Part shown: positions 1 to 48,624 of the stretch, piece after piece | How the letters are laid out: each line of letters opens with the position of its first letter | How positions within the stretch are numbered: the first letter of the stretch is position 1 | DNA from: Actinomycetota bacterium | Lineage (GTDB): Bacteria; Actinomycetota; Coriobacteriia; Anaerosomatales; UBA912 | NCBI GenBank assembly: GCA_018334075.1 | Contig: JAGXSC010000055.1 | Coordinates: 1 to 48,624, forward strand | Direction of reading: 5' to 3' | Length of the DNA stretch: 48,624 bases | Notes under the pieces: model-generated | Told to the model about the DNA's origin: nothing | Databases searched by the model: none | The model's input: the letters and a program-made list of their open reading frames with translations, nothing else | Translations under genes and position numbers: made by a program

Positions 1-278
1 CCTTCGGTGAGCGCACCGCGATGAACCACCCCATGCAGGGAACCGCCGCCGACATCATGAAGCTTGCCATGATCGAGGTCGACAAAAGTCTTCGCGAGCA
101 TGGCATGGATGCCAAGATGCTGCTGCAAGTACACGATGAGCTGGTCTTTGAGTGCCCCGCCGATGAACTCGAGAGGCTTTCTCGGCTTGCCTGCGATGCC
201 ATGGGGGGCGTCGTAGAACTCTCAGTACCCCTGGAAGTAAATGTGGCAAGCGGCGAGAATTGGGCTATCGCCAAGTAA
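1..278 (+). CDS. polA: DNA polymerase I, C-terminal end (partial)
   Basis: Only the last 92 or so codons are inside the window; the gene enters from the left edge and the reading frame begins at base 3. The translation carries the end of the family A polymerase palm and fingers: NHPMQGTAADIMK, then motif C, QVHDELVFE, whose His-Asp pair belongs to the active site. The gene ends in TAA at 276-278. Family A polymerase I fills gaps after excision repair and removes RNA primers. It lies about 210 bp upstream of rpsA, a common actinobacterial arrangement. Presence of the 5'-3' exonuclease domain cannot be judged from here. Confidence 0.95.
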   Translation, partial: FGERTAMNHPMQGTAADIMKLAMIEVDKSLREHGMDAKMLLQVHDELVFECPADELERLSRLACDAMGGVVELSVPLEVNVASGENWAIAK

Positions 279-296
279 ACAGAGTATTGACATAGC

Positions 297-325
297 TGGA
301 AAGAGCCAGTATTGAGTTGTATACT
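297..325 (+). promoter_or_regulatory. Putative sigma-70 promoter for rpsA
   Basis: TGGAAA (297-302) and TATACT (320-325) are separated by exactly 17 bp. The -10 matches the consensus at five of six positions and the -35 at four of six. Transcription would start near 332, giving an rpsA leader of about 157 nt. A TTGACA at 287-292 is also present, but its best-spaced -10 (TATTGA) is poor. Confidence 0.5.
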
Positions 326-460
326 TGTGCGACGATGCCTTCGGCTTTGCTGACGGGCGTCTGTTTGTAATGTAGGCCCTGGATATGTGTGGACAGCTTA
401 GTGGGCGAAGATTGTGACCTGTTGGCGATTCGAACCTGTAGGCGACCAAGCATGCGAAGG

Positions 461-480
461 GGCCCCGATTAGAAGGGGTC
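461..480 (+). promoter_or_regulatory. Hairpin that can mask the rpsA ribosome binding site
   Basis: GGCCCC (461-466) can pair with GGGGTC (475-480) around an 8-nt loop, with one G-T wobble. The right arm contains the GGGG of the Shine-Dalgarno sequence AGAAGGGG that serves the ATG at 489. Autogenous translational control of rpsA is known in enterobacteria. A link to this hairpin is inference. Confidence 0.4.
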
Positions 481-488
481 CAACCCAA

Positions 489-1805
489 ATGAGTGAGCTT
501 GAAAACGGCTCGGTGATTGATCAGACCGAGTACACTGATGAGGAGATGCATGCCCTCATCGACGGCACCATGGCGGATTTCGACGATGGTGATCTGGTCT
601 TTGGTACTGTAGTGAAGGTGGAGCGCGATGAAGTGCTGCTCGACATCGGCTACAAGTCCGAAGGTGTGATCCCGGCGCGTGAGCTCTCCATCCGCAAGGA
701 CGCCAATCCTTCCGATATAGTCTCTACAGGGGACAAAATCGAAGCCCTGGTTTTGCAGAAAGAGGACAAGGATGGTCGCCTGATCCTGTCGAAGAAGCGC
801 GCCGAGTATGAGCGTGCATGGAGCAGTGTCGAGGAGAAATTCGAGTCTGGGGAGAATGTTGAAGGCGAAGTAATCGAGGTCGTCAAAGGCGGCCTGATCA
901 TTGACATCGGTCTACGCGGATTTCTTCCTGCCTCACTTGTGGATCTACGCCGCGTGAAAGATTTGCTGGCTTATATGGGAACCAGGCTTGAGGCGCGCGT
1001 CATCGAGATGGATCGCAATCGCAACAACGTTGTGCTTTCGCGTCGCGTTGTGCTGGAGGACGGCCGCAAGAATGAGCGCTCCGAGGTATTGGGCAAGCTT
1101 GCAAAGGGCCAGATACTGCCGGGCGTGGTATCGAGCATCGTTGACTTCGGCGCGTTCGTTGACCTAGGTGGGATAGACGGACTCGTTCACATCTCTGAGC
1201 TTTCGTGGAGCCACGTCAACCACCCCTCCGAGGTCGTCAAGGTAGGGGACAAGGTGGAGGTTAAGGTTCTCGAAGTTGATATGGATCGCGAGCGGATCTC
1301 GCTTGGTCTGAAGCAGACACAGCCCGATCCCTGGCAGGAGCTTGTCAAGAAGTACCCGATTGGCTCCATTCTGGAGGGCAAGGTCACGAAAATCGTGCCG
1401 TTTGGCGTGTTTGTCGAGCTAGGGAACGATATCGAGGGCCTAGTGCACATCTCCGAGATGGCGCGGGGACATGTCGAGACACCCGAGCAGGTCACTGCTG
1501 TCGGCGAGCAGGTTCACGTCAAGGTGCAGGAAGTCGATCTTGACCGCCGACGGATTTCGCTGTCGATGCGGGCGGCCGGTGAGGCGCTTGGAACCGTCAT
1601 CGAGATTCCTCCGAAAGAGGAGACCGAGACCGAGACCGACGCCGATGCCGGCGACGTGGAAGTCACTGAAGAAGTTGAGACCGAGGCCGAGGTCGACGAC
1701 GTGGACGCCGCTGACGAAGTCGAGGTTGACGACGTGGAGGTCGCTGAGACCGAGGCTGTCGACGCGGATGCTTCTGAGACCGAGGATGGCGCCGACCGGG
1801 CGTAA
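489..1805 (+). CDS. rpsA: 30S ribosomal protein S1
   Basis: 438 residues. It binds mRNA at the small ribosomal subunit and helps initiation. Four S1 RNA-binding repeats follow one another: one starting at DGDLVFGTVVKVERDE, one at GENVEGEVIEVVKGG, one at KGQILPGVVSSIVDFGAFVD, and one at IGSILEGKVTKIVPFGVFVE. The last two have the typical HISE motif. Four repeats rather than the six of E. coli is usual for Actinomycetota. The C-terminal 65 or so residues are a low-complexity acidic tail of Glu, Asp, Val and Thr. The ATG at 489 is chosen because AGAAGGGG lies just upstream; the frame stays open 25 codons further but that extension looks non-coding. Confidence 0.95.
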   Translation: MSELENGSVIDQTEYTDEEMHALIDGTMADFDDGDLVFGTVVKVERDEVLLDIGYKSEGVIPARELSIRKDANPSDIVSTGDKIEALVLQKEDKDGRLILSKKRAEYERAWSSVEEKFESGENVEGEVIEVVKGGLIIDIGLRGFLPASLVDLRRVKDLLAYMGTRLEARVIEMDRNRNNVVLSRRVVLEDGRKNERSEVLGKLAKGQILPGVVSSIVDFGAFVDLGGIDGLVHISELSWSHVNHPSEVVKVGDKVEVKVLEVDMDRERISLGLKQTQPDPWQELVKKYPIGSILEGKVTKIVPFGVFVELGNDIEGLVHISEMARGHVETPEQVTAVGEQVHVKVQEVDLDRRRISLSMRAAGEALGTVIEIPPKEETETETDADAGDVEVTEEVETEAEVDDVDAADEVEVDDVEVAETEAVDADASETEDGADRA

Positions 1806-1822
1806 TGGAAGTTTGCGATTGG

Positions 1823-1868
1823 CGAAGGGCTTGAAGCACGGCTCACGGTAGCCGGGCCGAGCCCTTCG
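1823..1868 (+). other. Nested inverted repeat between rpsA and coaE
   Basis: A perfect 9-bp stem, CGAAGGGCT (1823-1831) with AGCCCTTCG (1860-1868), encloses a second 5-bp hairpin, CGGCT (1839-1843) with AGCCG (1850-1854). No T-run follows, so a standard intrinsic terminator is unlikely. It lies in the 85-bp gap and could be an mRNA processing or stability element. Confidence 0.5.
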
Positions 1869-1890
1869 ATCATCGTTCCGGAGGCCGAAG

Positions 1891-2499
1891 ATGTATCTCA
1901 TAGCGGTTACAGGTGGCCTAGGCTCCGGCAAGTCGACGGCGTGCGAGTTTTTCCAGTCCAAAGGCGCTATTTGGATTTCACTCGATGCGCTGGCTCATCA
2001 GCTTCTCGATCCGGGAACCTGCGTGTATCGGCAGGTCGTGGATTCCTTTGGCGTAGAAATCCTTGACGCTCAGGGCAAAGTTGAGCGCGCCAAACTTGCG
2101 GACATCGTGTTTCGCAACCTAGAGGCGCGAAAGAGGCTGAACGCCCTCGTGCATCCTGCGGTACTGCGCGAGCTCGCCGAAGGTATTGCGAGCCTTCGCC
2201 TCATGGAGGACCCTCCACATGTGGTTGTGCTGGAGGTACCGCTACTCGCGGAGGCTCCGGCCTTTGCGGAGCTTGCCGACACAGTGTTATCGATCGAGGC
2301 CCCCGAGGATCTTCGAATCGCACGCGCGGTGGCTTCAGGGCGGAATCGCTCAGACACGCTCCGCAGAATCGCGGCACAGGCTAGCGATGCTGAGAGATCG
2401 GCACTCGCCAGCACCGTGATATCGAACACCGGTTCGAGGGAGGAGTTTTTCGGCAAGCTGGAAGAGTATTGGGACGCGGTGATATTGCGTGGCGCGTAG
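1891..2499 (+). CDS. coaE: Dephospho-CoA kinase
   Basis: 202 residues, the usual size for the family. It catalyses the last step of coenzyme A synthesis, phosphorylating the 3'-hydroxyl of dephospho-CoA with ATP. The Walker A loop GGLGSGKST sits at residues 8-16, followed by SLDALAHQLL, the conserved substrate-binding Asp-Ala region, and VLEVPLLAEA further on. The ATG at 1891 has GGAGG about 10 bp upstream. The last 11 bp overlap the GTG start of the next gene, so the two are probably translated together. Confidence 0.93.
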   Translation: MYLIAVTGGLGSGKSTACEFFQSKGAIWISLDALAHQLLDPGTCVYRQVVDSFGVEILDAQGKVERAKLADIVFRNLEARKRLNALVHPAVLRELAEGIASLRLMEDPPHVVVLEVPLLAEAPAFAELADTVLSIEAPEDLRIARAVASGRNRSDTLRRIAAQASDAERSALASTVISNTGSREEFFGKLEEYWDAVILRGA

Positions 2500-3076
2500 A
2501 GGCATTTTCGTGTGGTACCGACTGGTGATCATCGGAGCGTTGGCGCTCATGGCGGGAACGACCTTTATGTTTTTGCGCGGGCCGGATTTTTTGCAACGCC
2601 TGTATTATCCTCTGCCCGAGGAGTATCGGTCGATGATCGCCGATTCCGCGCAGCGGCACAGAGTAAGCCCTTATCTAGTGGCCGCCATCATTCAGGGAGA
2701 GTCAAGGTGGCGTTCGGATGCCGTGTCTCCCGCCGGTGCTGTTGGCCTGATGCAGCTATTACCATCAACGGCCGCGGACATGGACCACGCGGTGGCCGCG
2801 CACTTTGCCTCCTCGGCAGGAAAACTCACTGACCCTGCGACGAACATCGAGTTCGGGAGTGCCTATTTCCGGTTTTTGGTGGAAAGGTACAATGAGATCG
2901 AACCCGCGCTGGCTGCGTACAATGCGGGCATGCGAAACGCCGATGAGTGGGTCGCCAAAGGCGGCGACATAAGGGATGCGATCGAGTTTCCGGAAACCCG
3001 CCACTACGTTTTGCGTGTCATGCGGGCAAAAAATGCGTACGAGCGATTGTATCCTGACGCTTTCGAGAATGAGTGA
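2489..3076 (+). CDS. Membrane-anchored lytic transglycosylase (SLT domain)
   Basis: 195 residues. An N-terminal membrane segment (about residues 10-27) is followed by a soluble lytic transglycosylase domain of the Slt70/MltC type, which cleaves peptidoglycan between MurNAc and GlcNAc with formation of 1,6-anhydroMurNAc. Motif I is visible as QGESRWRSDAVSPAGAVGLMQ, with the likely catalytic Glu at residue 71, and the later AAYNAG motif is intact. The start is GTG, overlapping the end of coaE. Its place between coaE and uvrB gives no functional clue. It probably acts outside the membrane in wall remodelling. Confidence 0.88.
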   Translation: MARRGIFVWYRLVIIGALALMAGTTFMFLRGPDFLQRLYYPLPEEYRSMIADSAQRHRVSPYLVAAIIQGESRWRSDAVSPAGAVGLMQLLPSTAADMDHAVAAHFASSAGKLTDPATNIEFGSAYFRFLVERYNEIEPALAAYNAGMRNADEWVAKGGDIRDAIEFPETRHYVLRVMRAKNAYERLYPDAFENE

Positions 3077-3091
3077 AAGGCGATATCGTCC

Positions 3092-5227
3092 TTGAGCGAC
3101 TCGACACGACTTGACCAGGCAGGTGTGCTTGGCGAAGAGAGCCTGAAGAGCCGAGAAAGCCGAGCTATCCGCGTTGTCTCCGAGTATCAGCCCGCAGGGG
3201 ATCAGCCCAAAGCTATCCGGGAACTGACGGAGGGCATCGAGAGAGGGTTGAAGTATCAGACGCTTCTCGGCGTGACCGGCTCAGGCAAGACGTACACGAT
3301 GGCCAAGACGATCGAGGCGACCCAGCGGCCTACGCTCATTATGGCGCCGAACAAGACCCTTGCCGCACAGCTCGCGGCTGAGCTAAAGGAGCTAATGCCG
3401 GACAACGCGGTCGTCTACTTCGTTTCTTACTACGACTACTATCAGCCGGAAGCCTACGTACCGACCACTGACACGTTTATCGAAAAGGACGCGTCGATAA
3501 ACGCCGAGGTCGAAAAGTTGCGCCATGCCGCCACGGCCACCTTGCTTTCTCGGCGTGATGTGGTGGTGGTGGCCAGCGTGAGCTGCATCTACGGAATCGG
3601 CTCCCCTGAGGATTACGCCGGAATGGCCGCTTTTCTCACCGCCGGCGAAAGGCTTGACAGGGAAGACCTGATCCGAAATCTCATCGACATCCAGTATGAC
3701 CGAAACGATTACGAGCTGGCCCGCGGAGCCTTTCGTGTGCGCGGGGATGTCGTCGATGTTTTTCCGCCTTACGCGGACCGCCCTGTCAGAGTGGAGTTTT
3801 TCGGTGATGAAATAGAAAGCATCGCCGAGTTCGAACCTGTTACCGGCGAAGTGATGGTCACCTTCAAGTGGTTACCGATTTGGCCCGCGACGCACTATGT
3901 CACCGCGCCGGAAAAGCTCGCCTCGGCGCTGAAGACTATCAAGGAGGAGTTGTCGGGACGGCTGAAAGAATTGAAGGCAGACGGCAAGCTGCTTGAGGCC
4001 CAGAGGCTGGAGATGCGGGTTGGATACGACCTTGAGATGCTTGAGACGATGGGATTTTGCTCAGGGATCGAAAACTACTCCCGCCACCTTGACGGAAGGC
4101 GCACGGGTGAGCCACCCAACACGCTCATAGATTATTTTCCCGAGGACTTCGTGTGCTTTATCGACGAGAGTCATGTTACGGTGCCCCAGATCCGGGGGAT
4201 GCACGAAGGCGACAGGTCCAGGAAGCTTACCTTGGTGGGACACGGGTTCAGGCTTCCAAGCGCGCTCGACAACCGGCCATTGCGCTTCGACGAGTTTGGC
4301 GCGAGGGCGCATCAGATCGTCCATGTCTCGGCGACCCCTGGCGATTGGGAGGCGAAAGTAACCCAGCAGGTCGTGGAGCAGATTATTCGCCCCACCGGGC
4401 TTGTCGATCCGCAGGTCGTTGTGCGTCCCGTCAAGGAGCAGATCGACGACCTGATCGGGGAAGTCAAAGAGCGTGTAGAGCGCGATGAGCGCACCTTGGT
4501 GACAACCCTTACCAAGAAGATGGCCGAGGATCTGACGGAGTATCTGATAGAGCAGGGCGTAGCCACGAGGTATTTGCACTCCGACATCGGCACGCTCGAC
4601 AGAATCGATATCTTGAGGGATTTGCGCCTCGGCGAATTTGATTGCCTTGTGGGTATCAATCTATTGCGTGAAGGACTTGATCTGCCCGAAGTTTCCCTGG
4701 TGGCGATCTTGGACGCCGACAAGGAGGGGTTTCTGCGCAACCACCGGTCGCTTATACAGACTATCGGCCGTGCGGCGCGCAACGTGTCAGGGCAGGTCAT
4801 ACTCTACGCGGACAGGATGACCGAATCGATGCGGCTGGCAATCGAGGAGACCGACCGACGCAGGGAGATACAGCTCGAGTACAACGCGAAGCATGGTATT
4901 GAGCCGAAGTCGGTGCGCAAAGCGATCTCGGACATCGTGCAGTATGTCCGAGAAGGACAGGCCGAGTACACGACCGCGGCTCAGGCAGCCAAAGAGCTCT
5001 CGGCTCTTCCACGATCTGAGGTCATGAGAATACTCTCCACACTGGAGGAAGAGATGTTAGCAGCGGCAGAGGCGCTGGATTTTGAGAGCGCGGCAAGATT
5101 GCGCGACCAGATAGTAAAGCTTAAAGTGGAGATTGAGCGACTGACCGAGGACGAGGTCATCGGTCGCCTCAAGCAGGGAGCCAGACGGGGTTCGGGACAT
5201 GGAAAGAGCAAGCGCCACCGCAAGTGA
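3092..5227 (+). CDS. uvrB: Excinuclease ABC subunit B
   Basis: 711 residues, slightly longer than the usual 660-680 because of N- and C-terminal extensions. UvrB is the helicase-like damage verifier of nucleotide excision repair, loaded by UvrA and partnering UvrC. Walker A is [10 protein letters not shown]; the beta-hairpin region [12 protein letters not shown] and the motif [10 protein letters not shown] follow, then helicase motifs [14 protein letters not shown] and [11 protein letters not shown]-terminal UVR domain ([14 protein letters not shown]) would contact UvrC. The start is taken as TTG at 3092; an in-frame GTG at 3122 is an alternative. The C-terminal tail is Arg, Lys and Gly rich. 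Confidence 0.96.
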
Positions 5228-5239
5228 GAGGGAGATGCC

Positions 5240-6193
5240 ATGGGCTCGGCCGCGATTGAGTGCAAGAATCTCACCAAGTACTACGGCAAGTCGCGTGGTA
5301 TCGATGGCCTGAGCCTTACCGTTGAGCGCGGCTCCACCTATGGATTCCTAGGTCCAAATGGCGCCGGGAAGACCACAACGATCCGGTGCCTTCTCGGCAT
5401 GCTGCAAGCCACCTCTGGAGAAGCATTTGTGCTTGGGGAACGAGTGAAGCTGGACGGAGCCGGACTTCGGCGGCGCATCGGCTACGTGCCTGGCGAGGTC
5501 AAGTTGTACGAGAAGGAGACCGGCCGGTGGCATATCGATTACATCTCGCGTTTCCGAGGAGGGCCGGGCTCGCTGACTGGTGAGCTGATCGAGCGGCTGG
5601 CGTTTGATCAGGGTCGCCGCGTTCGTGAGCTTTCGAAGGGAAACCGTCAGAAGTTGGCGCTTGTGCTGGGGTTGATGCACGACCCTGAGCTGCTGATGCT
5701 CGACGAGCCGACAAGCGGATTGGATCCTTTGAACCAGGAAGTGGTCTTCGACATCGTTTCCGAGCGCGTCGCCGCGGGCGCCACCGTGTTTCTCTCAAGC
5801 CACATACTCTCTGAAGTCGAGCGTGTTTGTACAACGGTCGGGATCATCAAGGAGGGGCGTCTGGTCGCCGAGGATCATGTTGAGTCGCTGCTTAGAAAAC
5901 GTCTGCGCAAGCTCGAGGTCACCTTTCACGAACCCGTCGGGGCAGAGGCGCTTTCCGATGTGCCTGGGGTGAAGGACATCACGATTCTTAGCCCCAGAAA
6001 GGTCGCCGCCAAAGTTGAAGGAGAAGGTATCGATCGATTACTGAAGCGGCTTTCCGCTTACGAAGTGGACGATCTCGTGATCGAACACGAGTCGCTCGAA
6101 GAGGCGTTTGTCGACTACTACCGTAAGGAGGCGGTTGTAGGCGAAAGCGAAGCGGATCTGCCCGACCGCCGGAAGGAAGTCGATCGAACATGA
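5240..6193 (+). CDS. ABC transporter ATP-binding protein (ABC-2 exporter type)
   Basis: 317 residues. The nucleotide-binding domain has Walker A GPNGAGKTTT, signature LSKGNRQK, Walker B LLMLDEP and a SSHILSEVERV switch region. This is the layout of ATPases that drive ABC-2 exporters (drug, peptide or lipid export). The roughly 90-residue C-terminal extension, containing LEEAFVDYYR, is typical of that subgroup. GAGAGGGAG lies just before the ATG. The stop overlaps the ATG of the permease gene by 4 bp, so the two form one transporter. The substrate cannot be read from the sequence. Confidence 0.92.
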   Translation: MGSAAIECKNLTKYYGKSRGIDGLSLTVERGSTYGFLGPNGAGKTTTIRCLLGMLQATSGEAFVLGERVKLDGAGLRRRIGYVPGEVKLYEKETGRWHIDYISRFRGGPGSLTGELIERLAFDQGRRVRELSKGNRQKLALVLGLMHDPELLMLDEPTSGLDPLNQEVVFDIVSERVAAGATVFLSSHILSEVERVCTTVGIIKEGRLVAEDHVESLLRKRLRKLEVTFHEPVGAEALSDVPGVKDITILSPRKVAAKVEGEGIDRLLKRLSAYEVDDLVIEHESLEEAFVDYYRKEAVVGESEADLPDRRKEVDRT

Positions 6194-6987
6194 ACCTGAA
6201 TCTGCTATTGGGCACGTTGCGGCAACGCCGAATTGGTCTGTTTTGGTTCAGCTTCGGGCTACTGGCCTACTCCTGGGTGATGATATGGTACTGGTCGATT
6301 CTCGGTGAAGAGTATTTCGAAATGATCGAAGCGATGCCCCCAGAGATGCTTGTCGCATTTGCGGGTTCAGCTGATATCGAGTTCGGCACGTTGGGGTCAT
6401 ACTTTCAAGTCGAATACCTTGGTTCCGGGTGGATCATTATCGTTGCTGCCGCGATGATCGTTTATGCGGCCAAGGCTGTCGCCAGCGAAATCGCGGCGGG
6501 CACCATGGAGCTTTTGATCGTCCAGCCGATCGCTCGTATAAAGTTTGTGCTCACGCGCATAGTAGGATTGGTGATATACGCGGCGGTGCTAACGGTGGCT
6601 TCGTTCGCGCCTATTCAGATTTTCGGAGAACAGTACAACATCGAGCTTCCCGGCCGCACTATCGCACTGCTCTATGCCACAGGGTTCCTGTTCGTGCTCA
6701 CCGTCGGCAGCTTCGCTTTTATGCTGTCATCGGCGATGAGCAGCGGTGGTCTTCCCGGAGCGATTACCGGCTCGCTTTTGGTGGTTATGTGGATTTTGCA
6801 AGCCATATCGCAATTCGCGGAGCTCGCCGATAACTTGCGGCCGGTGAATATCTTCGAATATTGGCAGCCTGGGGTATTAATAAACGACGGCGTGGTTTCG
6901 CCGGAGATATGGTGGGTCTATGGCGGTGCGACTATTGTGTCGCTGGCCATTGCCGTGGTTGTGTTCTTGCGAAGAGATCTGACATAG
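6190..6987 (+). CDS. ABC-2 type transporter permease
   Basis: 265 residues with about six hydrophobic segments, the first near residues 15-36. It has the features of ABC-2 permeases: a long hydrophilic stretch after the first helix (YFEMIEAMPPEMLVAFAG) and the motif ASEIAAGTMELLIVQPI in the middle. It would form the membrane channel for the ATPase encoded directly upstream, with which it overlaps by ATGA. Substrate unknown. The protein ends with a short positively charged cytoplasmic tail. Confidence 0.88.
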   Translation: MNLNLLLGTLRQRRIGLFWFSFGLLAYSWVMIWYWSILGEEYFEMIEAMPPEMLVAFAGSADIEFGTLGSYFQVEYLGSGWIIIVAAAMIVYAAKAVASEIAAGTMELLIVQPIARIKFVLTRIVGLVIYAAVLTVASFAPIQIFGEQYNIELPGRTIALLYATGFLFVLTVGSFAFMLSSAMSSGGLPGAITGSLLVVMWILQAISQFAELADNLRPVNIFEYWQPGVLINDGVVSPEIWWVYGGATIVSLAIAVVVFLRRDLT

Positions 6988-7036
6988 ACGAATCTGTAGG
7001 GGCTGTGCGGCCTTAGCACGATCAGGAGGATTGATA

Positions 7037-7390
7037 ATGGTTACAAACGAACAGTTTATGCGTTTTCTTGCAGCCTGGGCGCTTGTTCACGAGACTGCGG
7101 ATGAAGGATGGAAGGCAGCGGTTGAGCGCGGGAGTAGTGTGACCCCTGAGGCGATGAAAACCGGCCCGGAGGCCTTCGTGGATGGACTCTCGGCGATAAT
7201 CGCGGAAGAGAAGGATCGCCTCAAAAACGAACTCGCGGCAGGTGGATCAGACCCGGATGGGCGCACCGCCTCGGAGGGCGACAAAATCGATGAGCTGCGC
7301 TTCGAAGTGGCAGAGCTCAAAGGTCGCATCGAATCGATGAGCGCGACTTTGGATATGATCGCGAAGCGCACAACTTCGTCCGGAGAGTAG
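7037..7390 (+). CDS. Small coiled-coil protein of unknown function
   Basis: 117 residues, soluble. I do not recognise a family with certainty. The N-terminal half is helical; residues 75-110 (DELRFEVAELKGRIESMSA) form a predicted coiled coil after a Gly/Asp-rich linker. It loosely resembles phasin-like or granule-associated helical proteins. The start is ATG 7037 because AGGAGGA (7024-7030) sits 6 bp before it. It ends 6 bp before the UbiB-like kinase gene, so the two are probably co-transcribed and may act together. Confidence 0.7.
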   Translation: MVTNEQFMRFLAAWALVHETADEGWKAAVERGSSVTPEAMKTGPEAFVDGLSAIIAEEKDRLKNELAAGGSDPDGRTASEGDKIDELRFEVAELKGRIESMSATLDMIAKRTTSSGE

Positions 7391-7396
7391 GTTTCT

Positions 7397-8755
7397 ATGC
7401 CGGGTCGAGGGCTACAGATCCTCACTGTTTTTTCCCGCAGGGCACTTGTGGCCGCCGTGGGCTCGTGGTTTGGCCTTGCGCCGCCGCCTCAGCGCCGGGC
7501 CGTGATCGCTCGGCAGATGAGACTCGCTTGCGAGGAGCTCGGCCCGACCTTTATCAAGCTTGGGCAGCTTGCTTCCGTGCGCCCCGATATCTTCCGGGCG
7601 GAAACCGTCTTTGAGCTCGAACGATTGCAGGACTCGGTTCCGCCTGTTTCGACGCAGTCGGTCTTCGATATCATAGAAAGCGAATTCGGGTGTCCGCCGA
7701 GCGAGTTGTTCGAGTCGATCGACCCGCAGCCGCTTGCCTCGGCGTCGATAGCGCAGGTCCACCGGGCGCGTCTTGCGCAAGATTATCGCATGACCTGCGG
7801 CCGGAGCCTGTGTGCCGGTGCCGAGGTGGTTGTGAAGGTGGTAAAACCGGGCATTGAGGAGACGATAGAAAACGATCTTGCGATTGTCCGCAGGCTGGCT
7901 ATGGCCATCGGTAAAGCCGGGCTCGATCGAAGGATGGATATTGTCGGCACGATTGACGAGTTCGCGCAATCGTTGCGGAACGAGGTCGACCTGCGGAACG
8001 AGGGCCGTGTCGCGGACAGGTTCGGCTTCGATTTCCGGCAAGACGCGCTTGTCGCGGTACCCGGAGTGGTGTGGTCGCGTTCGACGAGCCGGGTTCTGAC
8101 GATGGAGTATGTGGAAGGCTGGCGGCTTACCGATATCACCGATGCCGAGCGCGCGGGCGTGGATGCTTACGGGCTGGCTCTTCATGGAGCGGAAGTCTTC
8201 ATGCGACAAGTTCTTGTCCTCGGCAGATTTCACGCCGATCTTCATCCCGCCAATCTGTTTGTCACGCCGGATTCGCGCATCTGCTACCTGGACTTCGGGA
8301 TAGTCGGTAAGACCGAGCCGGCTCAAAGGATAGCCATTGCGCAGGTGCTCGCCGCTACTGTCTACGGCGACGCCGATAGGGCGGTTCGTTACAGCGCCGA
8401 GCTAGGCTTGCTTATCCCGGAAGACAGGGAGGCACAGGTCCGAAGTAGTGTCGCTGCGCTCATGCAGCGAACGATCGCAAATCCCGGCGGCTCCGACGTT
8501 CGCGGTTTCGCGATAGGATTTCTCTCGATACTCGCTGACTTCAGGGTAAAGATCCCGGCTGGCTACGGGCTTCTCATCAAGGCACTGGTCACCGTTGACG
8601 GCGTTTGCAGATCGATATACCCGGACATCGACATTGCCAAAGCCGCGAGGCCGTACGCTACTCGCCTGATAGCAAGGCAGATGCTGCAGCCGCAGCGCGT
8701 CTGGTCTAAGATACCGGAGGTGCTCAGAAGCGCGATACGGGTCATCTCCGAGTAA
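7397..8755 (+). CDS. AarF/UbiB family atypical kinase
   Basis: 452 residues. The family signature KxGQ is present as FIKLGQ (residues 52-57), followed by the Ala/Ser-rich nucleotide loop LASASIAQVHRA, the conserved FAQSLRNEVDLRNE, the catalytic-loop equivalent GRFHADLHPANL and metal-binding YLDFGIVG. UbiB proteins support quinone synthesis or lipid handling by ATP hydrolysis on membrane precursors. In an anaerobe this might concern menaquinone or another isoprenoid. Unlike many UbiB proteins, no pair of C-terminal membrane helices is visible; the protein ends in a charged helix. Confidence 0.9.
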   Translation: MPGRGLQILTVFSRRALVAAVGSWFGLAPPPQRRAVIARQMRLACEELGPTFIKLGQLASVRPDIFRAETVFELERLQDSVPPVSTQSVFDIIESEFGCPPSELFESIDPQPLASASIAQVHRARLAQDYRMTCGRSLCAGAEVVVKVVKPGIEETIENDLAIVRRLAMAIGKAGLDRRMDIVGTIDEFAQSLRNEVDLRNEGRVADRFGFDFRQDALVAVPGVVWSRSTSRVLTMEYVEGWRLTDITDAERAGVDAYGLALHGAEVFMRQVLVLGRFHADLHPANLFVTPDSRICYLDFGIVGKTEPAQRIAIAQVLAATVYGDADRAVRYSAELGLLIPEDREAQVRSSVAALMQRTIANPGGSDVRGFAIGFLSILADFRVKIPAGYGLLIKALVTVDGVCRSIYPDIDIAKAARPYATRLIARQMLQPQRVWSKIPEVLRSAIRVISE

Positions 8756-8782
8756 CGATTGTGCGTCTTGCCCTTTATTTTG

Positions 8783-8811
8783 TTGGCGCTTGGGAATATC
8801 CTACGTAAAGT
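8783..8811 (+). promoter_or_regulatory. Possible promoter for glnA
   Basis: TTGGCG (8783-8788) and TAAAGT (8806-8811) are separated by 17 bp; each matches the sigma-70 consensus at four of six positions. Transcription would begin near 8818, about 60 nt before the GTG start. No convincing GlnR-type operator is seen. Confidence 0.35.
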
Positions 8812-8879
8812 CATGTTTGTTCGGTGGACGGCGCAAAATCAGCGACTTCATCATCGTAAGCCATGCGAAAGGGGCTAAC

Positions 8880-10208
8880 GTGTCAGATACGCAACGGGCA
8901 GAAGCGATTGCGGCAATAAAGGATAGCGAAATAGAGTTTATTCACCTGTGGTTCACTGATGTTCTGGGCTTTCTCAAGACGTTTGTCATATCGGTTGACG
9001 AAATCGATGTGGCCATGAATGAAGGAATGGGTTTCGACGGCTCGTCGATCCAGGGATTTGCGCGTATCCAGGAATCCGACATGATCGCGATGCCGGACCC
9101 CTCCACACTCAAGATCATGCCCTGGAGAGACGAGGGGCAACTTGTGGCCACCATGTTTTGCGACATCAACAAGCCTGATGGCTCGCCTTACGAGGGTGAT
9201 CCCAGGTATGTACTGAAGCGCACGCTGCGTAAGGCCGCCGAAGAAGGCTACACGTTTTATGCCGGTCCCGAGCTCGAGTACTACTACTTCGAGGACGACA
9301 CTTCGACGAAGTTGCTGGACAAGGCCTCATACTTCGACATGACTACGCGGGATATCGGCGTGGACTTACGCAAGCAGACGGTCCGCTCCCTAAAGAGCTT
9401 CGACATCCAGGTCGAGTACAGTCATCACGAGGTTGGCCCGAGTCAGCACGAGATAGACCTGCGCTACAGCGAGGCTTTGCGTATGGCCGATATCGTTATG
9501 ACCTATCGACTTGTCGTCAAGGAGGTCGCGCAGCAAAACGGCGTCTATGCGACGTTTATGCCCAAGCCCATGTATGGTGAGGCCGGCAGTGGAATGCACG
9601 TGCATCAGTCACTCTTTCGCGGCGACAAGAATGCGTTTTTTGATGCAAGCGACCAGCACCACCTTTCGGCGGAAGCGAAAGGGTATATTGCGGGCATCTT
9701 ACATCACGCGCCCGCGATTACCGCTATCACCAACCAGTGGGTCAACTCTTACAAGCGTCTCGTTTCCGGCTTCGAGGCCCCGGTACATGTTTGTTGGGCT
9801 CACAGGAACCGCTCTGCGCTGGTGCGGGTTCCGATGTATAAGCCGGGGAAGGAGAAGGCCACTCGTATTGAGTTGAGGTCTCCGGATCCCGCCTGCAACC
9901 CCTATCTGGCTTTTGCCGTAATGCTTGCGGCCGGCCTCGACGGAATTAAAAAGGGCATGGTTCTCGAGCCTGACGTGGTCGAAGATGTTTATGAGATGAG
10001 CGACGCCGAGCGTTCTGAGCGCGGTATCGGGCGACTGCCCGGGGATCTCATCAATGCGGTTAAGGCGCTGGAGAATAGCGAGCTGCTGAGGGAGACTCTC
10101 GGCGAGCCGCTCTTCAGCTGGTACGTGCGTAACAAGCGCATTGAGTGGGACTCATATCGCAGCAGAGTGACCTCCTGGGAGCTGGAGGAGTATCTCCCGC
10201 TGCTCTGA
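8880..10208 (+). CDS. glnA: Glutamine synthetase, type I-alpha
   Basis: 442 residues, the length of GSI-alpha enzymes rather than the about 470 of GSI-beta. It makes glutamine from glutamate, ammonia and ATP as a dodecamer. Visible signatures are MGFDGSSIQGF, the metal-binding GPELEYYYFE, the ATP-site segment KPMYGEAGSGMHVHQSLF and NRSALVRVP. The C-terminal region lacks the Tyr-containing adenylylation motif of GSI-beta, so control by GlnE is not expected. The start is GTG 8880, preceded by AAAGGGG; the open frame continues 30 codons upstream without coding character. The 3' end overlaps larE on the other strand by 57 bp. Confidence 0.94.
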   Translation: MSDTQRAEAIAAIKDSEIEFIHLWFTDVLGFLKTFVISVDEIDVAMNEGMGFDGSSIQGFARIQESDMIAMPDPSTLKIMPWRDEGQLVATMFCDINKPDGSPYEGDPRYVLKRTLRKAAEEGYTFYAGPELEYYYFEDDTSTKLLDKASYFDMTTRDIGVDLRKQTVRSLKSFDIQVEYSHHEVGPSQHEIDLRYSEALRMADIVMTYRLVVKEVAQQNGVYATFMPKPMYGEAGSGMHVHQSLFRGDKNAFFDASDQHHLSAEAKGYIAGILHHAPAITAITNQWVNSYKRLVSGFEAPVHVCWAHRNRSALVRVPMYKPGKEKATRIELRSPDPACNPYLAFAVMLAAGLDGIKKGMVLEPDVVEDVYEMSDAERSERGIGRLPGDLINAVKALENSELLRETLGEPLFSWYVRNKRIEWDSYRSRVTSWELEEYLPLL

Positions 10209-11006
10209 GTCGAGGCCTTCGTTCAGGCTTCCAGAGCGGTACCCTTCCAGGTCCACCGCCGCAAAAGTGAAACCCGCCGATTTGAGGGCTGACGCAATTT
10301 CAGCTCTCGTCTCCCATGCGCGCTCAAACTCATCTGGCCCCACCTCCAGTCGGGCCAGATCGCTGTGGGCGCGCACCCGGAGTTGGCGAAAGCCCAGTGC
10401 TCGGATCGCAGCCTCGGCGGCGGCCACGCGATTGAGCTTGCCTTCGGTGATCTCTTCGCCGTAAGGAAAGCGGGAAGCCAGACACGCCATCGATGGCTTG
10501 TCCCAGTTCGGCAATCCGAGAGAGGAGGCTATGTTGCGGATATCGTCTTTCGTCAGGCCGGCATCCGCCATCGGACTCAATACCCCGTATTCTTTTGCCG
10601 CGCGGGTGCCGGGACGAAAGTCGGCAAGGTCATCCAGGTTCGATCCATCTACCACGTGACGCAGGCCTTTGTGGTCCGCCACGGTTCGAAGCAGGCTGAA
10701 CAGTTCGGATTTGCAGTAATAGCAGCGATCAATGTCGTTTCTGCGGAACTTCGGATCGACAAGCTCATGGGTCTCTACCTGAAACAAGCGCAATCCAAGA
10801 TCGGACGCTAAAGCGCTTGCGTACTCGACTTCGTGTGCGGGATAGGTGTCGCTTGAGGCGAGCACGGCAAGACAACGATGCCCGTGCACGACGTGGGCAG
10901 CCACGGCCAGAAGCGTAGAATCTATGCCGCCAGAATAGGCGACCAGAACGCTTTCGTACTCCGCTAGGCGTCCAAGTAGGAGATCATACTTTTGGATAAA
11001 ATCCAC
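10152..11006 (-). CDS. larE: ATP-dependent sacrificial sulfur transferase LarE
   Basis: 284 residues. LarE is a PP-loop enzyme that adds sulfur to the pyridinium nucleotide precursor of the nickel-pincer cofactor used by lactate racemase and related isomerases. The PP-loop SGGIDST is near the N-terminus. RCYYCKSELF and the family block CLASRFPYGEEIT follow; the Cys in this block is the likely sulfur donor. The start is taken as GTG (11006) because GGGGAG sits 8 bp before it; an ATG 12 codons upstream has no binding site. No larA, larB or larC lies in the window, so the cofactor-using enzyme must be elsewhere. Confidence 0.88.
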   Translation of the reverse strand: MDFIQKYDLLLGRLAEYESVLVAYSGGIDSTLLAVAAHVVHGHRCLAVLASSDTYPAHEVEYASALASDLGLRLFQVETHELVDPKFRRNDIDRCYYCKSELFSLLRTVADHKGLRHVVDGSNLDDLADFRPGTRAAKEYGVLSPMADAGLTKDDIRNIASSLGLPNWDKPSMACLASRFPYGEEITEGKLNRVAAAEAAIRALGFRQLRVRAHSDLARLEVGPDEFERAWETRAEIASALKSAGFTFAAVDLEGYRSGSLNEGLDSEQREILLQLPGGHSAAI

Positions 11007-11096
11007 GCGACGCGCTCCCCAAATCTGAGTGAGTTTCAGCATATACTATCATCGGATAATTTGAAGCCAGCAATAATAGCCCATTAAGATAGACGG

Positions 11097-11112
11097 CGGC
11101 TTTGCCGAGCCG
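11097..11112 (-). other. Small hairpin downstream of the adenosyltransferase gene
   Basis: CGGCT (11097-11101) pairs with AGCCG (11108-11112) in the 155-bp gap between the cobalamin adenosyltransferase and larE. A second imperfect stem (CCGCT/AGCGG) follows on its right, between about 11116 and 11140. Neither has a clear T-run in the minus direction, so a terminator role is uncertain. Confidence 0.3.
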
Positions 11113-11161
11113 AGCACCCGCTAAGACGCGATAAGCGGTGAGCCATTCGGTTACTCGCCGC

Positions 11162-11716
11162 TCAATCGGCGGGATTGACCTCTCGCGCCGTGCTCACGTA
11201 AACCGCCATCGTGAAGAGGGCGTCTGAGAGCCTGTTCATGTACGCAAGCACGCCTGCGGCAGCGGACTTATCTTCGAACAGCGCGACGACACTGCGCTCA
11301 GCCCTCCTTACGACTGATCTGGCCAGATGCAGGCGTGCGGATCTCTCGCACTCGCCCGGCAGGACAAACTCTTGCGGCATACCGCCGGTGATCCGCGAAA
11401 AGTCGTCGATGAAGCACTCCAGTGAGGCGATCTTTTCCGGGTCGATTCCAGTGCTACCCGCATCGCTGTTGTCAGGCGCAGCGATAAGCGCGGCACACTC
11501 GGAAAGGCAGCGCTGAGCGTTTTGAAGCGCCTCGTCCAGTCTAATATCGGTGGCGGTCGAAGCGCATAGCGCCGCGCGCGCAAGTCCAATCGCCGAGGCG
11601 GCTTCGTCGATCTCGCCCAGTGCGTGGATCCTTGGATCGCTCTTTGGAACGGACCCCTGGCCGAGAAGTGAAGTCTCGCCCTGGTCTCCTCGGCGGGTAT
11701 AGACTCGATTAGTCAT
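11162..11716 (-). CDS. PduO-type cob(I)alamin adenosyltransferase
   Basis: 184 residues, the normal length for a single-domain PduO/MMAB enzyme. It transfers the adenosyl group of ATP to cob(I)alamin, forming coenzyme B12. The N-terminal ATP-binding motif [13 protein letters not shown] and the C-terminal [17 protein letters not shown] are both present, and FVLPGE before them is also conserved. GGAGG precedes the ATG. It diverges from uvrA across an 88-bp intergenic region and stands next to larE, another metal-cofactor gene. No B12-dependent enzyme is encoded in the window. Confidence 0.92.
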
Positions 11717-11752
11717 CTGGCCTCCATTTCGCTGTTATTTCAGCTTACGAGG

Positions 11753-11758
11753 TACAAT
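11753..11758 (+). promoter_or_regulatory. Probable -10 box of the uvrA promoter
   Basis: TACAAT matches the -10 consensus at five of six positions; a good -35 is not visible 17 bp upstream. It overlaps the most upstream in-frame ATG of uvrA (11757), which would place that ATG before the transcript start. This supports ATG 11805 as the real start. No LexA-type operator is recognised. Confidence 0.45.
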
Positions 11759-11804
11759 GGGATGTTGTCAGAAATCGGCAAAAAGTTTGGAGACAGGTTT
11801 TATC

Positions 11805-14639
11805 ATGCCACTGGATTTTATATCCATCCGCGGTGCGCGCGAACACAATCTTAAAGGCTTCGACCTAGATATTCCCCGCGACAAGCTGGTAGTCATCACA
11901 GGGCTTTCCGGCTCCGGCAAGTCTTCGTTGGCGTTCGACACGATCTATGCCGAGGGCCAGCGACGATATGTGGAGTCGCTTTCTGCGTATGCCCGGCAGT
12001 TCCTCGGCCAGATGGACAAGCCCGATGTCGATCATATCGAAGGGCTCTCCCCCGCGGTTTCTATCGACCAGAAGACCACAAGTCGTAATCCCCGCTCCAC
12101 GGTCGGTACGGTTACAGAGATCTACGACTACCTGCGCTTGCTGTTCGCGCGCGTTGGAATCCCGCACTGCCCGGTGTGCATGCTGCCGATTGAGCGCCAG
12201 ACCAGCGATCAGATTGTCGATCGTGTGATGGAGCTGCCCGAGGGTACGCGCTTTTTGGTACTGGCACCTGTCGTCAGGGGCCGAAAGGGTGAGCACAGCA
12301 AGCTTTTGGAGGACCTGAAGCGCGAAGGCTTCACGCGGGTGCGCGTGGACCGGGAGAGCCGTTCGCTCGATGAGACGATTGTTTTGGACAAGAAGTACAA
12401 GCACGACATTGAGGTCGTCGTCGATCGGCTGGTGATGAAGGACTCTCTTCGCACCCGCCTGACGGATAGCATCGAAACCGCGCTGCGACTAGCCGGCGGA
12501 ATCGCCGTAATCGCCGTCGTCGATGGCGAAGAGCAGACCTACTCCCAGGCGCTCGCGTGCCCGGAGCATGGAGTCTCGATGGACGAACTTGCGCCGAGGG
12601 ATTTCTCGTTCAACAGCCCCTACGGGGCGTGCCCCGACTGCGCGGGACTCGGCTCCCGGCTCGAGGCGGATCCATCGCTGATCGTGCCGGATGGATCCCT
12701 GTCGTTGGAAAGGGGGGCGATCAAGCCCTTCTCGGGAGGCATGACCTACTACCCGCAGCTTGTGGCGGCGGTCGCAAAGCACCTCGGGGTATCTGTGAGC
12801 ACGCCCTGGGATGAACTACCGAAAAAGGCGCAAGCTGCCTTTCTTGAGGGGCTCGGCGACACACGCATAAGGGTGGACTACGTCACGCGCGACGGAAGGG
12901 ACACTCACTGGTATTCGCGCTACGAGGGCGCGCTCGCGAGCGTTATTCGCCGCCACTCAGAGTCGGAGTCAGACGCGGTCAGGGACAAGCTCGAAGAGTA
13001 CATGGCGGTGATTCCCTGCAAGTCTTGCAAGGGCGCGCGCCTCAAGCCCGAGATACTTGCGGTGACCTTCGCCGATAAGAACATCTTCGAGGTCACTACG
13101 ATGAGCGCCAAGGAGTCACTGAACTTCTTTGAGACGGCGACAATCTCTGAGCGGCACGCGCACATCGCCTCCAGAGTTATCAAGGAGATCGTGGAGCGGC
13201 TGCGCTTTCTTGTCGACGTGGGGTTGGACTACCTTACCCTCGAGCGTGCCACCGCGACGCTTTCCGGCGGTGAAGCCCAGCGAATAAGGCTGGCTACCCA
13301 GATCGGGTCGGGCCTGATGGGAGTGCTCTACATCCTAGATGAGCCGTCGATAGGCCTGCACCAGCGCGACAATGCGCGATTGATATCGACGATGGAGCGT
13401 TTGCGCGACCTCGGCAACACTGTAATTGTTGTAGAGCATGATGAGGAGACGATCCGCGCATCAGACTTTGTTGTGGATATGGGCCCGGGAGCTGGTGAGC
13501 ATGGCGGAAAGATCGTATGCGCGGGGCCGCCGGAGGAGATGTTGCGCTGCGAGGATTCGCTGACAGGCGCCTACCTTAGCGGGGCACGAGCCATTCCGAC
13601 TCCGGAGAGTGTGCGTCAGCCGAATAAGGGCGCAATCTCGGTGATTGGCGCATCGGAGAACAACCTCAAAGACATCGATGTCGAGCTTCCCCTCGGTACG
13701 CTGACCGTCGTCACGGGCGTAAGTGGAAGCGGAAAGAGCTCGCTTGTCTCGGATACTCTTTCGCCCGCGCTCGCAAACAGGATCCACAGGGCACGGCGCC
13801 GGACCGGTAAGTTTCGCTCTCTGCTCGGTTGCGAGGCGATCGACAAGGTCATCGACATCGACCAGTCACCGATAGGTCGCACGCCTCGCTCCAATCCCGC
13901 CACATACACCGGGGTGTGGGACGACGTCCGCTCGCTTCTCGCCAGTACTCCGGAGTCTCGCGCCCGTGGTTATGCTCCCGGCCGCTTCTCCTTCAATGTC
14001 AGAGGCGGTCGATGCGAGGCCTGTAAGGGCGATGGCCAGATAAAGATAGAGATGCACTTTCTCCCCGACGTTTATATCAAGTGCGAGGTATGCAAGGGCG
14101 CAAGATACAGCCGAGAAACTCTGCAGGTGACCTATCGCGGCAAGAACGTTTACGACATGCTGGAGATGACGGTCGAGGAGGCGCTTCACTTCTTCGAGAA
14201 CATCCCGCAGGTTAGGCGGAAGCTTCAGACGCTTCACGACGTCGGGCTTGGATACCTGCGTATGGGACAGCCGGCCACCACCCTTTCCGGGGGCGAGGCC
14301 CAAAGGGTCAAGCTGGCGAGCGAATTGCAGCGGCGCAGTACGGGAAGAACCTTCTACATACTCGACGAGCCGACCACGGGACTTCACTTCGACGATGTAC
14401 GCCAACTGCTTGCCGTACTGCAGCGGCTGGTGGATGCCGGTAACACTGTGCTCGTCATTGAGCACAATCTGGACGTGATAAAAAGCGCTGATCACATCAT
14501 AGATCTAGGTCCTGAGGGCGGGAATCGAGGCGGGCAGATAGTCGCAACCGGCACACCGTTGGAGGTCGCAAAGTGCGAAAGCTCCCACACGGGGCGGTTT
14601 CTCTCGGCGGCACTGGAAAGAAGGGGGCGTCAAAAGTGA
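11805..14639 (+). CDS. uvrA: Excinuclease ABC subunit A
   Basis: 944 residues. UvrA is the damage-sensing ATPase of nucleotide excision repair; a dimer loads UvrB. Two ABC modules are visible: Walker [10 protein letters not shown] near residue 31 and GVSGSGKSS in the second half, with an LSGGEAQR signature in each. The second-module zinc finger is intact (CEACKGDG, then CEVCKGAR). The insertion-domain zinc finger reads CPEHG and CPDCAG, so the second Cys of the usual CxxC pair is a His. GTGA at the 3' end overlaps the start of the next gene, indicating an operon running to uvrC. Confidence 0.96.
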
Positions 14640-16060
14640 AGCGCGGCCCGCACATGTTGACGCGGTCCATAGGCGCTCTGGTCGCCCTGGTTGCCTCGGC
14701 GGCCCTGGTGCTCGCGATCTACATGGGGCAGCTCCGCTCTCCGCACGGCGACTTCGAGGTGAGGCCGCTTGCGCCCTCTGCGCCTGCCGAGACCACCCTG
14801 CGCGCCTTGCGTATCGCCGGGATCGAGCATGCCTCGGTGGGGCTGTGGCGCGATGCGACGCTCGTGAGGGTGTCGGTGCCGGCGATCGATACCTCGGCGG
14901 ACATCGAGATCGCGATGCAAGCCGCCGTTGCAGCCGTTGCGGCCGGGTTTCCGGACTCCGAGACCTACATGGTGCAGCTCTTTCAGGTCGATCAGCCGCT
15001 GCTGCAGGTCGAGTGGAGCGGCGCTGACGTGCGCTCGGCGATCAGCGCCGATGATGCCTCGGCCTTGCGCAGGGCCGCGAACTTCACCTTCCTGACCGCG
15101 TCGGCCGAGGCGCCGACGGAACAAGAGCTAACAGCGGCTCAAGAACTACAGGCGGTCGTTTTAGAGCCTGAAGGATCGGCGCGCTTCGCTATTTTGCTGC
15201 GGGAGACAAGACCGCAAAACGGGCCGGGTTTTTTCGGCCCGGTCACCAGCGTGTCGGTAGAGGCGCCCGGACACTACCTCGATGAAAAGAACCGGATGTT
15301 TGGCGTGCTTGATGATGAAAGCCCTGCGCGAGAAAACATCGCGGCCCTGGCCAATGAAGTCGAGTCGATGCGAAGAGCGGCACCCGGAATTCCCGCGATG
15401 CAGCCGGGAGGCGAGGCAGGCCGAGTATGGACCCAGCGTGCGAGCGAGACGCTGAGGCGACTTGCCGCTACCCCGTCGGTAGGTGCGATAGCCGTGCGCG
15501 AAGTGCGTGCCGAGCTAAGCGACGCCCCCTCGCCGCAAGGAGCCGGGCAGGTCGAGCGGGTCAGGGGTATCGCGCTTGCCGCCATGGCCCTGGAAGGAGA
15601 GGGCCTCGGCACTCTGTTGCGGCCGGCGCATGAACTGGCGCTCTACATACGGGAGTCCCGTCCAGCACAGGACTCCGATCTGCCAGTCTTGCGGCAGATG
15701 GTTCCGGCCGCAAACGGAGAGTTGCCCGCTCGTGAAATCACAGACTTGAAGCGGACGCAGGAGCTGGATTTCGAGTTGGCGGGTCCAGCCGGACGTGGCT
15801 CGGCGGTGCATAAAGTTGTCAGCGCCGCCGGCAAGGACGGCATCAGCTATGCACACGACGGGGCACTCGAGACCCTTGCTCCCCAAAGGTGGCTTGCCTA
15901 CTCGCACTCCGACGGCAAGATCTACTGGCTTGCCGGAGAAGAAGGCGATGCGGCGCTTGTCGATGGCTCTCTGCATGGATGGGGCTGGGTCAAGCAGCGC
16001 GCCTATGTCGTGGACGCTCGGCATCTCGGCAGAGTCATCGCTCATGTTCCGGTGAGGTGA
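14636..16060 (+). CDS. Unknown membrane-anchored protein within the uvrA-uvrC operon
   Basis: 474 residues; I do not recognise a family. One N-terminal membrane helix (about residues 11-30, [20 protein letters not shown]) is followed by a large Ala-, Glu- and Arg-rich domain without obvious repeats or enzyme motifs, probably outside the membrane. The C-terminal 90 residues contain [20 protein letters not shown] and end in a beta-rich segment. The GTG start overlaps the uvrA stop by 4 bp and has AGAAGGGGG 8 bp upstream, a strong ribosome site. It ends 2 bp before uvrC. Its position between two DNA-repair genes is unexpected for an exported protein. Confidence 0.8.
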
Positions 16061-16062
16061 AG

Positions 16063-17943
16063 ATGGCCGAGACGCACACATCATTGGCCGAGCAGCTATC
16101 AGGCGTCCCGGACTCTCCCGGCGTCTACCTTTGGAAGGACTCGGCGGGTACCGTTATCTACGTCGGGAAGGCGAAGTCACTTCGCAAGCGCATGCGGCAG
16201 TACGTGGCCGGGCAGGACGATCGGGAGATGACTCCGCTGCTCATGAGCCAGGTGACCGCGTTCGATTATGTCGTCACCGACACGGAGATCGAGTCACTGA
16301 TCCTCGAGAAGAACCTCATCCGGCAGTTCTCGCCGACGTTCAACGTAGACTACAAGGACGACAAGAGTTATCCGTATATCGCGCTGACCACCACGGATGC
16401 GTTTCCGGCGATCAAGTTCACGCGCGAGAAGCATCGCGAAGGGACCACATACTTCGGGCCTTACACCGACTCCCGCGCGGCGCGCGCAACGATCGAGGCG
16501 GTCCGGAGGGTCTACCCGATATGCAGCGCGTCGTGTGTGGAGTGGAAGCGGTTGATAGCGCGAGGCGGGAATCCGACCGACCGTGCCTGCTTCGATTACA
16601 GCGTCGGCAAGGGGCCGGGAGCCTGTGTGGGCGCGGTTTCCTCGGCGGAGTACTCGGCGACGGTGCAAAGAGTCATCGGCTTTATGCGTGGCCGCCATAG
16701 CGAGGTGGCTGATGAGCTTGAATCCCGGATGCGCAACGCCGCCGAGGAGCTCGATTACGAGCGCGCCGCGCGATTCCGCAACAGGCTCGAGGCGCTAAAG
16801 GTGTTGCAGCAGCAGCAAAAGGTCGTCTCGTCCAGGGCGCTCGATGTCGATGTCATCGGCATCCATCGGGAGGAGACTATCGCCGGAGTCCAGGTTTTCG
16901 TCGTGCGGGAAGGCAGGGTCCTTGTCGGCAACGAGTTCGTTCTCGACAAGGGTATGGATATAACCGCCGAGGAGCTCGTCGAGGGCTTCTTGCTGCGCTA
17001 CTACGACGGGACCGCTTACGTTCCGCGCGAGGTGCTGCTGGAGCACGCGCCCGAGGACAGGGAGCTTTTCGAAGAGTGGCTTTCCGGGCTAAGAGGTCGG
17101 CGCGTCCGGATAAGCGTTCCCAGGAAGGGCGAGAAGCTCGCCTTGCTCCAGATGGCCTCCATCAACGCGCGGCACACCTTGCTGCGCCACAAGATGCGCA
17201 CCCGCTACGACGACGAGCGACTCAATCTCGCCCTCATACAGCTCGAAAGCGCGCTGGCCCTCGAGAAGCCGCCAATGCGGATCGAGTGCTACGACATCTC
17301 TACACTGCATGGTCGGCACTCGGTGGGATCTATGGTGGTGTTCGCCGAGGGCAGGTCGGATGTGTCCGCCTATCGCCGCTTCAGGGTCCGGTCCCAAAGC
17401 GAGGGCTCTGATGACGTGGGTATGATGGCCGAGGTGCTCCGAAGGCGATTCGCCCCCGAACGCCTTGCCGACGAGCGCTTTGGCCGCGTTCCGGATCTCG
17501 TTATCGTTGACGGCGGGAAGCCACAGCTTTCCTCGGCGTTAAAAGCGTTGGCCGAGGCGGGCGTGTCCGAAGTGCCCGTGGTCGCTCTCGCCAAGCGCGA
17601 GGAGGAGCTGTTCGTCCCCGGATTTGACGAGTCCGTGAGGCTGCCTGCCGGCTCGGCGTCGCTTTACCTGGTGAAGCGGATTCGTGATGAGGCGCACAGG
17701 TTCGCGGTGACCTACCATCGGGAGCTTCGCGGCAAGGCGATGACAGCGAGCGTGCTCGATGACATCCCCGGAGTTGGCCCGAAGCGCAAGAAAGCGCTGG
17801 TGAAAGCGTTTGGCTCCGTCAAGCGTTTGCGCTCGGCGGACGTCGAGCAGATAGCGGCTGTGCCCGGGATCTCTCGTGAGGTCGCCGAGGACGTTTTCGC
17901 TGTTCTTGCGCAGGTGCAAGATATCGCCTCCGACAACGGATGA
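16063..17943 (+). CDS. uvrC: Excinuclease ABC subunit C
   Basis: 626 residues. UvrC makes both incisions around a lesion bound by UvrB. Domains in order: GIY-YIG nuclease (GVYLWKDSAGTVIYVGKAKS) making the 3' cut, a UVR helix (ELDYERAARFRNRLEAL) that binds UvrB, an RNase H-like nuclease with RIECYDISTLHG and VDGGKPQL making the 5' cut, and a C-terminal helix-hairpin-helix pair (IPGVGPKRKKALVKAFGS). ATG 16063 is chosen since homology starts right after it; a GTG two codons earlier would overlap the upstream stop and is possible. Confidence 0.96.
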   Translation: MAETHTSLAEQLSGVPDSPGVYLWKDSAGTVIYVGKAKSLRKRMRQYVAGQDDREMTPLLMSQVTAFDYVVTDTEIESLILEKNLIRQFSPTFNVDYKDDKSYPYIALTTTDAFPAIKFTREKHREGTTYFGPYTDSRAARATIEAVRRVYPICSASCVEWKRLIARGGNPTDRACFDYSVGKGPGACVGAVSSAEYSATVQRVIGFMRGRHSEVADELESRMRNAAEELDYERAARFRNRLEALKVLQQQQKVVSSRALDVDVIGIHREETIAGVQVFVVREGRVLVGNEFVLDKGMDITAEELVEGFLLRYYDGTAYVPREVLLEHAPEDRELFEEWLSGLRGRRVRISVPRKGEKLALLQMASINARHTLLRHKMRTRYDDERLNLALIQLESALALEKPPMRIECYDISTLHGRHSVGSMVVFAEGRSDVSAYRRFRVRSQSEGSDDVGMMAEVLRRRFAPERLADERFGRVPDLVIVDGGKPQLSSALKALAEAGVSEVPVVALAKREEELFVPGFDESVRLPAGSASLYLVKRIRDEAHRFAVTYHRELRGKAMTASVLDDIPGVGPKRKKALVKAFGSVKRLRSADVEQIAAVPGISREVAEDVFAVLAQVQDIASDNG

Positions 17944-17950
17944 GCTTGGG

Positions 17951-17984
17951 TATACTTCGAGTTGTCGCCGAAGTTTTTCGGCGA
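17951..17984 (+). promoter_or_regulatory. Promoter -10 box and 5' hairpin of the rapZ transcript
   Basis: TATACT (17951-17956) is a good -10 sequence, placing a transcript start near 17963. Directly there a perfect 8-bp stem, TCGCCGAA (17965-17972) and TTCGGCGA (17977-17984), closes a GTTT loop. No recognisable -35 precedes it. The hairpin could shield the 5' end of rapZ-yvcK-whiA mRNA, or end the uvrC transcript, though no T-run follows. Confidence 0.4.
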
Positions 17985-18045
17985 TTGCCCTACCGCTTTC
18001 AGGTGCAGGGCTTGTGTTCTCGGCAGTTGACAGGTGGAGTGAGCC

Positions 18046-18978
18046 ATGGACGAAAGATGCGACCTTCCCGAGGATGATCAGGAAATCGGACCTACCGTGC
18101 CCTCGCCGGAGTTCGTGGTCATCACCGGCATGTCGGGAGCGGGACGCACCGAGGCGATACACACGTTCGAGGACCTCGGCTACTTTTGCATAGACAACCT
18201 GCCCCCCAGCTTCATCCGGCAGGTAGTAGGACTAATGGCGCTGCCCGGCAGCAGGGTCCGCCGGATCGCCGTGGTCTGCGACGCGCGGTCGTTGGACTTC
18301 TTCGATGAGCTCTCAGGCGAGTTGAGCCATCTGGAAAACAGCGGCATGGCGTACAGCCTGCTCTTTCTCGAAGCTGATGACGAAACTCTCGTGCGGCGCT
18401 TCAAGGAGACACGCCGACGGCATCCGCTGTGCACAACGGGTGGCTCTGTTCTCGAAGGCATTTCGGCCGAACGCGAAATACTCGCCGAGATACGCGCGCG
18501 CGCGGATGTCATCATAGACTCCAGCACGCTCAGGCCGTCGCAGTTGCGAAAGGCGCTCAAGGACAGGTTTTTCTCGGCCACCCGCAAGCCTTACCTTACG
18601 GTCACTGTCGCGTCGTTCGGCTTCAAGCACGGCGTCTCCGTCGATGCGGACATCGTGATGGATGTGCGCTTCTTACCAAATCCTTACTATTTACCAACCC
18701 TCCGTGATCTGACCGGTCTCGACGACGAGGTGCGGAAGTTCGTGCTCGAGCGCGAGGAGACCGCCGAGTTCCTTTCGCGCTGGTTCTCTCTTCTTGAGAT
18801 GTTGCTACCGGGCTATGTGATGGAGGGCAAGGCGCACCTTGTTATCGCTTTGGGCTGCACGGGAGGAGTTCATCGAAGTGTGGCTCTCGCCGAAAAGACC
18901 GCGAAGTTTCTCACTGACGAGGGGTACTCGGTTGCTGTCAGCCACAGGGATATCGACAAGGAGCGTCACGGGCGATGA
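18046..18978 (+). CDS. rapZ: RapZ family P-loop nucleotide-binding protein
   Basis: 310 residues. In E. coli RapZ controls the small RNA GlmZ and thus glucosamine-6-phosphate synthesis; in Gram-positives (YvcJ) the role is less clear. Walker A reads GMSGAGRTEA, with Arg in place of the usual Lys, a change I recall from actinobacterial members. The C-terminal domain carries SFGFKHGVSVDADIVMDVRF and the conserved IALGCTGGVHRSV. It is the first gene of rapZ-yvcK-whiA, a block conserved in Gram-positive bacteria. The start codon is ATG 18046, after AGGTGGAGTG. Confidence 0.94.
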   Translation: MDERCDLPEDDQEIGPTVPSPEFVVITGMSGAGRTEAIHTFEDLGYFCIDNLPPSFIRQVVGLMALPGSRVRRIAVVCDARSLDFFDELSGELSHLENSGMAYSLLFLEADDETLVRRFKETRRRHPLCTTGGSVLEGISAEREILAEIRARADVIIDSSTLRPSQLRKALKDRFFSATRKPYLTVTVASFGFKHGVSVDADIVMDVRFLPNPYYLPTLRDLTGLDDEVRKFVLEREETAEFLSRWFSLLEMLLPGYVMEGKAHLVIALGCTGGVHRSVALAEKTAKFLTDEGYSVAVSHRDIDKERHGR

Positions 18979-18994
18979 GCGCGGAGGTGAGAGT

Positions 18995-19948
18995 TTGACG
19001 CGGCGAGCGGTGGCGATTGGCGGCGGAACGGGATTGCCGATGGTCTTGCGCTGCCTTCTCAATCTCGGGCACGAGGCCACCGCGATCGTTACCATGGCTG
19101 ATGATGGAGGCTCCAGCGGGCTTTTGAGAGAGCAGCTCGGCATGCTTCCGCCCGGAGACGTGCGCAACTGCCTCGTTGCGCTCTCCGACCCTGAAAGCCT
19201 GCCTTCTCGGCTGTTCCAGTACCGGTTTCCGCACGGGGAGGGACTCGCCGGCCACGCCCTGGGCAATCTCATCATCGCAGCGCTGGCTGATATCACCCGA
19301 GGATTCCCGGAGGCCATCGAAGCGGCTTCCGGCCTGCTTGGATCGCGAGGCAGGGTGCTTCCATGCACCCTTACGGATGTCAGGCTGCTTGCCACCGACG
19401 CCGAAGGAACGACCATCTCCGGGCAGGCTCGGCTGGCTCGCTCCGCCGGGCCGTTTGCTGACATCCGGCTCGACCCGGAGCTCCCGCCAGCCTATGCGCC
19501 CGCAATCGAGGCGATATCCTCGGCGGATATCCTCGTGATCGGCCCGGGCAGCTTGTTCACGAGCATCCTGCCAAATCTGCTTGTAGCGGGTGTGGCACAG
19601 GCGATCCGCGAATCCGGCGCACGGCGCGTATACGTTTGCAATGTGGCAAATCAACGGGGCGAGACAAGCGGCATGGACGCATACGACCACGTCAAGGTGC
19701 TTGTGGATTATGGACTCGAAGGCGCGCTTGACGCTGTGCTTGTTCACAGAACCTTGGCGTCGACGGTACCCGGAGAGCAAAGAAGGCTCACGGGCGTCAT
19801 CGAAGCAGTGACCGCCGACAAGGACGTCGAGGCGCGGATCGCCGAGCTGACGCCAACCGTTCTCGCGATGGAGATGACCGATGCCCGAAACCCGTACAGG
19901 CACTCATACGAGCGGCTGGAGCGCGGACTCGCGGAGGCCATAGGCTAA
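18995..19948 (+). CDS. yvcK: Gluconeogenesis factor YvcK/CofD-like
   Basis: 317 residues. YvcK binds UDP-sugars and is needed for growth on gluconeogenic carbon sources and for normal wall synthesis. The fold resembles CofD phosphotransferases. Visible motifs: AIGGGTGLP at the N-terminus, TMADDGGSSGLLREQ, PPGDVRNCLVALS, GHALGNLI and VIGPGSLFTSILPNLLV. The start is TTG 18995, with GGAGG (18983-18987) 7 bp upstream; the frame is open further left but overlaps rapZ. The stop codon is immediately followed by the ATG of whiA. Confidence 0.93.
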   Translation: MTRRAVAIGGGTGLPMVLRCLLNLGHEATAIVTMADDGGSSGLLREQLGMLPPGDVRNCLVALSDPESLPSRLFQYRFPHGEGLAGHALGNLIIAALADITRGFPEAIEAASGLLGSRGRVLPCTLTDVRLLATDAEGTTISGQARLARSAGPFADIRLDPELPPAYAPAIEAISSADILVIGPGSLFTSILPNLLVAGVAQAIRESGARRVYVCNVANQRGETSGMDAYDHVKVLVDYGLEGALDAVLVHRTLASTVPGEQRRLTGVIEAVTADKDVEARIAELTPTVLAMEMTDARNPYRHSYERLERGLAEAIG

Positions 19949-20890
19949 ATGTCGTTTACCGCCGAAGTAAAAGATGAGCTTTCGCGGGTAGAGCCCGGCA
20001 AACTGTGCTGTCAGAAGGCCGAGTTGGCCGCCCTGGTCCGCATAGAGGGCACGCTTCATATCGCAGGACCCGAGCGCTTTCAGCTGGAGCTGGCTACCGA
20101 GACGGCGCCGGTTGCACGCAAGATGGTCAAGCTCCTGCATCGCCTATATGAGCTCAAGACCGAGATCACGGTGAGGCGGAGCATCCTACACAAGACGAAT
20201 AACTACCTGATAGCCGTGATTGATCAACCCCGCCTGCCGCAGGCGCTAAACGAACTCGGCATACTCGATGATTCGATGAATCTGACGCGCGGAATCCTTC
20301 CGCGAGTAGTGCGCAGAAACTGTTGCGCCATCTCTTGCCTGCGGGGCGCTTTTCTCGGCGGAGGATTTGTCGCTGATCCGCACGGCGATTTTCACTTTGA
20401 GCTGACGGCGGATTCCAGGCAGGTGGCCGAGGATCTTTCGATGTTGATGCGGCGATTCGAAATACAAGCGAAGGTATCGCAGCGACGGGAACTTCACACT
20501 GCCTATCTCAAAGGAGCCGAGCCCATAGTGATGTTTCTCGCTCTGGCCGGTGCGCACTCGGCACTGCTGCGCACTGAAAACGTAAGAGTGGTAAAGTCCA
20601 TGCGTAACGAGATAAACAGACTCGTAAATGCGGAAACCGCGAACTTGTCAAAATCGGCGGACGCCTCACTCGAGCAGATCGAGGCGATTGAGCTGCTGGA
20701 CAAACTCATCGGTCTGGAAAATCTTCCACCGGCGCTGCGAGATTTGGGATACTTGCGTCTGGAGAATCCCGAGGTGAGTTTGAGAGAGCTCGGAGAGCTT
20801 GCCGAGCCGCCGCTGTCGAAGTCAGCGGTATATCATAGGGTTCGGAGGATCACCGATTTGGCTCGGCGAGTCTCGGGAGGGGAAGCGTAA
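19949..20890 (+). CDS. whiA: DNA-binding protein WhiA
   Basis: 313 residues. WhiA combines an N-terminal degenerate LAGLIDADG homing-endonuclease-like fold with a C-terminal helix-turn-helix. It governs sporulation septation in Streptomyces and influences cell division in Bacillus. The central GAFLGGGFVADPHGDFHFEL segment and the C-terminal LRLENPEVSLRELGELAEPP followed by LSKSAVYHRVRRI are the diagnostic parts. GGAGG lies 8 bp before the ATG. It is third in rapZ-yvcK-whiA and is followed after 80 bp by the glycolytic block, an arrangement common in Actinomycetota. Confidence 0.95.
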   Translation: MSFTAEVKDELSRVEPGKLCCQKAELAALVRIEGTLHIAGPERFQLELATETAPVARKMVKLLHRLYELKTEITVRRSILHKTNNYLIAVIDQPRLPQALNELGILDDSMNLTRGILPRVVRRNCCAISCLRGAFLGGGFVADPHGDFHFELTADSRQVAEDLSMLMRRFEIQAKVSQRRELHTAYLKGAEPIVMFLALAGAHSALLRTENVRVVKSMRNEINRLVNAETANLSKSADASLEQIEAIELLDKLIGLENLPPALRDLGYLRLENPEVSLRELGELAEPPLSKSAVYHRVRRITDLARRVSGGEA

Positions 20891-20940
20891 GCGCTAGCAC
20901 GCGGGATCCCGGAGAGCGGGTCGCCGCAGGTGAAGGCTGA

Positions 20941-21975
<1,035 letters not shown>

Positions 21976-21990
21976 GGGGTCGAAAGCGCC

Positions 21991-23184
21991 ATGTTTGACA
22001 AGAAGACTATCAAGGATGTGGATGTACGGGGCAAGAAAGTGCTTGTCAGAGTCGACTTCAACGTTCCTTTGCACGAAGGTGCGGTTACCGATGACACTCG
22101 TGTGAGGGCCGCGCTGCCCACCCTGCGCTACCTTGTCGATCATGGAGCGCGGGTCATCGTGATGAGCCACCTTGGCCGTCCAAAAGGACAACCCGATCCC
22201 CAATATTCACTGAGACCGGTGCGGCGGGTATTGCAGCGCCTGATGGGGCGCAACGTCGTATTCGTCGACGACATCGTGGGGAAAGAAGCCACTGAGGCTG
22301 TTTCGCGGATGGTGGACGGAGAGATTTTGATGCTCGAAAACGTCCGCTTTCATTCCGGCGAGAGTAGCAACGACCCGGAGTTTTCGCGTGCCCTTGCCGA
22401 TCTCGCGGACATCTACGTGAACGACGCCTTCGGCGCAGCGCATAGAGCGCACGCGTCCACTGTTGGGGTCACCGGGTTTCTGCCTGCGGTCGCGGGTCTT
22501 TTGCTCGCACGCGAAACAGAGACCCTCACCGAGATGCTGGCGAGTCCGGACCGCCCGTTCGTGGCTATTCTCGGCGGCTCGAAGGTTTCGGACAAGTTCG
22601 GCGTTATAGATCGGCTGCTTGAAAGCGTTGACACTCTGGTGGTCGGCGGAGGAATGTGCTTTACCCTTCTGGTCGCTAAAGGGATTGATGTGGGAAAGTC
22701 GCTGGTTGAGCCTGAGTGGGTAGAGCCCGCCAAAGCCATGCTGGATAAAGTGGCCAACAACGGCGTTGAGCTGCTGCTTCCCATAGATTTTGTGGTATCC
22801 GATGCGATTGCCGAAGACGCCGAGACAAAGATAGTCGGCCGAGAAGAGATTCCGGCTGACATGATGGGGCTCGATATCGGCCCGGCGACCATCGAATTGT
22901 TTGCCGGCGCCATCGGCGACGCCAAGACCGTGTTTTGGAACGGCCCCATGGGCGTTTTTGAGCTCACGCCGTTTGAGGGCGGAACCCGAAAAATTGCCAC
23001 GGCGGTGACGCGGAACAACAGAGCCGTTTCTGTGGTAGGCGGCGGCGATTCGGTCGCGGCCTTGAGAAAGTTCGACCTTGAGGGGCGGGTGACTTTCGTT
23101 TCGACGGGCGGGGGGGCTTCGATAAAGTTGCTCGAGGGTTCGAAGCTTCCAGGAGTGGAAGCCTTGCGCGACCGTGAGCAGTAG
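21991..23184 (+). CDS. pgk: Phosphoglycerate kinase
   Basis: 397 residues, the standard length. It transfers phosphate from 1,3-bisphosphoglycerate to ADP. The N-terminal substrate site RVDFNVPL is followed by SHLGRPKG and the C-terminal nucleotide-binding segment FWNGPMGVFE and VVGGGDSVAA, all intact. AAGGGGT precedes the ATG. It lies between gap and tpiA in the glycolytic operon. Confidence 0.97.
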   Translation: MFDKKTIKDVDVRGKKVLVRVDFNVPLHEGAVTDDTRVRAALPTLRYLVDHGARVIVMSHLGRPKGQPDPQYSLRPVRRVLQRLMGRNVVFVDDIVGKEATEAVSRMVDGEILMLENVRFHSGESSNDPEFSRALADLADIYVNDAFGAAHRAHASTVGVTGFLPAVAGLLLARETETLTEMLASPDRPFVAILGGSKVSDKFGVIDRLLESVDTLVVGGGMCFTLLVAKGIDVGKSLVEPEWVEPAKAMLDKVANNGVELLLPIDFVVSDAIAEDAETKIVGREEIPADMMGLDIGPATIELFAGAIGDAKTVFWNGPMGVFELTPFEGGTRKIATAVTRNNRAVSVVGGGDSVAALRKFDLEGRVTFVSTGGGASIKLLEGSKLPGVEALRDREQ

Positions 23185-23196
23185 GGAGGCCACCTT

Positions 23197-23988
23197 ATGA
23201 ATGGAGAATCGATGAAGCGCCGGAAAATGATCGCCGGAAACTGGAAGATGAATAAAACCGCCGGAGAAGGCGCTATCTTTCTTCAAAATCTAGAAGAGAT
23301 GGTAGCGAAATACTGGGGCGATATCGATGTGGTGGTCTGCCCGCCATTCATCGCCTTAAAGAGCGTTTCGGTCGTTATTGAACTGGATCGGCTAAAGATC
23401 GGCCTGGGCGCTCAAAACGTGCACTGGGAGAGCGGCGGAGCCTATACAGGGGAGATATCCTCGGTGATGCTGAAAGATCTCAGGTGCGGGTATTGCATCG
23501 TCGGGCACTCCGAGCGTCGAGAGATGTTCGATGAGAGCGACGAGAAGGTAAACAAGAAGGTCAAGGCGCTGCTGGCCGCTGGCATCGTCCCGATTGTGTG
23601 TGTCGGCGAGACCCTGGAGACTCGTGAGAGCGGCGAGACCGAGCCTTTCGTGCGGGCACAGCTTCGTGCCGCCCTGGAAGGAGTATCGCCTCAAGACGCC
23701 GCCAAGGTGGTGATCGCGTACGAGCCGATCTGGGCTATAGGAACCGGGCGAACACCCACGCCGGAAGCGGCCAACGACGTCGCGCGCTCAATACGCGCCA
23801 CCGTAGGAGCGATCTTCGGACCACCGGTGGCCTTGTCCTGCCGGGTCCTCTATGGTGGCTCGGTCGCGCCCGAAAACGCCGCGATGTTCTTCGCCGAGCC
23901 CGACATCGACGGAGCCTTGGTGGGCGGCGCATCACTCGATGTCGATTCCTTCGCGGGCATCGTGGCTTTGGCGAGGCAGCCGGAATGA
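23197..23988 (+). CDS. tpiA: Triosephosphate isomerase
   Basis: 263 residues. It interconverts dihydroxyacetone phosphate and glyceraldehyde 3-phosphate. The catalytic His is residue 104 in IVGHSERR and the catalytic Glu is residue 176 in AYEPIWAIGTG; the phosphate-binding YGGSV and loop-6 region follow. The first six residues before RRKMIAGNWKMNK are a short extension. ATG 23197 is preferred to the ATG five codons later because GGGAGG lies 8 bp before it. Its stop overlaps the gpmI start by 4 bp. Confidence 0.97.
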   Translation: MNGESMKRRKMIAGNWKMNKTAGEGAIFLQNLEEMVAKYWGDIDVVVCPPFIALKSVSVVIELDRLKIGLGAQNVHWESGGAYTGEISSVMLKDLRCGYCIVGHSERREMFDESDEKVNKKVKALLAAGIVPIVCVGETLETRESGETEPFVRAQLRAALEGVSPQDAAKVVIAYEPIWAIGTGRTPTPEAANDVARSIRATVGAIFGPPVALSCRVLYGGSVAPENAAMFFAEPDIDGALVGGASLDVDSFAGIVALARQPE

Positions 23989-25523
23989 CCAAGCGCCTTC
24001 CTGCGGCGCTGATCGTGATGGATGGATTCGGAATCGCCGAAGATGGTCCTGGCAATGCGGTCTCTCTTGCGCGGACGCCGAATCTGGATGCGCTTTTCGG
24101 CGGTTATCCGTACACGACTTTGCGCTGCTCAGGTCTGTCGGTCGGACTGCCGGAGGGCCAAATGGGTAACTCGGAAGTCGGGCATCTGAACATCGGGGCT
24201 GGCCGTGTGGTATATCAGGAGTTCACTCGCGTGAATCTTGCTATCGAGGATGGCTCACTTCGTGCCAACCAGGTTCTTGTCGAGACTATGGATAGAGCGA
24301 TAGAGAGCGGAAACGCTATTCACTTTATGGGGCTTCTCTCCGATGGAGGAGTTCACAGCCACCAAGAGCACCTGTTCGCGTTGCTCGAAATGGCGGCGGC
24401 CAGAGGGGCGAGCGACATATTCGTTCACGCGTTTCTCGACGGAAGAGATGTGCCGCCGCGTTCCGGAGCGGGCTATCTCCAGAAGCTTGTCGACAAACTT
24501 CAAGCAATTGGTGTCGGCCAAATTGCGAGCGTGGCCGGTCGGTATTGGGCCATGGATCGCGACAATCGATGGGAGCGGGTAGAGAGCGCGTGGCGCGCGA
24601 TCGCTCTTGGCGAGGGAGCCTGCGCACTCGATCCGATCCAGGCGGTGCAAGCCTCATACAGCTCTGATGTGACGGACGAGTTTGTCACGCCGACGGTCAT
24701 CTGCGATGAGCATGGCAAGCCCCGCGCGATCGTGCGTGATGGTGACGCGCTCGTGTTCTTCAACTTCCGGCCCGACCGAGCGCGTGAGATCACCCGGGCG
24801 TTTGTGGATTCGGGCTTTTCGGGTTTTGCTCGCTCGGTATTCCCAAAGACGCACTTTGTATGCCTGACCGAGTATGATCCAACGATCAACGCTCCAGTCG
24901 CTTTCCCAAAGGCCAGCCAGTGCGGTGTTTTAGCGGATGTGCTCTCCGATGCTGGCTTAAGGCAGCTAAGAATCGCGGAGACGGAGAAGTACGCTCACGT
25001 GACATTTTTCTTCAATGGCGGCTCGGAGGTGCCCAGAGAGGGTGAGCGGCGCATTTTGATCCCCAGCCCCAAGGTTTCGACCTACGATCTCAGGCCCGAA
25101 ATGAGCGCCTTCGAGGTCACGGATCGTCTGGTAGCTGAGATCGAGGCGGGATCAGCCGATGTTTACATCGTCAACTATGCCAATTGCGATATGGTGGGTC
25201 ATACCGGAGTGCTGAAGGCGGCTGTGTCGGCGGTCGAAGTGGTCGATACTTGCGTGGGTAGAGTTGTTCGGGCTATTCGCGAAAAGGGAGGAGTCGCGAT
25301 TGTGACAGCCGATCACGGGAATGCCGAGCGCATGCTCGAAAGCGATGGGTCCTCGCCCTTTACAGCTCATACCAGCGGAGAAGTTCCGATGTGCGTGGTG
25401 GCCGAAGATGTTCAGGCCTTGACGGCCGGCGGGGTTTTGTCCGATGTGGCTCCAACTTTGCTTGAGCTTATTTCGATAGAGACGCCCGCCGAGTGGACGG
25501 GACGCTCCCTGCTGATATACTGA
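23985..25523 (+). CDS. gpmI: 2,3-bisphosphoglycerate-independent phosphoglycerate mutase
   Basis: 512 residues. A metal-dependent enzyme of the alkaline phosphatase superfamily converting 3- to 2-phosphoglycerate. The catalytic Ser is residue 63 in MGNSEVGHLNIGAGR; metal-binding motifs VMDGFG, NYANCDMVGHTG and TADHGNAE are present. The manganese-type enzyme is common in anaerobes and spore formers. It is co-translated with tpiA (ATGA overlap) and inserted where many actinobacteria go directly from tpiA to secG. Enolase is not in the window. Confidence 0.96.
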   Translation: MTKRLPAALIVMDGFGIAEDGPGNAVSLARTPNLDALFGGYPYTTLRCSGLSVGLPEGQMGNSEVGHLNIGAGRVVYQEFTRVNLAIEDGSLRANQVLVETMDRAIESGNAIHFMGLLSDGGVHSHQEHLFALLEMAAARGASDIFVHAFLDGRDVPPRSGAGYLQKLVDKLQAIGVGQIASVAGRYWAMDRDNRWERVESAWRAIALGEGACALDPIQAVQASYSSDVTDEFVTPTVICDEHGKPRAIVRDGDALVFFNFRPDRAREITRAFVDSGFSGFARSVFPKTHFVCLTEYDPTINAPVAFPKASQCGVLADVLSDAGLRQLRIAETEKYAHVTFFFNGGSEVPREGERRILIPSPKVSTYDLRPEMSAFEVTDRLVAEIEAGSADVYIVNYANCDMVGHTGVLKAAVSAVEVVDTCVGRVVRAIREKGGVAIVTADHGNAERMLESDGSSPFTAHTSGEVPMCVVAEDVQALTAGGVLSDVAPTLLELISIETPAEWTGRSLLIY

Positions 25524-25572
25524 GCCTCTGCAATTATGAAACTCATCGCGCCAGGTGCGCGAAAGGGAAGGA

Positions 25573-25827
25573 ATGCCGGAAATGAATGGGCTTGTTGTGA
25601 TATTGCTGGTACTGCACGTCGTCGTGTCATTTGCGCTTATAGTCTTTGTGTTGCTGCATTCCGGAAAAGGTACCGGGATGTCCTCGATGTTCAGCGGCGC
25701 ACTGCCGACCACCTCGGTGGGGACGAGCATCATCGAAAAGAACCTCAACAAGATCACAGTAGTTCTGGCGGTGACCTTCGTCGTAAACCTGCTATTACTG
25801 ATGGTTCTTTACACGCCGGGCGGCTAG
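25573..25827 (+). CDS. secG: Protein translocase subunit SecG
   Basis: 84 residues with two membrane helices, near residues 5-25 and 55-78, joined by the conserved cytoplasmic loop LLHSGKGTGMSSMFSG. SecG assists SecYE in protein export. ATG 25573 follows AAGGGAAGG; another ATG three codons on is possible. Its position after the glycolytic genes matches the usual order in Gram-positive bacteria. Confidence 0.93.
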   Translation: MPEMNGLVVILLVLHVVVSFALIVFVLLHSGKGTGMSSMFSGALPTTSVGTSIIEKNLNKITVVLAVTFVVNLLLLMVLYTPGG

Positions 25828-25840
25828 TTGCCAAAGCAGG

Positions 25841-25868
25841 ATGACAAAGCTTTTCCTTGTGTTATACT
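25841..25868 (+). promoter_or_regulatory. Strong sigma-70 promoter upstream of the RlpA-like gene
   Basis: ATGACA (25841-25846) and TATACT (25863-25868) are 16 bp apart and each matches its consensus at five of six positions. The transcript would start near 25875, about 320 nt before the next start codon (26196), which implies a long untranslated leader. Confidence 0.65.
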
Positions 25869-26195
25869 ACGAAGCTGTTGATATAAGAGGTACCTTTAGC
25901 GCTTCGGCTGCCTAGACGATCGGAGCAGTCGTTCGAACCGGCGCAAAGGGTACGAAAAGCGAATCCGATTGGCTCGGTCTACGTCCGCACAAGCGGGCGC
26001 CCGTGTACTAGGAAAAACCAAGGTTCGTAGCCGAAAAGCATATTCGCTTCAGTTGGCTTGAAACGACGGCATCTGCCGCCGATTTCGCCGGATGCGGAGC
26101 AGCTTAACACCCCAAATTTTCACTGTCTCCCTGGCACTTTTGTGCCCCGGCCTGATGGCGTGCCGTCAGTAATGTACCCGGACCGGGAGGTCTAT
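25869..26195 (+). ncRNA. Long structured 5' leader, candidate regulatory RNA
   Basis: This 327-nt stretch has no credible gene but many long-range complementary arms. Stem A: GTACCTTTAGCGC (25890-25902) with GCGCAAAGGGTAC (25941-25953), 13 positions with one mismatch and one G-T pair. Stem B: AAGCGAAT (25957-25964) with ATTCGCTT (26042-26049), perfect, enclosing further stems such as CTACG/CGTAG and GTCCGC/GCGGGC. Then GGCAC/GTGCC (26133-26146), and CTGATGG (26152-26158) with CCGTCAG (26163-26169) shortly before the ribosome site. Actinobacterial RlpA and Rpf genes often carry c-di-AMP (ydaO) riboswitches, but I do not see the ydaO core, so no class is assigned. Confidence 0.55.
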
Positions 26196-26819
26196 GTGAG
26201 TTTGAGAAAAGTAATAAGTATCGCTTTGGTCACAGTGACGCTAGGAGGAGTCCTGGCGTCGGTATCAAGCATCATGCTCGGCTTTGATTATGCCGAGCCT
26301 TTCGCAATTGCTTCGCCTGCGATTCGACCCGAGGGCACGCTAGGGATTGCCGAGATATCGGTCGAGCCCACTGCTCACGCTCCGGCGTCTGAGAAGGTGG
26401 CCCGGACAGATGAAAGATCTGCCGCAATCGTGACCCCTGTGAAAAGGCGGGCGGTGCCGATTCCCGTGGCTCCACCCAAGCCTCGCGCAAGCACCTCGCC
26501 TTCCGCGCAGAGCGCCTCCTCGGCGCAGAACACAGGGGGCTGGCGTTCGGCAAGAGCCACCTGGTATGGCCCTGGCTTTTACGGTCGCAGGACAGCCAAC
26601 GGCACCGTGCTCACTAAAGACATGATGAACGTCGCTCACAGAACGCTGCCTTTTGGCACACGCATAGAATTCGAGTTTGAGGGCCGCAAGGCTGTAGCTG
26701 TTGTAAATGACCGCGGGCCGTTTACTCCTGGCAGAGTCTTCGATCTTGGCCCGGGCACCGCCAAGGCGCTTGGGTTTGGCGGAGTGCAGACTGTCAGGTA
26801 TCGCATCTTGGGCAGGTAG
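26196..26819 (+). CDS. Secreted RlpA-like double-psi beta-barrel protein
   Basis: 207 residues. The N-terminus is a signal peptide or membrane anchor (LRKVISIALVTVTLGGVLAS), then a low-complexity Pro/Ala/Ser linker of about 90 residues, then a C-terminal RlpA-like domain: ATWYGPGFYGRRTANGT, AHRTLPFGTRIEF and VVNDRGPFTPGRVFDLGPG. The domain is found in septal lytic transglycosylase RlpA and in Gram-positive wall hydrolases, so it probably cleaves or binds peptidoglycan outside the cell. The GTG at 26196 is chosen because GGGAGG sits 5 bp upstream and the signal peptide begins there. Confidence 0.87.
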   Translation: MSLRKVISIALVTVTLGGVLASVSSIMLGFDYAEPFAIASPAIRPEGTLGIAEISVEPTAHAPASEKVARTDERSAAIVTPVKRRAVPIPVAPPKPRASTSPSAQSASSAQNTGGWRSARATWYGPGFYGRRTANGTVLTKDMMNVAHRTLPFGTRIEFEFEGRKAVAVVNDRGPFTPGRVFDLGPGTAKALGFGGVQTVRYRILGR

Positions 26820-26873
26820 ACTGTATCCTCATCTTGAGAAGGTTCATGCCTGCGGCTTGGTGGAGGTGCGACC

Positions 26874-27212
26874 ATGTCTAGCCCCGCGCCCGATAATGGC
26901 TCGAACAAAAAACCGATCATGGATTTGGTCATCGAACTACTGGAAGCCCTCGTCGATTGGCTCCGCTATGAAGTCGAGACAATCGTTCGTGAGAAGGTGG
27001 TGCTTCCGCTTCAGCGGCTTGGGATCACTCTTTTTGCCGCATCGGCCGCGTCTTGCCTGGCGGCTCTAGGCGCGACAGCTATCGCCGTTGGGGCGTTCAT
27101 GCTTCTGGGTCAGGCGATAGGATACGCGTATGCGTTGCTTTTGATCGGTGCTGTGCTGCTGATAGGCTCTGTGGTGTTTCTGATCGTGAAGAAAAAGAAC
27201 ATGGTGAAATGA
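26874..27212 (+). CDS. Small two-helix membrane protein, holin-like
   Basis: 112 residues. After a polar N-terminus and an amphipathic helix, two membrane segments are seen, near residues 50-79 and 83-106, ending in KKKNMVK on the positive side. This resembles small membrane proteins grouped with the phage holin superfamily 3.6 (DUF1469-like), found in many non-phage contexts. I cannot assign a function. GGAGGTG precedes the ATG and the stop overlaps the next ATG by 4 bp, so the downstream protein may be its partner. Confidence 0.75.
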   Translation: MSSPAPDNGSNKKPIMDLVIELLEALVDWLRYEVETIVREKVVLPLQRLGITLFAASAASCLAALGATAIAVGAFMLLGQAIGYAYALLLIGAVLLIGSVVFLIVKKKNMVK

Positions 27213-27661
27213 CGGGCAGGGAGCCGAAAGACCACCCTTTTCTCGTCGAAGCTATTCGTGAGGTGCCAGGTGGCGTTGAAGTCCGGTTGCGTCTGACGGA
27301 GCCGTCTCTTCGGCGGACAAGCGCACTGCCCGGGATAGCCAATCGGCTTTTGGAGGCGCTGCCGGGGATCACGCGCCATCGGTGTGAGTCTGGGCGGCCG
27401 CGTGGAGTAATCGCCGAGATCGCTGATACAGAAAGCGCTCATCTGGTCGAGCACATTGCGCTGGAGCTCCTTGCGCGCGACGGCTTCCCGCGGACTATGG
27501 CGGGGCGTACAGATTGGGACTTCAGGCGTGACGGCAGGCTAGTGTACCGGGTGTTTCTCGGCTGCGAAAAAACCGAAGCGGCCTCCGATGCCCTGCATGA
27601 GGCATGCGCTCTCTTTGCGCGGTTGACCCGTGAGCGGGCCGAGTGCTACTCTACCGCCTAA
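27209..27661 (+). CDS. Stand-alone cyanophycin synthetase N-terminal-like domain protein
   Basis: 150 residues. The segment LLEALPGITRHRCESGRPRG followed by LVEHIALELLARDGF (residues 79-93) and YRVFLGCE closely follows the pattern of the N-terminal domain of cyanophycin synthetase CphA, which has LP-x-EHxC-x-G-x-GG and GHxxEHxALELQ. The ATP-grasp and Mur-ligase domains of CphA are absent. In CphA the N-domain helps hold the growing Arg-Asp polymer. Here it may be a binding protein or a relic. It overlaps the holin-like gene by ATGA and is followed by a terminator. The in-frame extension to 27053 lies inside the upstream gene and is rejected. Confidence 0.7.
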   Translation: MTGREPKDHPFLVEAIREVPGGVEVRLRLTEPSLRRTSALPGIANRLLEALPGITRHRCESGRPRGVIAEIADTESAHLVEHIALELLARDGFPRTMAGRTDWDFRRDGRLVYRVFLGCEKTEAASDALHEACALFARLTRERAECYSTA

Positions 27662-27737
27662 CCTTTCGCGTTAATGAAGGACTCATAATCCGCACAAAGG
27701 ATGTGAGGGAAGAGGGCATCATAAGCCCGGCCACCTC

Positions 27738-27778
27738 GACCCCTCGCCCTATCGGCGGAAGGGGTCTTTTTGTTTCTT
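27738..27778 (+). terminator. Intrinsic terminator, or attenuator, before the aminotransferase
   Basis: GACCCCT (27738-27744) pairs perfectly with AGGGGTC (27760-27766); inside, CGCC (27745-27748) pairs with GGCG (27754-27757). TTTTTGTTTCTT follows. It can end the 26874-27661 transcript. It lies only 18 bp before the start codon of the aminotransferase, leaving little room for a separate promoter, so it could act as a leader attenuator. Confidence 0.8.
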
Positions 27779-27795
27779 ACATTGGAGTGAGAGCG

Positions 27796-29064
27796 ATGGG
27801 TACCTCAAGGGTTGTGTTCGACAAGCTGCAAGGGCGTTATGCCCGGCGCATGGACGAGATGCGCAGTAGCGCTGTACGGGACCTGTTCGCCGCAGCTAGC
27901 AGGCCCGATGTGATCAGCCTTTCCGGCGGCATGCCCGAAGTCAGTCGGGTGCCAGCGCATACCGCTGCCGACGCGGCCTACAAGGCTGTGGCGCATCAGG
28001 GCGCCCGCGCGCTTCAATACGGCGGCAGCGAGGGCAGCATCGAGCTGAGAAGCATCATCATCGAGCTGATGGCCGAAACCGGCGTGCGCCTCAAAACCGA
28101 TGATATCGTCGTTACCGCCGGCGCGCAGCAGGCACTCGATCTTCTCGGCAAGATATTTCTGGATCCCGGGGATGTTGTTATTGCCGAGGGCCCGACTTAT
28201 CTCGGCGCTCTTCAGGCGTTTTCGGCATATGAGCCCGAGATCCGGTGTGTGCCGATGGACGATTGCGGCATGCGCATGGACCTGCTCGAAGCGGAGTTGC
28301 GAGCGCTCGGTCCGCGCGGGGCGAAGTTTATCTATACGATTCCTAACTTTCAAAATCCCGGCGGGGTCACGCTTGCCGCCGATCGCCGCCGCCGCCTGCT
28401 TGAGCTGTCGCGCGAGTACGATATCCCGATAATCGAAGACGATCCATACGGCAGGCTTCGCTTCGAAGGCGGGCACATAAAGCCGCTGCGAGCGCTCGAT
28501 CCCGAGGTCATCTACCTCGGCACTTTTTCGAAGATATTCGCTCCCGGCCTAAGGTTGGGATGGGTGGTCGCGCCACATCCCGTTCTCGCGAAGCTTCTTA
28601 TCGCGAAGCAAGCTGCGGATCTATGTGGGAGCGCTTTCGCTCAAACAACTGCGGAAGTGTATTTCCGCGGCACGCGATGGCGAAAGGTGGTTCAGGCCCT
28701 GACACGCGTTTATGCCGAGCGACGCGACGCCATGCTCGCCGCGCTCAGTGAGCACTTCCCAAAAGAGGCGAGATGGACATGCCCGGAAGGCGGATTTTTC
28801 GTCTGGGTCGAACTTCCGGCGTTCCTGGACACAGGAGTGATGCTTGCCGAGGCGGTCGAAAGAGGCGTGACTTTCGTGCCCGGCGATTCTTTCTTCCCCG
28901 ACGGGCGAGGACGGAACTGCATGCGTCTGGCGTTTTGTTACGCTGAGCCTGAGCGGATCGAAGAAGGAATAAGGCGTCTTGCCGAGGTGCTCGAGGACCG
29001 CCTCGAGCTGTACCGCGCCTTCATGGCCGCTGGAGCTTTGCCTGCCGAGGAAGGAGCCGCATGA
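27796..29064 (+). CDS. PLP-dependent aminotransferase, class I/II (2-aminoadipate/MocR-like fold)
   Basis: 422 residues. The fold type I PLP enzyme shows SLSGGMPEVSRVP at the start, YGGSEGSIELRSIIIELM, YTIPNFQNPGG, IEDDPYGRLRFEG and the PLP-lysine segment GTFSKIFAPGLRLGW. This is the AspC/LysN/MocR-like subgroup without the GntR DNA-binding domain; likely substrates are aromatic, branched or 2-aminoadipate-type amino acids. ATG 27796 is preceded by GGAGTGAG. The stop overlaps ddl by ATGA. That coupling hints at a link with wall precursor amino acids, but it is only suggestive. Confidence 0.88.
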   Translation: MGTSRVVFDKLQGRYARRMDEMRSSAVRDLFAAASRPDVISLSGGMPEVSRVPAHTAADAAYKAVAHQGARALQYGGSEGSIELRSIIIELMAETGVRLKTDDIVVTAGAQQALDLLGKIFLDPGDVVIAEGPTYLGALQAFSAYEPEIRCVPMDDCGMRMDLLEAELRALGPRGAKFIYTIPNFQNPGGVTLAADRRRRLLELSREYDIPIIEDDPYGRLRFEGGHIKPLRALDPEVIYLGTFSKIFAPGLRLGWVVAPHPVLAKLLIAKQAADLCGSAFAQTTAEVYFRGTRWRKVVQALTRVYAERRDAMLAALSEHFPKEARWTCPEGGFFVWVELPAFLDTGVMLAEAVERGVTFVPGDSFFPDGRGRNCMRLAFCYAEPERIEEGIRRLAEVLEDRLELYRAFMAAGALPAEEGAA

Positions 29065-30026
29065 ACAAAGAGAAGATAGCGGTATTGATGGGCGGTCGCT
29101 CTCTTGAGCGCGAAGTCTCGCTGAAAAGCGGCGAGCGCGTTTGTCAGGCGCTGGAGGACCTGGGCTACAAGGTCCTGCCTTTGGACCTGTCCCCGACTCT
29201 CGTGCAGACTTTGCGCTCCGAGCGGCCAGACGCGTGCTACATCGCGCTGCATGGCAGGTACGGCGAGGACGGAGCCATCCAGGAGCTGCTCGAGTTTCTC
29301 GGCGTTCCGTACACCGGACCGGGAGTAGTATCGAGTGTTCTGGCGTGGGACAAGCCGCTGGCAAAACGGCTCTTCGCCGAGCATGGCATTCCGACGCCTG
29401 CCTGGGTGAATTTGACGGCCGATGCATTCAAGCAGATGGGCGCGGCCTCGGCGCTTGATCTCGTGGTTGAAAGCACAGGGCCCTTCCCTCTGGCCGTCAA
29501 GCCGGCTAAACAAGGCTCGGCGCTTGGGCTGACCCGCGTCGATTCCGCGGATCGATTGGCGGAGGCACTGTTGACGGCGCTGAGCTACGACGACGCGGCG
29601 ATGATAGAGAAGTGGGTAGAAGGCCGCATGGTCGCTGTTTCTGTGTTCGACGGCCCCGAAGGCCCACAGCCGCTGCCGCCGGTTGAGATATCGCCTAAAA
29701 GCGGTGTCTTCGACTTCGCTTCGATGTACACTGCGGGCGAGACGGATTATTTCGTGCCCGCCAGGCTGGACGAAGCGGTCATGTCAGAGGTGAAGAAGTG
29801 CGCCATCGCGGTTCACACTTTGCTGGAGTGCCGAGATGTTTCGCGCGTGGACATGATAGTGGATTCGGCCGGAGGGCTGCATGTTTTGGAGTGCAATACT
29901 TCGCCGGGGATGACGGAGACATCCTTGCTGCCTATGGCCGCACAGGCGGTGGGGCTGTCGCTGGCGGATGTAGTCGAAAAACTGGTTAGCTCGGCGCTGG
30001 CGCGAAGTGCTGGTAAAAATCAATAG
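29061..30026 (+). CDS. ddl: D-alanine--D-alanine ligase
   Basis: 321 residues, typical of DdlB. It joins two D-alanines for the peptidoglycan pentapeptide. Visible: LMGGRSLEREVSLKSG, ALHGRYGEDGAIQELLEFL, PYTGPG, AVKPAKQGSALGL, and the C-terminal metal and ATP site VLECNTSPGMTETSLLP. The omega loop keeps the Tyr typical of D-Ala-D-Ala rather than D-Ala-D-lactate ligases. Co-translated with the upstream aminotransferase. Confidence 0.95.
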   Translation: MNKEKIAVLMGGRSLEREVSLKSGERVCQALEDLGYKVLPLDLSPTLVQTLRSERPDACYIALHGRYGEDGAIQELLEFLGVPYTGPGVVSSVLAWDKPLAKRLFAEHGIPTPAWVNLTADAFKQMGAASALDLVVESTGPFPLAVKPAKQGSALGLTRVDSADRLAEALLTALSYDDAAMIEKWVEGRMVAVSVFDGPEGPQPLPPVEISPKSGVFDFASMYTAGETDYFVPARLDEAVMSEVKKCAIAVHTLLECRDVSRVDMIVDSAGGLHVLECNTSPGMTETSLLPMAAQAVGLSLADVVEKLVSSALARSAGKNQ

Positions 30027-30130
30027 GGGTATATATCCTAAAGACAGCTCCAATTGCTGTGGCAGCACTCTTAAGGCTTAGGGCGCTGTGGTAATAGTCG
30101 GTCAGACCTCAATGACGGAGGTGCGTGGAA

Positions 30131-30628
30131 ATGTATGATTACAGACGTGGCGGTAGCGTAGTAGGGGCATTTTTGCTCGGCGGGCTTTGCGGAGCCGTGC
30201 TAGGGGTACTTTTTGCTCCGCGACCCGGCAAAGAAAGCAGAGAGATGCTTACTGATGCCGCCGAGAAGTACCTGGACGAAGGCAAGAGGCTTTGCGAGAC
30301 CGGTAAGGACAAAGTGGCCTCGGTGTATGAGACTGGCCGTGAGGTAGTCGAAGAAAGGTCCGACGAGATCAGGATCAAGATCGAGCAGGCGCGCGATCGT
30401 CTCCGTGAGCAGGTCGAGAGTGTTTCCGATACAGCGCGGGAGAAGATGGTCGAGGTTGTTCCTGCGGCCAAAGAGGCTGCTCACAAGGCCGCCGAGGCGG
30501 TTAAGTCAGGTGCCGATATCGCGGAGAAGAGGGCGCAGGAGACTCTTGACCTGGTCGCTGAGAAAGCGGCCGCTGATCGCGATAAGCCCAAGCCTTCCGC
30601 CGGAGCAGGAGGCCTTCCCTCTCTGTAG
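30131..30628 (+). CDS. YtxH domain protein
   Basis: 165 residues. The N-terminal membrane helix GSVVGAFLLGGLCGAVLGVLF is followed by APRPGKESREML, the YtxH signature, then a long charged helical region rich in Ala, Glu and Lys (about residues 40-150), probably a coiled coil. YtxH proteins are often stress-induced; their molecular role is not settled. ATG 30131 is chosen since GGAGGTG (30117-30123) lies 7 bp before it; a GTG two codons earlier is too close. The next gene, a PRC-barrel protein, begins 3 bp after the stop. Confidence 0.85.
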   Translation: MYDYRRGGSVVGAFLLGGLCGAVLGVLFAPRPGKESREMLTDAAEKYLDEGKRLCETGKDKVASVYETGREVVEERSDEIRIKIEQARDRLREQVESVSDTAREKMVEVVPAAKEAAHKAAEAVKSGADIAEKRAQETLDLVAEKAAADRDKPKPSAGAGGLPSL

Positions 30629-30631
30629 CGC

Positions 30632-31375
30632 ATGAGTGCGACTTCGCGTGCAACCCACATGCTTTCGGCTCATGACATAATCGAACTCCCGGTCGTGGAT
30701 GCTCGCGACCGAGATGCCGGGATGGTGGAGCACGTGTTGTTCCACCCCCAAGCTCCAACGGTCGTCGGTTTTCAGATACGACCGCCTAGGTTGGCGCACC
30801 TTATCGCCAGGAAACCACGGTTTGTTCCCCTTGGGCAGGTGCAGATCCTGGAGGGTAGGCTCAGGTACACTTCGGCGAAACCGGATACAAGGCTCCAGGC
30901 CGAGAAAAAGCAAGGGTTTACCTGGGACGACAGTGTGGTTTGGCGCATGATGCCTGTAGTGAGCGAATCCGGACAAGCACTGGGCCTGGTCAAGGATGTC
31001 TTGTTCTCGGCGAGTGAAGGCAAGGTTCAAGAGGTCTTTCTTACCGGAGGGCTCGCGGCAGATATAGCGGTAGGTACGCAGCGGTTGTCTGGAGAGATGG
31101 TTATCGGATTTGATCGCGGAAAAGAGGCGATTGTCGCTAGAGATGTGGCGTTGTCCGTAGAACTCTCTGGCGGGGTTGCCGCAAAGTCGGGCAGAGCCGC
31201 GGCTGTGGCCAAGGTGACTGCCGGAAAAGTCGCGAGAAAGGCGGCAAAGACCGCTGTTGACCTCACCGACAAGGCCTCTAAGCATGATCTCGTCAAAGAG
31301 ACGGTCAAGCGGGGATCGTCAGGATGGAAGGCCTTCCGGGACGGGTTCTCGGAAGGCATGCGGGAGAAGGACTGA
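30632..31375 (+). CDS. PRC-barrel domain protein
   Basis: 247 residues. Two PRC-barrel-like modules can be traced: residues 10-80 (ELPVVDARDRDAGMVEHVLF) and residues 100-170 (PVVSESGQALGLVKDVLFSA). The C-terminal 80 residues are Ala- and Lys-rich and helical. PRC-barrel proteins include RimM and the photosynthetic reaction centre H subunit; free-standing ones are of unknown function. The ribosome site is weak, and translation may be coupled to the YtxH gene 3 bp upstream. Confidence 0.75.
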   Translation: MSATSRATHMLSAHDIIELPVVDARDRDAGMVEHVLFHPQAPTVVGFQIRPPRLAHLIARKPRFVPLGQVQILEGRLRYTSAKPDTRLQAEKKQGFTWDDSVVWRMMPVVSESGQALGLVKDVLFSASEGKVQEVFLTGGLAADIAVGTQRLSGEMVIGFDRGKEAIVARDVALSVELSGGVAAKSGRAAAVAKVTAGKVARKAAKTAVDLTDKASKHDLVKETVKRGSSGWKAFRDGFSEGMREKD

Positions 31376-31381
31376 GGTGGC

Positions 31382-32035
31382 GTGGGACTCAATCGCAGGC
31401 TGAGACCTTTGTCGGCCGCCAACATATCCAAGCTGCCCGAGTTTTGTCAGGGATGCGTTTTTTGGGAGAGTGCCGAGCCGTTGGAGGTTTTATGCGGCTC
31501 ATCGTGCGATCCGGAAGCGGCGCGCCGCTGGTATCTTGACGTTTCAAGTGAGTGGGGCGAGTGCGGACGTATAGCGCTAGAGGGAGACGAGGCTCTCGGC
31601 TTTATCAAGTATGCGCCTTTCAGGTTTTTGCCGCAGTCAGCGAATCTGCCCGGCGCCTCGCCGAAAGATGATGATGTGTTGCTGGCATGCATGCACATCC
31701 GTAGCGAAGCGCGAAATCTCGGCCTTGGCACGCTGCTACTTCGCGCGGCCTTGAAAGACATAGCCTCTCGCGGCGAGCGGGCAGTTTATGCGTACGCCAC
31801 AACCGATACGAGGCATCTGGAGAAGCAACCGATGATAAGTGCCAATTTTTTGCTCCATAATGGCTTTACGATCATGCATCCGCACCCGCACTATCCGCTG
31901 TTGCGGTTGGAGCTAAAATCATTGGCGCTTCTTACCGAAAACTTCGAATCGGTGTTGAGCTCCTTGAGAATTCCGTTGCGGCAAAGGATGCGGATGCCAT
32001 CTCCGTCAATTGAGAGCAGAGGAATACAAGAATGA
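31382..32035 (+). CDS. GNAT family acetyltransferase
   Basis: 217 residues. The acetyl-CoA site is seen in LLACMHIRSEARNLGLGTLLLRAALKDIA (residues 98-126; Q/RxxGxG/A-type loop), with preceding strands GFIKYAPFRF. The N-terminus carries CQGCVFWE and further Cys residues (CGSSC), giving a Cys-rich start seen in some GNAT proteins of anaerobes. The acceptor is unknown. Translation probably starts at GTG 31382; the stop overlaps the next ATG (ATGA). Confidence 0.8.
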   Translation: MGLNRRLRPLSAANISKLPEFCQGCVFWESAEPLEVLCGSSCDPEAARRWYLDVSSEWGECGRIALEGDEALGFIKYAPFRFLPQSANLPGASPKDDDVLLACMHIRSEARNLGLGTLLLRAALKDIASRGERAVYAYATTDTRHLEKQPMISANFLLHNGFTIMHPHPHYPLLRLELKSLALLTENFESVLSSLRIPLRQRMRMPSPSIESRGIQE

Positions 32036-32532
32036 CAGGTGAAGGCGTTGTGACGCGCGTCAACAAGAAAAACTCGGCGCGTCGCGTAAGGGATGTGCTT
32101 GAGTCGCTCGGCTTGGCCGATGAGATAGTCACTTTCGAGCAATCGACCAAAACCGCGCAGATGGCCGCCGACGCAATCGGTTGCGAGCTTGGCCAGATAG
32201 TAAAGACGATAGTTTTCGTGGCCGACGCCTCGCCGGTTGTTGTACTTGTGGCTGGAGACCGCCGAGGGGATACCGACGCGATAGCTGCCGAACTCGGCGC
32301 CGAAAGGATCAAGATGGCCGACGCCGATACGGTACGCGCGGCGACAGGTTACGCTATCGGCGGCGTCTCGCCGTTCGATTTGCCGGAAGACTTGCAGGTT
32401 CTTGTCGACGATTCGCTTGCCAGGTTCGATCTGCTGTATCCCGCTGCGGGCACTCCGCAGTCGATAGTCTGTTTGACGAGAGACTTGCTCCTGCAGGTCG
32501 TAAAGGGTCGGATAGCGAGAGTCGCGAGTTGA
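32032..32532 (+). CDS. YbaK/EbsC family aminoacyl-tRNA deacylase-like protein
   Basis: 166 residues. These single-domain proteins hydrolyse mischarged tRNAs, for example Cys-tRNA(Pro) in the case of YbaK. The family pattern is visible: TFEQSTKTAQMAADAIGCE, then IVKTIVFVAD with the conserved Lys, AVxxGDRRGD-like GDRRGDTDAIAAELGAE, GYAIGGVSPFDLP and the final CLTRDLLLQVV. It overlaps the upstream acetyltransferase gene. Confidence 0.88.
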   Translation: MTGEGVVTRVNKKNSARRVRDVLESLGLADEIVTFEQSTKTAQMAADAIGCELGQIVKTIVFVADASPVVVLVAGDRRGDTDAIAAELGAERIKMADADTVRAATGYAIGGVSPFDLPEDLQVLVDDSLARFDLLYPAAGTPQSIVCLTRDLLLQVVKGRIARVAS

Positions 32533-32539
32533 TTTGCCG

Positions 32540-32662
32540 ATGAAGATCGTTCCTGTGGCGCGCCCTGATGATCAGCGGCCAGCCCCACTCGTCATCATAA
32601 CCGCGGTTGTGCTGATTGGCGCTCTGGCGGCGATAGCGATGGCGCCCTTTTACCGCGCCTAG
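32540..32662 (+). CDS. 40-residue single-helix membrane peptide
   Basis: A short frame from ATG 32540 to TAG encodes a polar N-terminus (KIVPVARPDDQRPAP) and one strong membrane helix (LVIITAVVLIGALAAIAMA). It starts 7 bp after the YbaK-like gene and ends 10 bp before the convergent folate gene. The ribosome site is weak, so translation would rely on coupling. It could be a genuine small membrane protein. Confidence 0.45.
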   Translation: MKIVPVARPDDQRPAPLVIITAVVLIGALAAIAMAPFYRA

Positions 32663-32672
32663 ACCATTCGCG

Positions 32673-33254
32673 CTAACGCCGGAGGGGGCCCCGCAGTATC
32701 ACGCTCGGAGTGATCACGACATCGACGCGCTGGTCGTGGGCAAGCTCCGGCACCTTCTCGGTGATCTGGAAGTCAAACGCCAACGCGATACGATGCGCCA
32801 ATGGAGTGGCCGCGAGCAGCCGGTCATAGTATCCGCCGCCCATCCCGATTCTCGCGCCGCGCGCATCGAAGGCTGTGCCGGGAACGATGATCAGGTCGAG
32901 TGAGTCCGGATCCATCCGGAGAGCGTCGGCTTCTGGCTGGCGAAGGCCGAAAGGGCCGCTTTCGAGTGAAACGTCGGCCTCGCACATGTGAAGCGTGAGG
33001 AACGTTTTGTCCTGGACTCTCGGCAGGCAGATCACGGCCCCTTGCAAGCGCAATGCATCAAGCAGAGGCTTCGGATCGAACTCCTCCGGTAAAGCAGCAT
33101 AGCCCAGCACGTGGGTGGCGTTTGCGACTTCCGGCAGGTCAAGCGCACGCTCGACTATTTGCTCGGCGAGAAGCTGACGCTCCTCGCTCGTCACCTTCGC
33201 CCTTGCGGCCCGCATAAGCTGCCGCAGGCGAGTTTTCTCGAGAGCGTCATCCAC
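32673..33254 (-). CDS. 5-formyltetrahydrofolate cyclo-ligase
   Basis: 193 residues. It converts 5-formyltetrahydrofolate to 5,10-methenyltetrahydrofolate using ATP. The conserved C-terminal block VPGTAFDARGARIGMGGGYYDRLL is diagnostic, and the N-terminal helix with RQLMRAARAKVTSEER fits the family. It starts with GTG and overlaps the end of the upstream HAD phosphatase gene by 8 bp on the same strand, so the two form a small operon. Confidence 0.93.
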   Translation of the reverse strand: MDDALEKTRLRQLMRAARAKVTSEERQLLAEQIVERALDLPEVANATHVLGYAALPEEFDPKPLLDALRLQGAVICLPRVQDKTFLTLHMCEADVSLESGPFGLRQPEADALRMDPDSLDLIIVPGTAFDARGARIGMGGGYYDRLLAATPLAHRIALAFDFQITEKVPELAHDQRVDVVITPSVILRGPLRR

Positions 33255-34137
33255 GGCCGGCGGCCTTCAGCCACTCTAGCGCCATTTCCGCCCAGCCGTC
33301 GCCTCTTTCCTTGCGCGTCACCGCGATGTTGTCGCGTTTAGCGGTCGCCTCTCGCACAGATGTGTCCCGCAGGCCGTTGGCCACAATCACGCCCAGGCCG
33401 AGCACATCCGCCATCTCAGCGTCTGTCACCGAATCTCCCACGGACATGGCGGTCATTGGGTCGAGTTCTCGGCGCGCCGAATCAAGCTCTATCGCCAGGG
33501 CCTTGGTGACGCCTGACGGAATTAGGTGGTAGGCGTGTACCTCCTCGACGTCAACCAGGGTCGTCGCGATCGGGTGGATAATGCCGTTGTCGACGATGTC
33601 GATAGGCAAGTCTATCTCCGCCAGCACCTCGGCGGCCTCGAACACATCTATCGACCCCCTGAGGACGTGCGTCGCCTCACGGTTCAGATGATAAGGAGCG
33701 TGGTTTTCTATCTTGCCTGGAAACGCCGAGAAGAGCGCCTCAAGCGCGCCCGCCCGCTCGATTGCCTGAAACGGAGTTTCGTCCTCGCGTAAATCGCCTT
33801 GCTCCCAGGAGCCCGTGCAGTAGACCGGCTCAGCGCCCCTGTCAGCAACGATGACGCATCCTAGCTCGGCGATAAACCCTCGCCAGCCGCACAGACGCGC
33901 TATCTCTGCGATCTGGATGCGATTGCGGCCGGAGCACACCACAACTTCGAGATTCGCGCTGTTGATGCGGACGATGGCTTCGGCGGCCGTAAGCGACGGG
34001 CGAGAGTCCGCGCCCACAAGCAGCGAACCACCTTTTCCGAGAAGAGTTCCATCCAGATCGGTGTAGAGCAATCTGATCTCGGGAAGCCTCTCTGAAAAGA
34101 GCGGGTGTTCGTCAAGGTGAAGGAAGTTTCGGGACAT
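33247..34137 (-). CDS. HAD superfamily phosphatase (Cof/sucrose-phosphatase-like)
   Basis: 296 residues. HAD motif I is YTDLDGTLLGKGG and motif IV is SVGDSVTDAEMADVLG, with VCSGRNRIQI as motif II; the cap region lies between them. Such enzymes remove phosphate from sugars or related metabolites; the substrate is not evident. ATG 34137 is preferred: GAGGAA lies 4 bp upstream, and an in-frame GTG at 34179 falls at the predicted transcript start. It shares a divergent control region with the zinc-ribbon acetyltransferase. Confidence 0.85.
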   Translation of the reverse strand: MSRNFLHLDEHPLFSERLPEIRLLYTDLDGTLLGKGGSLLVGADSRPSLTAAEAIVRINSANLEVVVCSGRNRIQIAEIARLCGWRGFIAELGCVIVADRGAEPVYCTGSWEQGDLREDETPFQAIERAGALEALFSAFPGKIENHAPYHLNREATHVLRGSIDVFEAAEVLAEIDLPIDIVDNGIIHPIATTLVDVEEVHAYHLIPSGVTKALAIELDSARRELDPMTAMSVGDSVTDAEMADVLGLGVIVANGLRDTSVREATAKRDNIAVTRKERGDGWAEMALEWLKAAGRG

Positions 34138-34181
34138 GGTTCCTCGGCTGTAAGCATTGGGAATATCTTTATCGTGCACCT

Positions 34182-34202
34182 ATTATATCGAAGCGCTTCG
34201 AT
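34182..34202 (-). promoter_or_regulatory. Perfect 16-bp palindrome against a TATAAT box
   Basis: ATCGAAGCGCTTCGAT (34187-34202) is a perfect palindrome. It is joined, on the minus strand, to a consensus TATAAT (34187-34182) reading toward the HAD phosphatase. The palindrome covers the spacer of that promoter, an operator-like position. On the plus strand TATAAA (34227-34232) could serve the divergent acetyltransferase gene. The cognate regulator is not known. Confidence 0.6.
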
Positions 34203-34282
34203 GATGCGTGATTCGCGCGGAAACGGTATAAACTATAGGGGTAGTTGCTGTGTTGCGTTGACGGGACCCGAGCGAGGAAATC

Positions 34283-34891
34283 ATGACAGTCGCAGATTTT
34301 GACATGCCGTATCCGCAGTATCATTGCCCATCCTGTGGCAAGGATCTTCCTTTGGGCGAGGCGCGCATGACGGTAATGTGCGCGGAGCACTTCTTCGGTG
34401 ACAAGCTGGATTTTGCGGTTCGCGAGGCACTCCCTGCGGATCGTGCCGCGATAGAGGAGATTTGCGATCGGGCGCTTGGCGAGGTCGAGGTAGATGCCTT
34501 CGGGCGGACTTACGATGTGACCCAGGGAGCCAATCTCATCGCCGAGGTGGATGGCAAGCTTGGTGGACTGCTTTCGATGGCGATCGATCGGGGAGAGCTA
34601 GTGATCGTGCTGCTGTCGGTTTATCCGGAGCACCAGGGCCGCTCCTTGGGCTCCGCGTTGCTGAACGCGGCTATTTCATTTGCGAGCGCGCGGAGTCTAC
34701 CCATCGTTCGCGTGGCCGTTTCCAACGACGACATTCCCCTGCTCTACTTTTACCAGCGCAACGGTTTTACCATCTACGATATCGCTGTAGGACGTCTCAT
34801 TGACGAGTCAGGCACCTCGGTTGCAGGGTTTTCGGGAATTCTTTCGCGCGACGAGATACATCTGCGTAGGCCGGTTTGCGATAAACGCTAG
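34283..34891 (+). CDS. GNAT acetyltransferase with N-terminal zinc ribbon
   Basis: 202 residues. The first 40 carry Cys15, Cys18, Cys33 and His36 (CPSCG, then CAEH), a CxxC-x14-CxxH pattern likely to bind zinc. A GNAT domain follows, with LLSVYPEHQGRSLGSALLNA as the acetyl-CoA loop and VSNDDIPLLYFYQRNGF near the end. The acceptor is unknown; the ribbon may bind nucleic acid or protein. GAGGAAAT precedes the ATG. It diverges from the HAD phosphatase gene. Confidence 0.83.
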   Translation: MTVADFDMPYPQYHCPSCGKDLPLGEARMTVMCAEHFFGDKLDFAVREALPADRAAIEEICDRALGEVEVDAFGRTYDVTQGANLIAEVDGKLGGLLSMAIDRGELVIVLLSVYPEHQGRSLGSALLNAAISFASARSLPIVRVAVSNDDIPLLYFYQRNGFTIYDIAVGRLIDESGTSVAGFSGILSRDEIHLRRPVCDKR

Positions 34892-34942
34892 AGCTAAACA
34901 AAGTCTTTCCGCAAAGAAATGACACAAGGCCAAGGGGGCGTA

Positions 34943-35569
34943 ATGGTGTTTAGGGACAGGGTCGAGGCCGGGAACCTTCTGGCAGAGTCACTCGTTGATG
35001 TGATGCCCGATCGGGATAACGCCGTGGTGCTCGGAATCCCTCGAGGAGGCGTTATCGTGGCTGCGGAGATAGCGCGAAAGCTGGGCCTGTTACTGGGGGT
35101 GGTCGTCACTAACAAGATTCCAGCTCCGGGCAATCCCGAGTACGCCATAGGCGCTGTCGGCCCGGACGGAGTGGTGACACTCAACCTCAACTCCGGGTTT
35201 ACCATGGAAGAAGTCGAGAGACTCGCAACTCCTGTTCGCGCCAAAGTGCAGAACCGCCGAGACAAATACAGCATGAGCCGCGATGCCGAAATCGATCCTC
35301 AGGGCAAGGATATTGTGCTCGTAGACGATGGTATCGCCACGGGACTTACGGCGTTTGCAGCCATCGATTACCTAAAGCGAAAATGGGCAAGGAACATCGT
35401 TGTTGCGGTTCCGGTGATAGCGGCGGACGCGGCGCAAGTGATACGCACTAAGGGTTGCCGCCTCGTGACCCTTGCGGAACCGCCGGTTTTTTATTCGGTC
35501 AGCCAGTTTTATCAAAGCTTCGATCAGGTAAGCGATGACGAGGTGCAAAAAGTGCTGGCAGCGGGTTAA
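34943..35569 (+). CDS. Phosphoribosyltransferase domain protein
   Basis: 208 residues. The type I phosphoribosyltransferase PRPP motif is DIVLVDDGIATGLTAFAAI, with an N-terminal GIPRGGVIVAAEIARKLGL. This matches a widespread group of predicted phosphoribosyltransferases often encoded near erythromycin esterase or dienelactone hydrolase genes; the substrate is not established. ATG 34943 is chosen because AAGGGGG sits 5 bp before it; the ATG eight codons earlier has only a weak site. Confidence 0.85.
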   Translation: MVFRDRVEAGNLLAESLVDVMPDRDNAVVLGIPRGGVIVAAEIARKLGLLLGVVVTNKIPAPGNPEYAIGAVGPDGVVTLNLNSGFTMEEVERLATPVRAKVQNRRDKYSMSRDAEIDPQGKDIVLVDDGIATGLTAFAAIDYLKRKWARNIVVAVPVIAADAAQVIRTKGCRLVTLAEPPVFYSVSQFYQSFDQVSDDEVQKVLAAG

Positions 35570-35625
35570 CCAGCGCGCGGCCGGTGGAGCTTTCCCTGAC
35601 GGACTGCTCCCCAGAAGTCAGACTC

Positions 35626-35700
35626 TGGTGCCCCCGACAGGAATCGAACCTATATCCCACGCTTAGGAGGCGCGTGCACTATCCATTGTGCTACGGGGGC
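35626..35700 (-). tRNA. tRNA-Arg(CCT)
   Basis: The minus strand folds into a full cloverleaf. The acceptor stem is GCCCCCG with CGGGGGC, the D stem GCAC/GTGC, the anticodon stem CGCGC/GCGTG (one G-T pair) with loop CTCCTAA, and the T loop TTCGATT. The anticodon CCT reads AGG (Arg). The 3' CCA (35628-35626) is encoded. Confidence 0.95.
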
Positions 35701-35757
35701 ATTCAAGCCGGCAATCGGCCGAGTTGACTTTGGAGATTTTACCATCGGAAGTGCAGA

Positions 35758-35802
35758 TGCCAACGAATAAATATTCAATATGGCAATGCTTTGAGCTTAT
35801 AC
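35758..35802 (+). promoter_or_regulatory. Possible gdhA promoter with inverted repeat
   Basis: TTCAAT (35774-35779) and TTATAC (35797-35802) are 17 bp apart, a weak sigma-70 match. The arms TGCCA (35758-35762) and TGGCA (35781-35785) flank the -35 and could bind a regulator. The rest of the gap between the tRNA and gdhA (35701-35878) shows nothing else clear. Confidence 0.3.
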
Positions 35803-35812
35803 GGTACCATAG

Positions 35813-37240
<1,428 letters not shown>

Positions 37241-37281
37241 CGCGCGCCTGACGCATCAGACCAGAGTGTGATTTGAGGTTT

Positions 37282-37317
37282 AGGTAGCGGTCCTGTTATG
37301 GGGCCGCTACCTTTTTT
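37282..37317 (+). terminator. Intrinsic terminator after gdhA
   Basis: AGGTAGCGG (37282-37290) pairs perfectly with CCGCTACCT (37304-37312), followed by a run of six T. The right arm contains the stop codon of the convergent cytochrome b gene, so the hairpin may serve both directions, though the minus strand lacks a good T-run. Confidence 0.9.
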
Positions 37318-38005
37318 CGATCTCGCGATACCACAGTCCATGGCGCTCCTCGGCGTACTTGCGATCCACCGTGCCGTCGAGCATCGCCGGTAGCAGATTG
37401 CGGTTCGCTTTTATCGCAAACGCCGCGAAGTGTCCCAGCACGCCAAGTACGATGAGCATCGCCGAGGCGTTGTGAAGTGTTGTGGCCACAAATATAAGCG
37501 TGGGATCCATATCGATTCCGGGCAGGTTTTTCACGACCTTCACCAGGCCGGTGATCGTGACCATGAGCAGGTTACCGCCGATAAACGCATAAGCGAGGCG
37601 CTGCTCGGCAAGATATTTGTGCGAGACGGGCTCCTTGCCCCTGCCGAGCATCGCAGCGATGATCTTCGCGGACTCTCGGAAGTCGCCTCGCCTGGGAAGA
37701 ATGGTGAACCTGCGTGTGGCGATGGTGGAGACGAGGTGCAAGATGATGGCGAAGACAAGGGCCGTGCCCGCTAGATAGTGCATGGTGAGTGTCAGGTGGT
37801 AATCCGCGGTCCAGGCCATGTAGGGCAGAGCGGCCAAGCCGTACCTCGCGTACATCGGCATTTGACCGAAGCCGGAGAAGATCAGCGCGAAGGTTGAGAG
37901 CGCCACAAGCCAGTGAACCAGCCGATTTTCCATCGACTGCCGCATGATGCGGTCTGGTCGTGAGCGGATCTTCCTGCTTGAGCTCGAATCTGCGCGCGAG
38001 GTCAT
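37307..38005 (-). CDS. Membrane cytochrome b subunit (FdnI/HyaC/PhsC type)
   Basis: 232 residues with about four membrane helices (LVHWLVALSTFALIFSGFGQ first). Histidines that could bind two b hemes are placed as in formate dehydrogenase gamma and related subunits: HWLVALSTF, then HLTLTMHYLAGTAL and HLVSTIATRR, and HNASAMLIVLGVLGHF near the end. These subunits pass electrons between quinone and an exported Fe-S protein. The start overlaps the stop of the Fe-S gene (ATGA), so they form one complex. The catalytic subunit is not adjacent. Confidence 0.83.
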   Translation of the reverse strand: MTSRADSSSSRKIRSRPDRIMRQSMENRLVHWLVALSTFALIFSGFGQMPMYARYGLAALPYMAWTADYHLTLTMHYLAGTALVFAIILHLVSTIATRRFTILPRRGDFRESAKIIAAMLGRGKEPVSHKYLAEQRLAYAFIGGNLLMVTITGLVKVVKNLPGIDMDPTLIFVATTLHNASAMLIVLGVLGHFAAFAIKANRNLLPAMLDGTVDRKYAEERHGLWYREIEKR

Positions 38006-38985
38006 TTCGTGCCGCCTTTCCATGCCTTGGAAGCCGCCCACGCGGCTGCGGCCACGCCTGCGATCGGAGCGATGATGTAACCGGCCGCTATGCCGTTAGC
38101 CGTGTCGAGGAAGTTCTCCACCCCAGGCTTCATTCCGGGTACGGTTTTACGCATCGGCTCGGGAAGCTCTTCCTTGCGCTTAGAGATCGCTTCGTCGATG
38201 CGCTCGAAGGGCACAGGGGAAACATAGAAGGTGGAGGTGCCTCCGTTTTCCGTGATGCCGTAGGTGTATCCGCCGATCTCGGCGGCGCGCTCCTCGGCGA
38301 GCTTGCTCATCTCCGTTTTGGGACCTGATTGCAAGGCGCCCGTCGGACAAGCCGACACGCATGCCGGCGGTTGGCCCTCTTCGAGCAAGTCGGCGCAAAG
38401 GTCGCACTTGTACATCACGCCGCCACCCATGAGACCCGGCACCAATTTCATGTAAAGTCCGACCCCTGCCTGGCGCTGCGGAATGGACCAGGCACAGACA
38501 TCGCGACACTTCGCGCCGCCCATACAGCCGTCTTCGTTGATGACCACTGCGCCGTTGGCCTGCTTTTCCTTCACGCTGAACGGGCACAAGTTGGCGCAGG
38601 GCGGATTGTCGCAATGCATACACCTGCGAGGTATGTGGAGCGCGTTCCCATCGACCTCTACGGTCTCGATGAATGACCAGTTGTAGGGTGTGAGCCGGTC
38701 GGTCAGATCACGCTTGTCCGACCAGTCTTCGTGAGTGCCGGTGGGCCAGTTATCGGGTATGTTGTCGACCGGCTCAGGGAAGCGAGCCGCGTTTTTGCTC
38801 CTGCACGCATCGGTGCATACGCCGCATCCGATGCACTTGCTGATATCGATGAAGGTACCGATCTGCTCGACATCAGCGCTGTCATACGCGAGCGCCTCTT
38901 TGGGTAGCGCCAGCGTTGTTGCGCCGGCCGCTCCAGCTGCGGCAAAGCGGGCCAGAAACTCCCGTCTGCTCATTTGATCATCCAT
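38002..38985 (-). CDS. TAT-exported four-cluster iron-sulfur protein (FdnH/HybA/PhsB-like)
   Basis: 327 residues. The N-terminal SRREFLARFAAAGAAGA is a twin-arginine signal. Four Cys groups suit four [4Fe-4S] clusters: CIGCGVCTDAC, CMHCDNPPCANLC, CMGGAKCRDVC, and CDLCADL then CVSAC. A C-terminal membrane helix (GIAAGYIIAPIAGVAAAAWA) anchors it, as in FdnH. Its partner is the cytochrome b gene, with which it overlaps. Related complexes contain a molybdopterin or NiFe catalytic subunit, absent here. It is driven by the promoter and CsoR-like operator at 39049-39077. Confidence 0.87.
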   Translation of the reverse strand: MDDQMSRREFLARFAAAGAAGATTLALPKEALAYDSADVEQIGTFIDISKCIGCGVCTDACRSKNAARFPEPVDNIPDNWPTGTHEDWSDKRDLTDRLTPYNWSFIETVEVDGNALHIPRRCMHCDNPPCANLCPFSVKEKQANGAVVINEDGCMGGAKCRDVCAWSIPQRQAGVGLYMKLVPGLMGGGVMYKCDLCADLLEEGQPPACVSACPTGALQSGPKTEMSKLAEERAAEIGGYTYGITENGGTSTFYVSPVPFERIDEAISKRKEELPEPMRKTVPGMKPGVENFLDTANGIAAGYIIAPIAGVAAAAWAASKAWKGGTK

Positions 38986-39048
38986 TGTTGCCTGCTTCCT
39001 CGTACGCCCGCGCTTTGTGCGTAGCAGCGGTAAACCGTTATGGGAAGC

Positions 39049-39077
39049 ATTCTAGAATACCCCTGGGGGTATGTCAA
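39049..39077 (-). promoter_or_regulatory. Consensus promoter of the Fe-S/cytochrome b operon
   Basis: On the minus strand TTGACA (39077-39072, perfect -35) and TAGAAT (39054-39049, -10) are 17 bp apart. Transcription would start near 39042, about 56 nt before the ATG of the Fe-S gene. This is the best promoter match in the window. Confidence 0.85.
39057..39072. promoter_or_regulatory. CsoR/CstR-type operator
   Basis: ATACCCC (39057-39063) and GGGGTAT (39066-39072) form a perfect inverted repeat around TG. It fills the spacer of the promoter above. The sequence strongly resembles operators of the CsoR family, which includes copper sensor CsoR and persulfide sensor CstR. The sensor gene is not in the window. 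Confidence 0.72.
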
Positions 39078-39084
39078 TCAGGGA

Positions 39085-39504
39085 TTACGAAATCCCTTCA
39101 CCAGCGGTGGTGGCGACAAACTTGCCATGTTTCACGCCCTTTGTGCCGATAAGCTCGCTTGCGATTCGCCCGAGCTTCTGGACCTGGCCGCGCAGAACCA
39201 CGACTTCAAGACAGTGGTGGGCATCCAGGTGCACGTGCAGCGAGGAGACGATCGCATCGTGGTGATTGTGCTGCTGCTCGGTGAGCTTGTCGGCAAGATC
39301 GGTCGAATGATGGTCGTAGACCAGCGTGACCGTGCCCACAGCCCAGCTCTCGTCATTGCGCCACTCCTCTTCCACTAGCGCGTTTCGGATAAGGTCGCGT
39401 ATCGCCTCCGAGCGGTTGACGTAGCCCTTCTCGGCGATCAGCGCGTCGAAGCGGGCGAGCAGATGTTCATCGATGGAGGTTCCGAATCTGATGATTTGCG
39501 ACAA
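39085..39504 (-). CDS. nikR: Nickel-responsive regulator NikR
   Basis: 139 residues. A ribbon-helix-helix N-terminus ([29 protein letters not shown]) is joined to an ACT-like nickel domain. The high-affinity nickel ligands of E. coli NikR (His76, His87, His89, Cys95) correspond to His79, His90, His92 and Cys98 here. NikR represses nickel uptake when nickel is high. Translation starts at TTG 39504 with GGGAGGT 8 bp upstream. No nickel transporter gene is nearby; larE elsewhere in the window is a possible nickel user. Confidence 0.93.
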
Positions 39505-39529
39505 CGCTTTTACCTCCCCAAGATCGTTT

Positions 39530-39605
39530 AGTTTATGAGTCTACACAAGCATGTTACATCCTGCAGCATGTATGCGTGACCCCGAGGGCTCCTTTGAGTG
39601 ATAAT
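39530..39605. promoter_or_regulatory. Divergent nikR/purB promoters flanking an 18-bp palindrome
   Basis: TACATCCTGCAGCATGTA (39555-39572) is a palindrome with a single C/C mismatch pair. It overlaps the -35 of a candidate nikR promoter on the minus strand, GTAACA (39557-39552) and TAAACT (39535-39530), spacer 16. It ends 3 bp before the -35 of a candidate purB promoter, GTGACC (39576-39581) and GATAAT (39600-39605), spacer 18. It may be an operator for one or both. Confidence 0.45.
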
Positions 39606-39669
39606 GTGAGCGCGAGATGACTCTTCATGTCGCCTGTCAATTGTGCCAACAAGCTGGAGGTCCCGACTG

Positions 39670-41013
39670 ATGATTCCACGGTATTCGCGCCCCAAGATGG
39701 CCCGAATCTGGTCGCCTGAGAACAAGTTTGAGATTTGGCGGGAGATCGAGATTCTCGCCTGCGAGGCGCAGGTCGTTCTCGGCCAAATCGGTATTACCGC
39801 CGAGGAGGCCGCTCACATCCGGGCCACGGCGTCCTTCGACATTTCGCGTATCGACGAGATTGAGCGCGAGACCAACCACGATGTCATCGCGTTTCTCACC
39901 AACCTCGCCGAGAATATCGATGCCGCTGTTCCAGAGGGTCAACCGAAGCCTAGTCGATGGGTGCATTACGGCATGACCTCTTCGGATCTGGGCGATACGG
40001 CGTTGTGCTATCAGATGACGCAGGCTTTGGATGTTCTCATCGAAGATGTGCGCGCTATCGGCCGGATTTGCAAACGCCGGGCCGAAGAGACTCGCGACAT
40101 GCTCTGCGTTGGCCGTACACACGGCATTCACGCCGAGCCGATGACCATGGGGATGAAGTTCGGGCGTTGGGCCTGGGCGATGAAGCGTTCCGAGGAGCGC
40201 CTGCTTCGCACCCGGGAGGCCGTTGCGTATGGGGCGATCTCCGGAGCGGTCGGCAGCTACAGCAACATCGATCCTTTCGTCGAGCGGTACGTCTGCGAGC
40301 ACCTCGGCCTGAAGCCGGAGCCGCTGTCGACTCAGGTAGTGCCACGCGACAGGCACGCGCAGTATCTCGCAGTGATGGCTACAGTGGCTGCCGTAGTCGA
40401 GGATATCGCCACGGAGGTACGCGCCCTTCAGCGCACAGACACCCTTGAGGTCGAAGAGCCGTTTACGACAGGCCAGAAGGGCTCCTCGGCGATGCCGCAT
40501 AAGCGCAACCCTATTACCGCCGAGAGAGTATGCGGCCTTGCGCGCGTCGTGAAGGCCAACGCCCAGGTCGGTTTTGACAACGTCGCGCTTTGGCACGAGC
40601 GTGATATCTCGCATTCGAGCGCGGAGCGAGTGGTGCTCGCTGATTCCGCGATCGCGCTGGATTACCTGCTCTCCAAGGTGGAGTGGATCCTCGATGGGCT
40701 CGTGCTGTATCCGGCGCGTATGTCGGCGAATCTCGAGGCGACTCGCGGGCTGATCTACTCCAGCCGGGTGCTGCTGAGGCTTGTCGACAGCGGGATGACG
40801 CGGGAAGAGGCCTACGCGGTGGTGCAGCGAAACGCGATGAGCGTGTGGGCGGACATCCAGGAAGCGCGCGGCGGCCTAAGTTTGCGGCAAAGGATCGAAG
40901 CGGATTTGCCGGGAGTTTTCACAGACGCCGAGATGGACGAGATCTTCGATCCGCACGCTTTCCTTTCACGCACCGGCGAGCTGTTCGACCGGCTGGAAAG
41001 TTGTGAGTTTTAG
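39670..41013 (+). CDS. purB: Adenylosuccinate lyase
   Basis: 447 residues. It splits SAICAR and adenylosuccinate in purine synthesis, releasing fumarate. The fumarase/aspartase signature GSSAMPHKRNPITAE is present with Ser272 and Ser273 in the flexible loop; VGRTHGIHAEPMTMG holds the catalytic His, and YGMTSSDLGDTA is intact. ATG 39670 has GGAGGT 8 bp upstream; an earlier ATG nine codons up lacks one. Most other pur genes of the window lie 5 kb downstream. hisF follows after 37 bp. Confidence 0.96.
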   Translation: MIPRYSRPKMARIWSPENKFEIWREIEILACEAQVVLGQIGITAEEAAHIRATASFDISRIDEIERETNHDVIAFLTNLAENIDAAVPEGQPKPSRWVHYGMTSSDLGDTALCYQMTQALDVLIEDVRAIGRICKRRAEETRDMLCVGRTHGIHAEPMTMGMKFGRWAWAMKRSEERLLRTREAVAYGAISGAVGSYSNIDPFVERYVCEHLGLKPEPLSTQVVPRDRHAQYLAVMATVAAVVEDIATEVRALQRTDTLEVEEPFTTGQKGSSAMPHKRNPITAERVCGLARVVKANAQVGFDNVALWHERDISHSSAERVVLADSAIALDYLLSKVEWILDGLVLYPARMSANLEATRGLIYSSRVLLRLVDSGMTREEAYAVVQRNAMSVWADIQEARGGLSLRQRIEADLPGVFTDAEMDEIFDPHAFLSRTGELFDRLESCEF

Positions 41014-41050
41014 AAGACCCTCTATCTCGGGAGAACAGGAGGTTTGTCGA

Positions 41051-41830
41051 GTGGAACCTGTCAAGATCGTTCCTTGCCTGGACATGAAGGACGGCCGTGT
41101 GGTGAAAGGGGTTCACTTCGTCGATTTGCGTGACGCCGGCGATCCGGTTGAAAACGCCGCGCACTACCGCGAAGCGGGCGCCGACGAGGTTGCCATGCTG
41201 GATATCGCCGCTACTGTCGAAGGCCGCAAGACACGTTTGGCGTGGGCGCGCGAGGTGGCGCAGGCGTTAGGCGACACTCCCCTGATCGTTGGCGGAGGCA
41301 TTAATGAGCTCGCCGACATGGAGGCGCTTTTCTCGGCGGGCGTGTCCAGGATTTCGATGAACAGCGCCGCAGTCGCACGGCCTGAGCTTATCAGTGAAGC
41401 GGCGGCGGAATTCGGTAGCGCCCGGGTGATAGTTGCGATCGACGGAAAGCGGAACTCGGCGATGCCTTCGGGCTTCGAGGTCGTGGTCAGTGGAGGTCAG
41501 AGGCCGACCGGCATCGATTGCGTGCAATGGGCGCGCCGATGTGAGGAGTTAGGCGCTGGCGAGATCCTTCCCACAAGCATGGACGGTGATGGCACTCTGG
41601 CAGGCTATGACATCCCCTTTACGCGCGCGATGGCCGAAGCGGTGTCCTCGCCCGTGATCGCCTCGGGCGGCGCAGGCACACTCGAGCACTTCTATGAGGG
41701 AGTGACTCAGGGCAAGGCGAGCGCGCTTTTGGCGGCCTCGGTCTTTCATTTCAGGACCTTTTCCGTTGGAGAGGTCAAAGAGTACCTGGCCGAGCGGGGC
41801 ATTCCGATAATCGCTACCGCAAGGCGGTAG
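41051..41830 (+). CDS. hisF: Imidazole glycerol phosphate synthase cyclase subunit HisF
   Basis: 259 residues, a (beta-alpha)8 barrel. It joins PRFAR with ammonia from HisH to give imidazole glycerol phosphate and AICAR, a purine intermediate. The catalytic Asp11 (PCLDMKDG) and Asp131 (VAIDGKR) are both present, along with GVHFVDLRDAGDP and VIASGGAGTLEHFYEG. The GTG start has AGGAGGT 7 bp before it. It stands apart from other his genes, but placement beside purB makes sense because its by-product feeds purine synthesis. Confidence 0.94.
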   Translation: MEPVKIVPCLDMKDGRVVKGVHFVDLRDAGDPVENAAHYREAGADEVAMLDIAATVEGRKTRLAWAREVAQALGDTPLIVGGGINELADMEALFSAGVSRISMNSAAVARPELISEAAAEFGSARVIVAIDGKRNSAMPSGFEVVVSGGQRPTGIDCVQWARRCEELGAGEILPTSMDGDGTLAGYDIPFTRAMAEAVSSPVIASGGAGTLEHFYEGVTQGKASALLAASVFHFRTFSVGEVKEYLAERGIPIIATARR

Positions 41831-41851
41831 TCGCCATCACAAGGCTGTGAT
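41823..41851. other. Tandem hairpins at a convergent gene end
   Basis: GGCG (41823-41826) pairs with CGCC (41832-41835), and ATCACA (41836-41841) pairs perfectly with TGTGAT (41846-41851) around AGGC. They span the junction of hisF and the convergent ACT gene and may end both transcripts. No long T-run is present. Confidence 0.4.
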
Positions 41852-42364
41852 CGTTATATCCACGTTCGTATCGGTGGCCGCCTTGCGAAGTTTCTCTGTC
41901 CAGGCGCCTTCCTCCAGATCACACGGTACCTCCACCGTAGCTATCATGCTGAAAAGCGGCATGCCGCTTACAGCGGCCGGAGACACAAAGGTATCCATAG
42001 TCTCTATGTTTATCCCAAAGTGGGCGAGATTAGCTGCGATCTCATGAACGATGCCTTCGTGGTCCGCGCCTTGCACGATGACCTGGTACGGGACCCTCAG
42101 CCCGGAAGCCGAATCCTGAAGCGGCTCGGTTGTCGTCGCGGTCACCTGGTAGCCCGTTTTGGCGAGGCGCTCCACGATTGAAGCCAGTGCGTCGACAGTT
42201 CTTTCGGGAACGCTGACCAACATCAGCATCGCGAACTCGCCACCCAGGCGCGTCATCTTTGAGGTTTCGATGTTTGCGCCCAGCTCCAATAGAGCGGCTG
42301 TGGTCTCTTCGACTACACCAACACGCTCCTTGCCAGTTAACGTCAACACAAAGCTCTTATGCAC
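41837..42364 (-). CDS. Tandem ACT domain regulator (GcvR-like)
   Basis: 175 residues with two ACT domains: VLTLTGKERVGVVEETTAAL at the N-terminus and VIVQGADHEGIVHEIAANLA from about residue 95. Related proteins, such as E. coli GcvR, sense amino acids and act on gene regulators. The start is taken as GTG 42364, with GGGGGT 7 bp upstream; a TTG eight codons earlier is possible. No glycine cleavage genes are in the window. Confidence 0.82.
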   Translation of the reverse strand: MHKSFVLTLTGKERVGVVEETTAALLELGANIETSKMTRLGGEFAMLMLVSVPERTVDALASIVERLAKTGYQVTATTTEPLQDSASGLRVPYQVIVQGADHEGIVHEIAANLAHFGINIETMDTFVSPAAVSGMPLFSMIATVEVPCDLEEGAWTEKLRKAATDTNVDITITAL

Positions 42365-42526
42365 TACGATACCCCCTGTTTGTGACAACGCCCATTATCG
42401 CACAAAAGCTCGCGGCGAGACGCTCGGCCTTATCGCTGCCCGGTGTTTTTGTTAGACTAGGCACCTGACGCCTTGCGGCCAAAGCAGGTGTCCAGTCCTG
42501 CCCCGACTATGAAAGTGAGGATTCAC

Positions 42527-43099
42527 ATGAGCATTAAGGGTACCCGTACCGAGCAAAACCTGCTGAAAGCTTTCGCAGGAGAGTCACAGGCCCGTAACCG
42601 CTACACCTACTACGCCTCGATCGCCAAAAATGAGGGCTTCGAGCAGATCGCTACCTTGTTCACCGAGACTGCCGAGAACGAAAAAGAGCATGCGAAGGTC
42701 TTCTACAAGTTCCTCGAAGGCGGGGAAGTCGAGATAACCGCTGGATACCCGGCGGGAACACTTGGGACGACCGCCGATAACCTGTTGCACGCGGCAGAAG
42801 GCGAGCTTATGGAGTGGGGCACCCTGTACCCGGATTTCGCTGATATCGCGGAAGCTGAGGGGTTCCCCAAGGTCGCAGAGGCATTTCGCGAGATCGCCAA
42901 GGTAGAGGCGTTTCACGAGGCACGCTATCGTAAACTGCTCGAAAACGTGACCGAAAACAGGGTGTTCGATAGGCCGTCTGCCTCGAAGTGGCACTGCAGA
43001 AACTGTGGCTACGTTTTCGAGGGAGAATCCGCTCCCGATATATGTCCGGCCTGCGTGCATCCCCGGAAGTACTACGAGCTGTTGGCGGAAAACTACTGA
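42527..43099 (+). CDS. rbr: Rubrerythrin
   Basis: 190 residues. A four-helix diiron domain (LLKAFAGESQARNRYTYYAS, then TAENEKEHAKVFYKFLEG, and the second iron-binding helices with AKVEAFHEARYRKLLE) precedes a C-terminal rubredoxin domain with CRNCGYVFEG and CPACVHP. It reduces hydrogen peroxide with electrons from rubredoxin or NADH systems and is typical of anaerobes. ATG 42527 is chosen because GTGAGG lies just before it. The upstream gap contains TAGACT (about 42453), a possible -10. Confidence 0.95.
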   Translation: MSIKGTRTEQNLLKAFAGESQARNRYTYYASIAKNEGFEQIATLFTETAENEKEHAKVFYKFLEGGEVEITAGYPAGTLGTTADNLLHAAEGELMEWGTLYPDFADIAEAEGFPKVAEAFREIAKVEAFHEARYRKLLENVTENRVFDRPSASKWHCRNCGYVFEGESAPDICPACVHPRKYYELLAENY

Positions 43100-43224
43100 T
43101 TGATAGGGCGCGATCGATCTGAGCTGTGGGATGTGGCCGTTGTTCAAGCACCGTCTTTGCTGGCATAACTCTCGCTTGTGTGTGACTGAGGCCCCAGATG
43201 ATGGGAGCCGGTTAGGAGTCGGTG

Positions 43225-43929
43225 ATGAACGCTAGTCGGCGCATTTTGGTCGTTGAAGACGAGAAGGTCATCCGTGATGCGGTAACCGCCTACCTCGAAA
43301 AGGAGGGCCATTGGGTCACGGCCGTCGCTGACGGAGAGGAAGCTATTGCAACCTTTTTGAAGCGTGGCTTTGACCTGGTGGTTCTTGATCTGATGTTGCC
43401 AAAGATCAGCGGCGAGGATGTATGTCGCGCGATCAGGGACGTCTCTGACGCCCCCATCATCATGTTGACCGCTAAAGGCGAGGAAGAGGATCGCATCACG
43501 GGGCTTGCGATCGGCGCCGATGACTATCTCGTCAAGCCGTTTTCCCCTCGCGAGCTTGTTGCCAGAGTGCGGGCGCTTTTGCGCAGGGCGCATGTGACAG
43601 ACGAGCCACAGCGCGATCGACTGGTATTCGGACACTTGGAGATCGACGTGGCGGGACACAAGGCGTTTCTCTCGGGAGAAGAGATCGATCTGACCGCCAC
43701 CGAGTTCAAGCTGCTGTTGACGCTATCCAGATATCCGGGCAGGGTCTATGCGCGCCTGGAGCTGGTGGAGAAGGTGCTCGGCTGGAACTTCGACAGATAC
43801 GAGCGCGTAATTGACAGTCACGTCAAGAACCTGCGAGCCAAGCTGAAGGACGACCCGAGGTCTCCGACCTTTATCTACACGGTTCACGGTGTGGGCTATC
43901 GCTTCGAATCGCCGCTTTCGGAGGAGTGA
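43225..43929 (+). CDS. OmpR-family response regulator
   Basis: 234 residues. The receiver domain has VVEDEKVIRD, the phosphoacceptor Asp55 in VVLDLMLPK, and the Lys of DDYLVKPFSP. A winged-helix DNA-binding domain follows, from about residue 130, with LTATEFKLLLTLSRYPGRVYAR and SHVKNLRAKLKDDPRSP. ATG 43225 follows AGGAG by 6 bp. It ends 4 bp before the partner kinase gene. The regulated genes are unknown; rubrerythrin lies directly upstream. Confidence 0.94.
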   Translation: MNASRRILVVEDEKVIRDAVTAYLEKEGHWVTAVADGEEAIATFLKRGFDLVVLDLMLPKISGEDVCRAIRDVSDAPIIMLTAKGEEEDRITGLAIGADDYLVKPFSPRELVARVRALLRRAHVTDEPQRDRLVFGHLEIDVAGHKAFLSGEEIDLTATEFKLLLTLSRYPGRVYARLELVEKVLGWNFDRYERVIDSHVKNLRAKLKDDPRSPTFIYTVHGVGYRFESPLSEE

Positions 43930-43933
43930 CAGT

Positions 43934-45346
43934 ATGCGCGCGGTTTTTGCGCATAAGATGCAAAAAAACGGAAAGCGGTACACCAGTCTGACTATGCGTT
44001 TCGCATTTGCGGCTGCTGCTGTTGCGGCTTTGACGATGGCACTTGCCGCTACCATCCTGTACTTTACCTGGGCGCAGCAGTTCGATGCGTATATCCGGGA
44101 AGGATTGCAGCACACTGCCAGCGGCGCCGCCACTATGCTCTCGCATAGCTACGAGGCAAATGGAGGTTGGACCGCGCAATCATTTATGCGTCTTCCGCGC
44201 TACGGGATACTTTCAGGATTAGGTCTTCAGGTTATCGATTCTAACGGTAACATCATCTACGATGACTCCTTTGCGACCGGCGCTACTAGTCACATCATTG
44301 GATCTCCCGCTGGTGTCACCCAGCCTGCTGGCGGGGTAGTTATTGCTCCTGTGGTCGCAGGCCAAGCCATGGTGGGTTACGTTAGAGTTTGGCCGCTCTC
44401 TCCCCAAGGGCTTATTACCGAAAACGACACTCGCTTTAGGGAGTCGAGCATCATTGCGATGGGCATCGCTGCGTTGATATCGGTAGGCGCCGCATCGCTT
44501 GCGGGGATGGGCTTCGCCATGACATTCGTGCGCCCTATCGACAGGATCATTGAGACCGCTGACGCCCTGCGCTCGGGCAACGAGGCCGCGCGCACCGGAC
44601 TCTACGCGGATGACACTATCGGGGTTCTCGGCAGGACGCTCGACGACATGGCCGATGCGATTCAGGCCGACAGGAACCTGGAGCGACGACTTACTGCTGA
44701 TGTCGCCCACGAGCTGCGGACTCCCCTTCAGGCGATACAGGCGACCGTCGAGGCTATGCAAGATGGCGTATATCCGGTGGATTGCGAGCATCTGGAGATC
44801 GTTCGCAACGAGACAGTGAGGCTGTCTCGGCTTGCCAGTGGCATACTCGAGCTGACCAGGCTTGAGTGCGGGAGCATGCAGATGAACCTGGTTAGACTCG
44901 ATCCCGCCGATGTCGTAAGAGAGGCGGTAGACACCTACTCGATACTTTTCGAAGTAGCCGATATAAGGGTCGATGTGTTGATGGCGCAAGGACTTGCCAT
45001 CAAGGCCGACAAGGACCGCTTGGTGCAGGCAGTAGGCAATCTGCTCTCGAACGCCGCGAGGTACGCTTCTGCCGGAAGTCGGGTCACGGTCACGCTTCGC
45101 TCCGAGGGAGGAAGCGTCGTGATCGAAGTCGCTGACACGGGGATCGGAATCGCCGAGAAAGACCTGGGGCAGGTTTTCTCCCGCTTCTGGAGGGCTGATG
45201 GAGCGCGTGATCGCGAGAGCGGGGGACTCGGAATCGGTCTTGCCATCGTCAAGGAGATAGTCGACCGCCACTCCGGTAACGTCAGTGTGACTTCAAAAGT
45301 TGGCGAAGGCTCGGTTTTCACCATCAAGATACCACTGGCTTCGTGA
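43934..45346 (+). CDS. Sensor histidine kinase
   Basis: 470 residues. One membrane helix near residues 22-43, an extracellular sensing region of about 125 residues, a second helix near 172-199, a HAMP linker (PIDRIIETADALRSGNE), then the dimerisation domain with His259 in ADVAHELRTPLQ and a HATPase domain with GNLLSNAARYA, DTGIGI and GGLGIGLAIVK. ATG 43934 is preceded by GGAGGAGTG. It pairs with the response regulator just upstream. The outer region has no motif that I recognise. Confidence 0.93.
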   Translation: MRAVFAHKMQKNGKRYTSLTMRFAFAAAAVAALTMALAATILYFTWAQQFDAYIREGLQHTASGAATMLSHSYEANGGWTAQSFMRLPRYGILSGLGLQVIDSNGNIIYDDSFATGATSHIIGSPAGVTQPAGGVVIAPVVAGQAMVGYVRVWPLSPQGLITENDTRFRESSIIAMGIAALISVGAASLAGMGFAMTFVRPIDRIIETADALRSGNEAARTGLYADDTIGVLGRTLDDMADAIQADRNLERRLTADVAHELRTPLQAIQATVEAMQDGVYPVDCEHLEIVRNETVRLSRLASGILELTRLECGSMQMNLVRLDPADVVREAVDTYSILFEVADIRVDVLMAQGLAIKADKDRLVQAVGNLLSNAARYASAGSRVTVTLRSEGGSVVIEVADTGIGIAEKDLGQVFSRFWRADGARDRESGGLGIGLAIVKEIVDRHSGNVSVTSKVGEGSVFTIKIPLAS

Positions 45347-45414
45347 TAAACAGGCCAAAGTAGTGGTATCTTTGCCTTACTCCACGGGCTTTCCGGAAGT
45401 TAGGACGGAATCTT

Positions 45415-45624
45415 ATGGCGACCGATTTCCAGTTGGTAAACAACATGCTTATTATCGGCGGTACTGTATTATTCGTGGGCATTGTGTTTCAAGTGCTTGT
45501 TGGCAAGCGAGTAATCAAGTTTCAGGGCAAGGCGCACATGAAGGTTCACCGTTTGGTTGGTTATCTTCTGGTCGTCGGCGCCGTCGCGCACGGATCACTT
45601 GCGATTATTAGCAGAGTCGGCTGA
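45415..45624 (+). CDS. 69-residue two-helix membrane protein with His-x13-His pattern
   Basis: Two hydrophobic helices, near residues 9-29 and 45-65, are joined by a positive loop (KRVIKFQGKAHMKVHR). His45 and His59 lie at the two ends of the second helix, 14 residues apart, and His41 is nearby. This spacing (H-x13-H) is that of the helix-B heme ligands of the bc1/b6f-type cytochrome b. Heme binding is only inference. AGGACGGA precedes the ATG. It ends 31 bp before purC. I do not recognise the family. Confidence 0.72.
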   Translation: MATDFQLVNNMLIIGGTVLFVGIVFQVLVGKRVIKFQGKAHMKVHRLVGYLLVVGAVAHGSLAIISRVG

Positions 45625-45655
45625 GCAGAAGCCAGAAAGCGAGGACTTGTCGGTC

Positions 45656-46549
45656 ATGCGGGACCTTCGTTCGGAGATTCGTCCGGATTTCCAGGGTAAG
45701 GTCAGGGACATCTACGACGTCGGGGACCACTTGTTGATGGTGGCAAGCGATCGAATCAGCGTTTTTGACGTGGTGTTCCCGGAGGCCGTCCCATATAAAG
45801 GTCAGGTTTTGACGGGATTGTCGCTCTACTGGTTCGAGGTTTTGGGCGATGTCGTTGGCAATCACTTCATCTCGGCGGACGTAGCCGATCTTCCCTCGCG
45901 GTTTACTCCATACGCCGATTACCTGCGCGGTCGCTTCATGTTGGTGAAAAAGGCCAGCGTCTTTCCCGTAGAGTGCATTGTGCGCGGCTATCTGGCCGGT
46001 TCGGGCTGGAGCGAGTATGTTCGCACCGGCGCGGTGTGCGGCATCGAGCTGCAACCGGGGCTTGAAGAGTCGGCCCGCCTGGAGGCCCCGATCTTCACTC
46101 CCACTACCAAGGCGAAAATCGGTCAACACGACGAAAACATAAGCTATGATCGCATGGTTGATATCATCGGCAATCAAAATGCCGAGGAGATCAGACGTCT
46201 CTCGCTTGCCCTCTACGCGGCCGCGCACGAACACGCCGTTGGAAAAGGGGTTATTATTGCTGACACAAAGTTCGAATTTGGGGTCGTAGACGGTCACATC
46301 GTTTTGGTCGATGAAGCGCTGACGCCGGATTCGAGCAGGTTTTGGCCTGCCGATGAGTACATGCCAGGCCGGATGCAGGCTAGCTTTGACAAGCAGTATG
46401 TAAGGGACTGGCTCGATAGTGCAGGCTGGGATCGGCAATCAGAACCGCCGCCGCTTCCGCAAGAAGTCATCCTCGGCACCTCGGAGCGGTACATTCAGGC
46501 GTACGAGCTCATAACGGGTCGCGAGTTCGCCAAAGAAAGGGATCGATAG
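45656..46549 (+). CDS. purC: SAICAR synthetase
   Basis: 297 residues. It joins CAIR and aspartate with ATP. Visible: GKVRDIYDVGDHLLMVASDRIS at the N-terminus, VECIVRGYLAGSGWSEY, and DTKFEFG and DEALTPDSSRFWP in the second half. This is the longer form found in many bacteria and fungi. ATG 45656 is used, with GAGG about 12 bp upstream; the open frame further up overlaps the preceding small gene. It begins the purC-purS-purQ-purL run. Confidence 0.94.
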   Translation: MRDLRSEIRPDFQGKVRDIYDVGDHLLMVASDRISVFDVVFPEAVPYKGQVLTGLSLYWFEVLGDVVGNHFISADVADLPSRFTPYADYLRGRFMLVKKASVFPVECIVRGYLAGSGWSEYVRTGAVCGIELQPGLEESARLEAPIFTPTTKAKIGQHDENISYDRMVDIIGNQNAEEIRRLSLALYAAAHEHAVGKGVIIADTKFEFGVVDGHIVLVDEALTPDSSRFWPADEYMPGRMQASFDKQYVRDWLDSAGWDRQSEPPPLPQEVILGTSERYIQAYELITGREFAKERDR

Positions 46550-46554
46550 AGCAG

Positions 46555-46971
46555 ATGGCTCGAAGGAGCGCAACCAATCAAAGGTACCAAAAGGACGCAG
46601 GCGGCAGCACTCGCAAGAGCGCCGCTAGCGCCAAACCCAAGCGCGGGGCCGGTGAGTCCGTGGCCTCGGCGGCGAAGAAGAAGACCCGCCGAAAGGACCG
46701 GCCTAAGCTTCAGCTGAATCCCGACACTCCGGAGTTCAAGTACTGGCGCAAGATATGGATGGGACTGCTTCTCTCGGCGGTTGTGACGTCGATTGGCGCT
46801 TTTGCGCTTAGGGAGTCTCCGCCTTGGGGTAACATCTCGCTGGTCATAGCATACGCATGTTTGTTCGGGGCGTTTTTCGTCGACATGGTGAAGATCCGCA
46901 AGATCCGCAAGGAGTGGCGAACCGCTCAAAAAAAGGAAAGCGACAGCAAGACCTCGAAAGGCAAGGGGTGA
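46555..46971 (+). CDS. Unknown small membrane protein inside the pur operon
   Basis: 138 residues. A basic, disordered N-terminal tail (residues 1-50, rich in Lys, Arg, Ser and Ala) is followed by two membrane helices near residues 67-86 and 92-111, and a basic C-terminal tail (KIRKIRKEWR). I do not recognise a family with certainty. It starts 5 bp after purC and ends 2 bp before purS, so it is transcribed with purine genes. The very basic tails suggest contact with nucleic acid or lipid head groups. Confidence 0.75.
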   Translation: MARRSATNQRYQKDAGGSTRKSAASAKPKRGAGESVASAAKKKTRRKDRPKLQLNPDTPEFKYWRKIWMGLLLSAVVTSIGAFALRESPPWGNISLVIAYACLFGAFFVDMVKIRKIRKEWRTAQKKESDSKTSKGKG

Positions 46972-46973
46972 AT

Positions 46974-47207
46974 ATGGCGCGTCATGATATTTTCGTGACT
47001 TACAAAGACGGCATCTTCGATCCGGCCGGCGCCGCCGCCAAGCGGGCGCTGGAAAACCTTGGGTATCCCGTGAAAGAGGTTCGTATCGGCAAGTTCATCC
47101 AGATCGAAAGCGATGCTGATCTCGAAGGAGTGACCGAGATGTGCGAGAAGCTCCTTGCCAATCCAGTGATCGAGGATTTCCGTATCGAGAGCGTCGAGGA
47201 GGCATAG
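46974..47207 (+). CDS. purS: Phosphoribosylformylglycinamidine synthase subunit PurS
   Basis: 77 residues, standard length. PurS bridges PurQ and PurL in the three-part FGAM synthase. The segment YKDGIFDPAGAAAKRALENL and VRIGKFIQIE are typical. ATG 46974 has AAGGGGTGA upstream. The stop is followed at once by purQ. Confidence 0.93.
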   Translation: MARHDIFVTYKDGIFDPAGAAAKRALENLGYPVKEVRIGKFIQIESDADLEGVTEMCEKLLANPVIEDFRIESVEEA

Positions 47208-47210
47208 GTG

Positions 47211-47915
47211 ATGCGCTTCGGCGTTGTGGTGTTTCCGGGCTCCAACTGCGAACAGGATGTAGCGCATGCCGTTCGGCACCTGGGCTTTGACGCGGGCTAC
47301 CTCTGGCACAAGGACACTGATATCTCCGGCTTCGACGCGATCATTCTTCCGGGCGGTTTTTCCTACGGCGATTACTTGCGTTGCGGTGCCATAGCACGAT
47401 TCAGTCCGGTGATGGACGAGGTAGCGCGCTTTGCCGCCCGGGGCGGTCCCGTTTTGGGCATCTGCAACGGATTCCAGATACTCGCCGAGGCCCACTTGTT
47501 GCCCGGCGCACTGCTACGCAACACAGGACTCAAGTTCATCTGCAAGACAGTTCATCTGCGAGCCGAGAAAAGCGTCTGCCAATGGGTTGACGTGCCCGAG
47601 GGCACGGTCTTGCGGATTCCGGTGAACCACAACGAAGGCAACTTCATCTGCGATCCGCAGACTCTTGCGCGCCTGCAAGATGGCGAGCAGGTGGTACTAC
47701 GCTACTGCGAGCCGGACGGCTCCCGGCTTTCGCCGGGCTCGGCCCCAAACGGCGCGATCGACGATATCGCGGGGATCTGCAACGAGCGCGGCAACGTCTT
47801 CGGACTCATGCCGCATCCCGAGCGAGCGGTAGACCCGCTATCCGGCACCGGGGACGGCGCGAGCTTCTTCTCGGCGATCGTAGGGCGGATGGCCCGGATT
47901 CAGGAATCGGTGTGA
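47211..47915 (+). CDS. purQ: Phosphoribosylformylglycinamidine synthase subunit PurQ
   Basis: 234 residues, a class I glutamine amidotransferase that supplies ammonia to PurL. The nucleophile is Cys85 in LGICNGFQIL; the His-Glu pair lies in GLMPHPERAVDP. The N-terminal VVVFPGSNCEQD is diagnostic. ATG 47211 is 8 bp after GAGGAGG; a GTG one codon earlier is also possible. Confidence 0.95.
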   Translation: MRFGVVVFPGSNCEQDVAHAVRHLGFDAGYLWHKDTDISGFDAIILPGGFSYGDYLRCGAIARFSPVMDEVARFAARGGPVLGICNGFQILAEAHLLPGALLRNTGLKFICKTVHLRAEKSVCQWVDVPEGTVLRIPVNHNEGNFICDPQTLARLQDGEQVVLRYCEPDGSRLSPGSAPNGAIDDIAGICNERGNVFGLMPHPERAVDPLSGTGDGASFFSAIVGRMARIQESV

Positions 47916-47962
47916 CAGCGCCGGAGTTGACAACCCGTTTTTGTTTACAGGAGCCATAATCT

Positions 47963-48624
47963 ATGCACGAGGACATCTCAAACGATCTTGCAGCAAGACT
48001 TGCCGAGGAGCTCGGCTTGAAATCCCACGAGTTCGAGCGGATTGTGGACTTGCTCGGCCGCACTCCGAGTGTTACCGAGTTATACATGTACTCGCTGATG
48101 TGGTCGGAGCATTGCAGTTACAAGCATTCGCGCACCGCGCTCAGGATGTTCTCTTCGCAGGGGCCGCATGTGCTGCAGGGACCCGGCGAAAACGCCGGAG
48201 TCATCAGCGTTGGTGACGGCTGGGCTGTCGCCTTCAAGATGGAATCACACAATCACCCCAGCGCCATCGAGCCCTACCAGGGAGCGGCCACGGGAGTCGG
48301 AGGCATCATCCGCGACATCTTCACGATGGGCGCGCGGCCGATCGCCATCTTGAACTCCTTGCGATTCGGCACGCTGGATAAACCCAGGCAGCGCTATCTT
48401 TTTGAGGGAGCGGTCGCGGGTATCGGCGGTTACGGGAACTGCCTCGGAGTGCCTACAGTGGGTGGAGAGGTCTACTTCGAGGAGGCGTATGAGGGTAACT
48501 GCCTGATCAACGCGATGGGCATCGGCCTGATGCGCGAGGAGCGGCTGACGCGGGCGGCAGCGGCGGGAGCGGGTAACCTGCTGCTGCTTATCGGCTCGAC
48601 GACCGGCCGAGACGGGATCGGCGG
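47963..48624 (+). CDS. purL: Phosphoribosylformylglycinamidine synthase subunit PurL (partial)
   Basis: The first 220 codons are present and the gene runs off the right edge. The beginning reads [18 protein letters not shown], followed by [17 protein letters not shown] and [20 protein letters not shown], the conserved ATP- and substrate-binding parts of the small-type PurL. AGGAG lies 10 bp before the ATG. It completes the PurS-PurQ-PurL set. Confidence 0.95.

Follow-up and report, generated by a model that had tools for sequence, protein, structure and literature searches.

The window analysed here (the whole stretch of 48,624 nucleotides) comes from a 1.9-Mb assembly of an Actinomycetota bacterium (Coriobacteriia; Anaerosomatales; UBA912). 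On it, the genes pgk, tpiA, gpmI and secG (named from their translations, SecG also by Pfam) are followed by a long leader, by a gene for an RlpA-like protein, which is predicted to be secreted and whose start codon, GTG at 26196, lies after GGGAGG, and by a gene for a holin-X-like protein. The promoter that the earlier note had placed before the RlpA-like gene is present, and one sigma-70-like promoter was found upstream of the leader against 0.7 expected by chance; we infer that the transcript starts at approximately 25875. The distance from the -10 element to the start codon ranges from 312 to 424 nt in relatives (median 337), and no intrinsic terminator was found on the + strand from the leader up to the RlpA-like gene. 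The features of the locus are given below. Helices were tested on an alignment of 59 leaders by comparing each sequence's own arms with arms permuted among sequences, and the fractions are the permutations that did as well.

25841–25868, + strand: sigma-70-like promoter, ATGACA and TATACT separated by 16 nt; -10 conserved in most relatives (aligned leaders)
25875–26195, + strand: structured leader RNA, whole element, approximately 320 nt (59 relatives aligned)
25890–25953, + strand: P1, 25890–25902 with 25941–25953 (own arms 13.5 versus 12.5 for permuted arms; 1/2000)
25905–25931, + strand: P2 hairpin, CGGCUGC 25905–25911 with GCAGUCG 25925–25931 (0/2000)
25917–25971, + strand: PK1 pseudoknot, P2 loop CGAUCGGA 25917–25924 with UCCGAUUG 25964–25971 (0/2000)
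25934–26027, + strand: D helix, CGAACC 25934–25939 with GGUUCG 26022–26027 (100% paired; six double events)
26034–26042, + strand: core AAxAGCAUA, candidate binding-site nucleotides (90–100% conserved, family weighted)
26055–26089, + strand: P6, GGC 26055–26057 with GCC 26087–26089, plus GAAA 26060–26063 with UUUC 26083–26086 (0/2000)
26065–26167, + strand: P7, long-range helix from the core to the ribosome site, GACGGC 26065–26070 with GCCGUC 26162–26167 (0/1000)
26096–26104, + strand: 3' core (CGAG)RCAGCU, conserved in the aligned leaders
26108–26131, + strand: C-rich, G-poor linker, possible Rho-loading region (base composition of relatives)
26133–26169, + strand: two local hairpins before the ribosome site (sequence; minimum-free-energy fold)
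26145–26190, + strand: P8, masking of the SD, CCCGG 26146–26150 with CCGGG 26183–26187; SD GGGAGG 26185–26190 (0/2000)
26196–26819, + strand: RlpA-like double-psi beta-barrel lytic transglycosylase, 207 aa (PF03330, E 6e-14)
26874–27212, + strand: holin-X-like membrane protein, conserved downstream neighbour (PF07332, below its cut-off)

Of the 61 nearby genomes, 57 gave a match to the rlpA-like gene, some of these matches being other RlpA paralogues, and the same leader lies upstream of nearly all of the best matches; paralogues of the order with another architecture (e.g. in G005 and G013) are without it. Altogether, the leader was recovered from 59 genomes of the order, mostly uncultured actinobacteria, with one copy per genome. 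As RNAalifold yielded no pairs on the core alignment, the core was modelled from sequence only, and this model (R1) gave strong single-copy matches in about 57 genomes of the order. Under strict filters, R1 retrieved nothing convincing from about 327 genomes of the class outside this order or from a sample of the phylum, and the leader was not found in 33 further genomes with RlpA homologues; given these filters, and a 33-genome set without a positive control, a diverged form elsewhere could escape. Weaker R1 matches exist in other orders (E ≥ 5e-4), but the four inspected all lie in or beside coding sequence and are without the leader layout.

Several relatives depart from the common arrangement. 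The leader of G012 (L142) is seemingly reduced to P7-type strands and the SD region before an rlpA gene, its 5' domain and the greater part of its core being gone, which is possibly a natural deletion. A fragment of a CWB2 gene (cell-wall-binding, PF04122, 65.7 bits) lies between secG and the leader in G001 (L082, 820–1500), where the 5' half of the leader and the promoter are also duplicated 615 nt upstream, ahead of that fragment; a similar CWB2 fragment was recognized, by eye only, between secG and the leader in UBA912 (L002, 2360–2600).

Covariation among the leaders of orthologous genes, which the earlier note had named as the check on its proposal, is strong in permutation, tree and shuffle tests. 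Indeed, the own arms of P2, P3, P6, PK1, D and P7 beat every permutation, and the 13-position stem described beforehand (P1) is present, with a counterpart that covaries in relatives. Double-sided changes affect all eight pairs of P2 and five of the eight pairs of PK1, of which 7–8 bp are retained in 26 of the 26 sequences tested, a set that leaves out the largest family (f12) and several others, in which the loop of P2 differs or is short. The D helix, which reads GGACC/GGUCC in most relatives, shows six compensatory changes on a tree for which the columns of P7 and D had been removed. The 5' domain (P1 and P2, with the loop held in PK1 by sequence after D) is tied to the core by D. A perfect 8-bp stem had also been proposed between 25957–25964 and 26042–26049; it exists in the sequence but is not conserved, 95 of 2000 permutations being as good, and G002 and G003, the closest relatives, do not have it. 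Such a stem would use the invariant core and adjoin the conserved pseudoknot arm.

The core AAxAGCAUA is near-invariant and unpaired, and P6 contains a variable inner hairpin. P7 links the core to a strand beside the SD in all families: in relatives, it comprises 8–9 bp between a core strand GRCGRCGG (inside P6) and CCGYCGYC located 5' of the SD, whereas in the window it is reduced to 6 bp and shifted in register. Its most variable pair is A–U in 24 and G–C in 33 of the 59 leaders, with two G–U and no mismatches, and approximately 19 compensatory events were counted over the whole helix, eight of them independent at that pair, on the tree without P7 and D columns. P7 draws on bases that also form the inner hairpin of P6, and the two are therefore alternatives. 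Two further candidate helices, P5 (AGC/GCU with CUCG/CGAG) and P9 (RCAGC/GCUGUC, with a downstream partner), are complementary in many species; their own arms are no better than shuffled ones, and they were set aside. After the core, the first 40 nt contain on average 48% C and 9% G in the 59 relatives.

The structure was also evaluated as a whole, on a separate MAFFT alignment of 25 leaders in which the pseudoknots were written out. In this four-helix model, 95.5% of cells are paired (versus 88.4 ± 0.6 in shuffles), with the proviso that arms chosen by eye from the same sequences favour pairing per se, although not the double-sided changes relative to shuffles. These changes were found in 58 cells (versus 15.8 ± 3.3 in shuffles) and in 19 pairs (versus 8.5), none of the 500 shuffles being as high on any measure, and pairing falls to 20–49% when the helix partners are slid by 1–3 columns. 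The folding energy of the window leader (z = -1.77; two of 100 shuffles as good) is not decisive alone; the comparative evidence is, and the leader at 25869–26195 is a real, conserved RNA.

Near the ribosome site, the two hairpins noticed earlier are present at 26133–26146 (GGCAC/GUGCC) and 26152–26169 (CUGAUGGC/GCCGUCAG), and relatives likewise have one or two local hairpins between the linker and the P7 strand. The second hairpin of the window competes with P7, the 3' strand of which fits both, and this suggests alternative states. A masking strand lies 5' of the P7 strand and reads CCUCCG or CCCGG, facing CGGAGG or CCGGG; in G026 and G017, the SD region has changed and the masking strand along with it. 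The possible on/off switch proposed at this place thus stands as far as the complement of CCCCGG to CCGGG at the ribosome site is concerned, and P8 is matched by no permutation, but its support is modest (own arms 15.7 versus permuted 14.8, s.d. 0.28).

Searched alone against Rfam 15, the window leader had no match, either at gathering thresholds or at E ≤ 10. The leaders of 20 relatives gave only two chance matches at E ≤ 10, both far sub-threshold, and six further loci gave none, so that the recommended cmscan against Rfam, RF00379 included, returned nothing credible for the window leader or the 20 relatives. Neither tmRNA nor tRNA was found in the leader. No description of it was found in papers that name RlpA together with a riboswitch (judged by title and abstract), RlpA together with ydaO, or OPB41 together with a riboswitch, a survey with motif-survey supplements and most subscription papers outside its scope.

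Wherever the flanks were read, the leader precedes a gene for a secreted wall-lytic protein, and this protein is of two kinds. A gene for a secreted SLT/lysozyme-like protein takes the place of rlpA after the leader in family f15 (G017, G026, G032) and in some members of f11 (G035, G038, G044, G047). PF01464 exceeds its cut-off for G035, G044 and G047, whereas the SLT-type proteins of f15, for which it is below cut-off, all have the pattern RES...GLFQ...WNT...WY. No homology was found between the RlpA-type and SLT-type enzymes by BLASTP. These genes have ordinary wall-lytic domains (PF03330, PF01464), the unusual part being the leader. As non-homologous RlpA and SLT genes carry the same leader, the RNA tracks the wall-lytic function. 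Moreover, the upstream neighbour differs: in the window it is SecG, whereas most other families have UPF0182 at this place, identified by Pfam in G019 and G017 and recognized by eye in the rest of the families read. The RNA thus goes with the enzyme, and a module emerges that consists of promoter, leader, wall-lytic enzyme and holin-like gene.

The holin-X-like protein (26874–27212 in the window) stays beside the wall-lytic gene even when SLT replaces RlpA, and the holin-like genes after both enzyme types are homologous (38% identity between the window protein and that of an SLT-type locus). It is possible that the holin-X-like protein and the wall-lytic enzyme are a functional pair.

The leader would be, in the reading that we prefer (probability approximately 0.62), a new orphan riboswitch-type cis regulator of a peptidoglycan-lytic gene, acting on translation and possibly also through Rho. 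The earlier suggestion that a cell-wall enzyme is here preceded by a cis-regulatory RNA of a new class fares well, given the lack of an Rfam match and the strong covariation, and we rate the element, from comparison of sequences, as a new structured leader class, orphan so far. Two general marks of riboswitches are found: a covarying 5' leader before a functionally coherent gene set, and a platform reaching the SD (the P7 strand 5' of it, and an anti-SD pairing that is modest). Comparative genomics has yielded other orphan riboswitch candidates (e.g. PMC2864571, PMC6429828), which likewise have a conserved, covarying 5' leader and a narrow gene function, and the present leader differs from them in being without a match in Rfam 15. 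Acting in cis as the 5' UTR of the peptidoglycan-lytic gene, it may bind a small signal molecule through its compact core (AAxAGCAUA, P6 and CAGCU). Binding would determine whether the GRCGRCGG strand is engaged in P7 or in the inner hairpin of P6, with consequences for access to the SD, which the strand upstream of it can hide by pairing (P8); in this way, synthesis of the wall-lytic enzyme would be switched at the level of translation. As an intrinsic terminator is absent and the linker is C-rich, Rho-dependent termination may contribute.

The known RNA closest in role is ydaO/yuaA (kimA; RF00379), which, as before C. glutamicum nlpC and S. coelicolor rpfA, is also long, pseudoknotted and placed before secreted wall-lytic genes of Actinomycetota. 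The genes that it controls in this phylum are almost all related to the cell wall, and the C. glutamicum nlpC switch is most likely translational (PMC9960051). That the leader could be a divergent c-di-AMP riboswitch of this class, overlooked by Rfam, draws on this shared gene class, on a DisA-type diadenylate cyclase encoded in 19 of 21 genomes of the order, and on a CAGCUA-like end, the sole string common to RF00379 sequences and leaders. However, the new leader is without sequence or covariance-model match and has another conserved core and another helix plan. RF00379 went undetected in 61 genomes of the order, whereas the same tool finds it in 38 of 198 phylum-sample genomes, and the ydaO blocks GGGGAACC, GGGGUGAAUC and CCGAACCCGUCAGCUAAC, which vary little among the RF00379 sequences compared, are absent from the leaders when compared by eye. 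The ydaO core, which the earlier note could not see, is thus matched neither by model nor by blocks; the leader is not a member of ydaO, lacking two of its defining features, and a divergent form is very improbable. Among the phylum-sample RF00379 matches listed, none belongs to the class of the window, although the order encodes DisA.

Other explanations dispense with a small-molecule aptamer. A protein-binding site, serving autoregulation or a global RNA-binding protein, would suit the large size, the conserved single-stranded core and the single copy per genome; we hold it rather unlikely, as the core stays the same whichever of two non-homologous enzymes follows, which argues against autoregulation by the encoded enzyme. 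Slightly more doubtful is a physical sensor (of temperature, Mg2+ or K+), or a leader acting mainly in Rho-dependent attenuation or mRNA stability: the C-rich, G-poor linker and the SD masking would fit, and pseudoknots often depend on Mg2+, but a near-invariant unpaired core exceeds the needs of a thermometer. A separate small RNA lying upstream by happenstance, to which its own promoter and compact pseudoknotted fold might point, is improbable, as no intrinsic terminator precedes rlpA and P7 joins the core to the SD-adjacent strand in all families. Finally, chance complementarity without functional structure, for which the folding energy alone leaves room, has next to no likelihood in view of the covariation of P7, D, PK1 and the four-helix model.

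For the riboswitch-type regulator that we favour, gene context yields little information on the ligand, as there is one leader-bearing gene per genome. The first candidate is c-di-AMP, since actinobacterial ydaO targets wall genes, the order encodes DisA and RF00379 was undetected in it; with DisA in 19 of 21 genomes, this ligand is likely to be available. By this argument from gene content, it is tentatively conceivable that a second, structurally unrelated c-di-AMP riboswitch class replaces ydaO in the order and controls RlpA or SLT transglycosylases by translational switching. In any case, leaders that are large, pseudoknotted and strongly covarying, and that have a conserved unpaired core, are seldom met and in most cases prove to sense something specific; here, the link is to peptidoglycan cleavage, through two unrelated enzymes, in a group where ydaO, the usual wall riboswitch of actinobacteria, is undetected. 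The identity of its ligand would reveal the signal that sets the level of a wall-cutting enzyme in this order, and would tell whether c-di-AMP control of wall lysis arose twice in RNA.

Follow-up and report, generated by a model that had tools for sequence, protein, structure and literature searches.

A putative CsoR-family operator in the promoter of an orphan FdnHI-like Fe-S/cytochrome b pair points to sulfane-sulfur control in an Anaerosomatales bacterium

Which signal controls an orphan electron-transfer pair, and what such a pair might be for, are the questions raised by a promoter in the window, by which we mean the whole stretch of 48,624 nucleotides analysed here. Downstream of this promoter lie the genes of a TAT-exported four-cluster Fe-S protein and a membrane cytochrome b, and the sequence-only reading was right that no catalytic gene adjoins them in the window. 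That reading had further proposed that the promoter is the target of a CsoR (copper) or CstR (persulfide) sensor. The features concerned are the following.

39085..39504, minus strand: nikR, nickel-responsive regulator, the upstream neighbour (PF08753; NF003381 over cut-off)
39072..39077, minus strand: -35 element TTGACA (read from the sequence; the layout recurs at orthologues)
39057..39072, no strand: predicted CsoR-family-type operator ATACCCC-TG-GGGGTAT (from the sequence; kept upstream of orthologues)
39049..39054, minus strand: -10 element TAGAAT (17-bp spacer)
38002..38985, minus strand: TAT-exported four-cluster Fe-S protein, FdnH-like, with a C-terminal helix (comparison and model)
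37307..38005, minus strand: FdnI-like membrane cytochrome b (PF01292; comparison)

The minus strand from 39077 to 39049 reads TTGACA-TACCCCCAGGGGTATTC-TAGAAT, exactly the enclosed arrangement that had been described. The 17-bp spacer is filled by a perfect 16-bp palindrome, whose outermost A at position 39072 is at the same time the last base of the -35 box, and the Fe-S gene starts 72 bp downstream of it. At up to three mismatches the palindrome is unique in the window, its own reverse aside, and shuffled windows gave a mean of 0.08 matches. It has the form of a CsoR-family operator, a G/C-tract pseudopalindrome overlapping the promoter elements, and we predict that it is the operator of the only CsoR-family repressor of the genome. 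Since the site, the cysteine pattern of the regulator and the set of target genes all match the ScCsoR/CstR type, the operator is assigned to the CsoR family with high confidence and a sulfane-sulfur effector is favoured.

Conservation upstream of orthologues, by which the earlier proposal could be checked, spoke for it. All seven full-length Fe-S orthologues of the Coriobacteriia carry a perfect 12/12 promoter site, and the TTGAC(A/G)-palindrome-(-10) layout is kept in the orthologues L006-L009, as is a TTGAC-operator-(-10) layout in Thermincola homologues (L013, L015, L019). The upstream DNA could be read for 79 homologues from several phyla, and a site of at least 11/12 is present in 44 of them (in 31 of these 12/12), compared with 0.8% of shuffled upstream regions; the other 35 have no recognisable site, which we count against our explanation. 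No site was found within about 1.5 kb of 23 paralogous Fe-S loci. On the tree of the Fe-S proteins, where the Coriobacteriia form one supported group, the operator changes state 15 times, compared with 26.6 times in shuffles, and is thus clustered. At 12 loci of other phyla a CsoR-family gene adjoins the Fe-S gene, and in several of these it stands between the operator and the Fe-S gene. Genome-wide searches needed a tolerance of spacing, ATACCC-N2..5-GGGTAT, as a fixed N2 pattern with three mismatches was too loose (49 matches, 32 in the control). The exact motif occurs four times in the 1.89-Mb genome and 38 times in the seven genomes that have the pair (three to eight sites per genome), with none in the reversed control. 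G/C-rich inverted repeats are common, and the palindrome might be a chance or structural element such as an RNA hairpin, with no regulator; we give this hardly any chance, as it is already contradicted by these tests, by the fixed place of the site inside promoters and by its recurrence at csoR. Moreover, a palindrome lying between the -35 and -10 boxes would not be transcribed from this promoter, which argues against a hairpin.

A single CsoR-family gene (PF02583; G000:C8:26961-27194) is present in the assembly, which measures 1.89 Mb, is 99.7% complete and is kin to the Coriobacteriia. The region between csoR and a divergent gene for a CDF transporter contains the palindrome a second time, as ATACCCC-AGG-GGGGTAT, 54 bp before csoR. 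The proposed search of the genome returned one regulator gene with the same site in its own promoter; the csoR promoter carries the motif in six of the six genomes in which the gene was found. The sensing region of the regulator aligns without gaps to 4m1p and to 7mq1-7mq3, its best solved relatives, which we take to be structures of pneumococcal CstR (the PDB title says CsoR only). Cys42 and Cys71 are retained, the copper-site His is replaced by Ser67 (Cys-Ser-Cys), and the residue preceding Cys42 is Glu, where the copper type has Tyr. Five relatives share this pattern, with Ala for Ser67 in one of them (G073). In all six genomes, therefore, the Cys-His-Cys copper site is absent and the regulator has the features of the sulfane-sulfur subgroup, that is, two conserved cysteines and a replaced copper-site His. 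His66 and a third cysteine, Cys97, have no role in the sulfur-sensor model and are counted against our explanation. Cys97 lies near the C-terminus in a Y-S-A/S-C motif (L137:6935-7234), is present in all six Coriobacteriia regulators and is absent from the other CsoR-family neighbours aligned. Among the latter, the Clostridial proteins of L025, L036 and L050, from Desulfotomaculum-like genomes, have the first Cys, then CH, and no final Cys, and may possibly be another sensor class acting on the same operator; they, too, are counted against our explanation.

The four sites of the genome indicate what else this regulator might control. One is shared by csoR and the CDF gene, one belongs to the Fe-S/cytochrome b pair, one precedes genes for an exported rhodanese and then a thioredoxin-like protein, and the fourth lies between an MCP-domain gene and a DUF1462-like gene. 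When the seven genomes are taken together, 35 of the 38 sites are located close upstream of a recurring set of genes: the Fe-S/cytochrome b pair (in seven genomes), csoR/CDF (six), MCP or RidA/multihaem cytochrome/DUF1462 (six), thioredoxin (four), rhodanese (four), a CcdA-like DsbD_TM protein (four), an SBF permease (two) and an FAD-CCG oxidoreductase (two). The rhodanese sites (G000, G034, G105 and G133) bear out the suggestion that sulfurtransferase genes might share the operator. A cysteine synthase gene is divergent from the pair in two of the seven genomes. None of the four sites of the genome itself serves a persulfide dioxygenase, SQR or sulfite exporter; such genes under the operator are a frequent companion, not a defining feature, of the CstR subgroup. 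That neither a persulfide dioxygenase nor an SQR was found there is weighed against our explanation. In Clostridia, csoR follows the pattern in company with genes for thioredoxin, TlpA, a YeeE/YedE-type sulfur transporter of two genes, a YgaP-like membrane protein and the SBF permease and FAD-CCG families shared with the Coriobacteriia regulon. The SBF-family permease, weakly ACR3-like, lies under the palindrome or adjoins the pair at L149, L160, L217, L225 and L012, in both Actinomycetota and Bacillota, and a protein of about 1030 aa with FAD-oxidase, 4Fe-4S and CCG parts lies under the palindrome in two phyla (L151, L157, L218). Elsewhere in the genome, TusA-like, DsrE-like, Hdr-like and ArsR-like genes stand in a row (L249:9316-11207, G000:C9), and the palindrome is absent there. 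One further locus (L159, G105:C45), where the palindrome is flanked by genes for a cysteine synthase, a PLP enzyme, an MBL-fold protein and a CoA-disulfide-reductase-like protein, was set aside because the contig looks foreign and is probably a contamination of that assembly.

The constant presence of the CDF gene raises the question of whether the regulator senses a metal instead, either copper or, as RcnR or DmeR, nickel/cobalt, with a regulon that serves metal or thiol stress and the CDF transporter as its core target. Among the co-regulated neighbours, the CDF cation-efflux gene (PF01545) is indeed the one found most constantly; in each of the six genomes it diverges from the regulator gene at a site that the two share, and copper CsoR has the same type of site. 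However, all six regulators have Ser or Ala where the copper-site His would be, the Tyr that should precede the first Cys is missing, no site was found in the 10-kb region that contains the CopA-like ATPase gene (L248:3779-6124; best match 10/12), and rhodanese, thioredoxin and CcdA do not make a metal-efflux set. We consider a metal sensor quite unlikely and reject copper CsoR in particular, given the missing His and the CopA-like gene without the site; no copper ATPase gene was found under the operator. With both cysteines kept, the copper His lost and the copper ATPase gene lacking the site, the regulator is probably better described as a sulfane-sulfur (CstR/ScCsoR-type) sensor. Thus the family named in the sequence-only reading holds and its sulfur type fits, while its copper type does not.

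Nickel offers a second possible signal, as nikR, a gene missed in the earlier reading, is the immediate upstream neighbour, with about 8 bp between its end and the -35 box. If NikR controlled the promoter, the pair could be the partner of a nickel-dependent hydrogenase, which would suit a genome with several NiFe hydrogenases and an Fe-S protein that scores against HybA. NikR sites, however, consist of two half-sites about 16 bp apart and not of a 16-bp G-tract palindrome. Furthermore, the flanks read in relatives showed no nikR beside the pair, whereas all of these relatives keep the palindrome, and thioredoxin and rhodanese genes are predicted to be under its control as well. As the palindrome is conserved and the neighbour is not, we regard control by NikR as very improbable and rejected it; nickel control of the pair is unlikely, and the adjacency of nikR is probably incidental, with nikR not part of the system.

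A CsoR-family repressor responding to sulfane sulfur, on the other hand, has several characterised counterparts. In Streptomyces coelicolor, ScCsoR binds a 16-bp ATACC-n6-GGTAT site in the pdo, csoR and rhodanese promoters, from which polysulfide releases it via two cysteines (PMC7533328), and CstR and YrkD act like it (PMC9405070, PMC9918477). The system described here resembles that of ScCsoR in the 16-bp pattern, self-control, a rhodanese target and two conserved cysteines, but the targets of ScCsoR are PDO and TauE (PMC7533328), and no PDO is found at the sites of our genome; the targets here are instead an FdnHI-like redox pair and thioredoxin, CcdA, CDF, SBF and FAD-CCG genes. With the CstR repressors of Staphylococcus, Enterococcus and Bacillus (YrkD) it shares the two-cysteine CsoR-family repressor and the rhodanese/sulfurtransferase targets (PMC9405070, PMC9918477) and, in alignment with the S. 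pneumoniae protein, the missing copper-site His; it differs by the extra conserved C-terminal Cys, by a regulon dispersed over the genome and by the inclusion of a membrane electron-transfer pair. TTHA1953 of Thermus thermophilus is also a cysteine-reactive CsoR-family protein with a dispersed sulfur regulon that includes thioredoxin and cytochromes, but its operator, TACNNTACNNNNGTANNGTA, has no G/C tract, and it controls Sox (PMC10318464). In the literature searched, we found no account of this redox pair being controlled by a sulfur-sensing repressor. Judged by those papers, regulation of this kind is familiar in itself, and what is new is that it is attached, in conserved form, to an orphan FdnHI-like module in several phyla.

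The pair itself is related to the electron-transferring subunits of formate dehydrogenase. The best solved relative of the Fe-S protein is FdnH (1kqf_B, E=8e-21), which is also the best fold match of its AlphaFold model (mean pLDDT 76.5), a model that shows a C-terminal helix too; that of the cytochrome b is FdnI (1kqf_C, E=2.4e-8), as expected of an FdnI-like anchor. FdnH/FdnI (1kqf) and the pair have the fold, four Cys groups, the C-terminal helix and the cytochrome b anchor in common. Unlike FdnH/FdnI, the pair has no FdnG in its locus, three instead of four cysteines in the third Cys group, and invariant motifs of its own. Over 81 Fe-S proteins, 15 Cys are invariant, and not the 16 that four [4Fe-4S] clusters of the FDH-N type take, the third group being CxGGxKCxxxC. 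In the nitrate reductase subunit NarH, a Trp stands at the place of the missing Cys, and a [3Fe-4S] cluster lies next to the haem. As the third group of our protein likewise lacks the second Cys of FdnH, its innermost cluster is by analogy probably a [3Fe-4S] cluster. The two genes are paired in 72 of 80 loci. Many anaerobes have the pair, among them Coriobacteriia, Peptococcaceae, Syntrophomonadaceae and Syntrophales, and it reaches no NCBIfam cut-off. Its neighbours include rhodanese (L085), a CoA-disulfide-reductase/rhodanese protein (L075), thioredoxin (L066), DsbD_TM with TlpA (L029), a YgaP-like TM protein (L071), SBF (L012), TatC (L047) and FdhD (L015).

The hope that the operator would point to the missing partner enzyme was disappointed: none was found at the sites of the genome, nor did the 80 loci of the pair reveal a conserved catalytic partner, a further point against our explanation. 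The pair could nevertheless supply the beta and gamma subunits of a formate dehydrogenase (or hydrogenase), with the catalytic subunit encoded elsewhere and sulfur regulation only reflecting sulfur or thiosulfate as the terminal acceptor, and this would be compatible with the regulator assignment. In its favour, the closest solved structures are those of FdnH and FdnI, the genome encodes an FdnG-like protein that most likely contains selenocysteine, the pair is followed in Thermincola by FdhD and MobA, and growth on formate with sulfur or thiosulfate is known from cultured Anaerosomatales (PMC9686372). However, in relatives the FdnG-like gene adjoins its own Fe-S subunit, the third cluster motif has three Cys, unlike that of FdnH, and the 1.01 Mb around 80 copies of the pair hold one molybdopterin oxidoreductase and no hydrogenase, by a hydrogenase motif scan run without a positive control. 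In addition, G055, G063 and G141 have the Mo enzyme, and a close Fe-S orthologue was not found there. On balance, we consider this reading of the pair somewhat unlikely. The individual candidates were rejected, the FdnG-like gene because in relatives it is served by its own Fe-S subunit, and the NiFe hydrogenases because one has its own cytochrome b and nothing ties the other (L247), which has none, to the pair. The FdnG-like gene (L202:5607-9086, G000:C71) encodes a TAT-exported protein, has an in-frame TGA in ARLUHSSTV that most likely encodes selenocysteine, and adjoins multihaem cytochrome genes. A NiFe hydrogenase large-subunit frame in the L246 region (G000:C44:194509-195978) has an internal TGA, a possible selenocysteine codon, and its own cytochrome b downstream. 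The second NiFe hydrogenase (L247:5061-8334, G000:C33; TAT small and large subunit) has multihaem cytochrome genes around it, and the 14 kb of this region showed no gene for a cytochrome b.

We propose that a sulfur-sensing CsoR-family repressor acts on the operator and that the pair is an FdnHI-type relay for sulfane sulfur, a model to which we give a probability of roughly three in four. The reduced repressor would sit between the -35 and -10 boxes and block RNA polymerase. Modification of Cys42 and Cys71 by persulfide or polysulfide would release it, and the pair would then be made along with the exported rhodanese and other thiol-redox proteins. As a relay, the pair would connect the quinone pool with the outer membrane face via its four Fe-S clusters, most likely carrying electrons to or from sulfane sulfur through a separately encoded partner. 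DNA binding, the effector, the direction of electron flow and the partner are the parts of this model that we infer; the operator, its conservation, the regulon membership, the single regulator and its cysteine fingerprint are computed. That the same putative switch guards the pair in bacteria from several phyla points to a job of the pair in sulfur metabolism; the earlier suggestion of a sulfur role was a good guess, unlike its copper sensor. In isolates of the Anaerosomatales (Coriobacteriia), formate or hydrogen supports the respiration of sulfur and thiosulfate (PMC9686372), which would be a plausible setting for such a regulon. The operator strongly hints at when the pair is made and with what, and this makes the role of the pair directly testable. 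A bolder possibility, which we consider unlikely, is that the pair is a stand-alone quinone-linked sulfane-sulfur redox module that has no molybdenum subunit and exchanges electrons, through a high-potential [3Fe-4S] cluster, with the exported rhodanese or with persulfide carriers of the thioredoxin/CcdA type. If this were true, strict anaerobes of several phyla would possess a membrane route, undescribed so far, by which persulfide is reduced or sulfide oxidised.
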